From: Pseudohongiella spirulinae
GTDB lineage: Bacteria; Pseudomonadota; Gammaproteobacteria; Pseudomonadales; Pseudohongiellaceae
Assembly (NCBI RefSeq): GCF_001444425.1
Contig: NZ_CP013189.1
Location: 1,426,001 to 1,490,000 of the forward strand
Direction of reading: 5' to 3'
DNA length: 64,000 nucleotides
Shown here: one piece after another, positions 1 through 64,000 of the stretch
Position numbering within the stretch: the stretch's first letter is position 1
Layout of the letters: every line of letters starts with the position of its first letter
Translations under genes and position numbers: made by a program
The notes under the pieces: generated by a model
Database searches by the model: none
What the model saw: only the letters and a program-made list of their open reading frames with translations
What the model was told of the DNA's origin: nothing

Positions 1-161
1 ATGTTATATCCATAAACAACATTGGAGTAGTAGTCATCAAGGAAGGGCTCATCAAGCAACTGATCAATGCTCGGCTGCTGCGGCTGAGCATGGGCAGTTA
101 TCGCAGTGATCAGTGCTGAAAGCACGCATAGCAGCGTGCAGATGCCAGTTTTCACAGTCAT
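1..161 (-). CDS. N-terminal fragment of an exported protein of unknown function (runs off the window)
   Basis: Reading the minus strand from the ATG at 159-161 gives an open frame to the window edge, 53 complete codons. It opens with MTVKTG, then a hydrophobic stretch (ICTLLCVLSALITAI), then a likely signal-peptidase site after AHA, so the product is probably exported to the periplasm. The mature part begins QPQQPSIDQLLDE and shows no motif I recognise before it is cut off. The start codon lies two bases after the stop codon of the gamma-glutamyltransferase gene, so the two are almost certainly co-transcribed and translationally coupled. It is too short to assign a family. The fragment is reported on the basis of the signal peptide and the tight spacing. 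Confidence 0.6.
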   Translation of the reverse strand, partial: MTVKTGICTLLCVLSALITAITAHAQPQQPSIDQLLDEPFLDDYYSNVVYGYN

Positions 162-163
162 GT

Positions 164-1933
164 TCAGTTCACTGCCATTCCCGAAGCCACTGTGCCTTCG
201 CGCCGCGGATCGGCGGCGCCGATTAACTCCTCATCGGTAACCAGGATAACGTGCAGTCCTGAATTTTCCCCGTCGGTTTCTTCAACATTGTAACCCGTGG
301 CACGCAGGTGGTCGGCCTGCTGCTGCCCTGAGTCGACACTGATTTCCACACGGACGGTATCGCCCCGGGCGATGATGTTCGGAAAATTGACGGCTTCTTG
401 CACAGACAGGCCCCAATCAACAATTCCCAGTACGGTCTTGGCGGTATAGGCAGGAATGGAATTGCCACCCGGTGAGCCGGTGACCATAAACAATTCTCCA
501 TCATCGTCCAGCAAGATGGATGGCGACATGGATGACCTGGGCCGGGCACCGGGCCTGACCATGTTAGCGGCTTCAGGCTGGCTGGCATCATAGTCGCGCG
601 CAAAATCAGTCATTTCGTTGTTCAGCAGAAAACCAGCGGCCCAGCGGGCTGAGCCAAAGGGTGCTTCAACAGTCATGGTTGCAGAGACCGCATTACCTTC
701 ATTGTCGACAATCGACAGGTGAGTGGTACCGGCGGCTTCATAGGTGCTGTCAGCCGCCCAGATGGCGGCCGTACCCTGAGCCAGAACGGCTGCGGGATCA
801 CCGGGCAAAGGTGTGCCTGAAGGCTCTGCCGGGTTATTGCCGCGGTACTCAAGATAGCGGGGGTCGAGCAATTGATCCAGCGGTACCTCAACCCGATCCG
901 GGTCACCGAAATAGTAGTCACGGTCGGCGTAAGCCAGTCGCTGAGCGTCCACAAAGGCCTGTATGCGTTGCTCCGCTGAGGCGTCTTCAGGTAGCAGGTG
1001 GTCGTACATGTTGGCGATCATGATCTGCATGGCACCGGATGAAGGTGGCGTGGCTGAGCAGATCTGCAGTTCACGCCAGGGGCCACAGATTGCCGGACGT
1101 TCTAAAGCCTGGTATCCGGCGATGTCCTCTACAGTCAGGCTGCCGCCGTCGGGGCCGGCCTGAGCTGCGGCGGCAATTGCCTCGGCAATCTCGCCGCTAT
1201 AAAAGGCCGATGGGCCCTCGGCGGCGACGCGTTGTAATGTCTGAGCGTATTCCGGGTTGCGGATAATCGAACCGGCTCTGAGAGGCTGGCCATTGGGATA
1301 GAAATACTCTGCGGACCCGGGGTTTTCATCCAGGCGACTGATCTGAGCCATCTGCGGCAGATAATTGGCCAGTTTGGCAGGTACAACAAAGCCATTGGCG
1401 GCAAGATGAATAGCTGGTTCGAATAAGGTTTCCCAGGGTAATTTGCCGTAATTGTCGTGTGCAAGTTTGTACAGGGCGATGGTACCCGGTACACCGACCG
1501 CCTTGCCGCTTTGCCAGGCGTCCAGAAAGCCCATGGTTGCCCCATCCCGCACAAACATGTCAGCGGTGGCAGCGGCCGGCGCGGTTTCACGTCCGTCCAG
1601 AAATCTGACGGACTTGGTATCCTGTTCGTAGACCACCATAAATCCGCCGCCGCCCAGACCTGAACTTTCTGGCTCTACCAGACCCAGTACGGCATGCGCG
1701 GCGATGGCCGCATCCACAGCGTGACCGCCCATGGCGAGCATTTCAGCAGCAGCTTCAGTGGCGTAGGGATTGGCGACAGCCGCCATATAACCTTTGGTCC
1801 AACCGGACGCTTGCTCTGTAAGCGCTTCTGGTGCAGGATCACTTTGCGGCGAGGGCTGTTGCGGTGCCTCTGAGCAGGCTACAAAGGTAAACAGACTCAG
1901 GATCAGAACAAATTGCTTCATGACGGAACTCAT
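164..1933 (-). CDS. ggt: gamma-glutamyltransferase, lipoprotein form
   Basis: This enzyme cleaves the gamma-glutamyl bond of glutathione and related peptides and is normally periplasmic. The 589-residue product carries the autoprocessing signature TTHLS followed by NAVSAT. Thr403 is the expected nucleophile that becomes the new N-terminus of the small subunit after self-cleavage. The downstream segment with SMSPSILLDDDGEL and GSPGG fits the substrate-binding loops of the family. The N-terminus has a lipobox (TFVAC, Cys20), so it is probably a lipoprotein anchored in the envelope. Two in-frame ATGs exist, at 1933 and 1921. The second (MKQFVLIL) gives a classic short lipoprotein signal, and neither has a good Shine-Dalgarno. 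An exported protein gene follows two bases downstream. Family assignment is secure; the physiological substrate is unknown. Confidence 0.95.
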   Translation of the reverse strand: MSSVMKQFVLILSLFTFVACSEAPQQPSPQSDPAPEALTEQASGWTKGYMAAVANPYATEAAAEMLAMGGHAVDAAIAAHAVLGLVEPESSGLGGGGFMVVYEQDTKSVRFLDGRETAPAAATADMFVRDGATMGFLDAWQSGKAVGVPGTIALYKLAHDNYGKLPWETLFEPAIHLAANGFVVPAKLANYLPQMAQISRLDENPGSAEYFYPNGQPLRAGSIIRNPEYAQTLQRVAAEGPSAFYSGEIAEAIAAAAQAGPDGGSLTVEDIAGYQALERPAICGPWRELQICSATPPSSGAMQIMIANMYDHLLPEDASAEQRIQAFVDAQRLAYADRDYYFGDPDRVEVPLDQLLDPRYLEYRGNNPAEPSGTPLPGDPAAVLAQGTAAIWAADSTYEAAGTTHLSIVDNEGNAVSATMTVEAPFGSARWAAGFLLNNEMTDFARDYDASQPEAANMVRPGARPRSSMSPSILLDDDGELFMVTGSPGGNSIPAYTAKTVLGIVDWGLSVQEAVNFPNIIARGDTVRVEISVDSGQQQADHLRATGYNVEETDGENSGLHVILVTDEELIGAADPRREGTVASGMAVN

Positions 1934-2058
1934 TTGGGTGACTGTTCAGGAAAGTGACGAGATGATGAGATTAAAGCCGTTTTTTAGTCGATACAAGCAT
2001 TTATATATGACTTTTTTAATCTGAAGTAACAAACAACGACATAAAAAGGAGTTAAACG

Positions 2059-2439
2059 ATGTTCAGTCATGTGATGCTGGGCGCCAACGATGTGGCCCAG
2101 TCCAAGAAATTTTATGACGCCGCGCTGGGCGCTCTGGGTGTGTCCGCGGGGACGATGGATGACAAAGGCCGTTGTTTCTATCGCACCAAGACCGGGGTGT
2201 TTGCCCTGTCCAAGCCTATTGATGGTAATCCGGCCTGTAATGGCAATGGCAGCACCATTGGTTTTGCCGCTGAAAGCCCCGAAGCCGTCGAGGCCTGGCA
2301 CAAGGCGGGACTGGAAAGTGGTGGAGTGACCTGCGAAGATCCCCCCGGCGTTCGTGAGGGCGGCAGTATGAAGTTATACCTGGCGTATTTGCGAGATCCG
2401 TCAGGCAACAAGGTCTGTGCCCTGCACTGGATGAGCTGA
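2059..2439 (+). CDS. VOC family (glyoxalase/dioxygenase-like) protein
   Basis: This is a 126-residue single-domain protein of the vicinal oxygen chelate superfamily. It begins with MFSHVMLGANDVAQS and FYDAAL, the usual first beta-alpha unit. It ends with LRDPSGNKVCALH, the usual last strand, where the glyoxalase family places a metal ligand. Members include glyoxalase I, extradiol dioxygenases and fosfomycin or bleomycin resistance proteins. The sequence does not tell which reaction, if any, is catalysed. A strong ribosome binding site (AAAAGGAG, 2043-2050) supports the ATG at 2059. The gene is monocistronic: it stands divergent from ggt and is followed by a hairpin terminator. Confidence 0.85.
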   Translation: MFSHVMLGANDVAQSKKFYDAALGALGVSAGTMDDKGRCFYRTKTGVFALSKPIDGNPACNGNGSTIGFAAESPEAVEAWHKAGLESGGVTCEDPPGVREGGSMKLYLAYLRDPSGNKVCALHWMS

Positions 2440-2450
2440 TTTGTTCGAGG

Positions 2451-2497
2451 CGCCCTGTTGTCGTGCTGCTTGCAAGGCGATGACAGGGCGTCTTTTT
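2451..2497 (+). terminator. intrinsic terminator after the VOC gene
   Basis: The arms CGCCCTGT (2451-2458) and ACAGGGCG (2483-2490) are perfectly complementary and are followed by TCTTTTT. The hairpin sits just downstream of the VOC stop codon and ahead of the methyltransferase start. Confidence 0.7.
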
Positions 2498-2510
2498 ATA
2501 TGTGAGATTT

Positions 2511-3311
2511 ATGTCTGAAACGCTTGTTGCAGATAATGCGTTATACAGCGATTTGTCTGCGTATTATGATGACTTCTGTGCTGGCGTGGATTACCACGAA
2601 CAGTCTGCCTTTGCGCATCGGGTATTGAGCGCGTTTGGCAGTCCGGACGGTGCAGTAGCTTTGGATCTGGCGTGCGGCACCGGCGCACATCTTGCGCGTA
2701 TGCAGGCCTATGGCTATGAGCTGCATGGCCTGGATCTGAATCCGGCCATGCTGAAACAGGCACAGGTCAAAGTCCCGCGGGCCAGACTCATCGAGTCAGA
2801 TATGTCTGCACTTGACGTGCACGAAGTATATGATCTGGTGAGCTGTTTTCTATATTCCATACATTACAGCCATCCGGTTTCTTCCTTGCGCCAGACGCTC
2901 ACGAGGGTTCTGCAGGCACTTAAACCCGGAGGCGTGTTTGTATTCAATGCGGTCAATGCTCAGGGAGCATTGACCGAGCGGCCGGTGGTCACGCAGATCA
3001 AAAGAGGCGAGCAACAATTAACTTTCCGCTCGGCCTGGCATTACCGGGGGCAGGGGGAAACGCTGGATTTACATCTGACCATTACCCGTCAAGACTCAGC
3101 AGGCTGCGAGCAATGGCATGATCAACACCAGATGACGGCCATCACCATAGGGGAGTTGCAGTCGATCCTTAGCGAAACGGGATTTGAAGTCACCGTGCTG
3201 GAGCACAACTACGGCGCGTTTATCCCCTGGAAGGGCGAGTCAGACAATGTGATTTTTATAGCCTGCAAACCAGAGACTGCTATTCCCGATGCCGGACAGC
3301 ATCCTGGCTGA
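2511..3311 (+). CDS. class I SAM-dependent methyltransferase
   Basis: The product is a soluble 266-residue protein of the Rossmann-fold methyltransferase superfamily. Motif I is visible as ALDLACGTGAHLARM, followed by the acidic ribose-binding residues in LHGLDLNPAMLKQA. A post-motif region (ARLIESDMSALDV) and motif IV-like LVSCFLYSIHY follow. The ALKPGGVFVFNAVNA segment corresponds to the beta-strand after the catalytic helix. The acceptor substrate cannot be read from the sequence. An in-frame GTG at 2502 is possible, but the ATG at 2511 (MSETLVADNALYSDL) matches the usual beginning of this group. The gene follows a terminator and precedes the large inverted repeat, so it seems to be expressed alone. 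Confidence 0.85.
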   Translation: MSETLVADNALYSDLSAYYDDFCAGVDYHEQSAFAHRVLSAFGSPDGAVALDLACGTGAHLARMQAYGYELHGLDLNPAMLKQAQVKVPRARLIESDMSALDVHEVYDLVSCFLYSIHYSHPVSSLRQTLTRVLQALKPGGVFVFNAVNAQGALTERPVVTQIKRGEQQLTFRSAWHYRGQGETLDLHLTITRQDSAGCEQWHDQHQMTAITIGELQSILSETGFEVTVLEHNYGAFIPWKGESDNVIFIACKPETAIPDAGQHPG

Positions 3312-3419
3312 AGTGACGATAAAGCCCGCCCAGCCTACACGCTCGGAACTCAGCTAAACCGGATCTGGCGGCATTGAGTGACGCAACTCAAACTCATAGA
3401 TTTCCCACTACGAAGTGTT

Positions 3420-3611
3420 GCCCTGCTGCATTGGCTTTCGATCGATGAGGACCAATCAGACCGCGTTTATCCTTTTGCCATTCTCCCGATCAGCGGGCGG
3501 GACTGTCTGAGTCCGGAACGGTGCAGCTGCGACGTCGAGTTCCCCCCCCCGCCGGGGGAATGGCAAAAGGATGCGGTCGGTCCGATTGATCGAAAGCCAT
3601 TGCAGCAGGGC
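3420..3611. repeat. large imperfect inverted repeat (about 60-bp arms, about 66-bp centre)
   Basis: The left arm (3420-3487) and right arm (3554-3611) are reverse complements over most of their length. Shared blocks are GCCCTGCTGCA, TGGCTTTCGATC, GGACC, GACCGC and ATCCTTTTGCCATTC, interrupted by short indels in the left arm. The centre holds a run of nine C residues (3542-3550), itself followed by GGGGG. The structure occupies an otherwise gene-free gap (3312-3636) between the methyltransferase and the prp regulator. Short open frames run through it on both strands with mirrored peptides, which is the expected effect of the palindrome and not evidence of coding. It could be a miniature inverted-repeat element, a repetitive extragenic palindrome or a remnant of a mobile element. 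No transposase and no clear target duplication is visible. Confidence 0.75.
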
Positions 3612-3636
3612 TTCCACTGCCCGAGCTTCGAGCTGT

Positions 3637-3677
3637 ATTGTTGACAATCTGATAATATTGGGTGACCATGCACCCAA
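3637..3677 (+). promoter_or_regulatory. prp operon promoter region with two operator-like dyads
   Basis: The dyad ATTGTTGACAAT (3637-3648) closely resembles the ATTGT-N2-ACAAT operators known for FCD-type GntR regulators. It lies directly before a GATAAT hexamer (3651-3656) that would serve as a -10 box. A second inverted repeat, TTGGGTG-N6-CACCCAA (3658-3677), follows at the likely transcription start. Together they suggest that the downstream GntR protein represses its own operon. No good -35 hexamer is present, so the promoter call is weaker than the dyads. Confidence 0.55.
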
Positions 3678-3705
3678 ATATACCGCTAAATTGACCTTTC
3701 AACCC

Positions 3706-4407
3706 ATGGATCATCTACAATCTGCCTCTGTGAGTCGCCCGGATAACCCACAGACCCTGTCTGATGGCGCCTTTGAACGCATCCAGAATGCCATTGTCAA
3801 AGGAGAGATAGCGCCAGGTACCCGACTGAGCGAACAGTATCTGAGCAGTACCTTCGGCATTGGTCGCGGCCCCCTGCGAGAAGCCATACGCAGACTCGAA
3901 GGTCGTCGTCTGGTAGTGCGTATTCCGCATGCCGGTGTGCGAGTGGTATCACTGAGCTATGAGGAACTGCTGGAGCTGTACTACGTGCGCGAGGGCCTGG
4001 AAGGTATGGCCTGTCGGCTGGCCGCACAGAACATGAGCATCGAAGAAATAGCCGGCTTGCGACAGGTGTTGGCCGAGCATGAGCAGCACAGTGGCTTGCA
4101 CAGCAATGAATCCTATTATCAGCAGGAAGGCGAGCTGGATCTGCATTACCTGATCATCAAGGGCAGCAAGAACAGAATGTTGCATGATCTTTTGTGCAGC
4201 GACCTTTATCACCTGCTCAGAATGTATCGTTATCGCTATTCCACGGTACCCAGACGGCCACAACAAGCCTTTTCAGAACATCACCGGATTATTGAGGCAA
4301 TCGCTGACCGCGATGGTGAATTGGCGGAAATACTGATGCGGCGGCATATCAGTGCCTCAAGGCGCAATATTGAACAATTGATGCGGGAGCAGAGCGACCG
4401 CGACTGA
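3706..4407 (+). CDS. GntR-family (FCD) transcriptional regulator of the methylcitrate operon
   Basis: The 233-residue product has an N-terminal winged helix-turn-helix (about residues 20-85; [47 protein letters not shown]) and a C-terminal FCD ligand-binding domain (about 95-225) of helices carrying His and Arg residues. In many gammaproteobacteria a GntR regulator of this type sits first in the prp operon and controls it, instead of the sigma-54 activator PrpR of enterics. Here the stop codon is 28 bases before prpB, so regulator and enzymes are probably one transcript. The ATG at 3706 is chosen because upstream codons extend into the repeat and operator region. The ligand is likely 2-methylcitrate or a related intermediate, which is inference from context. 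Confidence 0.88.
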
Positions 4408-4435
4408 ATATTTGGCAATCTTTCAGGAGTACATT

Positions 4436-5323
4436 ATGCACAAGACACCCGGACAACTTTTCCGAGAAGCAGTGGCAGAAGAACAGCCGCTGCAGGTAAT
4501 CGGGGCAATTAACGCCAATCATGCGCTGCTGGCAAAGCGCGCGGGATTTCGCGCCATTTACCTCTCTGGTGGGGGCGTCGCGGCAGGGTCGCTGGGTTTG
4601 CCCGATCTGGGTATCACCGGTCTTGATGACGTGCTGACTGATGTGCGCCGCATCACCGATGTCTGTGATCTGCCGCTGTTGGTCGATGTGGATACCGGTT
4701 TTGGTGCCAGCGCGTTTAATGTGGCCCGCACGGTTAAATCAATGATCAAGTTTGGCGCGGCGGCCATGCACATAGAGGATCAGGTGGGTGCCAAGCGCTG
4801 TGGCCACCGGCCCAATAAAGAGATTGTGACTCAACAGGAAATGGTCGATCGCATCAAAGCGGCGGTCGATGCACGCACGGACGAGAGTTTTGTGATCATG
4901 GCCCGCACGGATGCGCTGGCTGTGGAGGGACTGGATTCTGCGCTGGATCGTGCCGAGGCGTGTATTGAGGCTGGCGCGGATATGATCTTCCCGGAAGCCA
5001 TTACGGAACTGTCCATGTACCAGAAGTTCACCGAGCGCCTGCAGGTACCGGTGTTGGCTAATATCACTGAGTTTGGCTCGACTCCGCTGTATACAGTGGA
5101 TGAGCTGGCCTCTGTTAATGTCGGCTTGGTTTTGTATCCACTCTCGGCTTTCCGGGCCATGAACAAAGCGGCAGAAAATGTTTATATGGCTGTGCGCCGT
5201 GACGGCACTCAGAAGAACGTGGTCGACACCATGCAGACCCGTGCGGAACTCTATGACAGGATTAACTATCACGTGTACGAAGAGCACCTGGATGCATTGT
5301 TTGCCAAACAGAAGCAGTCCTGA
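4436..5323 (+). CDS. prpB: 2-methylisocitrate lyase
   Basis: PrpB splits 2-methylisocitrate into pyruvate and succinate, the last step of the methylcitrate cycle. The 295-residue protein is of normal length for the family and belongs to the PEP mutase/isocitrate lyase superfamily. The catalytic KRCGH motif is present with Cys122 and Lys120. The metal-binding acidic segment VDVDTGFG and the HIEDQ loop are also visible. The start at 4436 ([13 protein letters not shown]) has a good Shine-Dalgarno (CAGGAG) eight bases upstream; a longer in-frame reading from 4412 lacks one. It is the second gene of the operon, 28 bases after the GntR regulator and 70 bases before prpC. Confidence 0.97.
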
Positions 5324-5393
5324 TGCTCCGGAAGAGGGTTGGCAGGTAAACCGAATTGAATCAAGAATCAAAATCAGATAAGGAGTACAAAAC

Positions 5394-6536
5394 ATGGCAG
5401 AAGGTAAAGTATTAAGCGGTGCGGGACTACGCGGGCAGGTGGCCGGTAAGACAGCCCTGTCGACCGTGGGTGTGTCAGGCTCGGGGTTGACTTATCGTGG
5501 TTACGATCTGGAAGATCTGGCGGAAAATTGTCAGTTTGAGGAAGTCGCTTATCTGGTTCTCAAAGGTGAGTTGCCGACACAGGCGCAATTGACTGAATAC
5601 AAAGCCAGATTAAAATCTTTGCGCGGTTTGCCTAAAGCATTAAAAGAAGTGCTGGAGCGAATTCCAAAAGATGCCCATCCGATGGATGTCATGCGTACTG
5701 GCTGCTCGGTGCTGGGTAACCTGGAACCTGAGGATACCTCTGTAGTAGGACAGTTCCCGACACAACAGGCAGCTGCCGATCGTATGCTGGCGATTTTTCC
5801 ATCTATTATCTGTTACTGGTATCGATTCAGTCACGATGGTGTTCGTATTGATGAGAATACCGATGATGATTCTATTGGTGGTCACTTCCTGCATATGCTG
5901 CTTGGCAAAAAGCCGAGCGAGTTGCATTCCACTGTCATGAATGTGTCGCTGATTCTGTATGCCGAGCACGAATTTAACGCATCGACGTTCACCGCCCGGG
6001 TCTGTGCATCCACGCTGTCTGATATCTTCAGTTGTGTGACCGGCGCTATTGGTTCACTGCGTGGGCCTTTGCATGGTGGAGCCAATGAAGCGGCCATGGA
6101 GATGATCGAAAAGTTCCGTGATGCAGAGCATGCCGAGCAGGAAATGATGGGCATGCTGGCGCGCAAGGAAAAAATCATGGGTTTTGGTCACGCCATTTAC
6201 AAAGAGTCTGACCCGCGAAATGCCATCATCAAATCCTGGTCACAGAAGCTGGCTGCTGATGTGGGTGACACGGTACTGTATCCCGTTTCCGTGCGATGTG
6301 AAGAAGTGATGTGGCGCGAGAAAAAGCTGTTCTGTAATGCCGACTTCTTCCATGCCTCTGCTTATCACTTTATGGGAATACCCACCAAACTCTTTACACC
6401 GATATTTGTGATGAGTCGCCTGACCGGATGGGCTGCTCATGTCATGGAACAGCGTGCGGATAACCGCATTATCCGGCCCAGTGCCGAGTATGTTGGTCCC
6501 GAACCGCGTAAAGTCACGCCTATTGCCTCAAGGTAA
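5394..6536 (+). CDS. prpC: 2-methylcitrate synthase
   Basis: PrpC condenses propionyl-CoA with oxaloacetate to give 2-methylcitrate, the entry step of propionate oxidation in the cytosol. The 380-residue length matches the short prokaryotic methylcitrate synthases better than the longer citrate synthase GltA. The start MAEGKVLSGAGLRGQVAG is typical of PrpC. Expected catalytic residues are His192 (HEFNAST), His266 (GFGHAIY) and Asp317 (NADFF). The start has an AAGGAG ribosome binding site at 5380-5385. It lies between prpB and acnD, with only six bases between its stop and the acnD start. Some residual citrate synthase activity is normal for the family. Confidence 0.96.
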   Translation: MAEGKVLSGAGLRGQVAGKTALSTVGVSGSGLTYRGYDLEDLAENCQFEEVAYLVLKGELPTQAQLTEYKARLKSLRGLPKALKEVLERIPKDAHPMDVMRTGCSVLGNLEPEDTSVVGQFPTQQAAADRMLAIFPSIICYWYRFSHDGVRIDENTDDDSIGGHFLHMLLGKKPSELHSTVMNVSLILYAEHEFNASTFTARVCASTLSDIFSCVTGAIGSLRGPLHGGANEAAMEMIEKFRDAEHAEQEMMGMLARKEKIMGFGHAIYKESDPRNAIIKSWSQKLAADVGDTVLYPVSVRCEEVMWREKKLFCNADFFHASAYHFMGIPTKLFTPIFVMSRLTGWAAHVMEQRADNRIIRPSAEYVGPEPRKVTPIASR

Positions 6537-6542
6537 AAAAGC

Positions 6543-9164
6543 ATGAACGTTAATTACAGGAAATCCTTGCCAGGTACAGAGCTGGACTACTATGACGCCA
6601 GGCAGGCTGTTAATGACATTGAAGCCGGCGCCTGGGACCGGCTGCCGTATGTGTCGCGAGTGCTGGCCGAAAACCTGGTGAGACGATGCGATCCGGCGGA
6701 TCTGACAGAGTCATTGAGGCAACTTGTTGAACGGCGTCGGGATAGAGATTTTCCCTGGTTTCCGGCGCGAGTCGTTTGTCATGATATTCTGGGACAAACG
6801 GCGCTTGTTGATCTGGCCGGTCTGCGCGATGCCATTGCCGAGCAGGGCGGTGATCCGGCTCAGGTGAATCCGGTGGTGCCGGTGCAGTTAATTGTGGATC
6901 ACTCGCTGGCGGTGGAGTGCGGCGGGTATGTGCCAGAGGCATTCCAGAAGAATCGTGATATTGAAGATCGCCGCAATGAGGATCGCTTTCATTTTATCGA
7001 CTGGACAAAGTATGCGTTTAAAAACGTCGATGTGATTCCGCCCGGTAATGGCATCATGCATCAGATTAATCTGGAAAAAATGTCACCGGTTATTTATACC
7101 GATCGGGGTGTCGCCTTTCCGGATACCTGTGTTGGTACAGACAGTCATACGCCGCATGTTGATTCCCTGGGCGTCATTGCTGTGGGTGTGGGTGGACTGG
7201 AGGCGGAGAACGTTATGCTGGGGCGGGCATCCTGGATGCGCACACCTGATATCGTTGGCGTCAATTTGACCGGCAAGTTACAGCCTGGTATTACGGCAAC
7301 TGATCTGGTGCTGGCCCTGACAGAATTTCTTCGAAAAGAGCGAGTGGTTGGTGCCTGGCTGGAGTTCCATGGGGAAGGTGCAGCAGCATTGACACTGGGC
7401 GATCGCGCGACGATTTCCAATATGGCGCCGGAATATGGCGCAACGGCTGCGATGTTTTTCATCGATCAGCAGACCATAGATTATTTGAAATTGACCGGCC
7501 GTGAAGATGATCAGGTGGCGCTGGTTGAAACCTATGCGCGGCACTGTGGTTTGTGGGCCGACGATATGAAGACTGTGCACTATGAACGTGAACTGCAGTT
7601 TGATCTCAGTTCAGTCGTCAGAAACCTCGCCGGCCCCAGCAATCCCCATGCGCGATTGGCCACCAGTGATCTGGCAGCGCGGGGCATTGCCAAAGATCTG
7701 CAACAGGCTCGCGAACAGGAAGCGCAGGGTCTGTTGCCGGATGGCGCTGTGATTATTGCGGCCATTACCAGTTGCACCAATACCAGTAATCCGCGCAATG
7801 TCATTGCTGCTGGTTTGCTGGCACGCAATGCCCGCAAGCTGGGACTGATGCGAAAACCCTGGGTCAAGACCTCGCTGGCGCCTGGCTCCAAAGCGGTCAA
7901 GCTTTATCTGGAGGAAGCCGGCTTAACTGATGACCTTGAAGCGCTGGGTTTTGGTGTGGTGGCTTTTGCCTGCACCACCTGTAATGGCATGTCTGGTGCT
8001 CTGGAACCTGAAATACAGCAGGAAATCATCGACCGGGATCTGTATGCAGTGGCCGTGTTATCAGGCAACCGTAATTTTGATGGACGTATTCATCCCTATG
8101 CCAAACAGGCATTTCTTGCGTCACCGCCGCTGGTTGTTGCCTATGCCATTGCCGGCACTATCCGCTTTGATATCGAGAAAGATGTGCTGGCGGTGGTTGA
8201 TGGAAAGGAAATCCGCTTAAAAGACATCTGGCCCTCTGACGAAGAAATTGATGCACTGGTCAAAACGGCGGTGAAGCCACAGCAGTTCCGTGATGTCTAC
8301 ATCCCCATGTTTAATATCACTCGTGATGAGTCTCAGCAGGTCAGTCCGCTGTATGATTGGCGGCCCATGTCGACCTATATTCGTCGCCCGCCATACTGGG
8401 AAGGCGCACTGGCCGGCGAGCCCTCATTGAAGGGCATGCGTCCGCTAGCCGTGCTGGGCGACAATATAACCACGGATCATCTGTCACCCTCCAACGCCAT
8501 TCTGGCAGACAGTGCGGCGGGAGAGTATCTGAGCAAGATGGGCGTGCCAGAGGAAGACTTTAATTCCTATGCGACGCATCGTGGTGACCACCTGACAGCG
8601 CAACGTGCCACTTTTGCCAACCCCAAACTGATCAATGAAATGGCCGTGATTGATGGCAAGGTCGAACAGGGTTCTTTGGCGCGTGTTGAGCCGGAAGGTA
8701 AAGTCATGCGCATGTGGGAAGCGATCGAAACCTATATGCAGCGCAAGCAACCCCTGATCATCATTGCCGGAGCAGATTACGGCCAGGGATCGTCCCGTGA
8801 TTGGGCGGCCAAAGGTGTGCGCCTTGCCGGAGTAGAAGCGATAGTGGCTGAAGGTTTTGAGCGTATTCATCGTACCAACCTGATTGGCATGGGTGTGCTG
8901 CCGCTGGAATTCCTGCCAGGTACGACGCGTAAAACGCTTGAGATAGACGGCACGGAGACCTTTGATGTACAGGGGGAACCGGCGCCCGGTGCAGAGTTGA
9001 CTTTGCTCATTCATCGCCGTGATGGTGGGCGGCAAGAGGTGCCGGTCAAGTGCCGTCTGGATAGCCACGAAGAGCTTTCAGTTTTTAAGGCCGGTGGTGT
9101 ACTGCAGCGTTTCGCACAAGACTTTCTGCAGGGGCAAGCTCATACTCAAGGGGCCAGCGAATGA
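6543..9164 (+). CDS. acnD: Fe-S 2-methylcitrate dehydratase, AcnD type
   Basis: AcnD is the aconitase-like enzyme that dehydrates 2-methylcitrate in organisms lacking PrpD. It needs its partner PrpF to give a usable cis-2-methylaconitate isomer. The 873-residue protein has the aconitase architecture. The 4Fe-4S ligands appear as Cys411 (TSCTNTSNP) and Cys477 and Cys480 (CTTCNGMSG). The substrate-binding DSHTPHVD segment and the C-terminal swivel domain with ADYGQGSSRDWAAKG follow. It starts six bases after prpC and its last four bases overlap the start of prpF (ATGA), indicating translational coupling. No prpD is present in the window, consistent with the AcnD/PrpF variant of the pathway. Confidence 0.96.
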   Translation: MNVNYRKSLPGTELDYYDARQAVNDIEAGAWDRLPYVSRVLAENLVRRCDPADLTESLRQLVERRRDRDFPWFPARVVCHDILGQTALVDLAGLRDAIAEQGGDPAQVNPVVPVQLIVDHSLAVECGGYVPEAFQKNRDIEDRRNEDRFHFIDWTKYAFKNVDVIPPGNGIMHQINLEKMSPVIYTDRGVAFPDTCVGTDSHTPHVDSLGVIAVGVGGLEAENVMLGRASWMRTPDIVGVNLTGKLQPGITATDLVLALTEFLRKERVVGAWLEFHGEGAAALTLGDRATISNMAPEYGATAAMFFIDQQTIDYLKLTGREDDQVALVETYARHCGLWADDMKTVHYERELQFDLSSVVRNLAGPSNPHARLATSDLAARGIAKDLQQAREQEAQGLLPDGAVIIAAITSCTNTSNPRNVIAAGLLARNARKLGLMRKPWVKTSLAPGSKAVKLYLEEAGLTDDLEALGFGVVAFACTTCNGMSGALEPEIQQEIIDRDLYAVAVLSGNRNFDGRIHPYAKQAFLASPPLVVAYAIAGTIRFDIEKDVLAVVDGKEIRLKDIWPSDEEIDALVKTAVKPQQFRDVYIPMFNITRDESQQVSPLYDWRPMSTYIRRPPYWEGALAGEPSLKGMRPLAVLGDNITTDHLSPSNAILADSAAGEYLSKMGVPEEDFNSYATHRGDHLTAQRATFANPKLINEMAVIDGKVEQGSLARVEPEGKVMRMWEAIETYMQRKQPLIIIAGADYGQGSSRDWAAKGVRLAGVEAIVAEGFERIHRTNLIGMGVLPLEFLPGTTRKTLEIDGTETFDVQGEPAPGAELTLLIHRRDGGRQEVPVKCRLDSHEELSVFKAGGVLQRFAQDFLQGQAHTQGASE

Positions 9165-10336
9165 CTCAGCAACTAAAAATACCAGCGACCTATATTCGCG
9201 GCGGCACCAGCAAGGGTGTGTTCTTTCTGCTGGACGAGCTGCCCAATGCAGCGCAGGTACCAGGTCCCGCCAGGGACCAGTTGCTGCTAAGGGTAATTGG
9301 CAGCCCCGACCCCTATGCGAAACAGATTGATGGCATGGGTGGGGCGACCTCCAGTACCAGCAAAACGGTAATAATTTCCAGAAGTGAACGCCCTGATCAT
9401 GATGTCGACTACCTGTTTGGACAAGTGTCGATCGACAAGGCGTTTGTTGATTGGAGCGGGAACTGTGGAAATCTGTCCTCTGCAGTTGGCGGATTTGCCA
9501 TCAGTAAAGGGCTGATAAATTCAGAGCGGGTGCCAATCAACGGTCTTTGTACTGTCAGAATCTGGCAGGCCAACATCGGCAAGACGATCATCGCGCATGT
9601 GCCTGTTACTGAGGGCATGGTGCAGGAGACCGGTGATTTTGAACTGGATGGCGTCACCTTTCCGGCGGCAGAGGTACAACTGGAGTTTGTGGATCCGTCT
9701 GACGATGACGCGCCGGGCGGTGGCATGTTCCCGACCGGTAATGTGATTGACCAACTGGAGGTGCCGGGTGTCGGTATTTTGCCTGTCACTTTGGTGAGTG
9801 CCGGGATACCCACCGTTTTCGTCAATGCCTCAGACATTGGGTACAAGGGTACTGAGCTTCAGGATGCCATAAACAGTGATCAACAGGCTTTGGCAATGTT
9901 CGAGAGCATTCGTGCGCATGCAGCCGTACGAATGGGCCTTATTAAGCAGGTCAGCGAGTCAGCGAACCGTCAACATACTCCAAAAATCGCTTTTGTCGCA
10001 CCTGCGGCTGAGTATCTGTCATCCAGCGGGAAGCTGGTGCCTGCAGATCAGATAGACCTGCTGGTGCGTGCCCTGTCGATGGGTAAGCTGCACCATGCCA
10101 TGATGGGGACTGCGGCTGTAGCAATCGGCGCGGCCGCTGCTGTGCCGGGCACCCTGGTTAATCTGGCTGCGGGTGGTGGCGAGCGCGAGGCGGTGACTTT
10201 CGGCCACCCATCGGGCACTTTACGGGTAGGCGCCAGCGCTGCAGTGGTGGATGGTAATTGGCAGGTCAAGAAGGCAATGATGAGTCGCAGCGCCCGTACC
10301 CTGATGGAAGGCTGGGTGCGCATACCGCCACTGTAA
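9161..10336 (+). CDS. prpF: 2-methylaconitate cis-trans isomerase
   Basis: PrpF interconverts 2-methylaconitate isomers so that the AcnD product can be rehydrated to 2-methylisocitrate. The 391-residue product belongs to the diaminopimelate-epimerase-like fold. Its N-terminal YIRGGTSKGVFF and the GNCGNLSSAVGGFAI segment are signatures of PrpF. The family uses a lysine and a cysteine or serine near these loops. It overlaps acnD by four bases and is the last gene of the operon. No clear intrinsic terminator follows in the 117-base gap before the next gene. The gap contains no other gene. Confidence 0.96.
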   Translation: MTQQLKIPATYIRGGTSKGVFFLLDELPNAAQVPGPARDQLLLRVIGSPDPYAKQIDGMGGATSSTSKTVIISRSERPDHDVDYLFGQVSIDKAFVDWSGNCGNLSSAVGGFAISKGLINSERVPINGLCTVRIWQANIGKTIIAHVPVTEGMVQETGDFELDGVTFPAAEVQLEFVDPSDDDAPGGGMFPTGNVIDQLEVPGVGILPVTLVSAGIPTVFVNASDIGYKGTELQDAINSDQQALAMFESIRAHAAVRMGLIKQVSESANRQHTPKIAFVAPAAEYLSSSGKLVPADQIDLLVRALSMGKLHHAMMGTAAVAIGAAAAVPGTLVNLAAGGGEREAVTFGHPSGTLRVGASAAVVDGNWQVKKAMMSRSARTLMEGWVRIPPL

Positions 10337-10453
10337 CAGTTTTTAATGCATTGTCACAGAATCAAGGCATCCGGCCACAATTGTTTTCCATTATTCTGGT
10401 TACTTGGTCGCGATTTATAATTAAAATCCGGATTTTTATGCGGGAGTTTGATT

Positions 10454-12700
10454 ATGAGACGTCGGGCCGGATCTGTATCGTCATTGAGTACTGTTGTTGT
10501 CCTGTCGTCCTTGTTTGGTGTCACATCCCTTCACGCACAGGAAGCCCTGTCGCCTGAAGAGACAGCCAGAGTCAAACAGGTGAGAGCCGTGCGGGTTTCT
10601 GTGCCGCCGGTCATCGATGGTGATCTGAGCGATCCGGTATGGACCCAGGCTGATGTCATCACGGACTTTCACCAGACCCGGCCAGGTAACGGAACCCCTC
10701 CGTCGGAGCGCACTGAAGTTTACGTGTTGTATGATGACGATGCCCTCTACATCGCTGCCCGTATGTATGACAGCGAGCCGGACCTGATTGCCGCGCCCGT
10801 AATCCGGCATGGTCAGGGCATGCCCTCGGACGATCGGCTGGTCGTGATCCTTGATCCCTTTAATTCCCGGCGTGCGGGATACCGGTTTGAGACTAATCTG
10901 AACGCTGCCCGTCATGATTCTCTATACACCAGCGTGACTTCATTTTCTATCGACTGGAATACCATCTGGGATGTGGCCGCCAATGTTGATGGCAACGCCT
11001 GGGTGGCCGAAATTGCCATACCTTTCAAATCTATTCCATTTGATCCGGCGATTGATACCTGGGGGTTCAATTTTGGCCGCGCCATTCGCCGACGCGGCGA
11101 AGAAATGGCCTGGGTGTCACAGAACCGCACCTACAACCCCAGCATTTCGGGACAATTGACTGGTTTGACCGGCCTCAGTGCCGGAGCCGGACTGGATATT
11201 GTGCCGTCGATGGCGGTTACGCGCAGCAAGGATTACGGCGTTGCCGGATCGACCAACGTGCATTGGGCGCCATCTCTGGATGCGTTTTATCGACTGACGC
11301 CATCGCTGAATGCGGCCTTGACCATCAATACTGATTTTTCGGCAACCGAGGTGGATAACCGACAAGTCAATCTGTCGCGATTCAGTCTGTTTTTTCCCGA
11401 GAAGCGGGATTTTTTCCTGAATGATTCGGATTTGTTCCAGTTTGGTAACATCAGCGGAATGGCGGGTGGCAACAGCGCTACCTCAGGTGGCAGCCGTGAG
11501 AATGCCCGCCCGTTTTTTTCGCGCAGGATCGGCCTGAGTCAGTCGGGTTCGCCCGTCGATATTAATTACGGCGGGCGTATCAGCGGTCGCGTAGGACGCT
11601 GGAATATCGGCACTTTAGCGATCAGACAGGACGAAGACGGCGCTATTGAAGCATCGGATCTGTTTGTAGCGCGCATGTCGGCCAATGTGCTGAGCGATTC
11701 CAGTATCGGATTTATCTATACGGACGGAGATCCGAGATCGAACAACGACAATTCGGTGCTTGGCCTGGATTTCAGGTATCTGAATAACCAGATTGGCGGC
11801 GGCCGCAGCTTCGAAGCGGATGCCTGGTACCAGCAGTCGGATACGCCGGGGCTGGCTGGCGACGATGCGTCCTGGGGCTTCGGTCTCAGGCTTCCGAACA
11901 ACACGGGTTGGCGTTCGCGACTTGGTTTCAAAGAGGTGCAGCGCAATTTTAATCCAGCAATGGGTTATGTGAACCGCAGCAATATCCGCGATTTGACCGC
12001 GGACATCGGATATACCTATTTCTTTGACGGAGGTCGTTTTCAGAGTGCTTTTGCTGGCGTTGATGCCCAGCGCATAGAAGTCATTGATGGCGGCCTGCAA
12101 AGCCAGGTGCTGGCCTGGCGTCTTCTGGAGCTACAAACCAATTCACGTGACAGCCTGAATGTCGGTTTTAACAGTAATAAGGAGGTTGTGGTTCGTCCAT
12201 TCACTTTGTACACCTCGCCCGAAAGGCAGGTGGCTATTGCGCCCGGCAACTATTCATTTAATGAACAGCAGGTATCGCTTTCTACGGGAGGGCAACGCAC
12301 ACTGGTCAGTCGTTTCACCTACCTGAAGGGGGACTTTTATAACGGTGACCGGGACAATATTAATGCGTCTGTCACCTGGAATCAGTCACGCTTTTTTGTC
12401 ATGTCTGCCAGCTACGACTGGAACGATATCAGCCTGCCACAGGGTGATTTTATCACCCGACTGCTCAGTCTGAGTACCCAGGTTGCTTTCTCCTCATCCA
12501 TGTACTGGATCAGCCTGGTTCAGTACGACAATCTGTCAGAGGAGGTTGGGATCAATACGCGCCTGCAGTGGATTCCGCGCGCCGGCCAGGAGGGGTTTAT
12601 TGTGCTGAACTATAACCTGCAGGATCTTGACAAGGATAATCGCTTCCATACAGCGTCCTCAGACCTGAGTGTAAAGCTCAAGTACACACTGCGTTTTTAA
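10454..12700 (+). CDS. outer-membrane DUF5916 protein with N-terminal CBM9-like domain (copy 1)
   Basis: The product is a 748-residue exported protein with a signal peptide (cleavage after LHAQ, near residue 30). Residues about 40-240 form a carbohydrate-binding-family-9-like domain, seen in PPVIDGDLSDPVW and in DDDALYIAARMYD. The rest matches DUF5916, with SLFFPEKRDFFLND, a hallmark of the family, and many alternating-hydrophobic strands ending in LKLKYTLRF. That C-terminal phenylalanine is typical of outer-membrane barrels. The ATG at 10454 is preferred over an upstream TTG because CGGGAG lies seven bases before it. The function of the family is not established; a role in uptake or envelope interaction is inference. 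A related protein lies at 15007-17394. Confidence 0.85.
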   Translation: MRRRAGSVSSLSTVVVLSSLFGVTSLHAQEALSPEETARVKQVRAVRVSVPPVIDGDLSDPVWTQADVITDFHQTRPGNGTPPSERTEVYVLYDDDALYIAARMYDSEPDLIAAPVIRHGQGMPSDDRLVVILDPFNSRRAGYRFETNLNAARHDSLYTSVTSFSIDWNTIWDVAANVDGNAWVAEIAIPFKSIPFDPAIDTWGFNFGRAIRRRGEEMAWVSQNRTYNPSISGQLTGLTGLSAGAGLDIVPSMAVTRSKDYGVAGSTNVHWAPSLDAFYRLTPSLNAALTINTDFSATEVDNRQVNLSRFSLFFPEKRDFFLNDSDLFQFGNISGMAGGNSATSGGSRENARPFFSRRIGLSQSGSPVDINYGGRISGRVGRWNIGTLAIRQDEDGAIEASDLFVARMSANVLSDSSIGFIYTDGDPRSNNDNSVLGLDFRYLNNQIGGGRSFEADAWYQQSDTPGLAGDDASWGFGLRLPNNTGWRSRLGFKEVQRNFNPAMGYVNRSNIRDLTADIGYTYFFDGGRFQSAFAGVDAQRIEVIDGGLQSQVLAWRLLELQTNSRDSLNVGFNSNKEVVVRPFTLYTSPERQVAIAPGNYSFNEQQVSLSTGGQRTLVSRFTYLKGDFYNGDRDNINASVTWNQSRFFVMSASYDWNDISLPQGDFITRLLSLSTQVAFSSSMYWISLVQYDNLSEEVGINTRLQWIPRAGQEGFIVLNYNLQDLDKDNRFHTASSDLSVKLKYTLRF

Positions 12701-12707
12701 TGGCGTT

Positions 12708-13157
12708 TTACCGAATCGGCAGTACCGTGGTGGATTTAATTTCCTCCATGACAAAGCTGGCCGTCACATCAAACAGATCCGCCTCTATCAGTCTCTGGTA
12801 GAGGCGGTCGTATCCCGCCATATCGGCAACCACAGCCTTGATCAGATAATCGATCTGTCCGCCAAGCCGGTAAACTTCCAGCACACCTTCGATGCCCTGA
12901 ACAACGTCATTAAAACGCTGTGCCCAGTCCGAGTTGTGCTGGTTGGTCCTGATACTTATAAACACCGTCAATCCCAGGCCCACCCTGTCAGCGTTGAGCA
13001 GAGTAACCCGTTGACGGATGATACCGTCGGTTTCCAGTTTCTGTATGCGCCGCCAGCAGGCCGATTTTGACATGGCTGTTTTGTCGGCCAGTTGAGCCAC
13101 CGAAAGCGAGGCGTCCGCCTGCATCAGGCGTAAAAGGTTTTTGTCAGCTGTATCCAT
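12708..13157 (-). CDS. Lrp/AsnC-family transcriptional regulator
   Basis: This is a 149-residue regulator of the feast/famine family. The N-terminal winged helix (about residues 1-60: DKNLLRLMQADASLSVAQLADKT, KSACWRRIQKLE) is followed by the RAM/AsnC effector-binding domain (about 65-145) with LGLTVFISIRT and the glycine turn VYRLGGQIDYLI. Members bind DNA as multimers and respond to amino acids. It is divergent from the PLP-enzyme gene at 13310 and its promoter region holds an inverted repeat. It therefore probably controls both genes, as is usual for local Lrp regulators next to amino-acid enzymes. It converges tail-to-tail with the DUF5916 gene, seven bases apart. Confidence 0.93.
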   Translation of the reverse strand: MDTADKNLLRLMQADASLSVAQLADKTAMSKSACWRRIQKLETDGIIRQRVTLLNADRVGLGLTVFISIRTNQHNSDWAQRFNDVVQGIEGVLEVYRLGGQIDYLIKAVVADMAGYDRLYQRLIEADLFDVTASFVMEEIKSTTVLPIR

Positions 13158-13179
13158 GGTTGCATATCCGATGTTGGGG

Positions 13180-13215
13180 CATTGTTTCAGATTATATTAA
13201 AAAATCGAAACAATG
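13180..13215. promoter_or_regulatory. inverted repeat, candidate Lrp-family operator
   Basis: The arms CATTGTTTC (13180-13188) and GAAACAATG (13207-13215) are perfect complements separated by an AT-rich 18-base spacer. They sit in the 152-base divergent region between the Lrp-type regulator and the class V aminotransferase-like gene. An AT-rich dyad at this position fits a regulator of this family, but the exact binding protein is inferred from location only. Confidence 0.55.
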
Positions 13216-13309
13216 TTGACTAAATATGCGCCATTAAGGCGTGTTTAGAGACAATGTGCTCTTTTTTTTAACTTATCATAGCGGACAATAATCATGGAGC
13301 CGGAACGCT

Positions 13310-14938
13310 ATGAGTCAGCTTATTGAAAAAATCAGACACGCTGTTATTGGTCAGCGGCGGGCAGTGGAGACCCCTTTTGGTATCAAACCACTGATCTACG
13401 CCGACTATACGGCATCGGGCCGCAGCCTTGAGTTTGTCGAAGATGTGATTCACAAGCAGGTCATGCCGGTGTATGCCAATACCCATACGGAAACTACTTA
13501 TACGGGCGCACAAACGACGGCATGGAGGGAGTCGGCAAGGAAGATGATCCGCTCGGCGGTCAACGGTACCGATGAGGATAAAGTTATATTTGTCGGTTCT
13601 GGTGCGACTGCGGCTATCAATCGATTCATCGATGTCCTGAATCTGCGAGGTCAGCAGAAGGTTGGCAAAACAGGCGGGCGCAAAGTGGTATTGGTGGGTC
13701 CCTATGAACATCATTCAAATGAGCTGCCCTGGCGTGAAAGCGCTGCTGAGGTTTTAGTGATTCCACTGGATTCGCAGGGCAGGCTGAGCTTGCAGGCATT
13801 GCAGCAAACGCTGCAGTCTGTGCAGGAGGCAGAGATAATTATTGGCAGTTTCTCTGCAGCTTCCAACGTAACCGGCATTAAAACCGATGTAGATGCCGTG
13901 ACCCGACTCCTCAAATCGTTCGGTGCACTTGTCTGCTGGGATTACGCAGCAGCAGGCCCCTATACAGCGATTGATATGACTGACAAAGACGCTGTGTTTC
14001 TTTCGCCACACAAATTTGTTGGCGGCCCGGGCACCCCGGGCGTACTGGTTGCCAAGTCAAAATGGTTTCGCAATGCGGTTCCTGTAGTACCGGGGGGTGG
14101 CACTGTTTCCTTTGTCACACCAGAAAAACATGTTTATATCAGTGATATTGAGCGTCGCGAAGAGGCCGGTACCCCGGCAATTATCGAATCGATACGGGCG
14201 GGTCTGGTGGTGTCGTTGCAGAAGCAGGTTGGTATTGATGTCATTGAATCACGTGAACGTGACATGGCCCGTTATGTGATGCAGAGACTACAATCGATTC
14301 CAGATGTTCAGGTGCTGGGCAGTGCTGATGCTGAGCGTCTGCCGATTTTTTCCTTACGTTTCTGGCATAATGGCAGGGAACTGCACTATGGGTTTATCGT
14401 ATCTTTACTGAACGACCTGTTTGGTATCCAGGTGCGTGGCGGGTGCTCATGCGCGGGCCCTTATGCCCATCACCTGCTTGGGTTGTCTGTACAGCAGAGT
14501 GAAGCTATTGAAAGCGCCGTCAGCCAGGGGGCCAGCATTATGCGCCCTGGCTGGGTACGTTTGAATTTCAATTATTTCATCGACGATGAAGAGCGTGAAT
14601 TTCTGATTTCAGCCATTGAATTGGTTGCCCGGTACGGATGGAAGCTGCTGCCTTCGTATTGTTACGACACAGGTAGCGGAGTCTGGCGATTTGCCGGTCA
14701 GAGTAATGACAAGGGGGATCCCGTTGCAGAGATTGACTGGCTGAATATGCAGCCCGGGTCGATAGCAAGTCTGGGCCCGGAATCCTTGGCACAAACCCTG
14801 AGCGAGGCGGAAAGGCATTTGGCCATCTCGCCTGCCGCGGACAACCGTTCCGCGTTTTCAATGTCTTCAGTATTCCCTGAGCATGAATCGTTGCGCTGGT
14901 TCGTTAGTCCTGATGAGGTAGTTTGCAACGATTTGTAG
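13310..14938 (+). CDS. class V aminotransferase-fold PLP enzyme, cysteine-desulfurase-like
   Basis: The product is a 542-residue cytosolic fold-type I PLP protein. The Schiff-base lysine is Lys235 in SPHKFVGGPGTPGVL. The aspartate that binds the pyridine nitrogen is probably in CWDYAAAGPY. The loop RGGCSCAGPYAHHLL (Cys379 and Cys381) resembles the sulfur-accepting cysteine loop of SufS-type desulfurases. The C-terminus extends about 100 residues past the usual end and shows no recognised domain. The chain is longer than typical SufS or IscS (about 400 residues), so a housekeeping Fe-S role is doubtful. The gene is divergent from an Lrp regulator and is followed after 68 bases by a DUF5916 gene. 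The substrate could be an amino acid or a thiol compound; the sequence does not decide. Confidence 0.85.
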   Translation: MSQLIEKIRHAVIGQRRAVETPFGIKPLIYADYTASGRSLEFVEDVIHKQVMPVYANTHTETTYTGAQTTAWRESARKMIRSAVNGTDEDKVIFVGSGATAAINRFIDVLNLRGQQKVGKTGGRKVVLVGPYEHHSNELPWRESAAEVLVIPLDSQGRLSLQALQQTLQSVQEAEIIIGSFSAASNVTGIKTDVDAVTRLLKSFGALVCWDYAAAGPYTAIDMTDKDAVFLSPHKFVGGPGTPGVLVAKSKWFRNAVPVVPGGGTVSFVTPEKHVYISDIERREEAGTPAIIESIRAGLVVSLQKQVGIDVIESRERDMARYVMQRLQSIPDVQVLGSADAERLPIFSLRFWHNGRELHYGFIVSLLNDLFGIQVRGGCSCAGPYAHHLLGLSVQQSEAIESAVSQGASIMRPGWVRLNFNYFIDDEEREFLISAIELVARYGWKLLPSYCYDTGSGVWRFAGQSNDKGDPVAEIDWLNMQPGSIASLGPESLAQTLSEAERHLAISPAADNRSAFSMSSVFPEHESLRWFVSPDEVVCNDL

Positions 14939-15006
14939 CCGCGTCTCTGTATTTGTCCGGGCTCGCGGTATAGTCTGGACTAATAAAAAATAATGAGAAT
15001 GCGTCT

Positions 15007-17394
15007 ATGCCACAATTCAAGTTTGCGTGCCGTGCGGCAGCATTGGGCTGTCTGCTTTTGTGCAGTTCTGCCTATACCCAGGAATCCGTCCCTCAACTGA
15101 CCCGATTGGATGAGTCGCTTGTAAATATTGAGCTGGATGGCCGCCTTGATGAGTCCGTCTGGCAGCAAGTGCCAGTTATTGACGGTATGCGAGTGGTGAC
15201 ACCGGATACGCTGGCAGACAGCTCCCTTCGAACTGAAACCCGCATATTTTATACCGAGCGCGGCATTTATGTTGGTGTGATGAATCATCAGCCGGCTGAC
15301 AGTCTGGTGGCGCGAATGACTCCCCGTGATACCCGCCTGGAGAGAGATGGTTTTGTGATCAGTCTGGATGCCTCCGGAGAAGGTCTGTACGGCTATATGA
15401 TGCGAGTAAACCTGGGGGATTCCAAAACCGACGGTACGATACTCGCAGAACGCCAGTTCAATATGCAGTGGGATGGACCGTGGGATGCGGCAACCAGCGT
15501 GGTAGATGGCGGCTGGGTGGCTGAATTCTATATTCCCTGGTCAATGATGGCGCTGCCACAAGTGAATGATGGTCCTCGTCGCATCGGTATCTACACAGAG
15601 CGCCAGGTGGGTCACTTGAACGAAACCTGGGCGTATCCGGCCTTGCCTGATACGGTGAATGAATTTCTTTCTGCATTCCAGAAGTTCGAATTGCAGGATA
15701 TTGAACCGCGTACCCAGATTACCTGGTACCCCTATGCTTCTGCCACGTATGATGGTGTGCGAAATGAGCAAGAAGTTCGGGCTGGCGTTGAAGTGTTTTG
15801 GCGTCCGAGCTCCAATACGCAACTGTCGCTGAGTCTGAATCCTGATTTTGGTAACGTGGAATCCGATGACGTTGATGTGAATCTGACAGCCTACGAAACC
15901 TTTTTCCCTGAGAAACGAGCATTTTTCCTGGAAGGGCAGGATGTTTTTGTTACGTCTCCGCGCAACCAAAGCGCACGCGGGCCTGGTGGTCCGACATCCA
16001 TGCTGAATACCCGCCGTATTGGCGGTGCGGCCCGATTTGATGTGCCTGCCGGTGTGCGGGTGGCGGATACTGACCTCAGTGCCCCTTCTGATCTGCTGGG
16101 TGCCGTGAAGTTCACCGGACAGTCAGGAAGTTGGCGTTACGGGACTCTGGTAGCCATGGAAGATGATATGGAGGTGTTGGGCACAACAAGCACTGGGCAG
16201 CGAATCGGATTGCAGTCTGAAGGTCGGGATTTCACAGTTGGGCGTCTGTTGTATGAGGACACTGTTGGCGGTGGGCGGCGTTCAATCGGCTGGATGGGGA
16301 CCAACGTATCTCACAGCGATGTGGATGCCACAGTCAACGGCGTCGATATGCATTATTTTTCGGCAGATTCACGCTGGGTGATTGACGGGTGGGTAATGCA
16401 GAGCGACGTTAATGGCGCCACGGGTAACGGTGCAACACTTGATCTGGCCTATAGACCTGCAAGAGGTGTTCAGCATCGTATAGCGGCAGGCTACCACGAT
16501 GAAGACCTGAACCTGAATACCCTGGGGTTTCTGACCCGCAATGATCTGATGCATTTTGATTACAACTACAATCTCAATCAGTCTGATATTGAGGGTCTGC
16601 GTTCACGCAATATCAGTATTTTTGTTTTTAATCACTGGAACGGCAACAATGACTGGGTCAGGCAGGGCATATTCGGCTCCCTGAATATGACTTTCCTCAA
16701 TAATCAATCACTTAATTCCAGTCTGCGCTATTATCATCGGCGGGTTGAAGATCGCCTGGGGCGCGGCAGTGGTGATTATTATGTGCCGGGTCGCTGGCAG
16801 TTTGTCAGTAACTGGGAGTCCGATCCGTCGCAGAAAATCCGCTACAGCCTTGGTGTAGATGCCAACACTGAAGACCTGGGCGAGAAGAATCTGACAACCA
16901 CAGCCGGTGTCAGTTATCGGCCCGTTGACAATTTTTCGTTGAGCGTAGACCTTTCCTATACCGACCGCGAAGGCTTGTTGGTATATCGGGGTAACGGTCG
17001 CTATACCAGCTACGAAGCTACTCAATGGGCACCCAGATTTACGCTGGACTATTTCATTTCGGCCAAGCAACAATTGCGTTTCGGTATGCAGTGGACTGGC
17101 CTGAAGGCGTTTGAGAATCGTTTCCTGCAGGTCAACCCTGATCGTATCGAGCCACTGAGGCAGGTGCCCAAACCCAATACAGTCAGTGATAATTTCACTA
17201 TCAGCCGGATGGTGTTTCAGGCACGATACCGTTGGGAAATTGCACCGCTGTCGGATCTGTTTGTCGTTTATACACGGGGAGGCAATACACCAGGTTCCTT
17301 GTTTGACGACTACACCGGACTGCTGCGAGAGTCCTGGTCGGAGCCGGTTGTAGACACGTTTGTGGTGAAACTGCGCTATCGTCTGGGGAGCTGA
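15007..17394 (+). CDS. outer-membrane DUF5916 protein with CBM9-like domain (copy 2)
   Basis: This 795-residue exported protein is related to the one at 10454-12700. A signal peptide (LGCLLLCSSAYTQ) precedes a CBM9-like segment (about residues 35-210, with IELDGRLDESVWQQV and ERGIYVGVMNHQ). The DUF5916 part follows, with YETFFPEKRAFFLEGQDVF. The C-terminus ends VVKLRYRLGS, and repeated amphipathic strands indicate a barrel. It lies 68 bases after the PLP-enzyme gene and 16 bases before a cytochrome-c/PQQ-propeller gene, so these three probably form an operon under the divergent Lrp regulator. The biochemical role of DUF5916 is not known to me. An outer-membrane location is inferred from strand pattern and signal peptide. 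Confidence 0.85.
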   Translation: MPQFKFACRAAALGCLLLCSSAYTQESVPQLTRLDESLVNIELDGRLDESVWQQVPVIDGMRVVTPDTLADSSLRTETRIFYTERGIYVGVMNHQPADSLVARMTPRDTRLERDGFVISLDASGEGLYGYMMRVNLGDSKTDGTILAERQFNMQWDGPWDAATSVVDGGWVAEFYIPWSMMALPQVNDGPRRIGIYTERQVGHLNETWAYPALPDTVNEFLSAFQKFELQDIEPRTQITWYPYASATYDGVRNEQEVRAGVEVFWRPSSNTQLSLSLNPDFGNVESDDVDVNLTAYETFFPEKRAFFLEGQDVFVTSPRNQSARGPGGPTSMLNTRRIGGAARFDVPAGVRVADTDLSAPSDLLGAVKFTGQSGSWRYGTLVAMEDDMEVLGTTSTGQRIGLQSEGRDFTVGRLLYEDTVGGGRRSIGWMGTNVSHSDVDATVNGVDMHYFSADSRWVIDGWVMQSDVNGATGNGATLDLAYRPARGVQHRIAAGYHDEDLNLNTLGFLTRNDLMHFDYNYNLNQSDIEGLRSRNISIFVFNHWNGNNDWVRQGIFGSLNMTFLNNQSLNSSLRYYHRRVEDRLGRGSGDYYVPGRWQFVSNWESDPSQKIRYSLGVDANTEDLGEKNLTTTAGVSYRPVDNFSLSVDLSYTDREGLLVYRGNGRYTSYEATQWAPRFTLDYFISAKQQLRFGMQWTGLKAFENRFLQVNPDRIEPLRQVPKPNTVSDNFTISRMVFQARYRWEIAPLSDLFVVYTRGGNTPGSLFDDYTGLLRESWSEPVVDTFVVKLRYRLGS

Positions 17395-17410
17395 CGTTAA
17401 GGAGATCCTG

Positions 17411-19279
17411 ATGAATTCATTACAATTCTGGCTTGGCCTTGGCTTTTGCAGTGCGATCTCAATAGCCTCGGCGCAGAACGATAACCGGGCGCAGAATCAC
17501 CCGGGCGAAGAGATCTATCAGTCTTATTGTGCGGGATGTCATGAAGGTGGGGATCCTCGTGCTGCGGCTTTCGACAGTATTCAGACAATGACATCAGCCG
17601 CGCTGCATTACACGCTTACTTCCGGTGCAATGGCTATTCAGGGGCAGCAGCTGACCGAGTCGCAGCGCGACATACTGGTTGATTATCTGGCGGCTAATGC
17701 ACCGTCCACCGGTTGGCTGACGGCTAACGCCTGTGGCAACGACAGATTGAGTATAGATCTGTCAGATATTTCTCTGTCGGCCGCCGGTGGGGATGCCAGA
17801 TTCTCCCGACAGTTGACGTCCGAGCAGAGTGGCTTGAGCAGGGCGGATATGACTGAGCTTGAACTGGCCTGGTCTTTAGGCATTCCCGGCGTTGGTGGTC
17901 TGCGCTCTTCTCCGGTCATTACAAGCGATACCCTGTTTTATCCGGCAGCGGCATCAGGCATGTTGCTGGCATTGGATACAGAAACAGGCTGCGTTAAATG
18001 GGCGTATGATGCGCAAACGGCTTTGCGAGGTTCTGCCACGCTGAGTGGTGAGCTGCCTGACGGGCAACGTTTGTTGTATGTTTCCGATGAGCGTGCGCGA
18101 CTGCACGCCGTTGACCCGCTTAATGGCGAACGCGTCTGGCTTATTGACGGCACGATTGATCAGGGGGTTCATTCACGCCTGACGGGTGCTCCGGTTTATT
18201 TTGAACAACGCCTGTTTGTGCCGGTATCAGCCTCTGGCGTTCAGCGCGGCGGTGAGCCGACTCATGAATGTTGTGACGGACGCGGTGGTGTGCTGGCATT
18301 GGATGCAGTAACTGGTGAGCGACTTTGGACTTACGTTACCATGCCCCCGGCGCAATATACCGGTGAACTTAATTCGATTGGTGTTCCGCTGCGCGGGCCT
18401 TCCGGTGCCCCCATCTGGTCCAGTCCTGGCCTGGACGAAAAACGGCGCCTTTTGTACGTCACGACTGGAGAAAATACCTCGTTGCCAGCTACCGAGACCA
18501 GTAATGCCATCATTGCGCTGGATATTGATACGGGTGAGCAGCGCTGGTTGTTTCAGGCGGTAGCCAACGACGTCTGGAATATGGCCTGCACCGGTCGAAA
18601 TCCAGGCCCTAACTGTCCTTCGCCTGAAGACAGTATTATCAAAGACTGGGATTTTGGCGGCGCTGCGGTGCTTGTGACCCTGCCGGATGGCAGCGATCGT
18701 CTGGTGGCCGGTCAGAAGTCCGGACATTTGTGGGCACTGAATCCGGATAACGGTGAACTGCTCTGGGAACAGCGAGTCGGTGATGGCGGTGCGCTGGGTG
18801 GTAATCACTGGGGCGTGGCCGTGGATGGCTTGCGGGTTCTGATGCCGGTGAATGATCCTGCCGGCGGACGCGAGTCCGACAGCATCCGGGCGGGCGTTTA
18901 TGCTTTTGATATCGCTACCGGGCAGCCTGCCTGGGAATTCAGATCACAGCCCGATTGTGCTGATGGCCGGGACCTGCGAGTAGCCGGATGTGATGCTCGC
19001 TATGGTTTTTCGGCAATGCCGCTGGTCGTTGACGGGGCATTGATAGCTGGCAATATTGACGGTCGTCTGTTTGTTTTTGATACTGAGTCCGGCGAGATCC
19101 TGTATCAGTATGATACGGCGATCGAATTTTCCACCTCAAATGGAGTCGATGCCCGGGGCGGCTCTATTGATGCTCATTCCATATCGGCTGGTGCCGGCAT
19201 GGTGTTTGTCGGATCCGGTTATGACCGATTCCGCCAGCAGGCAGGCAATGTGCTGCTGGCGTTTCGGCCGGCTGATTAA
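17411..19279 (+). CDS. periplasmic quinohaemoprotein: N-terminal cytochrome c fused to PQQ-type beta-propeller
   Basis: The 622-residue product has a signal peptide (ending SAQ, about residue 23), then a small cytochrome c domain with haem site CAGCH (Cys40-His44). A PQQ-dehydrogenase-type eight-bladed propeller follows (about 130-620), with blades recognisable as LLALDTETGCVKW, LWALNPDNGELLW and GVYAFDIATGQPAW. A vicinal cysteine pair at 287-288 (THECCDGRGG) recalls the disulfide ring over PQQ in methanol dehydrogenases. The haem-first order is unlike the common quinohaemoprotein alcohol dehydrogenases and resembles polyvinyl-alcohol-dehydrogenase-type enzymes, so an alcohol substrate is plausible. 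It has a close relative at 59397-61232. The stop overlaps the convergent FadL gene by four bases. Confidence 0.85.
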   Translation: MNSLQFWLGLGFCSAISIASAQNDNRAQNHPGEEIYQSYCAGCHEGGDPRAAAFDSIQTMTSAALHYTLTSGAMAIQGQQLTESQRDILVDYLAANAPSTGWLTANACGNDRLSIDLSDISLSAAGGDARFSRQLTSEQSGLSRADMTELELAWSLGIPGVGGLRSSPVITSDTLFYPAAASGMLLALDTETGCVKWAYDAQTALRGSATLSGELPDGQRLLYVSDERARLHAVDPLNGERVWLIDGTIDQGVHSRLTGAPVYFEQRLFVPVSASGVQRGGEPTHECCDGRGGVLALDAVTGERLWTYVTMPPAQYTGELNSIGVPLRGPSGAPIWSSPGLDEKRRLLYVTTGENTSLPATETSNAIIALDIDTGEQRWLFQAVANDVWNMACTGRNPGPNCPSPEDSIIKDWDFGGAAVLVTLPDGSDRLVAGQKSGHLWALNPDNGELLWEQRVGDGGALGGNHWGVAVDGLRVLMPVNDPAGGRESDSIRAGVYAFDIATGQPAWEFRSQPDCADGRDLRVAGCDARYGFSAMPLVVDGALIAGNIDGRLFVFDTESGEILYQYDTAIEFSTSNGVDARGGSIDAHSISAGAGMVFVGSGYDRFRQQAGNVLLAFRPAD

Positions 19280-20538
19280 AGGCGTATGGAGTAGCCGATG
19301 GTCAGTATGTCTTCCTTCAGATGAATATTGGCCTCGCCCCCGCCGAAATTCATGGGGATAGATCCCTGGCCGTTCACACTTTCCTTGCGCGCGTGAGTGT
19401 AGCTGACGCTCCACTCGCCGCGGCCTGCCTGCCAGCTTGCGCCAACACTAAGATGGTCTCGCACGGTGCCCGGTGCCAGGATGTTGAAGAAGGTCTCAGA
19501 AGCCGGTATCGGTTGCTCAGCGCGGCTGATGCCGGCTCTTAGCTGCAGTTTGTCGCTGTAATGATGCAAGACGCCCAATTTGATGACTTCAATGTCCTGC
19601 CAGCCGAAGCCACCACCGTTGCGACTGCCAAGTGGATTGCCCTGCAAAAGGTTACTCAAGGGGTTGCCAACAGACTTGACCCTGCTGTACTCGATGGCTT
19701 GCCAGTCCAGCGCCAGAGTCCACTGATCTGCTGGTTTCCAGGCGGCCCCAACGCCATAGGTCGCCGGAATATCGAATCCGCCGCGTTCGGCGAACAGGCC
19801 ACTGTAGCGCTTAAAGCGGTCCATCTCTATTCGTGAGGACCAACTGGCACCCAGTGTCAAATTTTCGCTGATCTGTCCGGTCCAGCCCAGTTTGAGACCA
19901 GCGCCTTTGCTGTCTGATGTGCCGTTATCGCTCACGCTGCCCGGAACAAAGCTGAACATGGGATTATCAAAAGCAGACACTCCCTTCATTTCGAAACGCT
20001 GATAGGCCAGTGTTACACCAATGCCCATGGCGTGCTTGTCGCTGGCCTGCCAGGCCAGCGCTGGTGTCACAAAAAGCTGTTCCAGATTCACACCGGCAGA
20101 CCCTGTAGAACCGAAAGCGGCCAGTGGGTTTATATCATAATCGGTGTTCATTCCACCGTTGCCGTAAATCGCCAATCCAAAGGTCAATTCGTCGCTCAGG
20201 ATACGACTATAAGCAAACTCGGGTATCAGAAAGTTTTCGGTACCATCGGCTGAATATTGACCGTTCGCGCCGGCCATATTGCCGGTGATTTCAGCCCCGC
20301 GACCGGGGCGGAACAGGCTCGCGCCGACATCGAGGCGGTTGCCCAGCCCCGACAGACCAGAGGGGTTGCTGGCAGTGGCCAGTGCATCCTGGTGCAGGGC
20401 GTAGGCGACACCCGCTACGGCCTGGCTGCGAACGCCGAATCCATGTGAAAAGTAGCCATTGGTAGCCGAGGCGGGTGCCGCCAGAGCAACACCAGCCAGA
20501 GACAATGCAAGCGCGGGGGTGCGGATTGATCGGTTCAC
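19276..20538 (-). CDS. FadL/OmpP1-family outer-membrane transporter of hydrophobic compounds
   Basis: FadL-type proteins are 14-stranded outer-membrane barrels that move long-chain fatty acids or aromatic hydrocarbons laterally into the membrane. The 420-residue product has a signal peptide (LALSLAGVALAAPASA). The mature start TNGYFSHGFG is typical, followed by the plug region (VAGVAYALHQDALATASNPSGL). The C-terminus LTIGYSIRL fits a barrel end. Translation starts with GTG at 20538 behind a strong AAGGAG site seven bases upstream. An enoyl-CoA hydratase gene lies just upstream on the same strand (82-base gap), which supports a fatty-acid role. It overlaps the quinohaemoprotein gene tail-to-tail by four bases. 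Confidence 0.92.
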   Translation of the reverse strand: MNRSIRTPALALSLAGVALAAPASATNGYFSHGFGVRSQAVAGVAYALHQDALATASNPSGLSGLGNRLDVGASLFRPGRGAEITGNMAGANGQYSADGTENFLIPEFAYSRILSDELTFGLAIYGNGGMNTDYDINPLAAFGSTGSAGVNLEQLFVTPALAWQASDKHAMGIGVTLAYQRFEMKGVSAFDNPMFSFVPGSVSDNGTSDSKGAGLKLGWTGQISENLTLGASWSSRIEMDRFKRYSGLFAERGGFDIPATYGVGAAWKPADQWTLALDWQAIEYSRVKSVGNPLSNLLQGNPLGSRNGGGFGWQDIEVIKLGVLHHYSDKLQLRAGISRAEQPIPASETFFNILAPGTVRDHLSVGASWQAGRGEWSVSYTHARKESVNGQGSIPMNFGGGEANIHLKEDILTIGYSIRL

Positions 20539-20620
20539 GGGTATCTCCTTGTAAAATCAAGGCGCACAACATACCCGCTTTTCGCAATGCTGTGAAGTTA
20601 TATGTTTTGATATTTTAATA

Positions 20621-21448
20621 TCATTTGTGAATAACGGGGTCATCAAAACGTGGCTCTCGTTTCTCAAAGTTGGCTTTGACTGCTTCCTGCTGGTTGGGTG
20701 AACCAATCAAAGAGAAGATAACGTCTCTTTCGGCCTGAAACTGCCCGGCAACCTGGGGTATGAACTGGCGATTAAACAGATGTTTGGCACCACGAACCGC
20801 ATGCGGATTGCGACCTGCGATAGTGCTTGCCAGTGACATGGCATCCTGCCAGGGTTGCTCAGTCAGATGTGTAACAAGCCCCAGTTGCGCCGCTTCCCTG
20901 GCGTCAAAAATTCGGCCGGTAAACACCAGCTCTTTGGCAATATCAGGCCGTACAAGCTGGGCTAGCGTCAGGGTCCCGGTCATATCCGGCGTTATTCCCC
21001 AATGAATTTCACGCACTGACATTTGTGTATCCGGATGGGCATAACGAATATCAGCGCCCAGTGCCAGTTGTATGCCCCCGCCCAGTGCGTGTCCCTGCAA
21101 TGCTGCAATAACCGGTACTTCCAGCTCTTGCCAAACCCAGCAGATCTGCTGCGCCAGGTGTGTCAGACCACCGTCAGTCAAGGCACCGATGTCTGATGCG
21201 CCGCCGCCCTCCGCCATACGATGAAAGGACGCAAAATCCAGACCTGCGCAAAAGGATGCACCATTTCCGGACAATACGACCGCCCTCACATGAGTTTGAG
21301 TTTTCAGGTAGATACCGACGGCGACCAGTGAGGCGAACAAAGCCGGATCCAGTGCATTGCGTTTGTCTGGACGGTTAAGACGGACATCGGCAATGCCATC
21401 CTGAATGGATAGGGTGACTCGATTTTCGGTAACTCCGGGTATTGTCAT
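20621..21448 (-). CDS. enoyl-CoA hydratase/isomerase (crotonase) family protein
   Basis: The 275-residue product is a crotonase-fold enzyme acting on CoA thioesters. The first oxyanion-hole segment is AVVLSGNGASFCAGLDFASF and the second is ALQGHALGGGIQLALGADIRYA. The acid position of hydratases falls in VREIHWGITPD, so both catalytic glutamates need checking against an alignment. The chain length is usual for the family. I chose the ATG at 21448 (MTIPGVTEN), preceded by CAGGA; a longer reading from 21493 has no supporting site. The gene precedes fadL on the same strand. Candidate roles are beta-oxidation hydratase or delta-3,delta-2 isomerase; the sequence alone does not choose between them. 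Confidence 0.9.
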   Translation of the reverse strand: MTIPGVTENRVTLSIQDGIADVRLNRPDKRNALDPALFASLVAVGIYLKTQTHVRAVVLSGNGASFCAGLDFASFHRMAEGGGASDIGALTDGGLTHLAQQICWVWQELEVPVIAALQGHALGGGIQLALGADIRYAHPDTQMSVREIHWGITPDMTGTLTLAQLVRPDIAKELVFTGRIFDAREAAQLGLVTHLTEQPWQDAMSLASTIAGRNPHAVRGAKHLFNRQFIPQVAGQFQAERDVIFSLIGSPNQQEAVKANFEKREPRFDDPVIHK

Positions 21449-21576
21449 GAAGGCTGGTCCTGAGTGGTTCGTGCAAATGTTGCCTCCAAGCATAAACTAC
21501 CGTGGAAATACCTTCCATCTGCAGTGTGCATCTGAAAAAATAAAGCTTCTTAATCAATTAACGAAGGCTCTCTATT

Positions 21577-22758
21577 ATGACCCGGATTGGTACGCCGCTG
21601 GCTTCTGATGCAACACGAATTATGCTGCTTGGCAGTGGTGAGCTGGGAAGAGAGGTGGTCATAGAGCTTATGCGACTGGGCTGTGAAGTCATCGCGGTGG
21701 ATCGCTATGCCCATGCGCCCGCGATGCAGGTGGCTCATCGCAGTCATGTTATCAATATGCTGGATGGGGCGGCTGTTCGTGCTCTGGTCGAACAGGAAAG
21801 ACCTCATCTGATCGTGCCCGAGATTGAAGCCATTGCTACCGATGAGCTGGTCAGGCTGGAAAACGAAGGCTGGCATGTGATTCCCACGGCGAGAGCGGCC
21901 CAATTGACCATGAACCGGGAAGGCATTCGTCGCCTGGCTGCTGAAGAACTGGGTTTATCGACATCGCCTTATCGTTTCGCGGCATCGCATGACGAATACC
22001 TGGCCGCGATCGGGCAGGTGGGACTGCCTTGCGTGGTTAAACCGATCATGTCCTCGTCCGGCAAGGGGCAGAGTACGGTCAAAACGCCTGAGGATGTGGA
22101 GCGTGCCTGGCAGTATGCGCAGTCAGGCGGTCGGGCAGGACAGGGAAAGGTTATTGTTGAAGGTTTTGTCGATTTTGATTATGAGATTACCCTGTTAACG
22201 GTGCGGCACCGTGATGGCACGGCATTTTGCGAGCCCATCGGACATCGTCAGGAGCGGGGTGACTACCGTGAGTCCTGGCAGCCTCAGGCCATGAGTGATC
22301 CCGCTCTGCAAGAGGCAAAGCGGATTGCCAGCGCGGTTACTTCGGCGCTCGGGGGGTACGGTCTGTTTGGCGTTGAGCTGTTTGTGAAAGGTGACCAGGT
22401 ATTCTTTAGTGAAGTCTCACCGCGTCCCCATGATACAGGTCTGGTTACCCTGATTTCACAGAACCTGTCTGAATTCGCACTGCATGCCCGGGCGATCCTT
22501 GGCTTGCCTGTACCTTTGATCAGGCAATACGGTCCGTCAGCTTCCGCTGTGCTATTGGTCGCCGGGCAGTCCTCCAATCCACGATATGGACGGCTGGACG
22601 AGGCTCTGGCGCAGCCTGATACAGACCTGCGTCTGTTTTCCAAACCGCAGGTGCAGGGCGAACGTCGTATGGGCGTGGCCCTGGCACGGGATGAAAACAT
22701 TGAGCAAGCCATTAAAAAGGCATTGACGGTGGTGAAGACTATTACTGTAGATCTGTGA
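21577..22758 (+). CDS. purT: formate-dependent phosphoribosylglycinamide formyltransferase
   Basis: PurT makes formyl-GAR from GAR, formate and ATP in purine biosynthesis, as a folate-independent alternative to PurN. The 393-residue cytosolic protein has the family's ATP-grasp layout. The N-terminal domain has [17 protein letters not shown], the loop [14 protein letters not shown] binds ATP, and the metal-binding end has [22 protein letters not shown]. Length matches the E. coli enzyme (392 residues). The gene is divergent from the enoyl-CoA hydratase gene, with a 128-base shared upstream region. An exported transglutaminase-like protein starts nine bases downstream. Confidence 0.97.
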
Positions 22759-22767
22759 GCTGAGCCT

Positions 22768-24171
22768 GTGAGATTTTTTGCTATCAGTCTGTTGTTTTTC
22801 TGCATCACTTTGCAGGCCGATGAACTGCTCATTGATCGCAGCAACTTTGGCGCATCTGAACAGCCGGCATGGACTGCCCTGACGGATTTTGAACTGCAGG
22901 TGCTGGCACGTTTTCAGGGCCCGGCTAAACAGGTGCAGCGCCCGTCGGCTCAGGATCTTATGGCGCTGTTTGTGCTGGCCTCGGGGGATGTAAGACATCG
23001 GGCGCAGTACCGGGCGTTACAGGATGTGATTAACGCATTTGTCAGTGAAAACCAGCAAATTTCTTTGATTGATAATGAAAGAGAGCGGGGCCGAGAGCTG
23101 CTGTTGGCCATGCATGAACAATTGTTAACAAGTGTTTATGACGAAGATCAGAGCGCACTGAGTGTGTTGCTCCGGACTGGTGTTTATAACTGTATCAGTT
23201 CAGCATTGTTGTACATCGTATTAGCCGAGGAATTTGGATTGCATGCGTCTGGCGTGATCATGCCGAGTCATGCCTTTGTGCAATTAAGTCTGTTGGATGG
23301 ATCAGACATCGAAGTTGAAACAACATCAGCAGATGGTTTTAACGTCATTCGTGATGCGCAGTTTTTTGCCGAACAGGCTGACGACTGGTTCACTGAGCGC
23401 CGCCTGCTTGTGGCAAGTTATGAAGATTATGAATTACGCCGGGTTGTCAGCGCCACGCAGCTTGGACTGGAAAATATGTGGAGTCAGCATGTCAGTGAGT
23501 TGCGCATGCCCTATGCTGACAGACTTCGAATGGCCGAATTGAAAGGTCTGTTAGAACCCGCAGAAATTGAGGCTCAGCATAACCGCCTGGTTTATTATTA
23601 CCGTGAAAGTGATTTCTTGCGCAGGCATGATGACCGAGCCTGGAATCAATTGATGCGGCGTATCGCTGATTTCCTGCAGAGCAATCGTTCATTGGTTTTG
23701 AGTGATGATATGTCTGAGACAATGGATGGCGATATCCGTTTGCCCTTGTTTTTGTTGCTGGCACATCAATCGGCCTGGTTCCTGCGCGATGAAGAGTCGC
23801 TGAACAGAGGATTGCAATTGGCGCGTGATGTCATCCGGTATTTGCCGGATGATCTCCGCGATGCGGATATTGTTTACGCATCAGCGCAGCAGGCGATAGA
23901 ACAGTTCTATCTTGATAGTGCATATCAGCAGTGGCAGCAGCGTAACTGGCATCGGGTAATCGCTTTGTATCAGGAATATCTGGATATGGAGCTTCGCTCC
24001 GGAAACCGTCAGGCTATAGAGCAGAATCTGGAATCAGCCTACCTGAACAGTTTTCAGCAGTACTGGTTTGATGAGGAGCGGGATGAGGCCTTGGCACAGC
24101 TTCAGGTCTGTGTTATTCGTCTGCCAGCGGCCGATCAATGTCAGGCGCGCCTGAGAGAGGTCGGCCGCTGA
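22768..24171 (+). CDS. exported transglutaminase-like protein of unknown function
   Basis: The 467-residue product has a short signal peptide (FFAISLLFFCITLQADE) and a region around residues 130-200 resembling the transglutaminase-like fold. Cys142 sits in VYNCISSALLYIVLAEEFG and His168 in MPSHAFVQL, the expected Cys-His pair, as in SirB1-like domains. The remaining C-terminal half (about 210-467) is helical, rich in Trp and Arg, and possibly TPR-like. Translation starts with GTG at 22768, nine bases after purT, suggesting co-expression. Its 3' end runs 59 bases into the opposite-strand gene at 24113-25810. A role as periplasmic or envelope peptidase or scaffold is conceivable. I do not recognise a named family member. 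Confidence 0.75.
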   Translation: MRFFAISLLFFCITLQADELLIDRSNFGASEQPAWTALTDFELQVLARFQGPAKQVQRPSAQDLMALFVLASGDVRHRAQYRALQDVINAFVSENQQISLIDNERERGRELLLAMHEQLLTSVYDEDQSALSVLLRTGVYNCISSALLYIVLAEEFGLHASGVIMPSHAFVQLSLLDGSDIEVETTSADGFNVIRDAQFFAEQADDWFTERRLLVASYEDYELRRVVSATQLGLENMWSQHVSELRMPYADRLRMAELKGLLEPAEIEAQHNRLVYYYRESDFLRRHDDRAWNQLMRRIADFLQSNRSLVLSDDMSETMDGDIRLPLFLLLAHQSAWFLRDEESLNRGLQLARDVIRYLPDDLRDADIVYASAQQAIEQFYLDSAYQQWQQRNWHRVIALYQEYLDMELRSGNRQAIEQNLESAYLNSFQQYWFDEERDEALAQLQVCVIRLPAADQCQARLREVGR

Positions 24172-25810
24172 GTGGAGCGACAGACCATTGCTGCTCCCAT
24201 CCGGCCAGTTGTAGTTGGCCAGTGCCGGGAAACGCCGGTGCCCGATTGTCAGCAAAGCGCGGATCGTGACGGATATGGGTAGTAAACCTTGGTTCCGTTG
24301 CAGATAAGGAACCGGCTATCAAAGCCCCGAAGATGTAAAGCTCACCCTGGTGCCTGTCCCTGAATCTGCGCACACTGAAACGCTGCCTGGCGTAAATAGC
24401 CGCATGAATATGCAGATCTCCCCGACCGGTTACCGATTGGCTTGCAATCTCGATATTGCCGTCGCTGATTAGCGTAAGCTGGCTGTGCTGGGCTTGATTT
24501 TCAGCGTATACCAGATCGCCAGTAATCGTGATTTGGTGCGGAGAAAACAGTATGACCATGCCGTTGACCTGGCCGGATACCTCAAGGCGAGAGCTACCTG
24601 TTGCCGCTACCAGCAGGGGCTGGTCCAGCGTCGAACCCGAGCCATTGTTATTCGGCTCATCAAGATCCTGCCAGTGATATTGCCCGTCGGGAAAGAACGT
24701 GAGGCGGGTGTCGTGATCCACTGTGTGCAGTTGTAGCTCCGTCGGGTTTAACAAGAAGGGAGCTGGCATGGCAGTGGCCGGTAAAGGTACAGCATCGACA
24801 CCGGTTTCTACGCCGGCCGGAAACAGGCCAGAGCGACGGGTACGGCGACTGATATGCTGTGTTGCGGCAATGGTGACGGGGCCTTCGAATTCGGGTCTGG
24901 ATCGGTAATCTGCAAAAAGATTGACGGCACTGTTGGAGTGGAAGTGACCTTCAATCCTGTCTTCTGACATTGACACGAGCGGGTCCCAGCGATGTACAAA
25001 CTTCGCATAATGAGAAAAGGCGCGCTCGTTCAGGGTGGCGGTGGTGCTGAATTGCTCTCCATTCTCTTCGTAACGGATGGCCACCTCGTAACTGGCCAGG
25101 CGAGTCAGGTCTGCAGCAACCCGGTCAGTTACTTCAATTTGATGGTTGTCGATTGAGAAAGCGGCGTTAGAATTGAATGCCTCTTCAAGTTGTTGTGAAT
25201 TCAGGGATTGCAATTGACTCAGAACCGTCTGCAGAGTCTCTATTTCTGCTTGCTGCATTAATCGGGTTTCAACTGCTGCAGGATTATTTTCCGCTACCTC
25301 GGACACCTCCGTCATTTGCATAGTTGTTGCAGCATCGGTTGAAACTGCCAGGGAGGTCACGACGGTATCGGCGGTCGCTGCTGTCTCTGCAATGGTGTCC
25401 CTGACTGTACTGGTGTTCTGCAATTGAGCCATCGGTTCAACCGCACGCACAGGTTCTGTGGGTGGCTGGGCGGCAACGACGGGGTTGCTGGCAGATTCGG
25501 CCACGGGTGCAGACTGTGACTCAGGTGCGGATTGTGACTCAGGCACCAAGACGGGCATGGATTCAGTGGCTGGTGCCGGCTCAGGGCTGCTTTCTGCGGC
25601 CGGCTCAGTTTCTTCTTCGCCGTTTGGTACAGAGAATGACACGTACAGGGAGGCTTGAGTATTGTCTCCGTAATTCTCCGGGTCATTGTTCATGCCAAAA
25701 CGATACCAGGCCGTCAGCACAGCTAGGTGGACAGACAGTGATAGCAGTATCGCCAACGAAATAAGCTGGCGACCTGCCAGCCGGACAGGTGTTGAGCTTT
25801 CGTTCAGCAT
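24113..25810 (-). CDS. membrane-anchored protein with Pro/Glu-rich linker and envelope-facing domain, unknown function
   Basis: The 565-residue product has one N-terminal membrane segment (about residues 15-35, LISLAILLSLSVHLAVL). A Pro/Glu/Ser/Val-rich linker follows (about 60-135; repeated PESQSAPE units), as in TonB- or TolA-like periplasmic spanners. The C-terminal half (about 230-560) is beta-rich with HFHSNSAVNLFADY, RLEVSGQVNGMVILFSP and DGNIEIASQSVTGRGDLHIHAAIYA. These motifs recall pilus-assembly PilX-like or polymer-forming proteins, but this is a weak resemblance. Orientation (N-in, C-periplasmic) is inferred. The last 59 bases overlap the convergent gene at 22768-24171. No partner genes of a pilus or secretion system are adjacent. 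Function is unknown. Confidence 0.75.
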   Translation of the reverse strand: MLNESSTPVRLAGRQLISLAILLSLSVHLAVLTAWYRFGMNNDPENYGDNTQASLYVSFSVPNGEEETEPAAESSPEPAPATESMPVLVPESQSAPESQSAPVAESASNPVVAAQPPTEPVRAVEPMAQLQNTSTVRDTIAETAATADTVVTSLAVSTDAATTMQMTEVSEVAENNPAAVETRLMQQAEIETLQTVLSQLQSLNSQQLEEAFNSNAAFSIDNHQIEVTDRVAADLTRLASYEVAIRYEENGEQFSTTATLNERAFSHYAKFVHRWDPLVSMSEDRIEGHFHSNSAVNLFADYRSRPEFEGPVTIAATQHISRRTRRSGLFPAGVETGVDAVPLPATAMPAPFLLNPTELQLHTVDHDTRLTFFPDGQYHWQDLDEPNNNGSGSTLDQPLLVAATGSSRLEVSGQVNGMVILFSPHQITITGDLVYAENQAQHSQLTLISDGNIEIASQSVTGRGDLHIHAAIYARQRFSVRRFRDRHQGELYIFGALIAGSLSATEPRFTTHIRHDPRFADNRAPAFPGTGQLQLAGWEQQWSVAPLSGRPLSGAPDIDRPLADE

Positions 25811-25882
25811 GGCCGCTGACCCTGGCAGAGACTTCAGCGAAAAAAAGATCAGGCTGTGTTTGATTATAAGTGAGCTGAACGC

Positions 25883-26647
25883 TCAGTCAAATGACATTTG
25901 CCGGTCTATTCTGAACGGGCCCCAGCTCTGACACAGTGGCATGATTTCCATTGCATTGATGTTGATATGAGCGGGGGTATTACAAACCCAGTGAATGATG
26001 TCAGCAAGGTCGTCGGCCGAGATGGGTTTTGTCCCGTCATAGACTTCGGCCGCGCGGGCAGCATCGTGATTGAAGCGGACCAGCGAAAATTCTGTCTCCG
26101 CCAGCCCGGGCTCGATATTGGTGACTTTGATACGTTTGCCCAGTAAATCGGCCCGAAGGCCGCGACTGAACTGCTTCACAAATGCCTTGGTAGCGCCGTA
26201 AACGTTACCGCCCGGATAAGGCCAGTTGCCCGCCGTAGAGCCAATATTGACGATATGGCCGCGATCACGCCTGACCATGGCCGGTAACACCAACCGGGTC
26301 AGATGCACCAGCGCGCTAATATTGGTATCTATCATCTGCTGCCAGTGACTCATTTCAGCCTGGTCAGCGCCGGACAGTCCCAGTGCAAGGCCGGCGTTGT
26401 TGATCAGGACATCCGGTTTGCCAAAGGCCTCGGGTATGTTCTCTATAGCTGATTGCAGAGCCTGTTGATCAGTAATATCGAGGCTGATGAGGTGGGTGTC
26501 ACAGCCATCAAGCTCGTCAGCAAGGGTCTGCAAGCGTTGCTGGCGACGGGCAAGCAGAATCAGTCGATCGCCGTGGGCAGCAAATTTTCTGGCACAGGCG
26601 GCGCCAAAGCCCGATGAGGCGCCGGTTATAAAAACGGTCCGGGTCAT
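25883..26647 (-). CDS. short-chain dehydrogenase/reductase, YdfG-like
   Basis: The 254-residue product is a classical SDR. The cofactor motif is TGASSGFGAACA, the structural motif is NNAG, the catalytic serine lies in NIGSTAGNW, and the catalytic Tyr-Lys pair in YGATKAFV. The ARRQQRL segment after the second strand carries arginines that favour NADP(H). It is close to the YdfG group, NADP-dependent 3-hydroxy acid (serine/allo-threonine) dehydrogenases, judging by LLARRQQRL and the MEIMPLCQSWGPF ending. Its 5' side is a terminator-ended structured RNA (26701-26860), which could be a separate small RNA or the leader of this gene. Confidence 0.9.
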   Translation of the reverse strand: MTRTVFITGASSGFGAACARKFAAHGDRLILLARRQQRLQTLADELDGCDTHLISLDITDQQALQSAIENIPEAFGKPDVLINNAGLALGLSGADQAEMSHWQQMIDTNISALVHLTRLVLPAMVRRDRGHIVNIGSTAGNWPYPGGNVYGATKAFVKQFSRGLRADLLGKRIKVTNIEPGLAETEFSLVRFNHDAARAAEVYDGTKPISADDLADIIHWVCNTPAHININAMEIMPLCQSWGPFRIDRQMSFD

Positions 26648-26700
26648 AGTGGTTACTCACGAGTAAAGCCTCGAGTATGCAGGTTTTGATTGAAGCACGC

Positions 26701-26736
26701 AAAAAAAGGGGTACCGGACCATATGTCCGATACCCC
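26701..26736 (-). terminator. intrinsic terminator on the minus strand
   Basis: Read on the minus strand, a GGGGTATCGGAC arm and a GTCCGGTACCCC arm pair (one mismatch) around a short ATATG-type loop and are followed by seven T residues. It lies about 55 bases before the SDR start. It therefore either ends a small RNA or acts as an attenuator for the SDR gene. Confidence 0.75.
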
Positions 26737-26860
26737 GGAAAACACCGGCCAGCTGGAAGCTTGAGACTGACCGGCGACCATCTTCCCTGACGGCTAAGGT
26801 GCGTTGTCCTGTCGCACATTTGATTTATAGTTGGCTTTTCCCTGGTCTGCCATTTTTTTT
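26737..26860 (-). ncRNA. candidate small RNA or structured leader with GGA motifs
   Basis: No gene occupies this stretch, but the minus strand is highly structured and ends at the terminator at 26701-26736. A hairpin GTGCG/CGCAC (26799-26817) displays the loop ACAGGACAA. A second hairpin pairs CCGGTCAG with CTGGCCGG (26745-26774). GGA motifs also occur in CCAGGGAAAAG, CAGGGAAGATGG and the terminator arm. GGA in a hairpin loop is the recognition feature of CsrA/RsmA, so a CsrA-sequestering RNA is one reading. An attenuating leader of the SDR gene is the other. The 5' end is not defined and no convincing promoter hexamers were found. The sequence matches no riboswitch I could recall. Confidence 0.4.
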
Positions 26861-26868
26861 AAAAGCTG

Positions 26869-26897
26869 CCTTGAAAATCATCGCTGTATCCCAACAT
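26869..26897 (+). promoter_or_regulatory. sigma-32-type heat-shock promoter of the Hsp20 gene
   Basis: CCTTGAAA (26869-26876) matches the sigma-32 -35 element CTTGAAA. CCCAACAT (26890-26897) resembles the -10 element CCCCATNT, with a 13-base spacer between TTGAAA and CCC. Transcription would begin near 26905, leaving a leader of about 98 bases before the Hsp20 start. Confidence 0.65.
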
Positions 26898-26904
26898 ATA
26901 AGTA

Positions 26905-26998
26905 CAGGTCAGGTGCTCATGTGAGGCCTGATCCAACACACCAGATCAATTGATTGGTGTCTGAAACCCGAATCCATATATTGCTTGATGAGGATATA
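26905..26998 (+). promoter_or_regulatory. ROSE-like RNA thermometer in the Hsp20 leader
   Basis: The leader can fold into three consecutive hairpins: CAGGTC/GGCCTG (26905-26930), ACACCA/TGGTGT with an inner ATC/GAT extension (26938-26960), and TATATTGCT paired to AGGATATA (26977-26998). The last hairpin buries the Shine-Dalgarno AGGA (26991-26994). The anti-Shine-Dalgarno TTGCT has the U(U/C)GCU form and the single unpaired G that define ROSE thermometers of small heat-shock genes. The ATG follows eight bases after AGGA. The fold was made by hand, not computed. Confidence 0.65.
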
Positions 26999-27002
26999 CG
27001 AC

Positions 27003-27452
27003 ATGAGAAATATCGACTTCGCACCTTTATACCGTTCTGCTGTTGGCTTTGATCATCTTAGCCAGTTGCTTGACGCTGTGACACAGCGTGAACAGAATCA
27101 ACCCAGTTATCCACCGTACAATATCGAGCGGCTGGACAAAGACCAGTATCGCATTACCATGGCGGTTGCTGGATTTACCCAGGATGAGTTGATCATTGAG
27201 TCCGAGCTTCAGTCTCTGAAAGTACGTGGTGAAAAAGCCGCTGAACAGGCGGAGCGTCAATACCTGCATCAGGGTATTGCGGCCCGAAATTTCGAAAGGG
27301 TCTTCCAGCTGGCTGACCATATCCGTGTTGTCAGCGCCAATCTGGAGAATGGTCTGCTGCACATTGAATTGCAGCGTCAGATTCCAGAAGCCATGAAGCC
27401 GCGTCAGATTCCTATCGGTGCTTCGTCTGAAAAACTGATTGAAGCCAGATAA
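27003..27452 (+). CDS. ibpA: small heat-shock protein, Hsp20/IbpA family
   Basis: The 149-residue product is an alpha-crystallin-domain holdase that binds unfolding proteins in the cytosol. The N-terminal MRNIDFAPLYRSAVGFDHL is typical of the IbpA group. The alpha-crystallin domain (about residues 35-125) includes YNIERLDKDQYRITMAVAGF, the GEKAAEQAERQYLHQGIAARNFERVFQL segment, and a short C-terminal tail with an IPI motif (RQIPIG) that docks neighbouring subunits. The ATG at 27003 follows AGGA with good spacing. The in-frame ATGs upstream at 26985 and 26988 would place the start inside the thermometer hairpin. The gene has its own heat-shock promoter and ends at a strong terminator. Confidence 0.95.
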   Translation: MRNIDFAPLYRSAVGFDHLSQLLDAVTQREQNQPSYPPYNIERLDKDQYRITMAVAGFTQDELIIESELQSLKVRGEKAAEQAERQYLHQGIAARNFERVFQLADHIRVVSANLENGLLHIELQRQIPEAMKPRQIPIGASSEKLIEAR

Positions 27453-27483
27453 ACCTCGCAAGGAATAGTATTCGCCATTACTC

Positions 27484-27510
27484 AGGCAGCCCACGGGCTG
27501 CCTTTTTTTT
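27484..27510 (+). terminator. intrinsic terminator after ibpA
   Basis: The arms AGGCAGCCC and GGGCTGCCT form a stable stem around a short loop, followed by eight T residues, 31 bases after the ibpA stop codon. Confidence 0.92.
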
Positions 27511-27555
27511 GTCAGGCAAGTATACTCGGTAGCAAATTCAGAAAAGGATTCAACT

Positions 27556-28560
27556 ATGCTTGCTATTGCTTATACGGGGAGCGGCCCGCTGCGCTGGGTT
27601 GACGCAGATGTACCGGAACCCGGCGATCACGACGTGCTGGTGGAAGTAAAGGCGATTGCCGTAAACCCGGTGGATACCAAAATTCGCGGGCGCGTAAAGC
27701 CACCGGAAGATCAGCCGAAGATTCTGGGTTGGGACGCAGTAGGCATAGTGGTTGCGACTGGCCCCTCCGTGACACTGTTCAATCCAGGCGACCGTATCTG
27801 GTATGCAGGCGATGTAAGCCGCGCCGGGTGTAATGCGCAATACCAGTGTATTGATGAACGCATTTGCGCCATCGCGCCAGAGTCCTTGAGTGATGCCGAT
27901 GCGGCGGCTATGCCGCTGACGACCATCACCGCCTGGGAAATGCTGTTTGATCGACTCCAGCTTCCCATGGGTGCCGAAGGAGCTGAGCATAACTTGCTGG
28001 TAGTGGGCGCGGGCGGCGGCGTCGGTTCCATGCTGGTGCAACTGGCAAGCAAATTATCCAGCGCCACGGTGATAGGTACAGCCTCGCGTCCGGAAAGTCG
28101 GCAGTGGGTTGAGTCTCTTGGCGCTCATCATGTAATAGATCACACCCAACCATTAAAAGAGCAACTGGCTGCACTTGGTATTCCGGACGTCACGTTAGTG
28201 GCATCGGTCAACAGGACGGATCAGCATTACGCCGCACTGTGCGAGTTGATGCGCCCTCAGGGGCGTCTGGCTTTGATTGATGACCCGGTTCAACCGCTGG
28301 ATATCAAGCTGATGAAGCAGAAAAGTCTGTCCCTGCATTGGGAGTTCATGTTTACGCGGCCCCTGTTCCAGACCCGAGATATTCTGGCCCAACATCATTT
28401 ACTGACTCAGGTTGCCCGGCTTGTTGATCAGGGCACACTGAAAACAACAACAGGTGCCAACTTCGGTCTGATATCACCGGAAAGTCTGGAGCAAGCTCAT
28501 CAGGCAATGAAAACCGAGCACACCACCGGCAAGGTTGTCCTGGAAGGTTTTGCCGTTTAA
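27556..28560 (+). CDS. zinc-type alcohol dehydrogenase-like / quinone oxidoreductase (MDR superfamily)
   Basis: The 334-residue cytosolic protein belongs to the medium-chain dehydrogenase/reductase superfamily. It has the GroES-like start MLAIAYTGSGPLRWVDADVPEPGDHDVLVEV, the substrate-side segment VNPVDTKIRG and the nucleotide motif VVGAGGGVGSMLVQLA. The cysteine ligands of the structural zinc are absent, so it is more like the NADPH quinone oxidoreductase or ZADH-type branch than true alcohol dehydrogenase. An AAAGGA site precedes the ATG. Nitronate monooxygenase follows after 38 bases on the same strand, and a glutamate-synthase-like gene after that, so the three probably share a transcript. 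The substrate is unknown. Confidence 0.88.
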   Translation: MLAIAYTGSGPLRWVDADVPEPGDHDVLVEVKAIAVNPVDTKIRGRVKPPEDQPKILGWDAVGIVVATGPSVTLFNPGDRIWYAGDVSRAGCNAQYQCIDERICAIAPESLSDADAAAMPLTTITAWEMLFDRLQLPMGAEGAEHNLLVVGAGGGVGSMLVQLASKLSSATVIGTASRPESRQWVESLGAHHVIDHTQPLKEQLAALGIPDVTLVASVNRTDQHYAALCELMRPQGRLALIDDPVQPLDIKLMKQKSLSLHWEFMFTRPLFQTRDILAQHHLLTQVARLVDQGTLKTTTGANFGLISPESLEQAHQAMKTEHTTGKVVLEGFAV

Positions 28561-28598
28561 ATTCTCATTTTTATTATCTTTCTGCATCAGGAGTTTCC

Positions 28599-29558
28599 AT
28601 GTCACGTTTGCCACCCGTTTTGAAGAATCTGCCATTTCCGGTTGTGGGTTCACCTTTATTTATTATCAGCAACCCCAGGCTGGTGATCGAGCAGTGCAAG
28701 GCGGGCATTGTCGGCTCGATGCCGGCATTGAATGCGCGGCCGGCCGAGCAGCTCGAAGATTGGCTGGCAGAAATTACGGAAACCCTGGCAGAGCATGACA
28801 GGAAAAATCCAGACAATCCTGCCGCTCCTTTTGCGATTAATCAGATTGTGCATCGCAGTAACGACCGTCTTGATCATGACATGGCACTTTGTGAAAAATA
28901 CAAGGTGCCCATAATCATCACCAGCCTGGGGGCAAGGGAAGATGTAAACAAGGCCGTTCAGTCCTGGGGTGGCATTGTCCTGCATGATGTGATCAATAAT
29001 GTATTTGCACATAAAGCGATCGAAAAGGGCGCTGATGGTTTGATATGTGTGGCTGCTGGGGCAGGTGGTCATGCCAGCGTGAAAAGTCCTTTTGCCATGA
29101 TTCAGGAAGTTCGCGACTGGTTTGATGGCCCGGTGCTGCTGTCCGGCTCCATTGCGACCGGTGGAGCCGTGCTGGCGGCTCAGGCGATGGGTGCTGACCT
29201 GGCCTATATAGGTTCTCCGTTTATTGCAACCCATGAGGCCAGGGCGGTGGATGAATATAAACGAATGATCGTTGAGAGCAATTCAGACGATATTGTCTAC
29301 AGCAATTTTTATACAGGCGTTCATGGTAATTACCTGAAGGGCAGTATTCGCAATGCGGGAATGGATCCGGATAATCTTCCTGAGTCAGACCCCAGCAAAA
29401 TGAACTTTGGTGGCGGTGGAGAGAAGCGCGCATGGCGTGATATCTGGGGCTGCGGGCAGGGTATCGGGGTCATTCGGGAGGTCGTGTCAACGGCTGAGCT
29501 GGTGGCCAGGTTGAGGCGGGAGTATGCCGAGGCCAGACAAAGGCTGTGCGACGGCTAA
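28599..29558 (+). CDS. nitronate monooxygenase (2-nitropropane dioxygenase family)
   Basis: Family members are FMN-dependent TIM-barrel enzymes that oxidise alkyl nitronates such as propionate-3-nitronate to aldehydes. The 319-residue product shows PVVGSPLFIISNPRLVIEQCKAGIVGS at the N-terminus. The FMN-phosphate region is DGLICVAAGAGGHAS followed by VLLSGSIATGGAVLAAQAMGADLAYIGS. The His at the GGHAS position corresponds to a conserved active-site residue of the family. Assignment to the family is firm. The native substrate is uncertain because many members detoxify or have other roles. It lies in a likely operon with the upstream quinone-oxidoreductase-like gene and the downstream FMN glutamate-synthase-like gene. 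Confidence 0.9.
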   Translation: MSRLPPVLKNLPFPVVGSPLFIISNPRLVIEQCKAGIVGSMPALNARPAEQLEDWLAEITETLAEHDRKNPDNPAAPFAINQIVHRSNDRLDHDMALCEKYKVPIIITSLGAREDVNKAVQSWGGIVLHDVINNVFAHKAIEKGADGLICVAAGAGGHASVKSPFAMIQEVRDWFDGPVLLSGSIATGGAVLAAQAMGADLAYIGSPFIATHEARAVDEYKRMIVESNSDDIVYSNFYTGVHGNYLKGSIRNAGMDPDNLPESDPSKMNFGGGGEKRAWRDIWGCGQGIGVIREVVSTAELVARLRREYAEARQRLCDG

Positions 29559-29595
29559 GTTCAACTTATTTTACAATTCACGCAGGGAGCAGTTG

Positions 29596-31218
29596 ATGAC
29601 ACCAGCGGTACGTTTTTATTGGATGTTTGTGGCTGTGATGTTGCCGCTGACATTTCTCCTGCTGCTTAATGCTACCCAATGGTCAGTGGCTCCCGGACAC
29701 CTGATAGAGCACCCCTGGCTGCTGGTATTCTTTTTACTGGTTGTGGTGTTCACCGCAACCGGGCTGTCAGATCTTTTTTACGCCGACAGTAATCTACGAA
29801 AAAATTACCCCGTTTTCGCCAATATTCGCTTTTTGTTTGAACACTTTCGGCCCGAAATCCGCCAATACTTTATTGCGGACAATCTTGAGGAACGTCCTTT
29901 TAGCCGGGAGACCAGAGACCTGATTTATCGCCGTGCCAAACAACTGGACGATACGCTGCCATTTGGCACCGAGCGTGATATCACTGAGACCGGTTATCTG
30001 AGCCTGTTTCAGTCATTGAACGCCAAACACATAGATCCAGAGTCTGTACGGGTGAGCGTTGGGGGGGCGGCCTGTCGTCAACCCTACAGTGCATCCTTGT
30101 TGAATATTTCCGGCATGAGTTTTGGAGCCCTGAGTAACAATGCCATCAGTGCTCTGAATCAGGCGGCGGCTGCCGGGAATTTTTATCATAATACCGGAGA
30201 AGGAGGCATAAGCCCCTATCATCTGCAGTATGGCGGGGATCTGGTCTGGCAGATTGGCACAGGGTATTTTGGCTGTCGCGACATAAACGGACGGTTTAAT
30301 CCGGAGGCCTTCCGCCGCCAGGCACTGGCGCCAGTGGTAAAGATGATCGAAATTAAACTGTCTCAAGGTGCAAAACCGTCACATGGTGGTGTCTTGCCGG
30401 GGGCCAAAGTTACCGAGGAAATTGCCAGAATACGCCTGGTTGAAGTTGGTAAAACAGTTAATTCACCCGCAAACCACCCGGAATTCGATTCACCCCTGGG
30501 TTTGATGCGCTTTGTCGAACGTCTGAGGGAGCTTAGTGATGGCAAGCCTGTGGGTTTCAAACTCTGCATTGGCAAAAAATCTGAATTCATGGGCATTGTG
30601 AAAGCCATGTTGTCGACCGGCATTCTTCCGGACTTTATCACCGTTGATGGTGCGGAGGGAGGCACCGGCGCGGCGCCGGTAGAGTTCTCCAACCGGCTTG
30701 GTATGCCGGGACTGGAAGCAACGTATTTTGTATCCAACGTGTTAAAGGGAGCAGGGCTTCGAGATAAAGTAAAAATCATCACCGCTGCAAAAAATGCCAG
30801 TGGTTTTGATATGTTGTCAAAAATTGCTCTGGGGGCTGATATCGTGAATTCCGCCCGCGCCATGATGCTTGCTCTGGGCTGCATTCAATCCAAATCCTGC
30901 AATACCAACAAGTGTCCGACGGGTGTTGCGACACAGGATAAAGCGCGCGCCAAAGCACTTAATGTAGACTTGCGAGCCCGTCGGGTCGAGCATTATCAAC
31001 AGGGTACGGTGAAGGCGTTTCTGGAACTGTGCGGTGCGCTGGGTTACGACAGTCCCGCGCAACTTGGGCCAAAGGATCTGTATCAGCGCACAGAATCCGG
31101 ACTGCGTAATTTTGATCAGGTTTATGTGCCATTGAAACCTGGGCAGCTGCTTATGGATGATGTGCCGGACTTCTATCGGGAGGACTGGCAGCGGGCGACA
31201 GACCAGGCGTTTGTTTGA
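29596..31218 (+). CDS. membrane-anchored FMN-binding glutamate-synthase-like protein
   Basis: The 540-residue product has two N-terminal transmembrane segments (about residues 7-25, FYWMFVAVMLPLTFLLLL, and 38-55, LLVFFLLVVVFTATGL). A glutamate-synthase FMN domain follows (about 120-500), with ISGMSFGALSNNAISALN, GGVLPGAKVTEEIA and DGAEGGTGAAPVEF. The iron-sulfur cluster cysteines are visible as CIQSKSCNTNKCPTG. It lacks the glutaminase domain of GltB, so it cannot use glutamine-derived ammonia in the normal way. Such stand-alone proteins are widespread and their reaction is not settled. GGGAG six bases before the ATG fixes the start at 29596. It follows nitronate monooxygenase. Confidence 0.9.
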   Translation: MTPAVRFYWMFVAVMLPLTFLLLLNATQWSVAPGHLIEHPWLLVFFLLVVVFTATGLSDLFYADSNLRKNYPVFANIRFLFEHFRPEIRQYFIADNLEERPFSRETRDLIYRRAKQLDDTLPFGTERDITETGYLSLFQSLNAKHIDPESVRVSVGGAACRQPYSASLLNISGMSFGALSNNAISALNQAAAAGNFYHNTGEGGISPYHLQYGGDLVWQIGTGYFGCRDINGRFNPEAFRRQALAPVVKMIEIKLSQGAKPSHGGVLPGAKVTEEIARIRLVEVGKTVNSPANHPEFDSPLGLMRFVERLRELSDGKPVGFKLCIGKKSEFMGIVKAMLSTGILPDFITVDGAEGGTGAAPVEFSNRLGMPGLEATYFVSNVLKGAGLRDKVKIITAAKNASGFDMLSKIALGADIVNSARAMMLALGCIQSKSCNTNKCPTGVATQDKARAKALNVDLRARRVEHYQQGTVKAFLELCGALGYDSPAQLGPKDLYQRTESGLRNFDQVYVPLKPGQLLMDDVPDFYREDWQRATDQAFV

Positions 31219-31245
31219 GTACAGGTGAAAACGTTGGTAAAGAGG

Positions 31246-31833
31246 TCAGCGTACCGCCACAACGATCCAGTCAGCAATCAAGGCAGGCTTGGGCTCGTTC
31301 TCCAGCTCAATAGTCACCGAGTGACGTAGCAATACTTCCCGTTCGTTACGCTCTTCTGCGCTGAGTAACGTGAATCGTCCTCTGATTCGGGAGCCTATCC
31401 TGACAGGATTCAGGAAGCGCACCCGGTCCAGACCGTAAATAATGCTCTGCTTTGTGCCAATAATCTTAAGCGTGCCATAAGTCGCAAAGGTCGGCATCAG
31501 CGCCATGGTGAGCATGCCGTGGGCAATGGTGCCGGCGTAACAGGTTTCTCGCTGTGCCCGGTCCTGATCGACATGAATAAACTGGAAATCACCCGTAAAA
31601 CTTGCGAACTGGTTGACCAGATTCTGGGTAATGGGGAACCAGTTGGTCATTCCAACTTCACGGCCTAAAAATGCCTGAGCCTGTTGAACTGTAGCGCGAA
31701 CGGGTGCCGTTTCGCCAGCCAGTCCCAGGGTGGCGGTTTTGACATAGTTACGTAGCTGTGAATCGGCCGGCATGGCTGCCGAGTCATTCAGATAGTTACG
31801 AAGGTCCTGTAAAGAGTCTGTCAGTGCCATCAT
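31246..31833 (-). CDS. MaoC-like dehydratase domain protein
   Basis: The 195-residue product belongs to the hot-dog-fold MaoC family, enoyl-CoA hydratase 2-like. The hydratase-2 motif is recognisable as FTGDFQFIHVD and AGTIAHGMLTMAL, in which the Asp and His are the catalytic pair. An N-terminal extension of about 60 residues precedes the domain. It is the third gene of a minus-strand series with cytochrome c4 and an exported RidA (48-base gap). Why a CoA-thioester enzyme accompanies two periplasmic proteins is unexplained. It converges with the gene at 29596-31218. Start may be at 31833 or three bases later. Confidence 0.9.
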   Translation of the reverse strand: MMALTDSLQDLRNYLNDSAAMPADSQLRNYVKTATLGLAGETAPVRATVQQAQAFLGREVGMTNWFPITQNLVNQFASFTGDFQFIHVDQDRAQRETCYAGTIAHGMLTMALMPTFATYGTLKIIGTKQSIIYGLDRVRFLNPVRIGSRIRGRFTLLSAEERNEREVLLRHSVTIELENEPKPALIADWIVVAVR

Positions 31834-31881
31834 GTGCCTGAAATGGCAGGGCGCCGCAATAGCAGCGCCCTGGCTGCCGAG

Positions 31882-32400
31882 TTAACGGGTTGTTGCGGTA
31901 ATCACTTCGACTTCAACAAACATCAGGGGGCCGACCAGGCGCGCAACCTCAACGGTAGAGCGGGCGGGCAGACGGGGCTGCTCCTCTGTTCCCCAATACA
32001 TACGGTAGGCTTCCATAAAACCGTTAAAGTCCATCTCACCACCATTGGCGGGGTCGCCGACCAGGAAAACGGTCATTTTTACGACATCACCCATGCTCAG
32101 TCCCAGATTCTCGAGATTGGCTTTGGTGCGTTCAAAGACACTGATGGCCTGTGTTTTGGTGTCGCCATAAAACTCCGGCGTACCACGCTGCGCATTGGGG
32201 TTGGCGGCCGCCGGTGTTACGCCACTGTGAAAAATGATAGAAGCGCCAGGACCCACTTCCACCGCGTTGGCGATGGGGAAGGTGCCTGCATTCGGGTGAA
32301 TGATCACGTCCTGGGCACTGACCTGAGCGGCGCCGAAGGAAAGCCCCAGGGCCAGTGATGCACCAAGTAATGAACGTTTGATCAGTGTTGCTTGTGCCAT
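31882..32400 (-). CDS. exported RidA-family protein
   Basis: RidA proteins hydrolyse reactive enamines and imines made by PLP or flavin enzymes and normally work in the cytosol. This 172-residue product begins with a clear signal peptide (RSLLGASLALGLSFGAAQVSAQ), so it should act in the periplasm. The conserved RidA features are visible: FHSGVTPA, QAISVFERTKANLENLG, VVKMTVFLVG, PARSTVEVARL (the arginine that binds substrate carboxylate) and a final VEVEVIT strand. Insertions around residues 65-80 make it longer than typical RidA (about 130). It lies between cytochrome c4 (47-base gap) and MaoC (48-base gap) in one probable operon. Confidence 0.88.
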   Translation of the reverse strand: MAQATLIKRSLLGASLALGLSFGAAQVSAQDVIIHPNAGTFPIANAVEVGPGASIIFHSGVTPAAANPNAQRGTPEFYGDTKTQAISVFERTKANLENLGLSMGDVVKMTVFLVGDPANGGEMDFNGFMEAYRMYWGTEEQPRLPARSTVEVARLVGPLMFVEVEVITATTR

Positions 32401-32447
32401 GGAAGATCTCCTCGAGGCAATTGGATTACAATTATAAAACCGGGCGG

Positions 32448-33080
32448 TTAGCGACCCAGTGTATTGATATAGCTGACAATATCTTTCATGGCCTGTCGGT
32501 CTGGTATGGTCTGCGCCATCATCCGCATTTGCGAGCCGTATTGATCGCGGGAGTCGTCACCGCGATACCCTTCTTTGAAATTGATCAGTTGATTCATCAG
32601 ATACCAGTCATTTTGACCGGCCAGTGCAGGCGCGTTCATGGCCTGATTACCCTCTGCGTTCGGTCCATGACAGGCTGCACAGGGTTGGTAAAGTGTCTGT
32701 CCGCGATCGGGATTGCCATCAGTGATGGTTATCTCTGCGGGTTTGTATTCCCAGGTCGCAACCCAGTCCAGAATGTCTTCTATACTCTCGTCAGTCAAAA
32801 TAACAGCCATGGGCTGCATTTCCTGCCCCGGAATGTCCTGTGGATGCGTGCCGCGCAGGCCGTCCCGGAACAACTCCAGTTGACGTTTCAGGTACCAGCG
32901 CTCCATGCCAGCCAGTCGCGGAGCATCAATGCCCTCATTACCCTGACCGTCGGTGCCATGACAGGTCAAACAGAACCGGTCACTGACTTCTACGCCATCG
33001 ACGGTAGCGGCCTGTGCTGTGGTGCACAAGACGGTGCCGACTGCCAAACTTAACCAGAATCCTGCTTTCTTACTCTTCAT
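32448..33080 (-). CDS. dihaem cytochrome c4-type protein
   Basis: The 210-residue product has a signal peptide (SLAVGTVLCTTAQA) and two class I cytochrome c domains. The haem-binding motifs are CLTCH (residues 37-41) and CAACH (134-138). This two-domain arrangement is that of cytochrome c4, a periplasmic or membrane-attached electron carrier to terminal oxidases. Potential axial methionines lie in each domain (QEMQPMAVIL and SQMRMMAQ). It is the first gene of a minus-strand operon with the exported RidA and MaoC. It is separated from the upstream TonB-receptor gene by a strong terminator. Confidence 0.92.
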   Translation of the reverse strand: MKSKKAGFWLSLAVGTVLCTTAQAATVDGVEVSDRFCLTCHGTDGQGNEGIDAPRLAGMERWYLKRQLELFRDGLRGTHPQDIPGQEMQPMAVILTDESIEDILDWVATWEYKPAEITITDGNPDRGQTLYQPCAACHGPNAEGNQAMNAPALAGQNDWYLMNQLINFKEGYRGDDSRDQYGSQMRMMAQTIPDRQAMKDIVSYINTLGR

Positions 33081-33097
33081 ACTTCTTTTCTCTCGTT

Positions 33098-33127
33098 AAA
33101 AAAGGGACGGGGCGAACCCCGTCCCTT
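33098..33127 (-). terminator. intrinsic terminator after the TonB receptor gene
   Basis: On the minus strand, AAGGGACGGGG and CCCCGTCCCTT form an 11-base-pair stem with a four-base loop, followed by a run of T residues. It lies between the receptor stop codon and the cytochrome c4 start and should separate their transcripts. Confidence 0.88.
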
Positions 33128-33148
33128 CGTTTCTACAGCCAGGAACGA

Positions 33149-35704
33149 TTACATATCGTACTGGACACGAGCATACACATAGCGACCGTTCGGGCTGTAT
33201 GCCGTCGAGGTCAGATACAGGTTGCTCGAGGTTGAGCCGAAGTCAACCGGACGCACCTTCGGTGGCATCTTGTCAAACAGGTTATCGGCACCCAGCACAA
33301 ATGACAGGTTTTCGCGGAACGAATAACCCAGTTCAGCGCTGAATATCACAGCATCGCTGACCCAGTAGTCACGTGACGCATCGGCTGAGGACGGCGCCAG
33401 TTTGTACTCATCATAGTAGTTAGCCTGAGCAGTAATGCGCAGGTCGCCCATCAGATGAGTGGCCCGGAAGTTGCCACGGTTTGTCGGGATACGCTCAGTC
33501 AGAGATATCTGAGTGGCGCGGTTCAACAGTCCCGGGGTGAACGAGTCAATTTCCTGATCCGTCCAGGCCCATGAGCCGTTGAATGTAGTGCGGCTGCCGT
33601 TGTCCCAATTCTGGGTATACGATGCCACAACTTCCACACCCTGGTTGGTGGTATCCATGTCATTGGTATAGTAACGGATTCGGGTCAGCGATCCCGCTCC
33701 GGCAATACCCGATGCTTCCAGCTCTTGCGCAATCTGCGGTGTAATGTCGAAGAAGCTGGAGTTCAGGATACGATCTTCCATCTTGATGTTGTAGTAATCA
33801 ACAGTCAAATCGATGGGGCCAACCTGAGTAGCGATACCGAGCGACAGGTTTTCAGATTTCTCCGGCGTCAGTACCTGACCCCCAAAACGTACAGAGATCG
33901 GATTGGTCGGTGGAATCTGACCCTGAGCAACCGGGATATTGTTGTCTACACCGGTTGCCAGGTTGGAGATGTTCGCCTGACCGGGAGATGGCGCACGGAA
34001 ACCGGTGCTGACTGTACCACGCAGATTGGTAGTGTCGGACAGACGGTATCGCATGGACAATTTGCCGTTGGTAGTGTCACCGAAGGAGTTATAGAAATCT
34101 TCATAGCGCAGTGCAGCACCAAGTAGCAGACGATCGGTTACGTCGGCCTCCAGGTCAACATAGAAGGCCCAGTTCTTGCGGTCCCAGGAGCCCTGCTGTT
34201 GCGGGCTGAAACCCTGGAAACCGTCGGAGCCAACACCAGCGCCCAGGTTCGCGTAAGGTCCGATACGCCATGAGTCTTCGTCGTAGTTGTCTGTCTTGAA
34301 GATTTCACGACGCCATTCAATACCGTAAGCGACACTCAGCGGGCTGTAAAAACCATCAATATCGACTGGCTTCACCAGATCCAGGCCGACAGTATTCTCA
34401 ATGGTAGTGTATATACCGGGACGGAATTCAGTGGGAGAATCCGGACCCATCGATGGGTTGGTGGTGTTGTACAGGAAGTAGTCAACACTTGAGTAACCCA
34501 GACCGACGCTGAGATCATAGCGGGTACCGTCGTCCAGTTCACCGCGGAAACCTGAGGTGTTGGAGACGTCTACCAGGTCTGCACCAAACTGCGGGGTATA
34601 ACCGCCCGGCCACCACTCAGTGAAACTGAAACAGTCTGGGTTGTTGATGCTTTCGGTCATGGCTGCCAGCGAGCTTGTGCCGTGTGCGGCATTGGGCCCG
34701 CGGGGAATCACCGGGCAGTTGCCACTGCCATCCTCGGTCACATCAAAAAACAGCTGGTTTGCACCGCTGGTAAATACACCACCGCGGTTTTCCGGGTTGC
34801 GGTAGAAGAAGCCCAGGTCGGTTGTTTTTTCACCATAGCCGCCGAATGAATAGAACTCCAGGTCATTACCCAGGTCGATACCAGCGTTAAAGAAGGTATT
34901 GAATGCTTCAATGTCCGGCAGACCCTGACGCATAACTGTGTCGCTGGTCAGCGATGACTCAAGCACCGCAATATTGCCGCGGTCAATGATGTCCTGAGCA
35001 TCTTGCCGCTGGATAGCCCGGTTGGTGGGCTGCTGGTTGGTTGCGTCAAAGCTCAGGCTCAGGAAACCGTTATTGCCCAGCGGCAGGCCTACGTTACCGG
35101 CCAGGTAGTGGGTTTCGCCGTCACTGTTCTGGGTGTACATACCAGTTCGGTATTCCAGCGACAGGCCTTCGCTGTTTTCTTTCAGGCGGAAGTTGAATAC
35201 CCCGGCAATAGCATCGGAGCCGTACTGTGCAGATGCGCCGTCACGCAAGACTTCGACCTGTTGCAGTGCAATAGATGGAATCATGGAGGTGTCGGGGAAA
35301 TGGGTACCTGTATTGCCATACTGAATGGCTGCTGAGCGGTGGCGACGTTTGCTGTTGACCAGAATCAGGGTGTCGTCTGCGGGCAGGCCACGGAGCTGAG
35401 TCGGGCGCACCAGGGATTGTGTGTCGCTGATGTCGCGTGCTTCAACGTTGAAAGACGGGACCAGGTTCCGCAGCAGGTCATTGATATCGGTGGTGCCTTG
35501 CTCACGGAAGTCCGTGCCGCCAATTACATCGATAGGCGCTGGAGAGTCCAGGGCTGTTCGTGGTGCACCACGCGAACCTGTGACAACAACTTCCTCCAGC
35601 TCTGGGGTGGCCTGCTGTGCATAGGCTGCGGGTGCAACAGCAGCCATTGAGCCCAGCAGCACCAGCGATGATGACAGTGTGCAGAGTTTAAGTGACTTGT
35701 TCAT
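33149..35704 (-). CDS. TonB-dependent outer-membrane receptor
   Basis: The 851-residue product has a signal peptide (SLVLLGSMAAVAPAAYAQ) and a TonB-box-like segment (TPELEEVVVTGSRG). A plug domain follows (about residues 45-180, with NDLLRNLVPSFNV, LRGLPADDTLILVNSKRR and VEVLRDGASAQYGSDAIAGVFNF). The rest is a 22-stranded barrel ending YVYARVQYDM, with a C-terminal aromatic strand. Receptors of this subclass, frequent in marine gammaproteobacteria, take up larger organic substrates as well as iron complexes; the sequence gives no siderophore-specific mark. The gene lies between a CadC-like regulator gene and the cytochrome c4/RidA operon on the same strand. The 201-base gap upstream (35705-35905) contains no further gene. 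Confidence 0.93.
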   Translation of the reverse strand: MNKSLKLCTLSSSLVLLGSMAAVAPAAYAQQATPELEEVVVTGSRGAPRTALDSPAPIDVIGGTDFREQGTTDINDLLRNLVPSFNVEARDISDTQSLVRPTQLRGLPADDTLILVNSKRRHRSAAIQYGNTGTHFPDTSMIPSIALQQVEVLRDGASAQYGSDAIAGVFNFRLKENSEGLSLEYRTGMYTQNSDGETHYLAGNVGLPLGNNGFLSLSFDATNQQPTNRAIQRQDAQDIIDRGNIAVLESSLTSDTVMRQGLPDIEAFNTFFNAGIDLGNDLEFYSFGGYGEKTTDLGFFYRNPENRGGVFTSGANQLFFDVTEDGSGNCPVIPRGPNAAHGTSSLAAMTESINNPDCFSFTEWWPGGYTPQFGADLVDVSNTSGFRGELDDGTRYDLSVGLGYSSVDYFLYNTTNPSMGPDSPTEFRPGIYTTIENTVGLDLVKPVDIDGFYSPLSVAYGIEWRREIFKTDNYDEDSWRIGPYANLGAGVGSDGFQGFSPQQQGSWDRKNWAFYVDLEADVTDRLLLGAALRYEDFYNSFGDTTNGKLSMRYRLSDTTNLRGTVSTGFRAPSPGQANISNLATGVDNNIPVAQGQIPPTNPISVRFGGQVLTPEKSENLSLGIATQVGPIDLTVDYYNIKMEDRILNSSFFDITPQIAQELEASGIAGAGSLTRIRYYTNDMDTTNQGVEVVASYTQNWDNGSRTTFNGSWAWTDQEIDSFTPGLLNRATQISLTERIPTNRGNFRATHLMGDLRITAQANYYDEYKLAPSSADASRDYWVSDAVIFSAELGYSFRENLSFVLGADNLFDKMPPKVRPVDFGSTSSNLYLTSTAYSPNGRYVYARVQYDM

Positions 35705-35905
35705 TGATTTTTCCTTTTATGTAGTAAGTGCATCTTGTTCGTGAACCGATTAAGAGCCTGCCGTGCTGAATTATTATGGTTGTTGCACCAACGGCACTCT
35801 GATTATTGAGTCATTGCATCAGTAAAGTCCTCCCTAAAACCTTCTTAATACCTACTAAAACACTCTTGAATAACGCGTCAGACAAGGCTTTGCACTGTGG
35901 AGGTC

Positions 35906-38089
35906 TCAATGAATGCGAACCGCATTCAAGGCAGAAGACTGTGATTGTCGCAGGGCGCGATAGCGCTCGTACTCTGCCCACTGGTGTTCGCTCCACAGGT
36001 TGTTTCTGGTCATAAACTGCTGCTTCTCATAGATATCGCGGGACTTGCGACTCAGTGGGACGCCAGTCACCGTTTCCATGGCCATCACGCCTTCCATCAG
36101 ACGGCGTTGCCAGCTTATTCCCGCGCCCAGGGACTCCAGCAGTTCCTGATATTCCGGTGCATGAAGAACCTGCTCAGGGAACAATTTCTCGGCAGCGTGG
36201 GTGACGTTGAACAGCCTTCGGAGCTGCACGGGTTGCAGGTTTTGCCAGTAGGCAATACCTGTTTCCAGATCGCCTGCCATAAAAGCCAGTACACCATTAT
36301 TGTAGGAGAAGTCGGGGTGTTTCTTCATGAGGTCGAGGTAGCTGCCATCGTCAGCGCGAATATCGCCGGATAAAAATGCCATGACGCTTTCAGTGTAATG
36401 CGTCAAAATGCCCTCCTGGTCCACTTCCCGCTGTTGATTGAGATAAATCTGGGCCTGACGAAAATCGCCCAGCAGGGCCAGGTTAACGGCTACGGAGCCA
36501 AGATAGGCGACATGATAAGGTCGCTGCTGAAGCTGGTTCTTACGGGCGATGACTGATTCCGAAGGAGTCAATACATTGTTACGGTAACTCCAGACTTCAT
36601 CCGGGGATATCTCGTAGGGGCCGACCTCTGATGCCAGATTCAGAAACTGATTTGCTTCCTCGTACATCCGTGCGCCGATAAGCAAGAGTGCATAATGCGC
36701 CATTGCGAACCGAGGTGGATTTTCAGACAGAATCTGCTCCCTCAATTGCATTTCCTGCTGAACGTAACTGGACCCACGCATGCGCAATTTGATCGCGTGG
36801 ATAGAGTCAAGGACCGGGCTGTCGGGGTCAATACGGCTGACCTCGCGATGCACATCCAGGACCAGTTGCAGTAGCTCATTAATCCTTTCAGTGCCACTGT
36901 ATACGGCCAGATTGTTGGCGGCTGTTGCCATGCCGTGATAGGCATTCAGAAAGTCCGGGTCAAGCTCCACAGCAGCCTGGTGATGTTCTATCGCCAGTTG
37001 CCAGTCAGCCGGGTTGAACTGGTTATTGTAGAATTCCCCGCGCAGGAAGCGTTCATAGGCAAGAGGATTAGTAGTGCCCCAGTCGCGCATCTGGCTACGC
37101 TCTGCCTCGTTGAGGTAGATGCGCAAAGCGCTGACCACATTCTCGACAATCTCATCCTGAACGGCAAATATATCATCCATCGGCAGGTCAAACTGATCTG
37201 AGTACTCCCGCAGGCCGTTGTCGGCTCTTACGAGCTGCACAATGACTCGCAACCGTCCTTCAGAGCTCATTACACTGCCTTGCAGAATGTGATCAGCAGA
37301 TTGTATGTAATGAGTTGTGCCGTTGGTCTGCAATGCAGCATTCATCAGTTCAGGCGAACGCGGCGGTGATATGATCTGTAAATGTGTCAACTTGGCCAGG
37401 CCATGGATAAGCGCCTCGCGAATGCCTTCGGCGAGTATCTGGTTTGCATCGCTGAAGTCGCGACTGGCGAATGGCAGCACGGTCAGTCTGATGACGCCAT
37501 CAGCTTCAGGCGTTGAATCAGGTGAGCGAAGCATTCCCGGAACTGTCAGTACGGCGATAATCAGCACCAGAGCCGCTGCCATGCGTGTCCAGACTGGTTG
37601 ATTGGACAGCCAGTTGCTGCGGTCTGAAGACGATTGTTGTTCAGACCGGTCTCGCACCAAGTTGGATTCAGGCTGGCCCGAGGTGGGCTCTTTCGCCATT
37701 TCCGCTGCCGCAGACTGTTGCTGCGCAGGGAAATTTACGGTGGCGATCAGGGTGTAACCGCGCTTGGGTATGGTCTTGATGTAGCGGGGTTGGCCGGCCC
37801 TGTCGTTCAGGGCGCTGCGTAACTCGGCAATCGCCTTATGAACAGCGTGATCACCGGCGATCGGTGAGCGCCAGATGATTTCAAGCATGTCCGAAGGACT
37901 GACAACCTGACCGACATGGTCAATCAACATGCGCAACACATCCATGCTGCGCGGGGTTATTTTCACCGGTTCTGATTCGCTGTTTGTGGGATCAATTTTT
38001 GAGACAGTACAAGTACTCGGCGACACTAGCCAGTCGCCGATCTGTATGCTCTGATATTGCTGTGTTTCGTAGCTTGTTTTTATGGCCAT
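35906..38089 (-). CDS. CadC-like membrane regulator: winged helix, transmembrane segment, TPR region
   Basis: The 727-residue product has an OmpR/PhoB-type winged helix at the N-terminus (about residues 15-115; VKITPRSMDVLRMLIDHVGQVVS, HAVHKAIAELRSAL, KTIPKRGYTLIA). A variable Gln/Ser-rich linker and a single membrane segment (about 165-185, MAAALVLIIAVLTV) follow. The long C-terminal part has a VLPF...ILAEGIREALI region and repeated helical units (HHQAAVELDPDFLNAYHGMATA) of the TPR type. It would sense an envelope signal and bind DNA directly, like CadC and ToxR. The ATG at 38089 is chosen over a TTG at 38119. The adjacent TonB receptor and the divergent amine oxidase are the likely targets, by location. 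Confidence 0.88.
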   Translation of the reverse strand: MAIKTSYETQQYQSIQIGDWLVSPSTCTVSKIDPTNSESEPVKITPRSMDVLRMLIDHVGQVVSPSDMLEIIWRSPIAGDHAVHKAIAELRSALNDRAGQPRYIKTIPKRGYTLIATVNFPAQQQSAAAEMAKEPTSGQPESNLVRDRSEQQSSSDRSNWLSNQPVWTRMAAALVLIIAVLTVPGMLRSPDSTPEADGVIRLTVLPFASRDFSDANQILAEGIREALIHGLAKLTHLQIISPPRSPELMNAALQTNGTTHYIQSADHILQGSVMSSEGRLRVIVQLVRADNGLREYSDQFDLPMDDIFAVQDEIVENVVSALRIYLNEAERSQMRDWGTTNPLAYERFLRGEFYNNQFNPADWQLAIEHHQAAVELDPDFLNAYHGMATAANNLAVYSGTERINELLQLVLDVHREVSRIDPDSPVLDSIHAIKLRMRGSSYVQQEMQLREQILSENPPRFAMAHYALLLIGARMYEEANQFLNLASEVGPYEISPDEVWSYRNNVLTPSESVIARKNQLQQRPYHVAYLGSVAVNLALLGDFRQAQIYLNQQREVDQEGILTHYTESVMAFLSGDIRADDGSYLDLMKKHPDFSYNNGVLAFMAGDLETGIAYWQNLQPVQLRRLFNVTHAAEKLFPEQVLHAPEYQELLESLGAGISWQRRLMEGVMAMETVTGVPLSRKSRDIYEKQQFMTRNNLWSEHQWAEYERYRALRQSQSSALNAVRIH

Positions 38090-38518
38090 AGGCTTTATTT
38101 CTAATATTCCTGTATGCAAACAAAAAGTCCGTCAAACGTCAAGCATTTACGAGTAATGTTTGCGTGACATCAAGGGTTCGCCAGATACAGTTGTGTCATA
38201 TTGTTTCTGCTGTACCGGCAGTGCCGATAGTGCCAATGGTCATGCAAGTTAGAGGCCATGGGCAGGGAGTTGCTGTCCAGCCGGAGAACAGGATGGGGCC
38301 GACGATATTTGGCGGCCACTGCGGTGCTTGGCTTGATTTTTTGCACAGTTTTGGTGCGGGATAGCTGGCTTGCCTATGCGGTCAGATGCAGGCTGGTAGG
38401 TTTTAAGGATGTTTTTGGCAGGACTTTCGGTGCTGCATTGGAGCATAATACGGTCAAAGCAGTCCGTATCAGCAGGTTGATGCGGTGGAACAAGTAGTAT
38501 AAGCAGAGGATTTTGTTA

Positions 38519-40090
38519 GTGTCGAAACCAGTAACTCGTCGAGAATTCCTGAATTTAATCGCCGCTACAGGTGGCGTTGCTACGGTGTTGGGTGTAGGCG
38601 GTGCGCTGGGGCTCATCCCTGCAAGCACACAGGCCAGCGTCCCAAACCTGATGCCGCTTAACGGCCAGCGCAGGCGCGTCGTGGTGCTTGGCGGTGGCAT
38701 ATCGGGTCTGACGACGGCCTATGAACTTGGCAAGGTCGGTTACGATTGCACGGTGCTGGAATCTTCCCACCGTTGTGGTGGGCGCATTATGACTGTTCGC
38801 CATGGTGATCTGATTGATGAGATCGGTAACCCCCAGATCTGTAAATTTGATGATGAGCCGCACCTGTATTTCAACTGTGGTGCCGCCCGTTTGCCAAGTT
38901 CGCATAAGAACACCCTCAATTATTGCAAGGAGTTGGGTGTTGAACTGGAAATGTTTATCAATGAGAACAAGCATGCGCTGGTCCATGATCCAGACCTCAA
39001 CGGCGGCAAACCGATGCGCAATATCGACGTCAGCACCAACCTGAAAGGTTTCATGGCAGAGCTGATGTTCAAGGGCTTTAATAACGCGGAGCTTGATCAG
39101 CCATTTACTGACGATGAGGCTGCGAAACTGCTGGCAGTCATCCGGCAGTTTGGTGACCTGGATGAGGATGGTCGTTATTCTGGCAGTCTGCGAAATGGTT
39201 ATGCCTCGGGCGGATTTATTAGCGACCCGGTACAGAAGGAAATGATACATGTGCGTGACCTGCTCAAGGCAAATACCGGTCTGCTACGCTCTGTTTTGCT
39301 GGAAAATGAAGGGGAAACAGCGCCGATGCTGATGCAGCCCATTGGCGGAATGGATAACATAATCAAAGGGTTTCTGCGCAAGTTGGAAGGCAAGGTTGAG
39401 TATCACGCCATGGTGATGGCAGTGCATGATCATGGTGATCAGATCGACGTTACCTATGATCAGAATGGCCAGCGCCTCACGATTACTGCGGACTACGTGT
39501 TTAACTGCATTCCTTCGCACCTGATGGTCGGCATTGAAAACAATTTCCCGGAAGAATACCGGTCTGCGATGAAATCGATCCGACGGGGTGAGGCCTTTAA
39601 AGGTGCTTTCCAGATGAAGCAGCGCTTCTGGGAAAATGAAGAGATTTATGGCGGTATCACCTGGACTAATCAGCCTATCCGCCAAATCTGGTATCCCTTC
39701 CATGGTCTGTTGAAGCAGAAAGGTGTCATGCTGGCAGCTTATGATTATGGTGGTGGCTCTGGTTTCATGCGTATGACACATGATGAGCGTATTGAGGCCA
39801 TGTTAAGTCAGGGTGAGAAAATCCACCCGCAGTATCGTGAGATGGCCGAACATGGCATTACGATAGCCTGGCACCGCATGAATCACATGCTGGGATGTTC
39901 CGCTCGCTGGGGTGCAAGGACTCCGGAAAACGAGCGTAATTACCAGATCCTGCAGCAACCGGCTGGTCGTCACTACATGATTGGCGATCAGATCAGTCGC
40001 AAGTCGGCCTGGATGGAAAGCGCCATTCAATCTGCCCACTGGGCAATGGCGCATATGGATCAACGCGTGCGGGCAGAAGCCGGCGCTTGA
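38519..40090 (+). CDS. Tat-exported flavin amine oxidase-family protein
   Basis: The 523-residue product begins with a twin-arginine signal (TRREFLNLIAATGG), so it should be folded with its cofactor and exported. The FAD-binding fold follows with VVVLGGGISGLTTAYELG and a second glycine motif region SHRCGGRIMT, as in monoamine oxidases and L-amino-acid oxidases. The C-terminal FAD contact is GRHYMIGDQIS, followed by WMESAIQSAHWA. Translation most likely starts with GTG at 38519: AGAGGA lies nine bases upstream, while an in-frame TTG at 38513 is too close. The 429-base gap between this gene and the CadC-like regulator (38090-38518) contains no convincing gene. The amine substrate is unknown. 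Confidence 0.9.
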   Translation: MSKPVTRREFLNLIAATGGVATVLGVGGALGLIPASTQASVPNLMPLNGQRRRVVVLGGGISGLTTAYELGKVGYDCTVLESSHRCGGRIMTVRHGDLIDEIGNPQICKFDDEPHLYFNCGAARLPSSHKNTLNYCKELGVELEMFINENKHALVHDPDLNGGKPMRNIDVSTNLKGFMAELMFKGFNNAELDQPFTDDEAAKLLAVIRQFGDLDEDGRYSGSLRNGYASGGFISDPVQKEMIHVRDLLKANTGLLRSVLLENEGETAPMLMQPIGGMDNIIKGFLRKLEGKVEYHAMVMAVHDHGDQIDVTYDQNGQRLTITADYVFNCIPSHLMVGIENNFPEEYRSAMKSIRRGEAFKGAFQMKQRFWENEEIYGGITWTNQPIRQIWYPFHGLLKQKGVMLAAYDYGGGSGFMRMTHDERIEAMLSQGEKIHPQYREMAEHGITIAWHRMNHMLGCSARWGARTPENERNYQILQQPAGRHYMIGDQISRKSAWMESAIQSAHWAMAHMDQRVRAEAGA

Positions 40091-40093
40091 TAT

Positions 40094-40191
40094 GGACGCC
40101 TTCAGGCGTCCTGGATAAGTAGTCTCTGTAGTTCCTCTTGATGGGTAGTCATTGGGGGTTGTCCGGATAATTCGGGCAACCCTTTCTTTTT
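40094..40191 (+). terminator. terminator region after the amine oxidase
   Basis: Two hairpins follow the stop codon. The first, GGACGCC-TTCA-GGCGTCC (40094-40111), has no T run and may protect the 3' end. The second, GGGTTGTCCG paired with CGGGCAACCC (40156-40182) and followed by TTTCTTTTT, is a normal intrinsic terminator. Confidence 0.8.
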
Positions 40192-40214
40192 GGGTCAGAA
40201 AAAACTGAATCGAC

Positions 40215-40262
40215 TTGATGTAAATCAAAACCTGCTTTTGGGGCTGATCTAACATCTGGCCT
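40215..40262 (+). promoter_or_regulatory. FNR/Anr-type site and promoter of the small exported protein
   Basis: TTGATGTAAATCAA (40215-40228) is a perfect TTGAT-N4-ATCAA box. A -10-like TAACAT lies at 40250-40255, which puts the start near 40262 and the box centred about 41 bases upstream, the position of class II FNR-activated promoters. The downstream gene begins at 40313. Confidence 0.65.
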
Positions 40263-40312
40263 ACAAAAAAGACATTCCATTCATCGGCAGTGGACATTAT
40301 TCAGGGGTGACT

Positions 40313-40717
40313 ATGAGCGTAAGACTTTCTAAACAGGGCTTGATCAAGGCAGGAATATTGACAGCCGGGCTGATGGCTTTTGGCCAGGGAGCGTTGGCAC
40401 AGATCGATGGTGTTTATCACTCGGATGCGGGCGACGAATGTGTGCTGACAATCAGTGAGATCAATATCCCGGCGCCCAAATTTGGTGACGGTTATTTCCG
40501 TGTTGAATCACGCGGCAAAGCAGCTTGTATGTGGGATGGGGTCGGCATGGGTCAGTCCACCTACCTGGTGGGTGGTTATGTCACTTTGCCACCCGTTTTC
40601 AATCGTGTCTATATATCAGCCAAGTGGCTGTTTGGTCCGACCAGCCCGAAAATTGAAATGGTCCAGACCAATGAGCAGGGTGAAGTGTTGCTGACGGCGA
40701 CATATACCCGGCAGTAA
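40313..40717 (+). CDS. small exported protein of unknown function under an FNR-type promoter
   Basis: The 134-residue product has a signal peptide (LIKAGILTAGLMAFGQGALAQ) and a mature part of about 105 residues with two cysteines (DECVLT and KAACMWD), which could form a disulfide. It is beta-rich (YHSDAGDECVLTISEI, STYLVGGYVTLPP, EVLLTATYTRQ) and shows no motif I recognise. The ATG at 40313 follows a purine-rich CAGGGG site; the in-frame GTG at 40307 is less likely. The gene stands alone between two terminators. It would be induced at low oxygen if the upstream box is functional, and a periplasmic location is predicted. Function is unknown. Confidence 0.75.
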   Translation: MSVRLSKQGLIKAGILTAGLMAFGQGALAQIDGVYHSDAGDECVLTISEINIPAPKFGDGYFRVESRGKAACMWDGVGMGQSTYLVGGYVTLPPVFNRVYISAKWLFGPTSPKIEMVQTNEQGEVLLTATYTRQ

Positions 40718-40754
40718 TTCCTCCGCGGGAATCTTTAGCCATTCTGGCACATGG

Positions 40755-40789
40755 CGGGAGAGTGATGACTGGCACTCTCCCGTTTTTTT
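40755..40789 (+). terminator. intrinsic terminator after the small exported protein gene
   Basis: CGGGAGAGTG (40755-40764) pairs perfectly with CACTCTCCCG (40773-40782) and is followed by seven T residues. Confidence 0.92.
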
Positions 40790-40936
40790 ATTGTCAATTG
40801 TCATCTTGTCTTTTCCTTCTGTCGCAGTACAAGCTGAATCAGTTCATAATCTGTTGAACTGCGTTCACGGCTGGTTTAGTCTTCGTATCTCTGAAAACTG
40901 GTAATAGCCGATTTAACCGCGTCAGGAGCACAATAA

Positions 40937-42577
40937 ATGACAATGCAACAGACTCCCTTATTAATGCACAGGCTGATGGACCGGGGTGCCATGTTACAGC
41001 CGGATGTAGAAGTTCAGACCGCCACGGAAACCGGTGTGCGCAGCCAGACCATGCTGGAAACGCGCAATCGCGCCCACCAGCTGGCACATGCATTAAACGA
41101 TGCGGGGGTGCAGATTGGTGACCGTGTTGCGACATTTATGTGGAATGGTGCCCGTCATCTGGAGGCCTACCATGCTGTGGCCTGCATGGGCGCTGTGGTG
41201 CATACACTGAATATTCGACTTGCACCGGTGGATCTGGAATACATCATCAATCACGCTGAAGACAAGGTCATTATTGTTGATGCAGATATTCTACCTTTGT
41301 TGGAAAAACTTGCCGGCAAAATGCCAAGTGTCGAAAAAATCATTGTTGCTGCCGAGCCGGGTTTTGAAAACTGGTCGACCAGTCTGCCCAATGCAATTGA
41401 CTATGAAGAGTTTATTCAGGACAAACCTAAAAAATACGACTGGCCGGAAATTGATGAAAACTCGGCGATGGGTCTTTGTTATACCAGCGGCACCACAGGT
41501 AAACCCAAAGGGGTCATGTATACCCATAGAGCCAACTATCTGCATACGATTTCCATTGCAATGACTGATGTGATGGGTTTGTCTGCTACAGACACACTGC
41601 TTGGTATTGTGCCGATGTTTCATGCCAACGCCTGGGGACTGCCGTGGGTAGCCACCATGCTGGGTATGAAACAGGTGTATCCGCACCGGTTTATGGTGCC
41701 CGATCACCTTGCCCGTCTGATTATGGATTGTGATGTCACTATCTCAGCCGGCGTGCCGACAATCTGGCAGGGTATCAAGGGCCTGATGGAAAGCAAGCCG
41801 GATCAGTATAAGTTCAAAGCATTGGGTCGTCTGACCTGTGGTGGTTCTGCGCCGCCCCCCTCATTGATCGAATGGTTCTGGAACGAACTCGGCGTTGAAA
41901 TGGTACAGGGCTGGGGCATGACGGAAACCAGTCCGCTTGCAACTATCAGTCGCCGTACCAGCAAGCGAAAACATCTGGCAATGTCTGATGCGGAACGTGC
42001 TGCGAACCAGGCCAAGGCTGGTTTGCCAATTCCGGGTCTGGAAATCGAGATTTTTGATGATCAGTGGAACCCGCTGCCTCACGATGGTAAAGCCTTTGGT
42101 GAGTTGTTGATTCGCGGGCCGTGGATATGTTCTGAGTATTTCAATAATCCTCAACCCGACAAGTTTCACGATGGCTGGTTGGTGACGGGTGATGTAGCAA
42201 AGATAGATCCTGAGGGTTACATCATTATCACTGACCGCTCCAAGGACCTCATCAAATCAGGGGGCGAGTGGATATCCTCAGTTGATCTGGAGAACCACAT
42301 TGTTGGGCTGGCGGGCGTGGCGCAGGCCTGCGTGGTGGCTCACCCGCATCCGAAATGGGATGAACGCCCGGTGGCTCTGGTCATCAAAAAGCCAGGTGCC
42401 GATTTGACGGCGGAACAGGTGGTTTCGCACTGTGAGAGCAAGTTCGCGCGCTGGCAGTTGCCGGATGATGTGTTGTTTGTTGAATCAATTCCGCTGACAG
42501 CAACCGGCAAGATGGATAAAAAAGTTGTCCGTGCCCAGCTGGAAGCTGACGGTTATCAATTGCCGGATCAGCGCTAA
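40937..42577 (+). CDS. AMP-forming acyl-CoA synthetase (fatty-acid CoA ligase)
   Basis: The 546-residue cytosolic protein activates a carboxylic acid to acyl-AMP and then acyl-CoA. The ATP-binding P-loop is [17 protein letters not shown]. The A5 motif is GWGMTETSP, the A7 hinge region is [16 protein letters not shown], and the ribose-binding arginine lies in [17 protein letters not shown]. The catalytic lysine is near the C-terminus in [11 protein letters not shown]. It resembles medium- to long-chain ligases of the 3-methylmercaptopropionyl-CoA ligase (DmdB) type as much as FadD; an acyl-CoA dehydrogenase of DmdC-like size lies 5 kb downstream. The substrate is not determinable from sequence. 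No terminator is obvious before the convergent RND gene. Confidence 0.92.
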
Positions 42578-42634
42578 GATAGATATGCAAGGCGAACGGG
42601 CCATACAGAGCCGGAGTGCTGCGCGAATTATTCG

Positions 42635-45600
42635 TTAAGCCGGGCTCTGCTTGACCCTCAGCCGTTGCTGCCGCGAATCCAGTGCCAAGCGGCAGACTGC
42701 CGGGATCACCAGCAGAGTCTGGATGGTTGAAGCCAGCAGCCCTGAGATAATCGCCCAGGCCATTGGTGGCCATAATGTCGACGCCGAAAACGCCAGCGGC
42801 AACAGACCGGCAATAGTTGTTGCCGTGGTCAGCAGAATGGGCCGGGTTCGCCGTGTGACTGCCTCATTAACCGCTTCATTGATACCCATGCCGCTTTTTA
42901 GACGTTGGTCGATCAGATCCAGCAGGACGATAGCGTTATTAACGACAATGCCCACCAATGCGATGATGCCAAGCAGCGGCTGGAACCCAAATGGCGAGTT
43001 GCTCAATACCAGTCCCGGAAAAATACCGGCCGCAGCCAGCGGGACGGTCAGCAGAACAATGCCTACTCGTGTAAACGAATTGAACTGCATCAGCAGGAAG
43101 AATAGCAGCAATAAAATGCCAATGGGTGCGGTGTTGAATATTGCCTGATTGGCTTCCCCGGCACTTTCGGCATCCCCGCCAAGTTCTATGCGTGTGCCAG
43201 ACGGTAATGGATTTTCTTCCAATTGCGTATTCAGGGATGCCAGTATCTGGCTGAAGCTGAATCCGTCAGCCAACCCCGAGGTGACTGAGTAGACGCGTTG
43301 ACCGTTGCGATGTTGAATCGCTGCTGGCTGCCAGTCCGCGGACACGGTGGCAATCAGGCTCAGCGGTATGGCGTCATTGCGCGCATTATAGACATAACCC
43401 GACAATATCTGTTCGGCGGAAGACTGCAGTCCAGCGTGTGAGCGCACCACAATAGGGATCGGATCGCGCTCTTGACGGTACTGCTCTGCCGTGAAACCGA
43501 GACTGCGGCCAAACAGCATTCTGGCCACATCAGCCCGATTGATGCCGTATCGCTGTGCCGTGGCGTCGTCAACAGTCAGTTTCAATACCGGCGTACCGAG
43601 ATCGATGTCGTGGCGCACATCGACGGCGCCTGGCGTATTCTTGACGACCTGAAAAACCTGCTCGGCGGCGGCCAGTCGTGTGCGGTCATCAGTATGATAG
43701 ATGCGCACTTCAACCGGGGCGACGCGGGGAGGGCCCTGGGCCAGGGTCCCGGCAGTGACATCCAGATCAGGTAGTGACTCGCTGGTATAAGTACGAATCC
43801 AGTCCATGAAGGGGCCGGTGTCAGAAAGTCTCTGCAGATTGACCACCAGGCGAGCGCGATTGGGTGCCCGCGTCGAGTTGGGCAGGTTGTAGTAAAAACC
43901 CGGGCCGGTAAAACCGACGAAACGGTGCACACTGACTACGTTGTCCTGTTGACGGATCATTCTCTCCAGATCAGCCGATACATCGTCAGTTCGCTCCTGA
44001 TCTGTACCCTCAGCCAAAAACATTTCAACCACGACCTGGGGCCGATCGGCATTGGGAAAAAACTGCACATTCAGCATGGTGATTGTGTACAGGCTTGCCA
44101 GTACAATTGTCAGGCCTGCCAGAATGATCAGCCGCGGCGCGCGTTCGCTGCAAGCCGCCAACCAGGCACCCAGGGCGTCGAACCAGGCGCTGCGCCGGGT
44201 CGGTGAAGGTTTCAGGAACCACGCGGCCAGCAAAGGCACCAGACTGACTGCGATCAGATAGCTGACGCTCAATGTCAGCATAATCATGACCGGTATGCCG
44301 CGGGTAAAGTCAGCAGTGCCGCCGGTGGAGAGCAGCAGGGGGGTAAAGGCGGCCAGCGTTGTGCCAGTCGATGAGCCCAGCGGCCCAGCCAGTTCGCTGA
44401 CGGCGGCTCCGGCAGCGTCGGACGGTGTGGCGCCTTCGTTAATGCGATTCTGGACATTTTCAATCATGACGATGGCGTTATCGATCAGAATGCCAAGTGA
44501 AATCACCATGCCAATCACGGCTATCTGGTGCAGCACGCCGTTGCCCAGGTTATAGATTCCCAGCGTAATGACGGTGACCACGGGTAATACCGAAGCGACC
44601 AGAATGCCCATACGCAGTCCCATGCCCAAAAATACAATGACAGTAATGATCAGCATACTCAGCAGCAAGTTGCCCATCAGGTCTGACAATCGTCGTTCCA
44701 CCTGATCTGGCTGAAAGAAAAGTTCTTGTATTGTCAGCGGTGCGAACTCTGCCCGCAGACCCTCAACTCTGTCACGTAGCAGTCTGCCGAATCCAATAGC
44801 GTCAGTTTCGTTGCTACGTGCGTGAATGCTGAGAGCGACCACTCTTTCGCCGTCCTGATAAGTGACCGGCTGCATGGGGTCCAGTGGGCCACGCCAAAGA
44901 TCAGCCAGGGTCGACAAGGGCACTTGACCACCATCTGGCAAGGAGATTTGAGTTGCTGCCATCTCATCGATATCACGGAATTCGGTGTTGGCAAGCAGTG
45001 TAATCCTTAGCCCATCCCTGATAATAAATCCGCCTGGCAGGATTTGATTACGCTGTGCGAGCTGATTGGCGACTGTGCCGGGGCTCAAACCCAGACGGGC
45101 AAGATCGGGGTCACGCAAGGCGATGTTGATCTGCTGCGCGACATCGCCCTCTATTTCGATACGTGATAACCCCGGCAAGCCGGTCAAAGCGCGCTTGAGG
45201 CGTTCTGCTGCCAGAGACAGCTCGATAGCTGAAGCCGAGCCAGCCACCGCCAGCACGGCGGCAGGCGTACCCATGATCCGGTCATCCAGCGAGAGTTCCG
45301 TCAAGCCTTGAGGTATTTCCAGACGCGCTCTGTCCATGGCCTGACGGACACGCTCCCATGCCGGTGCTGTGTCGTAAATGTCCTGACGCAGGGCCACACT
45401 GACCAGAGCGACACCTGTGCGGGCGACGGCTGTGAAATCATCGACTTCTTCAACCTGGGCGATTTCCTGTTGCAGTGGCTCCAGAACCAGACGTTCCATG
45501 ATTTCTGCAGTGGCACCCGGATACAGCGCTGTTACCAGACCGGCGCGACCAGGAAAGGTAGGATCTTCCTGCCGTGCCATGCTGCCGTAAGATGCCAGGC

Positions 45601-45667
45601 CGCTGATAAACAGCATGGAGGCAACCAGCACGATTAATCGTGGACGTGACAGAATTTGCCTGATCAT
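42635..45667 (-). CDS. RND efflux transporter, permease subunit
   Basis: The 1010-residue inner-membrane protein is a proton-driven RND pump with 12 membrane helices and two large periplasmic loops. The N-terminal RPRLIVLVASMLFISGLASYGSMARQEDPTFPGR is typical. Helix 4 carries ISLGILIDNAIVMIENV, a single Asp where AcrB has an Asp-Asp pair. The C-terminal helices contain GIIALVGIVVNNAIVLLDLI and RPILLTTATTIAGLLPLAF. It overlaps the adaptor gene by four bases (ATGA), so the two are translationally coupled. No outer-membrane factor gene is adjacent. The operon is probably repressed by the divergent TetR protein. Substrate range is unknown. Confidence 0.95.
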   Translation of the reverse strand: MIRQILSRPRLIVLVASMLFISGLASYGSMARQEDPTFPGRAGLVTALYPGATAEIMERLVLEPLQQEIAQVEEVDDFTAVARTGVALVSVALRQDIYDTAPAWERVRQAMDRARLEIPQGLTELSLDDRIMGTPAAVLAVAGSASAIELSLAAERLKRALTGLPGLSRIEIEGDVAQQINIALRDPDLARLGLSPGTVANQLAQRNQILPGGFIIRDGLRITLLANTEFRDIDEMAATQISLPDGGQVPLSTLADLWRGPLDPMQPVTYQDGERVVALSIHARSNETDAIGFGRLLRDRVEGLRAEFAPLTIQELFFQPDQVERRLSDLMGNLLLSMLIITVIVFLGMGLRMGILVASVLPVVTVITLGIYNLGNGVLHQIAVIGMVISLGILIDNAIVMIENVQNRINEGATPSDAAGAAVSELAGPLGSSTGTTLAAFTPLLLSTGGTADFTRGIPVMIMLTLSVSYLIAVSLVPLLAAWFLKPSPTRRSAWFDALGAWLAACSERAPRLIILAGLTIVLASLYTITMLNVQFFPNADRPQVVVEMFLAEGTDQERTDDVSADLERMIRQQDNVVSVHRFVGFTGPGFYYNLPNSTRAPNRARLVVNLQRLSDTGPFMDWIRTYTSESLPDLDVTAGTLAQGPPRVAPVEVRIYHTDDRTRLAAAEQVFQVVKNTPGAVDVRHDIDLGTPVLKLTVDDATAQRYGINRADVARMLFGRSLGFTAEQYRQERDPIPIVVRSHAGLQSSAEQILSGYVYNARNDAIPLSLIATVSADWQPAAIQHRNGQRVYSVTSGLADGFSFSQILASLNTQLEENPLPSGTRIELGGDAESAGEANQAIFNTAPIGILLLLFFLLMQFNSFTRVGIVLLTVPLAAAGIFPGLVLSNSPFGFQPLLGIIALVGIVVNNAIVLLDLIDQRLKSGMGINEAVNEAVTRRTRPILLTTATTIAGLLPLAFSASTLWPPMAWAIISGLLASTIQTLLVIPAVCRLALDSRQQRLRVKQSPA

Positions 45668-46761
45668 GGCAGCACCCGGATTCGATCGCCATCTGCCAGG
45701 CGGGTCAGACCGGTATAGACCAGTTGTGTACCCGCCGGCAGACTATCCATTGGCAAAGCTGCATGTTCCCCCCGAATACTGAGCACTGTAACCGGGGTTC
45801 TCCGCACAATATCGTTTTCCACGACAAAGACAGTCAGGCCTTCGGCAGAACGCATCACGGCGGTCATGGGCACAAGCAGCTGCGGCTGTTGATCCATAGG
45901 TATACCGACTTCAATGGATATGCCAGTTTGCAGGCGGCTATCATCCAGCGCGACAACGACAGGATACAGTGCTATATCACTGGTGTTACCCTTGCTGATA
46001 TCAATGACCGTGCCGGTGGTGGTCAGATCGGTCATCGGAACCTTGACCGGTAGCGTCTGCCCCAGGCTGAGGTTGGCTTGCAGATGTGGGGGAATGCGTA
46101 TCTCAGTCTCCAGCCCCTGGGACGACGAGATGCGCATGACTGGCTGACCGGCCTGAACAAACTCCCCCGGCTGCAGCAGCACAGACTCCACGTTGCCGGC
46201 GAATGGTGCTGTCAGCCGGGTTTCGTTCAGTAGTTGCTGTGTCTGGTTCAGGCTGGCGCGTGCCGAGGCAATAGCTGATTCAAGACTTTCGGTGCGGGTT
46301 CGCACCTGTTCCAGTACCTGTAAAGAGACCATTTCGCGCGCATATAATGTCTCAAGGCGCTGCAGTTCGCGCGCGTTTTGCGCAGCGTCGGTTTCCAGTT
46401 GAGCCAGAGCGGCCGCAGCGGCATCACGCGCGGGTTGCAGCGCGGGATTATGGAGCGTTGCAAGCACCTGTCCGGGCTCAATTGATTGGCCTAGCTCTAC
46501 ATGGCGCTCGCGTAATACGCCATTGATCTGGAAGGCTAGCGTGGCGCGTTGCCTGACTCTTGAGACACTGGCAAAATGCAGCGTCCCGGGCTGCTCGCTG
46601 AGCCTTACAGTGCTGACACGGACCGGGGTAAGAGGCGTGTCAGCGAGAGCAGCGGGCGTGTTGTCGGCATCGCTCTGGCAGCCGGGCAGGATCAGAAAAA
46701 ACAGGGTCAGGCACAGGTATTTCATGCTGAACATCAGCCGAGCTCGGGATAACCACCACAT
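45664..46761 (-). CDS. RND efflux periplasmic adaptor (membrane fusion) lipoprotein
   Basis: The 365-residue product links the RND pump to an outer-membrane channel. A lipobox (LILPGC) ends the signal sequence, so it is anchored by lipid in the inner membrane. The lipoyl-like half motif RERHVELGQSIEPGQVLATLHNPAL, an alpha-hairpin (about residues 95-175, ARDAAAAALAQLETDAAQN) and the second lipoyl half TAPFAGNVESVLLQPGEFVQAGQPV are in the usual order. GGAG eight bases before the ATG at 46761 supports that start; shorter starts at 46734 and 46725 are also possible. It shares a divergent control region with the TetR gene and overlaps the permease by four bases. Confidence 0.93.
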   Translation of the reverse strand: MWWLSRARLMFSMKYLCLTLFFLILPGCQSDADNTPAALADTPLTPVRVSTVRLSEQPGTLHFASVSRVRQRATLAFQINGVLRERHVELGQSIEPGQVLATLHNPALQPARDAAAAALAQLETDAAQNARELQRLETLYAREMVSLQVLEQVRTRTESLESAIASARASLNQTQQLLNETRLTAPFAGNVESVLLQPGEFVQAGQPVMRISSSQGLETEIRIPPHLQANLSLGQTLPVKVPMTDLTTTGTVIDISKGNTSDIALYPVVVALDDSRLQTGISIEVGIPMDQQPQLLVPMTAVMRSAEGLTVFVVENDIVRRTPVTVLSIRGEHAALPMDSLPAGTQLVYTGLTRLADGDRIRVLP

Positions 46762-46791
46762 ACGGCACACTCCGGGATATTGGTCGGGTCG

Positions 46792-46831
46792 TTGACATAT
46801 TGTCAGAGATTGACATATTGTCAATATGTCA
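46792..46831. promoter_or_regulatory. TetR-type operator and divergent promoters
   Basis: A 21-base odd palindrome (46811-46831) has perfect ten-base arms, TGACATATTG and CAATATGTCA, around one base. A second copy of its left half, TTGACATATTGTCA (46792-46805), lies 18 bases upstream of the first (46810-46823). Each copy includes TTGACA, and the reverse strand also offers TTGACA at 46819-46824, so -35 elements for both directions overlap the operator. A TetR protein bound here would block both tetR and the efflux operon. Confidence 0.75.
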
Positions 46832-46856
46832 GCCGTAATTGAGGATAAAGATCACA

Positions 46857-47513
46857 GTGACGCAAACGAAAGCAACAGCCGATCTAGCGGACAGGAGACG
46901 TCTGCTGGAAAAAAAAGCTCGCTACGAGGCCATAGTGGATGCCGCTGAGCAGATGTTTTTCAGCCAGGGTTTTGAGCACACGACTATGGATGATATCGCC
47001 AGGCGGGCACAATTGAGTCGTGCGTTACTGTATGTCTACTTTCGTGACAAGGCCGCTATTATGCGCGCCATTATGCTGCGTGCCGCTCAGATGCTGCTGT
47101 CGCGCTTCAAAAAGGCGTTAGAACAGGGACAGGATGGCGTGGCGCAGATAGAGGGCATTGGCCGGGCCTATTATCTGTTTTCACAGCAGCTTCCGGATTA
47201 TTTTGATGTGTTGACCAATGTTTCCACGTTTCCGGAACCAGAAATAGCAGATGAATTGCAGCACGAAATGCTCAGTTGCAGACATGATATCAATCAGACT
47301 ATGGTTGCTGCGCTTCTTAATGGACTCGAGGATGGTACCTTGAGCCGGGACAAAATTGTGGACCCGCTGCAGACGGCATTTTACTTGCAGGGTGCCCTGC
47401 ATGGAGTCATTATGCAGACCCGCCGGGCGTGCTGTGAACCCGGATCATTTGCCGATGCCGATGCATTGGTGCGCTACACCATCAAATCGCTTACAACCTC
47501 CATACAAGCCTAG
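46857..47513 (+). CDS. TetR/AcrR-family transcriptional repressor
   Basis: The 218-residue product has a TetR helix-turn-helix near the N-terminus (about residues 25-70: YEAIVDAAEQMFFSQGFEHTT, MDDIARRAQLSRALLYVYFRDK) and a helical ligand-binding C-terminal domain. It is divergent from the RND efflux operon across a palindromic operator, so it probably represses the pump and itself until a pump substrate binds. Translation probably starts with GTG at 46857; a TTG at 46839 is in frame but lies at GAGGATAAAG, which is the likely Shine-Dalgarno region. An acyl-CoA dehydrogenase gene starts 21 bases downstream on the same strand and may be co-transcribed. Confidence 0.93.
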   Translation: MTQTKATADLADRRRLLEKKARYEAIVDAAEQMFFSQGFEHTTMDDIARRAQLSRALLYVYFRDKAAIMRAIMLRAAQMLLSRFKKALEQGQDGVAQIEGIGRAYYLFSQQLPDYFDVLTNVSTFPEPEIADELQHEMLSCRHDINQTMVAALLNGLEDGTLSRDKIVDPLQTAFYLQGALHGVIMQTRRACCEPGSFADADALVRYTIKSLTTSIQA

Positions 47514-47534
47514 TAATTGCCGGAATCCAACTAT

Positions 47535-49340
47535 ATGTCTTCAGGACCTGATCGTTCCTTAATCTTAAACCGTCGTGATATTGATTTTTTACTGTACGAA
47601 TGGCTCAAGGTTGAATCACTCACCGAGCTGCCACGCTACCGGGATCATTCCCGGGAAACGTTTGATGCGGCGCTGGATCTGTCTGTGCAGATTGCGGAAC
47701 AACATTTTGCCACGCACAACAAAAAAAATGATGCTAATGAACCCTGGTTTGATGGTGAGCGGGTTCACCAGATTCCGGAAATCAAGCAGGCACTGGACAC
47801 CTTTGCCGATGCGGGTCTGATAGCAGCGGGACAGGATTATGAACTGGGTGGTATGCAGTTGCCGACCGTGGTGGAAAAAGCCTGTTTTGCCTGGTTTCTG
47901 GCCGCCAATGTCGGCACCGCCGCCTATCCGTTTCTGACCATAGGTAACGCGAATCTGTTGCTGGCACATGGTTCGGCTGAACAGATCGACACCTGGGTGC
48001 GTCCTATGATGGAAGGGCGTTTCTTTGGCACTATGTGTCTGTCTGAGCCTCAGGCTGGTTCATCTCTTGCTGATATTCGCACCCGCGCAGAGCCTGCCGA
48101 GGATGGGACTTTCCGGCTGCACGGCAACAAGATGTGGATCTCGGGTGGTGAACACGAGTTGTCCGAAAACATTGTGCACCTGGTGCTGGCGAAACTGCCC
48201 GGTGCGCCGGCTGGTGTCAAAGGAATCTCGCTGTTTCTGGTGCCCAGGTTCCTGTTGAATGCTGATGGTTCAATTGCTGACCGAAATGATGTGGTGCTGG
48301 CAGGGCTGAATCACAAAATGGGTTATCGTGGCACGACTAACACACTGCTCAATTTTGGTGAGGGCAGGTATCGTCCCGGTGGGCGCGCCGGTGCTGTTGG
48401 TTGGTTGGTCGGGGAGCCTCACAAGGGACTCAGCTACATGTTCCATATGATGAACGAGGCGCGAATCGGGGTCGGTCTCGGGGCAGCAGCACTAGGTTAT
48501 ACAGGTTATCTGCATTCCCTGCAGTACGCGCGCGAGCGACGGCAGGGCAGGTTGCCGATCAACAAAGACCCGAGTTCAGATCCGGTGCCGCTGATTGCGC
48601 ATGCCGATGTGCGACGCATGCTGCTGGCTCAAAAATCATACGTGGAAGGCGGTCTGGCGTTGAACCTGTATTGCGCATGCCTGGTTGATCAGGAGCGTGA
48701 GGCGCTGCCGGAAGAGCGTGATCAGGTTACGCTGTTACTGGATATGCTGACGCCGATTGCCAAGAGCTGGCCCTCTCAGTGGTGCCTGGCGGCCAATGAT
48801 CTGGCTATCCAGGTACATGGCGGTTACGGCTATACCCGTGACTACAATGTTGAGCAGTTCTATCGGGATAACCGGCTAAACTCGATCCATGAAGGCACCC
48901 ACGGTATCCAGGCACTGGATCTGCTGGGCCGCAAGGTGGTGATGCAACAGGGGGCCGGTCTTGACCTGTTGGTGCAGACTATTCAGCAATGCACTCGTTC
49001 AGCTGCCGCTGTGCCTGTGCTGGCTGAATACGCGGCAGAGCTGGATGCGGCTGTATTCCGGATTGTAGAGATTACTCGACAACTTCATCGCACCGGGCAG
49101 CCTGAGCTGACACTGGCGAATGCCAGTATTTATCTGGAAGCGATGGGACACATTGTCATGGCATGGATCTGGCTGGAGCAGTTACAGGTGGCTGCTGGCA
49201 GGGATGATGATTTTTATCGTGGCAAAATGCAGGCAGGGCAGTACTTTTTCCGCTGGGAACTGCCCAAAATTTCACCATGGCTCGATTTGCTGGCATCCAT
49301 GGATACAAGCTGTCTGGATATGCGCGATGGTTGGTTCTGA
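47535..49340 (+). CDS. acyl-CoA dehydrogenase, long form (DmdC-like size)
   Basis: The 601-residue product is an FAD-dependent acyl-CoA dehydrogenase, longer than the usual 380-residue enzymes because of an N-terminal and a C-terminal extension. The FAD and substrate segment is GTMCLSEPQAGSSLADI, then KMWISGGEH. The flavin contacts HGGYGYTRDYNVEQFYRDNRLNSIHEGTHGIQA include the catalytic base glutamate in HEGTHGIQ. This size and order match the group that includes 3-methylmercaptopropionyl-CoA dehydrogenase (DmdC) and related uncharacterised enzymes. The ATG at 47535 (MSSGPDRSLIL) is preferred to an upstream TTG. It follows the TetR gene closely. The substrate is not known. Confidence 0.92.
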   Translation: MSSGPDRSLILNRRDIDFLLYEWLKVESLTELPRYRDHSRETFDAALDLSVQIAEQHFATHNKKNDANEPWFDGERVHQIPEIKQALDTFADAGLIAAGQDYELGGMQLPTVVEKACFAWFLAANVGTAAYPFLTIGNANLLLAHGSAEQIDTWVRPMMEGRFFGTMCLSEPQAGSSLADIRTRAEPAEDGTFRLHGNKMWISGGEHELSENIVHLVLAKLPGAPAGVKGISLFLVPRFLLNADGSIADRNDVVLAGLNHKMGYRGTTNTLLNFGEGRYRPGGRAGAVGWLVGEPHKGLSYMFHMMNEARIGVGLGAAALGYTGYLHSLQYARERRQGRLPINKDPSSDPVPLIAHADVRRMLLAQKSYVEGGLALNLYCACLVDQEREALPEERDQVTLLLDMLTPIAKSWPSQWCLAANDLAIQVHGGYGYTRDYNVEQFYRDNRLNSIHEGTHGIQALDLLGRKVVMQQGAGLDLLVQTIQQCTRSAAAVPVLAEYAAELDAAVFRIVEITRQLHRTGQPELTLANASIYLEAMGHIVMAWIWLEQLQVAAGRDDDFYRGKMQAGQYFFRWELPKISPWLDLLASMDTSCLDMRDGWF

Positions 49341-49665
49341 ACAAATGTAACAGAATGTTTCATGATTGCGGATGGTCTGACAACAGAGCAAGTGTCCGCT
49401 GACAGCCTGGCCTCTATATGTACGGGTACCCTGATTGGTAGCAAAGGGCTGTCATAAAAATGTCACTAAAGCAAATTGTGTCAGCTTTGTAACGGAAAGT
49501 GTGATTTTTTTTGCATTTGACAAGATTTTACTCTGAATCCCTTATAGTCACATGATCACGGAATAAATATGATTAGCGCGGCGTTGGCTTTGCTGATCAT
49601 CTTGTTCGGTGATCATCAAGAGATATCACGACCAATTAAAATTACAATCGGAGTGAGATAAAATA
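49341..49665 (+). promoter_or_regulatory. 325-base leader and promoter region of the TonB receptor gene
   Basis: No gene is seen here. TTGACA (49517-49522) is followed by TATAGT (49543-49548), a near-consensus pair but with a 20-base spacer, so the promoter call is tentative. Closer to the start, TGATCATC occurs twice (near 49598 and 49611) as a direct repeat with overlapping TGATCA palindromes, which may be a binding site. No RBS stronger than GGAGTGAG (49651-49658) was found. Confidence 0.35.
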
Positions 49666-52533
49666 ATGACTACACAAGATAAGTCGAGTTACTTGCGACG
49701 GGTGATTGCTGCCTGTATCGCCGGTTCGCTGTCTGTGCCGGCTGCATTGAATGCGCAGCCTGCGGACAATCCTGAAATTGAGGAAGTAGTGGTAACTGGT
49801 TCCTTTATCCGAAACAGTGCATTTGCGCAAAACAACCCCGTAGATAATGTCACTCAAGCAGAAATTCTCGAGTCTGGTGCGCCCAATATGGGTAACTACA
49901 TTCGGGATCTGACTTACACACAAAATACCAACACAGTCGCTAATGTGAACGCAGGCAATAGTGGCGGACAAAGCAGTGTTGGCACCACCTTTAACCTGCG
50001 AGGTCTTGGTGAAAACAGCACACTGACCCTGATGGATGGTATGCGATCCGTCGATCCTGCTATTAACACCCTGCTACCTGATATCGCGATTGATCGGATG
50101 GAAGTTGTGTTGGACGGCGGCTCTGCACTTTACGGATCGGATGCGGTTGCGGGTGTTGTCAATCTAATACCTATCAAAAGTTTCGATGGTATCCGGACCC
50201 GGGTTTCTCACCAGCGCTCTGAGTCGGGTGATTTTGAGGATAATAAGCTGGGTATATTGTTCGGACGTCAATTTGGCAACGGTCTGAATTGGGTTGTGGC
50301 TGGTGACTATGCGAGAACCACGCCGCTGATGCATTTTGAGAGACCGCGTTCATTGCGCGCGGATTATGGCTGGACCACGTCAGGTGGCGTAGGTGTATGG
50401 CGTGAGCTGGTGGGCGGTACTCCGGACCCGGGTGAGATTCACGGTGGACGACTTGTTGCGCCTAGCCTGGTTGATCCGGATTGTGGTGCTTTCAATGATG
50501 TTACCGATTTTGGCCAGGTTAACAACAATCCCAGCGGTATCCGGCTGGGTAGCAACTGCTACTTCAATTACGGACAGCAGTGGCCTTTGGCAGAAGGCAA
50601 GACTGAAGCGAATCTGTTTCAACATTTGAGCTACGAATTACCCAGTGGTGTAGTCCTGGAAGCACAAATGTCATTGGCATCACGTGAAAGTGAGAACCAC
50701 AACACATTGACATATCACCTGAACGTAAACAACCGCGAGGCGTTGGTCGTTCCTGCGGCTCACCCCGCAAACCCATTCGGGGTGGATGTGGGACCGTGGG
50801 CCTGGCGTCCGTTTGCTTTATCGGGAACTCTGCCGTCTTTTGCAGATCCCGCCACCGGGGCGCGTAAGCAGACTTATGAAGATATAGTTCAGCGCTACAA
50901 AGTTGGTGCACGTTACGATATCACTGATACCTGGACTGCCAATACCTACTATTCTTCACAGCGGCAGCACCGAGATTACAACGCCCATATGATCAATATG
51001 CCGCATTTGGCGGCAGCACTTATTGGGCAGGGCGGGCCAAATGGCAATGAGTGGTTTAACCCATTCGGCTCAAACGATCCCCGGTCTCAGTTTTATCAGC
51101 CGGGTGTTACCGATAACAGTCAGGAACTGGTTGATTGGATCGCGCCGACGGTACCATTCAGAACCTCTCAACGTGAGTTGACTGTCTTTGAGGTGAACGC
51201 TACAGGTGACCTGTACAACCTGCCAGCCGGAATGGCCAGAATGGCTGTTGGTTACCAGATGCGTGATATCAAAGAGTGGAATAACGCAAACCCACTGGCA
51301 AAAGCGCGTCGTGATTACAATAGTAGTATCATCGATACGCCGCCAACTGATCGCAACTATGGTAGTTCTGTGCAGGCAGTCTATACCGAGTTCGAATTGC
51401 CTCTGCTGGAAACGGTCGACATGCAAATTGCGGTGAGACACGAAGATTTCACTACATACGATCTGCAAACGACAACACCTAAGGTGGCGATACGTTGGGA
51501 GGCACTGCCCACTCTGGCTTTTCGCGCTTCAGTAGGCGAAAGTTTCCTGGCACCGACACCCGCGGATGCTCGCCCGTTTGATCCAAACGAAAACTGTGGT
51601 GAGATCTTTTTCGGTGCTGACCCGATTACTGGTGGTACCTTGCAAGGAGGTGCAACCTGTTCTTCTGGTAATCCCGCTTTGGCGCCAGAGACTTCTGATA
51701 TCTGGAACGTTGGTTTTACCTGGGAGCCTAACGACGCACTGAGTCTAAGTCTTGATTATCAGTCTATCGAGTATACGGACCGTATTCGAACCATTGGTAC
51801 AGAAGATGTTGTTCGAATCGAGTTCCTGGAAATGCTGCGGGCTATCGGATCGTCAGAAGGAGCTTACGATTCAACACCCGGTTCTGCTACTCGCAGCGCT
51901 GCTAATGCGTGGCTGGCTGCAGGTGGCAGCCCTCTGGCTAGCGTAACCCGCGCCCGTGATACACAACAAGTGCAGCGTGTTGTTCGTCAGGCGAAGAATG
52001 TGAGTTCTGTCTGGATTGATTTGTTTGATATGCGTGCACGATACACTATGGATATCAACAATCTGGGCAGATTCACGACCACCTTGAGTGCTACCTACAA
52101 TACCAAGTATGAGTATGCCGATGGCGGTGCTCAGATTGATGCGCTGGGTCGGCAGAATGCACTTACCGGTGTGGTTGCGCCAGTCCCGGAGCTCAAGTCG
52201 CAATTAAGGTTGGCCTGGATGAGGGAAAACCAAAGCGCTTCATTCACATATAGCTATCAGGATTCGGTTATATTTGATGACCGGGTTAACAACCTGTTAA
52301 CTGGAGTTCCGGCGCCATCAGATGGTAAGGTGCGCCACTGGAGCATTGCCAACGCGCAGTATACACACGTGCTCGATCAGTTCTTTGATAGCGAGATTAC
52401 CTTAAGCGCCGGGATAAACAACGTGTTTGATCGACTGCCGCAGCGACTACCCGTTCTTGGCGGGTTTGAAAGTCGGCTTCACAGCCCTTGGGGACGCCAG
52501 TTTTGGGCATCTGTTGAGTGGCAGCCATTCTGA
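49666..52533 (+). CDS. TonB-dependent outer-membrane receptor, large
   Basis: The 955-residue product starts with an extended signal sequence (VIAACIAGSLSVPAALNAQ) and a TonB-box-like segment (NPEIEEVVVTGSFI). The plug domain contains VGTTFNLRGLGENSTLTLMDGMR and MEVVLDGGSALYGSDAVAGVVNLI. A long beta-barrel follows, with a C-terminal FWASVEWQPF end. It belongs to the same broad group as the receptor at 33149-35704 but is not a close copy, judging by the different plug and length. The gene is monocistronic, with a terminator 102 bases after its stop codon. The substrate is unknown. Two such receptors with no siderophore genes suggest uptake of other organic substrates. Confidence 0.93.
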   Translation: MTTQDKSSYLRRVIAACIAGSLSVPAALNAQPADNPEIEEVVVTGSFIRNSAFAQNNPVDNVTQAEILESGAPNMGNYIRDLTYTQNTNTVANVNAGNSGGQSSVGTTFNLRGLGENSTLTLMDGMRSVDPAINTLLPDIAIDRMEVVLDGGSALYGSDAVAGVVNLIPIKSFDGIRTRVSHQRSESGDFEDNKLGILFGRQFGNGLNWVVAGDYARTTPLMHFERPRSLRADYGWTTSGGVGVWRELVGGTPDPGEIHGGRLVAPSLVDPDCGAFNDVTDFGQVNNNPSGIRLGSNCYFNYGQQWPLAEGKTEANLFQHLSYELPSGVVLEAQMSLASRESENHNTLTYHLNVNNREALVVPAAHPANPFGVDVGPWAWRPFALSGTLPSFADPATGARKQTYEDIVQRYKVGARYDITDTWTANTYYSSQRQHRDYNAHMINMPHLAAALIGQGGPNGNEWFNPFGSNDPRSQFYQPGVTDNSQELVDWIAPTVPFRTSQRELTVFEVNATGDLYNLPAGMARMAVGYQMRDIKEWNNANPLAKARRDYNSSIIDTPPTDRNYGSSVQAVYTEFELPLLETVDMQIAVRHEDFTTYDLQTTTPKVAIRWEALPTLAFRASVGESFLAPTPADARPFDPNENCGEIFFGADPITGGTLQGGATCSSGNPALAPETSDIWNVGFTWEPNDALSLSLDYQSIEYTDRIRTIGTEDVVRIEFLEMLRAIGSSEGAYDSTPGSATRSAANAWLAAGGSPLASVTRARDTQQVQRVVRQAKNVSSVWIDLFDMRARYTMDINNLGRFTTTLSATYNTKYEYADGGAQIDALGRQNALTGVVAPVPELKSQLRLAWMRENQSASFTYSYQDSVIFDDRVNNLLTGVPAPSDGKVRHWSIANAQYTHVLDQFFDSEITLSAGINNVFDRLPQRLPVLGGFESRLHSPWGRQFWASVEWQPF

Positions 52534-52634
52534 TCGGCTGAAGTTTTAGCCAGGATGATTGAGAGGGGGGTCGGGGTTGGAAGTTTGTGTATCGGGCGCC
52601 GACCCGTTCGTTCCCGATGATTGCCATCAATAAC

Positions 52635-52668
52635 AAAAAAGCCGACAGGAATCCCTGCCGGCTTTTTT
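52635..52668 (+). terminator. bidirectional intrinsic terminator
   Basis: AAAAAAGCCGACAGG and CCTGCCGGCTTTTTT form a stem with A residues on one side and T residues on the other. It can end both the TonB receptor transcript (plus) and the convergent cold-shock transcript (minus). Confidence 0.9.
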
Positions 52669-52723
52669 AGTTTGTTCTTGCTGTTCATACAGGCTTCAAG
52701 AGCCTGTCATCGTTGATCTGATA

Positions 52724-52930
52724 TTACAGACCGACGACGTTCTCAGCCTGCAAACCTTTGGCGCCTTTGGTTACAGTGAATTCAACGCGCTGGCCTTCAG
52801 CCAGAGTCTTGAATCCGGCAGATTTGATTGCGCTGTAATGTACAAATACATCGGCGCCGCCATCTTGCTGAATGAATCCAAAACCTTTTGACTCGTTGAA
52901 AAATTTAACCTGACCTGTCACTGTAGACAT
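52724..52930 (-). CDS. cold-shock protein, CspA family
   Basis: The 68-residue product is a single cold-shock domain that binds single-stranded RNA and DNA. RNP1 is KGFGFIQ and RNP2 is VFVHYSAI, both intact. It starts [20 protein letters not shown], the standard form. The ATG follows TAAGGAAA. Upstream on the minus strand a sigma-70-type promoter lies at 53095-53122, leaving a leader of about 158 bases, a length like that of cspA-type genes where the leader controls expression with temperature. The gene is isolated from its neighbours and converges on the terminator at 52635. Confidence 0.95.
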
Positions 52931-53094
52931 ATTACATTTCCTTAAAAATTACTTAAATATTAAACAACGGCGACACCATACGGTGATCCGCGAAGCAAAA
53001 AATACGATTACAAATATGAGATACAGGACGAGGGTCTAAATGCGGCACTTCGTATTGCAGACATAAATATAGCCGGTATTCTGGCTTGGTATGC

Positions 53095-53122
53095 ATTGTA
53101 CGCTTAGCGCATGGCAAGTCAA
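53095..53122 (-). promoter_or_regulatory. sigma-70-type promoter of the cold-shock gene
   Basis: On the minus strand TTGACT (53122-53117) and TACAAT (53100-53095) are separated by 16 bases, a near-consensus pair. It gives a predicted transcription start near 53088 and a leader of about 158 bases (52931-53088) that holds no open reading frame. Confidence 0.7.
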
Positions 53123-53298
53123 CATATTTCGTATATCGACATCAGGTGATGTCATCTGGCACGTCGGTCGCATCTCAATCGACTGGCAATATGCCAATTA
53201 AAACAACGCGTTATTGTGCCTGTCTGGCAGTATTACATTATTGCTCGGGCTGGGTTATCATCTGCCTTGAATCAGAATAAAGAATCAGGGGAGAAGTT

Positions 53299-54579
53299 AT
53301 GTCGCTCAGAATCTCACGCACTCTGCTTGTGTGCGTTATTGCCGTTTTCGGTTTCTCGTCACCTCTGACAGCAGATAACCTGTCTTATGACAACCCGGAA
53401 GCCGTGAGCATGTCCTCAGAGCGGCTGATGCGTATAACGCCCGTGATCAATCAATATGTTGACGACGGCGAGCTGGTTGGTGTGGTCAGCATGATCGCCC
53501 GGCGCGGTGAAATTGTCCATTTTGATGCCTACGGTGAGTTAAACAAGGAAAGTTCGCAGCCGCTCGCTCGTGACAGCATTTTCCGCATCTATTCGATGAC
53601 CAAGCCCATCACCACACTGGCGGTGATGATGCTGTATGAAGAAGGCAAGCTGCAACTGACTGATCCAGTCGCCCGTCATTTGCCTGAGTTCCAGAATGTG
53701 CGGGTAGCCGGGCCTGGTGGATCGCTGGTGCAGCCTGAACGCCCGATGACAGTGCAGATGCTGATGACGCACAGCTCCGGACTGACCTACGGTGTATTCG
53801 GCGACACTCTGGTTGACCGGCAATACCGGGATGCGAATGTGATGGCTGCGCCGGATCTGGATACTTTCATTGACCGCCTGGGTCAGATTCCTCTGCAATA
53901 CCAACCCGGAACACGTTTTCACTACAGTGTTGCCACTGATGTTCTGGGCGCACTGGTCGAGGCCGTATCTGGCATGACACTGGGGGAATTCTTCCGTACC
54001 CGTATATTCGAGCCCCTGCAGATGCACGACACTTTCTTTGAAGTGCCTGCTGACAAGCTGGCCCGCTTTGGCACTAATCATACATTTAATCCCCAGACCG
54101 GGGAGTTGGAGGTCAGTGACCGTCCGGAAGGCAGCAATTTTGTGAACCGGCGCACCTTTGAATCCGGCGGCGGTGGTTTGCTGTCAACCGCCGAAGATTA
54201 TATGCGATTCAGCCAGATGGTTCTGAATGGCGGCGAGCTGGATGGTCAGCGCATTATCGGTAACAAAACACTGGAATACATGACACGCAACCATCTGCCC
54301 GGTATTTTTGGGGCTAATGGCGTTCATAATCCGCAGGAGCTGCCTGGTTTCGCCCGGGGCACGGGATTTGGTCTGGGTTTTGCGGTGGTTGATGATCAGA
54401 CAGCAGCCGGCGGTGTCGGCTCTGATGGTGAGTATTACTGGGGAGGTGCCGCAGGTACCATTTTCTGGATCGATCCTGAGGAAGAACTGATTGGCATTGT
54501 CATGATTCAACACATGAATGTCCGGGTACCACTAAGAGCAACATTCAAGGCATTAACATACGCCGCGATCACTGACTGA
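53299..54579 (+). CDS. exported serine hydrolase, class C beta-lactamase-like
   Basis: The 426-residue product has a signal peptide (LLVCVIAVFGFSSPLTA) and a serine hydrolase domain of the beta-lactamase/penicillin-binding superfamily. The SxxK motif is SMTK with Ser99 and Lys102. The YxN-equivalent region is HYSVATDVLGAL, and the KTG-equivalent region falls near WGGAAGTIFWID. Members include AmpC-like enzymes, D-aminopeptidases and esterases (EstB). The lack of an obvious KTG triad favours a hydrolase or esterase over a true beta-lactamase. GGGGAG before the ATG supports the start. A FabH-like gene follows 37 bases downstream on the same strand. Confidence 0.9.
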   Translation: MSLRISRTLLVCVIAVFGFSSPLTADNLSYDNPEAVSMSSERLMRITPVINQYVDDGELVGVVSMIARRGEIVHFDAYGELNKESSQPLARDSIFRIYSMTKPITTLAVMMLYEEGKLQLTDPVARHLPEFQNVRVAGPGGSLVQPERPMTVQMLMTHSSGLTYGVFGDTLVDRQYRDANVMAAPDLDTFIDRLGQIPLQYQPGTRFHYSVATDVLGALVEAVSGMTLGEFFRTRIFEPLQMHDTFFEVPADKLARFGTNHTFNPQTGELEVSDRPEGSNFVNRRTFESGGGGLLSTAEDYMRFSQMVLNGGELDGQRIIGNKTLEYMTRNHLPGIFGANGVHNPQELPGFARGTGFGLGFAVVDDQTAAGGVGSDGEYYWGGAAGTIFWIDPEEELIGIVMIQHMNVRVPLRATFKALTYAAITD

Positions 54580-54616
54580 GTCGCGGTACAATAAAAAATT
54601 GGGGAAGGTAGTATTT

Positions 54617-55756
54617 ATGCGCTTGCATCAAGCAAGTGATCAGGTTGTCATCAGCGGCGCCGGTCTCTGGACACCTGATCATGTAGTAACAAATGAAGAA
54701 TTGGTGGAGGCGCTTAACGCCTATGCAGACCGCTTTAATACTGAAAATGCGTTAGAGATTGAAGCCGGTCGTCTGGCGCCGGTGATGAAATCGGATGCCA
54801 GCTTTATTGAAAAAGCCAGCGGCATCAAGCAGCGTCATGTCTATGTTAAAGATGGCATTCTTGATATCAACCGCATGCGGCCAAGAATCGTTGAGCGTGC
54901 TGAGGGTGAGTTGAGTCACCAGGCCGAGATTGCGCTGCATGCTGCCAGAAAAGCGATGGCGGCAGCCAATAAAAAAGCGGCGGATATTGACGCTGTGATT
55001 GTCAGTTGTGCCTACACGCAGCGAGCATATCCTGCTATCGCTATTGAAGTTCAGGATGAGCTGGGCATTGAAGGGTTTGGATTTGATATGCTGGTTGCCT
55101 GTTCCGCTGCGACCTTTGCCCTGCACCGCGCTTACGAGATGGTTCGTTCCGGTACCGCCCGGGCGGTGATGGTGATTAATCCTGAGCTGGTATCTCCGCA
55201 AATTAATTTCTGTGATCGCGACAGTCATTTTATATTTGGTGATGTGGCAACAGCAGTTATTGTCGAGCGTGGTGATACAGCGAATTCAGCTTCCGTTTTT
55301 GACATATTGGGTACTCAGGCTCAAACTGTTTATTCCAACAATATCCGTTCTAATTTCGGATATATGTCACGTGCTTTTGATACCGACCCATTTGGAGTTG
55401 ATAAACTTTTCCATCAGGAAGGGCGGGCGGTATTCAAAGAAGTCTGCCCTATGGCGGCGGAGCATTTGTCAGGACACCTGGCGCTTTATGGTTTCGAACC
55501 CACAGACGTCAGACGTTGGTGGCTGCATCAGGCTAATATCAATATGAATCAGCTGATCTCAAAAAAATTACTGGGTCGTATGCCCGATAATGATGAGGCG
55601 CCCATTGTGCTTGATCGTTACGCCAATACTGCGTCGGCTGGATCAGTGATTGCCTTCAGTCTGCATCATGAAGACCTGGAATCGGGTGATCTGGGTATGC
55701 TGTGTTCCTTTGGTGCTGGTTATTCCATAGGAAGTTTATTGCTGCGTAAGCGTTAA
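54617..55756 (+). CDS. beta-ketoacyl-ACP synthase III-like enzyme
   Basis: The 379-residue product is a FabH-type thiolase-fold enzyme that condenses an acyl-CoA starter with malonyl-ACP or a related extender. The catalytic triad is visible: Cys162 (LVACSAATFAL), His304 (LHQANINMN) and Asn337 (YANTASAGS). It is longer than FabH (about 320) because of an N-terminal stretch with residues such as NAYADRFN and KASGIKQRHVY, typical of the larger FabH-like proteins of gammaproteobacteria. It could start fatty-acid synthesis or make a special lipid or ketone. ATG at 54617 follows GGGGAAGG; the upstream TTG is not used. A barrel-like gene follows 12 bases downstream. Confidence 0.92.
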   Translation: MRLHQASDQVVISGAGLWTPDHVVTNEELVEALNAYADRFNTENALEIEAGRLAPVMKSDASFIEKASGIKQRHVYVKDGILDINRMRPRIVERAEGELSHQAEIALHAARKAMAAANKKAADIDAVIVSCAYTQRAYPAIAIEVQDELGIEGFGFDMLVACSAATFALHRAYEMVRSGTARAVMVINPELVSPQINFCDRDSHFIFGDVATAVIVERGDTANSASVFDILGTQAQTVYSNNIRSNFGYMSRAFDTDPFGVDKLFHQEGRAVFKEVCPMAAEHLSGHLALYGFEPTDVRRWWLHQANINMNQLISKKLLGRMPDNDEAPIVLDRYANTASAGSVIAFSLHHEDLESGDLGMLCSFGAGYSIGSLLLRKR

Positions 55757-55768
55757 GCAAGGGAGTGC

Positions 55769-56893
55769 GTGAAGGTGCGTTTGTATTCAAAAGGACTGAT
55801 CTTGTTTTCATTGTCAGCGTCAATCAGTCTGCCATTATTTAATAACGCTGATGCAGCTACTCCGCAGGTACGTGGACAGTGGATGGGTGCGATGGGAGAA
55901 TCGGGCTTGCGTCGCTTTTATTCTGCCGGTGGTGATTTTGGCGAGGTGGTTAATCGCCTGGTGAGTTACCAGACGGCCAACAGAATCTGGAACGCACAGC
56001 AGTCCTCAGCAAATCCGCCTGCGCCCACTGATATGGAATCCCGCACGGACAGCTGGGCGATACAGAATGACTCATTGATTCCCGTTGCAACAGACCATGA
56101 GCGTCCAGTTTATGCCAGGGTAATGGTCAGGCTTGCGGGGCGTGAAGAGCAAGGTTTGATGGAAAGCACCAGTGATCGCCTGGATCTGGGCGTTTTGTAT
56201 GCACCAACTCAAACATCTTACATTGGGATTGGTGTAGCCATAGATGAAAGTGCTTCTGATGTGCTTTACGCCAATGGTCGAGCCCGCGGGCAAAGTTTCG
56301 GACCGCGGTTTGATGCGGGAATAGTTTTAGGTCCGGTCTGGTCGGCCGCTATTCGTTACGACTATCTGATGTATAACGGTAACAGTACAGTAAATGTGCG
56401 TACTGCCACGGGTCCACTCACCATCAGTCGTGACAGTGCCTACGATCGTCAGTATTTACAGGCCGGGGTGCTGGCTCGTTTTAATGAAAGCCGACTGGAG
56501 TGGTTGCCGTCGCGCAGCACCCTTAATTTTGACGTGGCATTGCAGATGGTGCGCAATCACCATGAGCCCAAAACTGATAGTCTGGGGCGTGTGACAAGCG
56601 AACCTTTTGGTTATGATGAGCATCTCGCTGTACTGCGCAGCACTGTTGGCTTAACCAGACCTCTGGACGAGACCGGCAACTGGAGTGTGACAGGGCGGGT
56701 CGGGCTGGATTACGAAGTTGATACCAATATGAATTTCCCGATCGACGATCGCACTGGCATGGTTTATAGCGCTGCGCTGGTCTATCAGCTTGCACGAGGC
56801 AAACGGGTGCAGATATTGCTTGACCGTTATCAGCACGCCGATGATTACCGGAGTCGTAACAGCGTGACACTGATTGGCGTTATTGACTTCTGA
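55769..56893 (+). CDS. exported beta-rich protein, probable outer-membrane barrel, unknown function
   Basis: The 374-residue product has a signal peptide (LILFSLSASISLPLFNNADA) and a C-terminal half of alternating-hydrophobic strands (SYIGIGVAIDE, FDAGIVLGPVWSAAIRYDYLMY, MVYSAALVYQLARG) ending in VTLIGVIDF. This matches an autotransporter-like or porin-like barrel of about 270 residues. The N-terminal quarter (QWMGAMGESGLRRFYSAGGDF) is not recognised. Translation begins at a GTG; 55769 is the first, but GGGAG (55761-55765) is spaced better for the GTG at 55775. It lies 12 bases after the FabH-like gene and overlaps the convergent translocase-like gene by 14 bases. Confidence 0.75.
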   Translation: MKVRLYSKGLILFSLSASISLPLFNNADAATPQVRGQWMGAMGESGLRRFYSAGGDFGEVVNRLVSYQTANRIWNAQQSSANPPAPTDMESRTDSWAIQNDSLIPVATDHERPVYARVMVRLAGREEQGLMESTSDRLDLGVLYAPTQTSYIGIGVAIDESASDVLYANGRARGQSFGPRFDAGIVLGPVWSAAIRYDYLMYNGNSTVNVRTATGPLTISRDSAYDRQYLQAGVLARFNESRLEWLPSRSTLNFDVALQMVRNHHEPKTDSLGRVTSEPFGYDEHLAVLRSTVGLTRPLDETGNWSVTGRVGLDYEVDTNMNFPIDDRTGMVYSAALVYQLARGKRVQILLDRYQHADDYRSRNSVTLIGVIDF

Positions 56894-58247
56894 CTTGAGT
56901 CTGATATTGCCTGCCGAGCCAGATTGCCAGTACGAACCATAGTGCCGAGACCGGCAACATGGTTACAGCAAGACCGGAAAGTCCTATTCCGAACCAGGCC
57001 ATGGCGGTATAGGACCAGGCTCCGACCTGATCACCTACCCGATATACAAATGTATCGTTGAAATTTTTGGCTTTGTATTTATCGGTACGTGATACCACAG
57101 TATAAAGTGACTCGCGGGCTGGGCGCTGAATGGCAAAATTGCCGGCACGGCGAATGATATCGAAGCTGATCACGACCAGCAGTACGGGTGCAACCGCCAG
57201 TAAACCAAACCCCACAAAACTGATCACGGGTAGCAGAGCCAGGCTGATTCCGACTCCCAGCCAGCGCAGGATTCTGCCGGTCAGAAACATCTGAACAATC
57301 AGGGTGATGGCATTGACAATCAAATCCCGGTTGGCAAAAAGCTGAGTGCGCCCGGTACGGTCATCGCCATAAACTTCATTGACGATGGCAATCTGCTGGA
57401 AATACAGGTAGGTGGAGACTATGGTAAACATCAACATCAATGCCGCGATACCCAGTAGATAGGGAGAGCGCAGCACATGATACATACCCTCAAGCACGCC
57501 GCCGCCGATCACAGCGTGTTGTTTGGCATCGACCTCGGCGCTGATTTCATCGGCTTCAGGTACCCGGCTCTGTTTCAGGTCCCGGTCTTTGCCTTCTGCT
57601 TCGTCTTTTATTGCCGCCAGTGCCAGTTTCTGTTCATTGTCGCTGAGGAATCTGGCGACATGAGCAGCGACTTCCAGCAGTACTGCAGATACCAGCAGTA
57701 GCGTGACTGGCCCCAGTCCGGCGGCCAGAAAGGATGTGATACCAGACCCGCTCAGGGCACCGGCGGTGCCCCCCACGGCAATCACACCAAACAGACGTTT
57801 GCTCTGCGACGGTCTGAATACATCATTGACCAATGACCAGAAAACCGAGATTACAAAAAGATTGAATACGCTGGTCCAGATGAAAAACACCCGGCCGGCC
57901 CAGACTTCACTGAGGCCGCTCAGGCTCTGAAAGGCCAGGTAGAACAATACCAGCTGCAACATGAAAAAGCGGTAGACCAGAGCGATAAAGCGTCGTCTGG
58001 TCATGCGCGCCACCATGGCAGTATAAATCGGATGCAGAATCATCATGCCGACGAGTGTGCCGGTAAACAGCCAGGCCAGATTTTCTACGCCGCCGGCTGC
58101 GCCCATGTCATCGCGAATCGGGCGGATGATGTAGTAGGCACACAGCAGCAGGAAATAATACAGACCGGAAAGGAAGAGCGCCGGGCCTTCGCCCTGGCGG
58201 ATATTGATGGAGCGATTAATCAAAGCATGCCAGGCTGACTGCATCAC
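56880..58247 (-). CDS. ADP/ATP-translocase-like membrane transporter (NTT/MFS-related)
   Basis: The 455-residue inner-membrane protein has about 12 hydrophobic segments. Its N-terminus ALFLSGLYYFLLLCAYYIIRPIRDDMG resembles the start of nucleotide transporters of the ADP/ATP translocase type found in intracellular bacteria and plastids, and also in many free-living bacteria where the substrate is unknown. A cytosolic loop of about 45 residues (about 205-250) rich in charged residues lies in the middle. The charged IRP and RPARESLY motifs are conserved in that group. It converges with the barrel-like gene (14-base overlap) and lies 14 bases upstream of corA on the same strand. Substrate unknown. 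Confidence 0.85.
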   Translation of the reverse strand: MMQSAWHALINRSINIRQGEGPALFLSGLYYFLLLCAYYIIRPIRDDMGAAGGVENLAWLFTGTLVGMMILHPIYTAMVARMTRRRFIALVYRFFMLQLVLFYLAFQSLSGLSEVWAGRVFFIWTSVFNLFVISVFWSLVNDVFRPSQSKRLFGVIAVGGTAGALSGSGITSFLAAGLGPVTLLLVSAVLLEVAAHVARFLSDNEQKLALAAIKDEAEGKDRDLKQSRVPEADEISAEVDAKQHAVIGGGVLEGMYHVLRSPYLLGIAALMLMFTIVSTYLYFQQIAIVNEVYGDDRTGRTQLFANRDLIVNAITLIVQMFLTGRILRWLGVGISLALLPVISFVGFGLLAVAPVLLVVISFDIIRRAGNFAIQRPARESLYTVVSRTDKYKAKNFNDTFVYRVGDQVGAWSYTAMAWFGIGLSGLAVTMLPVSALWFVLAIWLGRQYQTQVRSQ

Positions 58248-58261
58248 AACTCCTCAGACGA

Positions 58262-59212
58262 TTACAACCACCCCTTTATTTTAAAGAATACGTAGGGTGC
58301 GACGCCCGATAATACCATCAAACCGAGAGCAAAAGGATAGCCAAACTGCCAGCCAAGTTCCGGCATCGTGTTGAAATTCATGCCGTATATGCTGGCGATT
58401 ACAGTGGGTGGCAAAAACACCACGGCAGCAATCGAGAAAATTTTGATTATCTGGCTCTGCTTGATGTTGATAAAGCCCTGAGCGGCATCCATCAGGAAGT
58501 TGATTTTGTCAAAAACAAAGCTGTTATGGGGCAACAGTGAGTCGATGTCGCGCAGCAGTTCTCGTGCCGTTTCAGCATGAACGGCGGAGAGTTTGCCACG
58601 CCGCAGCAGAAAGCTTAACGCGCGCTGAGTGTCCATCAGACACAGGCGGACCTTGCCATTGGTATCTTCCTGGCGGGCGAGTTCGTCCAGGGCATCTTCT
58701 ATATCCGCATCGTTATCTTCCAGCACCAGATTGCTGGTCTCTTCCAGTTGCGTATAGACCTCTTCCAGCGTGTCAGCCAGATCATCAATCTTGATTTCAA
58801 ACAGGCCCAGTAATATTGAAACCGGATCTTCTGCCAGGCCCTTCAGTCGTCGCGCCCGCATCCGCATCAGGCGAAACGCAGGAATTTCGCGCTCGCGCAG
58901 GGTAATAAGCTGTGAGTCAGTCAGGGTGAAGGCGACGCTGGTATTGCGATGCCTTTCTTCGGTTTTGTGCAAAAACAGGGAGTGTACGTGCAGACCAACT
59001 TCATCCTGATAAGAACGGGCAGAGGCTTCAATTTCCTCGACATCCTCTGTATCAGGCAAGGGCTGGCTGTGCAGACTTTCGATAATATCGCGTTCTTCGT
59101 CATCGGGATTGACCAGATCCAGCCATAGAGCGGCAGCCAGCGATTCGCTGGAGATCTCTTCCTGGCTTGGTACCAGGTATTGCTGTCTGTCCAATCGATA
59201 TCGAATCAGCAT
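58262..59212 (-). CDS. corA: CorA-family magnesium/cobalt transporter
   Basis: CorA is a homopentameric inner-membrane channel for Mg2+ and Co2+. The 316-residue product has a large cytosolic N-terminal domain with acidic helices (DLADTLEEVYTQLEETSNLVLEDNDAD), then two C-terminal membrane helices (about residues 255-275 and 290-310). The signature GMN lies in YGMNFNTMPE between them. The ATG at 59212 (MLIRYRLDRQQYL) gives the family's usual start; the longer reading to 59296 begins with low-complexity residues and is unlikely. The chain continues into the next gene's region only 14 bases away, so co-transcription with the translocase-like gene is likely. Confidence 0.93.
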   Translation of the reverse strand: MLIRYRLDRQQYLVPSQEEISSESLAAALWLDLVNPDDEERDIIESLHSQPLPDTEDVEEIEASARSYQDEVGLHVHSLFLHKTEERHRNTSVAFTLTDSQLITLREREIPAFRLMRMRARRLKGLAEDPVSILLGLFEIKIDDLADTLEEVYTQLEETSNLVLEDNDADIEDALDELARQEDTNGKVRLCLMDTQRALSFLLRRGKLSAVHAETARELLRDIDSLLPHNSFVFDKINFLMDAAQGFINIKQSQIIKIFSIAAVVFLPPTVIASIYGMNFNTMPELGWQFGYPFALGLMVLSGVAPYVFFKIKGWL

Positions 59213-59396
59213 CCGGGTGCGTCCTGCTGTTTTATTGGCGCGAACTATACACCAAACCGACCCAGCTGAGCCAGCCCGCCGGGCATCCTGTCGCATACAG
59301 ACGTTGACTGAAGCGATCAGGTGTTCGCTTCGTATATGGTTTGCGGTAACATCAAACTCTGTGATGAGTTAACCGTTTTTATCTGAGGGTGGAAGT

Positions 59397-61232
59397 ATGC
59401 GCAAAACTTATGGCGGGGTTATGTTGTCCCTGTTGATGGCAATGTCCTGGTCTGGCTTGCAGGCCGCTGAAAATCTTGATGGCGATTCCCTGTACACACA
59501 ATATTGTGCCATGTGCCATACGGCACCTCAGGACGAGCGCACACCACCGCGCGATGCCTTATCTACCTACACAGCTAACAGCATATACCGGGCATTGACT
59601 GAGGGGGTCATGAGGGCTCAGGGTGCCCCCCTGACTGCAGAGCAACAAATAGCTCTGTCGGAGTTTCTGGCTGGCGAACCGATGCGCGAAGAGCTGGCAG
59701 CGGCGCCGACGCAGCGCTGCGATCTGCCGATGCCGCAGTTTGAGTTATCACTGCCGGGCAACTGGAACGGTTGGGGCAATGGCCTGAGTAACGAGCGCCA
59801 TCAGTCTTCACGAGGAACCAGTATTACCGCCGATAATATTGATCAACTCGAACTGGTCTGGGCCTGGGGTCTGGAAAACGCGTCTGTTGCCCGGGCGCAG
59901 CCGACCATTATTAACCAGGTGATGATTCTGGGCAGTCCATCCGGCGAGGTGCGCGCGATGGACCTGGAAACAGGGTGTACCTACTGGATCTATGATGCCC
60001 CGCAGGAAGTGCGGGCTGCCGTTACAGTGGCCTTCTCGAGTGTTCATGATGCTTATCTGGCTGTTGTTGCCGATGCATCGAATCACTTGCATGTGCTTGA
60101 TGCCAGAACCGGTGAGCTGAAGTGGGAGTCCGATGTGGATTCCAACCCTTATGCGCGCAGTACCGGGTCTCCGGTTGTTTATGATGATATGATTTTTGTA
60201 CCCGTTTCTTCATCTGAGGTAGGCGCTGCCGGCCGCCCCGATCATCATTGCTGCACCTTCCGCGGCAATGTGGCTGCTTTTGATCTGCACAGTGGCATCA
60301 AATTATGGCATACCTATGTCATGGAAGAGGCTGTTCATGTGGGTGAAAACAGTATTGGTAACCCGGTTTACGCGCCTTCCGGTGCGCCTATCTGGCAGGC
60401 CCCGAGCATCGATGCCGAGCGCCGGATTGTTTATGCTGGTACAGGTCAGAACTATACCCGCCCGGCCAGCAACAGCAGTGACTCTGTCATAGCCTTCGAC
60501 ATGGATTCCGGCGAGATTCTCTGGATTCATCAAACCATGGAAGATGATGCATTTACCATGGCCTGCGCCATGGGTGGTGAGCATCCAAATTGCCCGGATG
60601 CCGGGCCTGATGTTGATATTGGTGCGCCTATCGTGACGACGACATTGAGTAACGGTCAGGATATTGTGGTCGCGGGGACCAAGGGCGCAGTTGTGGTTGG
60701 TCTGGATCCGGACAATAATGGCGAACTGCTCTGGTCCACCCGCATAGGTCGTGGCGGTGCCCTGGGCGGTGTGCACTGGGGCATGAGTTTTGATGGCGAT
60801 GTGGTCTATGTACCGGTCTCTGATCGGGGCACGGGTGCTGATGGTGCCAGTCCCTCGCAACCGGGCCTGCATGCCATTGATATGAAAACCGGTGAGGTGC
60901 TCTGGTACACGGCTGCTCCGCAACGATGTCAGGAGGGTGTGCGTGGCTGCATGGATGCCTATTCCGGCCCAGTCAGCACAACCGATGACCTGGTTATTGC
61001 CAGCTCGCTCAGTGGTTATCTGTTTGCTCATGATCGTCTGACCGGCGAGATTGTCTGGGAGCTGAATACGGTGCAGGACTATGCTGCCATCAATGGTGTG
61101 GAAACCCGTGGTGGTTCAATTGATGCAACAGGTCCCGTTCTGTCCGGTGATTACATGGTGGTCAGTTCAGGTTACGCCACCTTCAGCCAGATGGCTGGCA
61201 ATGCCATACTGGTGTTCAGAGTTAACAATTGA
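59397..61232 (+). CDS. periplasmic quinohaemoprotein: N-terminal cytochrome c fused to PQQ-type beta-propeller (second copy)
   Basis: The 611-residue product resembles the one at 17411-19279. A signal peptide (LLMAMSWSGLQA) precedes a cytochrome c domain with CAMCH (Cys37-His41). A PQQ-type propeller follows (about 130-605), with AMDLETGCTYWIYD, LHVLDARTGELKWESD and IAFDMDSGEILW. The vicinal pair Cys285-Cys286 (HHCCTFRGN) matches the position of Cys287-Cys288 in the other copy. The ATG follows GAGGGTGGAAGT. It is divergent from corA and 52 bases before a true PQQ dehydrogenase with the opposite domain order. Alcohol oxidation with electron transfer to its own haem is the likely role. The substrate is not known. 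Confidence 0.85.
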   Translation: MRKTYGGVMLSLLMAMSWSGLQAAENLDGDSLYTQYCAMCHTAPQDERTPPRDALSTYTANSIYRALTEGVMRAQGAPLTAEQQIALSEFLAGEPMREELAAAPTQRCDLPMPQFELSLPGNWNGWGNGLSNERHQSSRGTSITADNIDQLELVWAWGLENASVARAQPTIINQVMILGSPSGEVRAMDLETGCTYWIYDAPQEVRAAVTVAFSSVHDAYLAVVADASNHLHVLDARTGELKWESDVDSNPYARSTGSPVVYDDMIFVPVSSSEVGAAGRPDHHCCTFRGNVAAFDLHSGIKLWHTYVMEEAVHVGENSIGNPVYAPSGAPIWQAPSIDAERRIVYAGTGQNYTRPASNSSDSVIAFDMDSGEILWIHQTMEDDAFTMACAMGGEHPNCPDAGPDVDIGAPIVTTTLSNGQDIVVAGTKGAVVVGLDPDNNGELLWSTRIGRGGALGGVHWGMSFDGDVVYVPVSDRGTGADGASPSQPGLHAIDMKTGEVLWYTAAPQRCQEGVRGCMDAYSGPVSTTDDLVIASSLSGYLFAHDRLTGEIVWELNTVQDYAAINGVETRGGSIDATGPVLSGDYMVVSSGYATFSQMAGNAILVFRVNN

Positions 61233-61284
61233 ACGTAACTAAAGCAACGAATAAGAAACCTATGTTCATATGCAGGGAGTAATC

Positions 61285-63459
61285 ATGAAAAAACAAACTC
61301 ACCTTGGGCTGATGGCAGCGGCTGCCATACTTGTGGCAGCCTGTGGACCTTCAGACCAGCCAGCGAGCACCGCGGTGAGCAGTTCGCCGGCTGAACCCGC
61401 AGCGCCTGCCCACCCTCGATACGAGGCTTCCGTGGATGCTGCCCGTCTGATCTCCGCAGACAGCGAGCCTGGTCAGTGGATGTCTACCGGTCGTACTTAC
61501 TGGGAGCAGCGTTATTCGCCGCTCACGCAAATCAATGAATCGAACGTTGATCAGCTGGGTCTGGTCTGGTCTTCGGACCTGGACACCAGCCGCGGGCAGG
61601 AAGCAACACCAATCATGGTCGATGGTGCGCTTTATGTGACCACCGCCTGGAGTATGGTCAAAGCCTATGATGCGGCTACAGGGCAGCTACTCTGGGAGTT
61701 TGATCCGGAAGTGGACCGCGCCCGTGGAGTGGATGCCTGCTGTGATGTAGTGAACCGCGGTGTTGCAGTCTGGGATGGCAAGGTCTTTTTCGGTGCACTT
61801 GATGGGCGCTTGATTGCGCTTGATTCAGCTTCCGGGGAACAGGTCTGGAGCCAGGTCACCGTAGATCAGAGTCAGCCGTACACGATAACCGGCGCGCCAC
61901 GCATCATTGACGGCAAAGTCATCATTGGCAACGCCGGCGGAGAGTACGGTGTGCGCGGTTATGTAACTGCCTATGATGCATCTTCCGGTGATCAGCTCTG
62001 GCGTTACTACACTGTTCCCGGTAATCCGGCGGATGGTTTTGAACAGCCTGAGCTGGAAATGGCCGCTGAAACATGGACAGGCACATGGTGGGAGATGGGC
62101 GGTGGCGGTACCGTCTGGGATTCCATGGCCTACGATCCTGAGTCCAATCTGCTGTATCTTGGGGTCGGTAACGGCTCGCCCTGGAATCAGTCGCTGCGAA
62201 GCCCGGGCGGTGGGGATAATCTGTTCCTGTCCTCAATCGTCGCCATTAACCCAGATGACGGCAGTTATGTCTGGCACTATCAGACTACACCCGGTGAAAC
62301 GTGGGACTATACAGCGACCCAGCAGATTATCGTCGCTGATGTGGAGTTTGGCGGTGAAACGCGTCGAGTGGTCATGCAGGCTCCCAAGAACGGTTTCTTC
62401 TATGTGCTGGACGCTTTGACAGGAAGATTGCTGTCAGCAGAAAAATTTGTGCCAATGACATGGGCCACACACGTGGACCTGGAGACCGGTCGGCCAGTAG
62501 AAATACCGGAAGCCCGTTACAACGATACGGGAGTTCCGATTATCGTACAGCCCGGTCCACTGGGTGGCCACAACTGGCATCCGATGTCTTACAGTCAAAA
62601 TACCGGCCTTGTTTACCTGCCTGTTACCGAGAACTATATGGGTTATGTAGCACAGGAGAACTTCGAACGCTCCGAGCGCGGCTGGAATACCGGTACCGAT
62701 ATGGCCGAAGGGGCACGCCTGGTAGCAGCTCTGGGGGCGCCGGATCGCGCTGCCTATTTGATGGCCTGGGATCCGATTGCTCAGCAGGAAGTGTGGCGCC
62801 AGCCTCAGTTGATAGAAACCGCTGCGGCCGGTGTGTTAACGACCGCCGGTGGATTGGTGTTTCAGGGTAATGCAGCCGGAGAGTTTGTTGCCTATCGAGA
62901 TAGCGATGGCGAACGTCTGTGGTCAGGTATTACGCAGTCACATACCGTAGCTGCCCCGATTACCTATGAACTGGACGGCGTGCAGTATGTTGCTCTGGTG
63001 ACCGGGTCTCGTGCCCTGCCTCAGGAAGGACCGGGCGCAATGGGTTCTACAACACGCGCATCAAGCAATAATTCACGTGTACTGGTTTACGCACTCAACG
63101 GTAGTCATCAGTTGCCTACGCGTGAAATCGTGGCAGATGAGCAAGAGTTGAATCCTCCGGCCCTGATCGCCAACAATGAAATGCTGGCACAGGGTGAGCA
63201 GACTTATGGGCGCTTCTGCAGTGTCTGCCATGGTGCCAATGCTGTCAGCGATGGGGCTGGTGTATTCCCTGATCTGCGTTATGCCGATCGGCTGCATGAT
63301 CTGGATGCCTGGAATGCCGTCGTGCTGGAAGGTGAACTGGCCAGCAGTGGCATGGTAGCCTTTGATGGACAACTGGAAGAGTCTGACTCAGAAGCCGTGC
63401 TGCAGTACGTGATTTCGCGGGCGATTGCGCTGGCTGATGAACTGCGGGCCCAGCAGTAA
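61285..63459 (+). CDS. PQQ-dependent alcohol dehydrogenase, quinohaemoprotein, lipoprotein form
   Basis: The 724-residue product has a lipobox (ILVAACG), then a PQQ beta-propeller of the methanol/ethanol dehydrogenase family and a C-terminal cytochrome c domain with CSVCH (residues 645-649). Vicinal Cys152-Cys153 (DACCDVVNRG) stack against PQQ in the family, and Asp341 in GETWDYTATQ is the expected catalytic base. Propeller repeats such as YVTAYDASSGDQLWRYY and LLYLGVGNGSPWN are visible. This order, propeller then haem, is the type II alcohol dehydrogenase arrangement. Start ATG at 61285 is fixed by GGGAG six bases upstream. It lies between the haem-first quinohaemoprotein and an alkyltransferase gene two bases downstream. 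Electrons should pass to a soluble cytochrome c. Confidence 0.93.
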   Translation: MKKQTHLGLMAAAAILVAACGPSDQPASTAVSSSPAEPAAPAHPRYEASVDAARLISADSEPGQWMSTGRTYWEQRYSPLTQINESNVDQLGLVWSSDLDTSRGQEATPIMVDGALYVTTAWSMVKAYDAATGQLLWEFDPEVDRARGVDACCDVVNRGVAVWDGKVFFGALDGRLIALDSASGEQVWSQVTVDQSQPYTITGAPRIIDGKVIIGNAGGEYGVRGYVTAYDASSGDQLWRYYTVPGNPADGFEQPELEMAAETWTGTWWEMGGGGTVWDSMAYDPESNLLYLGVGNGSPWNQSLRSPGGGDNLFLSSIVAINPDDGSYVWHYQTTPGETWDYTATQQIIVADVEFGGETRRVVMQAPKNGFFYVLDALTGRLLSAEKFVPMTWATHVDLETGRPVEIPEARYNDTGVPIIVQPGPLGGHNWHPMSYSQNTGLVYLPVTENYMGYVAQENFERSERGWNTGTDMAEGARLVAALGAPDRAAYLMAWDPIAQQEVWRQPQLIETAAAGVLTTAGGLVFQGNAAGEFVAYRDSDGERLWSGITQSHTVAAPITYELDGVQYVALVTGSRALPQEGPGAMGSTTRASSNNSRVLVYALNGSHQLPTREIVADEQELNPPALIANNEMLAQGEQTYGRFCSVCHGANAVSDGAGVFPDLRYADRLHDLDAWNAVVLEGELASSGMVAFDGQLEESDSEAVLQYVISRAIALADELRAQQ

Positions 63460-63461
63460 TC

Positions 63462-63959
63462 ATGTCTGTTGTTTACTACAGTGTGTATGAATCACCGGTT
63501 GGCAGCTTGCTGCTGGCCGGTGACGGCATGCAACTGTCATTAATCAGTTTCCCGGAGGGCAGGGCGTCAAGACAACCTGAGCCTGACTGGCTGAGACGTA
63601 ATGATGCATTCAAAAATGTCAAAATTCAGTTGAAGGCTTATTTTGGCGGGGAGTTGACCGAGTTTGATTTGCCCCTGGCGCCTCAGGGGACTGAGTTTCA
63701 GTTATTGGTCTGGAACGCGCTGAAAACTATTCCCTATGGTGAAACCCGCAGTTACGGCGATATTGCGGCCCAGGTGGGCCGACCCGATGCCAGCAGGGCA
63801 GTGGGCGCCGCGAATGGCCAAAACCCCATACCGATAGTCATACCCTGTCACCGGGTGATTGGCCGTGATGGTTCCCTGACCGGCTTCGGTGGAGGACTGG
63901 CCTGTAAACAACACTTGCTGGCTCTGGAGCAGCAAAGTCTGCCATTCTCACTCAGCTGA
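63462..63959 (+). CDS. ogt: methylated-DNA--protein-cysteine S-methyltransferase (Ogt type)
   Basis: The 165-residue suicide enzyme removes O6-methylguanine and O4-methylthymine from DNA. The active-site cysteine is Cys129 in IPCHRVIGRDG, with the upstream helix-turn-helix region TIPYGETRSYGDIAAQVG and RAVGAANGQNP. The N-terminal domain (YYSVYESPVGSLLLAGD) fits the Ogt and AdaB type. The ATG lies two bases after the PQQ dehydrogenase stop. It overlaps the convergent GGDEF fragment by 12 bases. No alkyl-damage regulator (Ada) is seen. Confidence 0.95.
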   Translation: MSVVYYSVYESPVGSLLLAGDGMQLSLISFPEGRASRQPEPDWLRRNDAFKNVKIQLKAYFGGELTEFDLPLAPQGTEFQLLVWNALKTIPYGETRSYGDIAAQVGRPDASRAVGAANGQNPIPIVIPCHRVIGRDGSLTGFGGGLACKQHLLALEQQSLPFSLS

Positions 63960-64000
63960 ATCACCTGCTACGCTGACCCTGTTGCGACCAGCTGCTTTGG
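63948..64000 (-). CDS. C-terminal end of a GGDEF diguanylate cyclase (runs off the window)
   Basis: Reading the minus strand from the window edge gives KAAGRNRVSVAGDSAE followed by a TGA stop at 63948-63950. The KAAGRNRV sequence is the highly conserved end of GGDEF domains, which synthesise the second messenger cyclic di-GMP. The frame starts beyond 64000, so neither the GG(D/E)EF active site nor sensory domains can be seen and activity cannot be judged. The last 12 bases overlap the alkyltransferase gene on the other strand. The call rests on one short signature, hence moderate confidence. Confidence 0.6.
   Translation of the reverse strand, partial: KAAGRNRVSVAGDSAE

Follow-up and report, generated by a model that had tools for sequence, protein, structure and literature searches.

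Genes for a predicted exported flavoprotein, cytochrome c and Rid3 protein form a recurrent set suggestive of periplasmic, cytochrome-linked L-amino acid oxidation

Several genes of Pseudohongiella spirulinae, lying on the 64,000-nucleotide stretch of DNA that was analysed (the window), are best explained as a set for a periplasmic, cytochrome-linked (respiration-linked) L-amino acid dehydrogenase paired with an imine hydrolase of its own, a reading to which we give a probability of about two in three. The original prediction was of an extracytoplasmic amine-oxidation pathway, and genome comparison largely bears it out, with the substrate class refined to L-amino acids. In the proposed mechanism, the Tat-exported flavoprotein would take hydride from an L-amino acid and release a 2-imino acid, the exported dihaem cytochrome c would reoxidise the reduced flavin and feed the respiratory chain, and the exported Rid3 protein would hydrolyse the imino acid, giving ammonium and a 2-oxo acid and sparing periplasmic and membrane components from the reactive imine. 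The TonB receptor probably imports a substrate, or retrieves a product or its metal complex, and the CadC-like membrane protein is probably a sensor of a periplasmic signal that controls both the divergent oxidase gene and the genes for receptor, cytochrome and Rid. What the sequences show directly is which genes are there, their export-type N-termini, their families, the residues retained and the conserved linkage; the reaction, the path of the electrons, the substrate class, the part played by the receptor and the regulation are inferred from these.

The ORF list and the Pfam search agree with the positions and families claimed for six genes, which are given here with window coordinates, together with a stem-loop:
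31246 to 31833, minus strand: MaoC-like protein, a neighbour judged outside the set (PF01575)
31882 to 32400, minus strand: predicted exported Rid3-type imine hydrolase (PF01042, nearest solved chains 9bka/9bkc, signal-like N-terminus)
32448 to 33080, minus strand: predicted exported dihaem cytochrome c of the c4-like type, probably the electron acceptor (two PF00034, two CxxCH)
33098 to 33125, minus strand: stem-loop and T-run lying between the receptor and cytochrome genes, which may act as a partial terminator (by eye)
33149 to 35704, minus strand: TonB-dependent outer-membrane receptor, often found with the set (PF07715 and PF00593)
35906 to 38119, minus strand: CadC-like membrane winged-helix regulator, divergent from the oxidase (PF00486; CadC model below cut-off)
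38513 to 40090, plus strand: Tat-type flavoprotein, roLAAO-like L-amino acid oxidase/dehydrogenase (PF01593, nearest solved chain 2jae, TRREF)

The oxidase gene, starting at GTG 38519 or TTG 38513, is divergent from the Rid gene, with three genes and 6.1 kb in between, and is separated from the cytochrome c gene by two genes. The gene order of the minus-strand operon proposed before was recovered, but a stem-loop of 9 base pairs followed by a T-run (33125-33098 on the minus strand, seen by eye and partly in a consensus scan) stands between the TonB receptor and cytochrome genes, which may therefore not share one uninterrupted transcript. A comparable stem was seen by eye at the equivalent place of the L012 locus, and the consensus scan counted 13 terminator-like sites in the window against 9.2 in shuffles (sd 3.4), not clearly above the shuffles. 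MaoC, placed in the same operon by the original prediction, is judged to fall outside the set: membership was rejected because an unrelated gene for a TonB receptor parts it from Rid at four loci (L008, L009, L010, L011) and because it was not detected at L007, and for this gene a chance neighbourhood holds.

The distance between oxidase and Rid in the window could suggest that all these genes are chance neighbours without shared function. For the oxidase, cytochrome and Rid3 this is very unlikely, the chance being minute, as their linkage recurs over Gamma-, Alpha- and Betaproteobacteria despite altered gene orders, with a same-strand row of oxidase, cytochrome and Rid in the Rheinheimera group and others. 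Two even genome samples, 249 phylum-wide and 274 class-wide, were searched, a strong Rid3 match being defined as E ≤ 1e-45. Co-occurrence in other genomes had been proposed as a check, and it was found: 13 genomes over both samples carry a strong Rid3 match, 12 of these with the oxidase nearby (within 3.5 kb in 11 of the 12, at 6.3 kb in the window's own genome), and nine of the 12 sets of oxidase and predicted exported Rid include a cytochrome c gene. Phylum-wide, the oxidase is near Rid3 in all 11 strong-match genomes, within 3.5 kb in 10, and is present in just 3 of the 238 genomes with no such match (Fisher p 8e-17 over the 249 genomes, relatedness ignored); class-wide, it is near Rid3 in three of four strong-match genomes. 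These counts leave out eight genomes of the phylum sample whose Rid matches are weak (E 1e-15 to 1e-20); one of them also accounts for the weak match in the class sample. None of the eight has the oxidase, and with them the count becomes 11/19. The three of these matches that were inspected (L055, L086 and L087) look like canonical cytosolic RidA. Among loci found through Rid similarity alone, 28 of 35 have the oxidase and 25 of these 28 a cytochrome gene; L040 (30% identity, E 1e-4) was left out of the 36 Rid loci, and L033 and L076 are one locus, which the Rid scan and the phylum sample each turned up. The Pfam search confirmed cytochrome c in all ten representatives submitted, and the tree omits L006, L022 and duplicate rows. 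The partners also occur apart: the oxidase is found with no Rid3 match in the genome in G338 and G399 (with cytochrome) and in G240 and G286 (without), and Rid3 is found without the oxidase in genome G143 and at loci L024, L027, L029, L034 and L036.

The N-terminus of the oxidase carries a Tat-type TRREF motif and a hydrophobic stretch, as do those of its nearest relatives, and its PF01593 match is in agreement with the Tat-exported flavoprotein predicted from the outset. Of the 46 oxidase ORFs, 43 have an RR motif; among these, that of the second copy at L031 is spurious, lying in an over-extended frame, and was discounted. The general label of amine oxidase was replaced by L-amino acid oxidase-like. 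When the solved chains were searched with the single protein, the nearest was 2jae, the L-amino acid oxidase of R. opacus (E 3.2e-75), other L-amino acid oxidases coming next; with a profile, 2jae reached 1.5e-136 versus 3.7e-27 for the best MAO-B, and L-amino acid oxidases stood above MAO chains in the best 60 of 87 matches. A plain amine specificity of the MAO/NicA2 kind is unlikely, as L-amino acid oxidases outrank MAO chains in both searches, and since the flavoprotein is closest to the Rhodococcus L-amino acid oxidase, L-amino acids rather than simple amines are its likely substrates. We take Arg84 and Tyr371 of roLAAO to be the pair that binds the substrate carboxylate; R126 and Y410 of the oxidase align with these provided that the published numbering of roLAAO runs one ahead of the chain index. 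R126 is invariant (12/12 aligned sequences) and position 410 is Tyr in nine of 12 and Phe in three.

The dihaem cytochrome c4 recognised beside RidA was confirmed, with CxxCH motifs at residues 37 and 134, PF00034 in two stretches and cytochrome c4 1etp as nearest solved relative (E 2.2e-15); its most likely role is that of electron acceptor. A dihaem cytochrome is not universal, since dihaem forms go with one oxidase group and monohaem forms with the other, and the cytochrome gene directly adjoins the oxidase in the Rheinheimera group, L023 and L074 (same oxidase group as the window). L-amino acid oxidases, which use O2, are the closest enzymes of solved structure, and the flavoprotein could be a true periplasmic oxidase making H2O2 as an antibacterial or signalling agent, with a cytochrome that aids detoxification or is unrelated. 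Such an activity would suit the sets that have no cytochrome (L014, L021, L022, L051, L079, L080), whose flavoproteins may be oxidases, and K363, presumably the lysine close to flavin N5 that is credited with helping the reaction with O2, appears kept. It is nevertheless unlikely for the set as a whole: oxidase and Rid3 come with a cytochrome gene in 9/12 sampled sets and 25/28 loci, with dihaem forms in one oxidase group and monohaem forms in the other. Furthermore, the relevant passages of PMC12224317 report that a Tat signal together with an adjacent cytochrome c predicts a dehydrogenase in tested relatives, and that the N5-side lysine is also retained in most dehydrogenases.

The signal peptide that made RidA stand out was confirmed by eye, its N-terminus MAQATLIKRSLLGASLALGLSFGAAQVSAQ being clearly of the Sec type over about residues 1-29, which predicts export. 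Among solved chains the nearest are 9bka, PSPTO3006 (E 8e-32), and 9bkc, PFL1385 (1e-28), both Rid3 according to passages of PMC5619798, and the next Rid chain follows at 1e-8; the window protein is thus closest to curated Rid3 members, a placement by solved-chain E values and not by a subfamily tree. A catalytic-type Arg (R122 of alignment A1; RidA Arg105) and two C-terminal Glu are invariant in 18 of 18 rows. In the FPIANA motif, aligned to RidA by eye, Ile replaces RidA Tyr17 (I18, nearly invariant), as in the Rid3 rule given in passages of PMC4433059. A signal-peptide rule was passed by 52 of 59 Rid ORFs (L028 among them on an unlikely start) and failed by the three canonical RidA proteins of the Rid set, the rule being a crude one that also passes 68 of 272 background ORFs and one of three controls (NMO). 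Some Rid3 proteins look like lipoproteins, and the 9bkc chain begins with a signal-like stretch.

A second pairing was found in P. mirabilis (NZ_OL790811.1), where a predicted exported Rid3 (44% identical) lies directly behind an L-amino acid deaminase matching 5fjm (E 1.6e-288), a flavoprotein of family PF01266 that differs from the PF01593 family of the window oxidase. The pairing comes from two plasmid-collection records of one species, one of them examined in detail. No cytochrome c was seen by eye around the deaminase among the listed ORFs of at least 130 residues, and 369 class genomes gave just three distant matches to the deaminase, at 30-36% identity. We lean slightly towards the view that, for the most part, Rid3 is a branch of the Rid family dedicated to hydrolysing imines outside the cytoplasm. 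Respiratory L-amino acid dehydrogenases from two or more flavoprotein families with no relation to each other, namely the roLAAO-like enzymes with cytochrome c and the deaminase of the Proteus type, would each have recruited it separately, and imine damage control would also be periplasmic.

The TonB receptor, at first counted as a member, is a frequent partner but not a universal one. A relative of the window's receptor, the only kind that the search covered, stands near the set in five of the 12 genomes sampled and at 23 of the 28 loci, and seven of the 12 sampled sets have none within 4 kb; as an obligatory part the receptor is ruled out, being in 5/12 sampled sets only. Its best genome-wide match is beside the set in G470, G292, G416 and G391, about 8 kb off in G339 and elsewhere in G407 and G480, with no match at 1e-30 in G314, G091, G224 and G458. 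The CadC-like regulator was seen with the set in the Pseudohongiella group (eight loci, L005-L012) and nowhere else among the 54 loci scanned. Free amino acids normally cross via porins, and the frequency of the receptor would fit a set acting on amines or an unusual amino compound (peptide-like or a polyamine, for example) imported by it, and not on ordinary L-amino acids. This is somewhat unlikely given the match of R126 and Y410 to the presumed carboxylate-binding pair, the Proteus pairing of Rid3 with an L-amino acid deaminase, and the seven sampled sets with no related receptor within 4 kb. Receptor adjacency could also indicate a link with iron, in which 2-oxo acids would serve as weak siderophores whose iron complexes the receptor imports, 2-oxo acids from Proteus deaminases being known to act as siderophores. 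We see a slim chance for this link: the regulator is CadC-like, and no sign of iron control was seen, the window having no Fur-box-like site within 3 mismatches of one typed consensus.

The lao-cccA-ridA operon and cytochrome-linked amine dehydrogenases are already known, and similar gene sets partly so; the regular export of Rid3 predicted here looks new, as does its association with deaminating flavoproteins of two unrelated families. Imine damage control is treated in Rid papers (e.g. PMC5619798, PMC4433059) in passages that do not mention the periplasm. A conserved Rid that is exported and linked to the oxidation of amino acids in the periplasm would take imine damage control to the cell envelope, Rid3 would gain a physiological partner, the idea of cytochrome-using dehydrogenases would reach the L-amino acid oxidase branch, and there would be a clear substrate class for testing. 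The reading is also relevant to the deaminase of Proteus, long a subject of study, and to the making of auxin by bacteria, for which a gene cluster of similar kind is needed.

Among known systems, the published lao-cccA-ridA operon of Gluconacetobacter diazotrophicus PAL5 resembles the window in uniting genes for a Tat-signal L-amino acid oxidase, a cytochrome c and RidA (PMC5053998). In the passages concerned, transposon insertions in lao left no indole-acetate production from tryptophan, earlier ccm mutants are cited with 5% indole-acetate, OperonDB shows lao with cccA in five other genomes and lao with ridA in another 19, and RidA is not described as exported. The window differs by its c4-like dihaem cytochrome, its TonB receptor, its CadC-like regulator and its divergent oxidase, which precludes a single operon of oxidase, cytochrome c and Rid; the comparison is one of gene content and arrangement. 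The cytochrome c-using flavoprotein amine dehydrogenases NicA2, Pnao and relatives are, like the window oxidase, Tat-type flavoproteins of the amine oxidase superfamily; their exported cytochrome c is encoded beside them, whereas in the window two genes lie between. Passages of PMC12224317 add that one clade uses c4-type dihaem cytochromes, these pairs reacting just modestly with their own cytochromes in solution. Those enzymes were gathered by a NicA2 query, whereas the enzyme of the window resembles L-amino acid oxidases and is accompanied by Rid3; the words RidA, imine and LAAO are absent from that text. PFL1385 and PSPTO3006, the nearest solved relatives of the window Rid, with the catalytic Arg kept, quench imines of L-amino acid oxidase in vitro according to passages of PMC5619798, a text from which the words signal and periplasm are absent, and RidA of a chitin pathway is assigned to the cytoplasm in passages of PMC9537276. 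As for the Proteus L-amino acid deaminase, passages of PMC5651824 describe it as Tat-exported and thought to use cytochrome b, with an activity lowered just slightly by azide and a membrane stimulation that is partly not electron transfer. It belongs to another flavoprotein family, but shares with the pathway proposed for the window set an exported, membrane-associated oxidation of L-amino acids thought to use a cytochrome, with Rid3 alongside.

All six genes of the original prediction were confirmed at their places, by ORF positions and by protein families, on the single 3.35 Mb contig of the genome. Read from 38119, five of them follow one another on the minus strand, and the flavoprotein gene diverges from them:

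38513 (or GTG 38519) to 40090, plus strand, Tat-type flavoprotein (the oxidase)
35906 to 38119, minus strand, CadC-like regulator
33149 to 35704, minus strand, TonB-dependent receptor
32448 to 33080, minus strand, dihaem c4-like cytochrome
31882 to 32400, minus strand, exported Rid protein
31246 to 31833, minus strand, MaoC

In the Pseudohongiella group, the regulator sits between the divergent oxidase and the remaining genes, a spot that is usual for a local regulator. A T-run stem-loop, seen by eye and in a consensus scan, lies 3' of the receptor gene, so that transcription of the receptor may be apart from, or exceed, that of the cytochrome and Rid. The receptor and the regulator each have a putative role in the set. 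At four loci (L008, L009, L010, L011), another TonB receptor gene (955-983 residues), on the opposite strand, separates Rid from MaoC.

By far the closest solved relative of the oxidase is the L-amino acid oxidase of Rhodococcus opacus (2jae, E 3.2e-75), with L-amino acid oxidases of vertebrate type ranking next. A 12-sequence oxidase profile ranks, among the best 60 of 87 matches, L-amino acid oxidases (to 1e-57) first, L-glutamate oxidase second and MAO-B (4e-27) third. In the printed alignment, R126 and Y410 of the oxidase align with chain positions 83 and 370 of 2jae, which we take to be the pair that binds the carboxylate in the R. opacus enzyme, Arg84 and Tyr371; a literature search for support of this pair found no paper. 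R126 is invariant in the 12 aligned relatives, and the Y410 position is occupied by Tyr in nine and by Phe in three. This kinship and residue pattern make L-amino acids the best candidate substrates. An RR motif lies near the N-terminus in 43 of the 46 oxidase ORFs examined, one of the 43 being spurious (the second copy of L031, an over-extended frame); the three ORFs lacking it are those of L022, on a cut contig, and of L033 and L076, which carry the same KR-type copy.

The closest named relatives of the window Rid in the genome scan are in Pseudohongiella, and its closest solved chains are PSPTO3006 and PFL1385, both assigned to Rid3 and both quenching imines from an L-amino acid oxidase according to PMC5619798. 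PMC4433059 describes Rid3 as keeping the catalytic Arg with Ile replacing Tyr17, and FAD amine oxidase genes as clustering with RidA and sometimes Rid3 genes. With RidA aligned by eye, the window Rid matches both residue rules, and its signal peptide is plain. Across 54 loci scanned, 52 of 59 Rid ORFs passed a crude signal rule. The rule is indicative only, since 68 of 272 background ORFs satisfy it as well, and so does one control out of three. The seven failing ORFs are a cut one (L013), three that are canonical RidA-like (L055, L086, L087) and those of L019, L080 and the second copy of L031, whose N-termini are still signal-like. The Rid proteins of L039, L053, L081 and L082 have ends that, by eye, are lipobox-like.

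Two other Rid-family proteins of the window's genome have signal-like N-termini, so that three of its four Rid proteins appear exported. The second (G000:C1:1400594-1400941; L056: 8580-9059, minus strand) neighbours, by eye, two exported ORFs, one carboxylesterase-like and one peptidase-like. In the frame of the third (G000:C1:1417641-1417973; L002: 1294-1845, plus strand), an internal ATG precedes what by eye is a lipoprotein-like signal (LTAC); a short-chain dehydrogenase-like ORF comes next. At other loci, mostly of sphingomonads, a second Rid-family gene lies on the opposite strand beside a TonB receptor (L030, L031, L032, L033, L036, L037 and L038, positions ~3200-5400; L035: 71-616); the L030 copy adjoins genes for a histidine kinase and a response regulator.

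When species genomes were scanned with the window Rid as sole query, 36 loci were obtained, or 35 once the weak match L040 was set aside. The oxidase is present in 28 of the 35, and two of the seven loci without it (L009 and L013) reach the contig edge on the oxidase side. Within the 28 oxidase-bearing loci, 25 sets include a CxxCH protein and 23 have a TonB receptor beside them; the cytochrome is dihaem in the Pseudohongiella and Rheinheimera groups and in L023, and monohaem elsewhere. Pfam confirmed each of the ten cytochromes submitted to it, of which four belong to these loci. In L012 (7299-8477, Pseudohongiella nitratireducens SCS-49), scored as cytochrome present, cytochrome and Rid share a single open frame that contains the Rid signal stretch; either the two genes are truly fused or the sequence has an error.

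Even genome samples were then counted with cut-offs of E <= 1e-45 for strong Rid3 and E <= 1e-40 for the oxidase. In the phylum sample (249 genomes), strong Rid3 occurs in 11 genomes of 8 families and the oxidase in 14; both are present and near in 11, lying <= 3.5 kb apart in ten of these and 6.3 kb apart in the eleventh, the genome of the window. When eight weak Rid matches, canonical RidA-like where read, are included, 11 of 19 have the oxidase. The class sample (274 genomes) holds strong Rid3 in four, the oxidase in four and both nearby in three. The Fisher p values of 8e-17 (phylum) and 5e-6 (class) overstate the association, because the genomes are related, the count includes that of the window, and Rid-linked members served to build the oxidase profile.

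The co-occurrence foreseen in the original prediction is borne out for the oxidase and Rid3, near each other in 12 of the 13 distinct strong-Rid3 genomes of the pooled samples (window's included), and extends to the cytochrome in 9 of the 12 sets (all except G091, G292 and G391); a receptor related to the window's lies <4 kb from the set in five (G000, G470, G416, G292, G391). Seven of the nine cytochromes are Pfam-confirmed, and those of G416 and G480 were recognized by CxxCH only. The best genome-wide receptor match adjoins the set in G470, G292, G416 and G391, is ~8 kb off in G339 and lies elsewhere in G407 and G480, the latter having its second-best match 5.5 kb from the set; a genome-wide search at 1e-30 found none in G314, G091, G224 and G458. 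Overall, the linked genes appear to form a real, conserved functional module, as had been proposed.

Of the plasmid records, 5 of the 35 matching the oxidase and 6 of the 23 matching Rid were examined. In the NCBI annotation, a flavin monoamine oxidase or FAD oxidoreductase, a cytochrome c and a RidA family protein are consecutive on plasmid records of five species (Sulfitobacter faviae, Ketogulonicigenium vulgare, Microvirga ossetica, Comamonas odontotermitis and Paracoccus marcusii), and Sphingomonas parapaucimobilis has an oxidoreductase, a TonB receptor and RidA. Within the stretches viewed, the annotation of Deinococcus radiodurans shows oxidase and cytochrome but lacks a Rid, and the annotations of a Bosea plasmid and of two from Komagataeibacter show Rid but lack an oxidase; in one Komagataeibacter plasmid a short cytochrome c gene precedes Rid, adjoining insertion-sequence genes.

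In an oxidase tree of 43 rows, the dihaem cytochromes accompany one group (window, Pseudohongiella and Rheinheimera groups, L023, L074), the cytochrome being missing in L021 inside it and in L014 beside it. Monohaem cytochromes, with haems counted from CxxCH, accompany a well-supported group of 21 members. Cytochrome type thus tracks oxidase group, as expected of working pairs. L051, L079 and L080, without cytochromes, cluster on long branches, where such a grouping may be an artefact. Elsewhere in the window's genome, a 495-residue open frame contains another dihaem region that is c4-like, with 42% identity (G000:C1:33988-34545).

The best argument for the proposed role of Rid3 is that one type of exported putative imine hydrolase accompanies two flavoproteins that are unrelated to each other, both exported and both oxidising amino acids. 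In Proteus mirabilis (NZ_OL790811.1, L093), an exported Rid3 that the annotation omits, sharing 44% identity with that of the window, lies directly behind a 473-residue L-amino acid deaminase (5fjm, E 1.6e-288), which is a Pfam DAO and not an Amino_oxidase protein and matches the window oxidase only over a short FAD-binding stretch. This 4.08 Mb record is filed as a plasmid; its size and genes look chromosomal. According to PMC5651824, Proteus-type deaminases are Tat-exported, sit on the outer side of the membrane and may depend on cytochrome b to accept electrons, and azide reduces the membrane-stimulated activity only slightly, so that another effect is involved.

We propose that the oxidase would convert an L-amino acid and FAD into an imino acid and FADH2, as its family and residues suggest, that electrons would pass from FADH2 to the cytochrome, by analogy with the Tat-plus-cytochrome rule tested in PMC12224317, and that Rid3 would convert the imino acid into oxo acid and ammonium, by analogy with the Rid3 assays of PMC5619798. 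PMC12224317 also reports that c4-type pairs are slow with O2 and react only modestly with their own cytochromes, which makes the electron step the weaker link for the window set.

Searches of the open-licence literature found no paper on an exported or periplasmic Rid3, where absence is unproven, and none treating RidA, amino acid oxidase, TonB-dependent receptor and cytochrome c jointly; L-amino acid oxidase, RidA, operon and periplasm together retrieved PMC5053998 alone. For L-amino acid deaminase, Proteus and RidA combined, the single match was a paper on metabolic engineering, and wording that begins 'periplasmic rid' occurs in two papers on cable bacteria. PMC5053998 describes a lao-cccA-ridA operon in Gluconacetobacter diazotrophicus, in which a lao insertion abolishes indole-acetate formation from tryptophan, with lao-cccA in 5 and lao-ridA in 19 other genomes, and mentions a periplasmic oxidase-RidA complex in Chlamydomonas. 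The window set is a variant of this published operon type; what looks new relative to it is that Rid3 is regularly exported, that it pairs with two unrelated flavoproteins, that the cytochromes come in two types and that a TonB receptor is often present.
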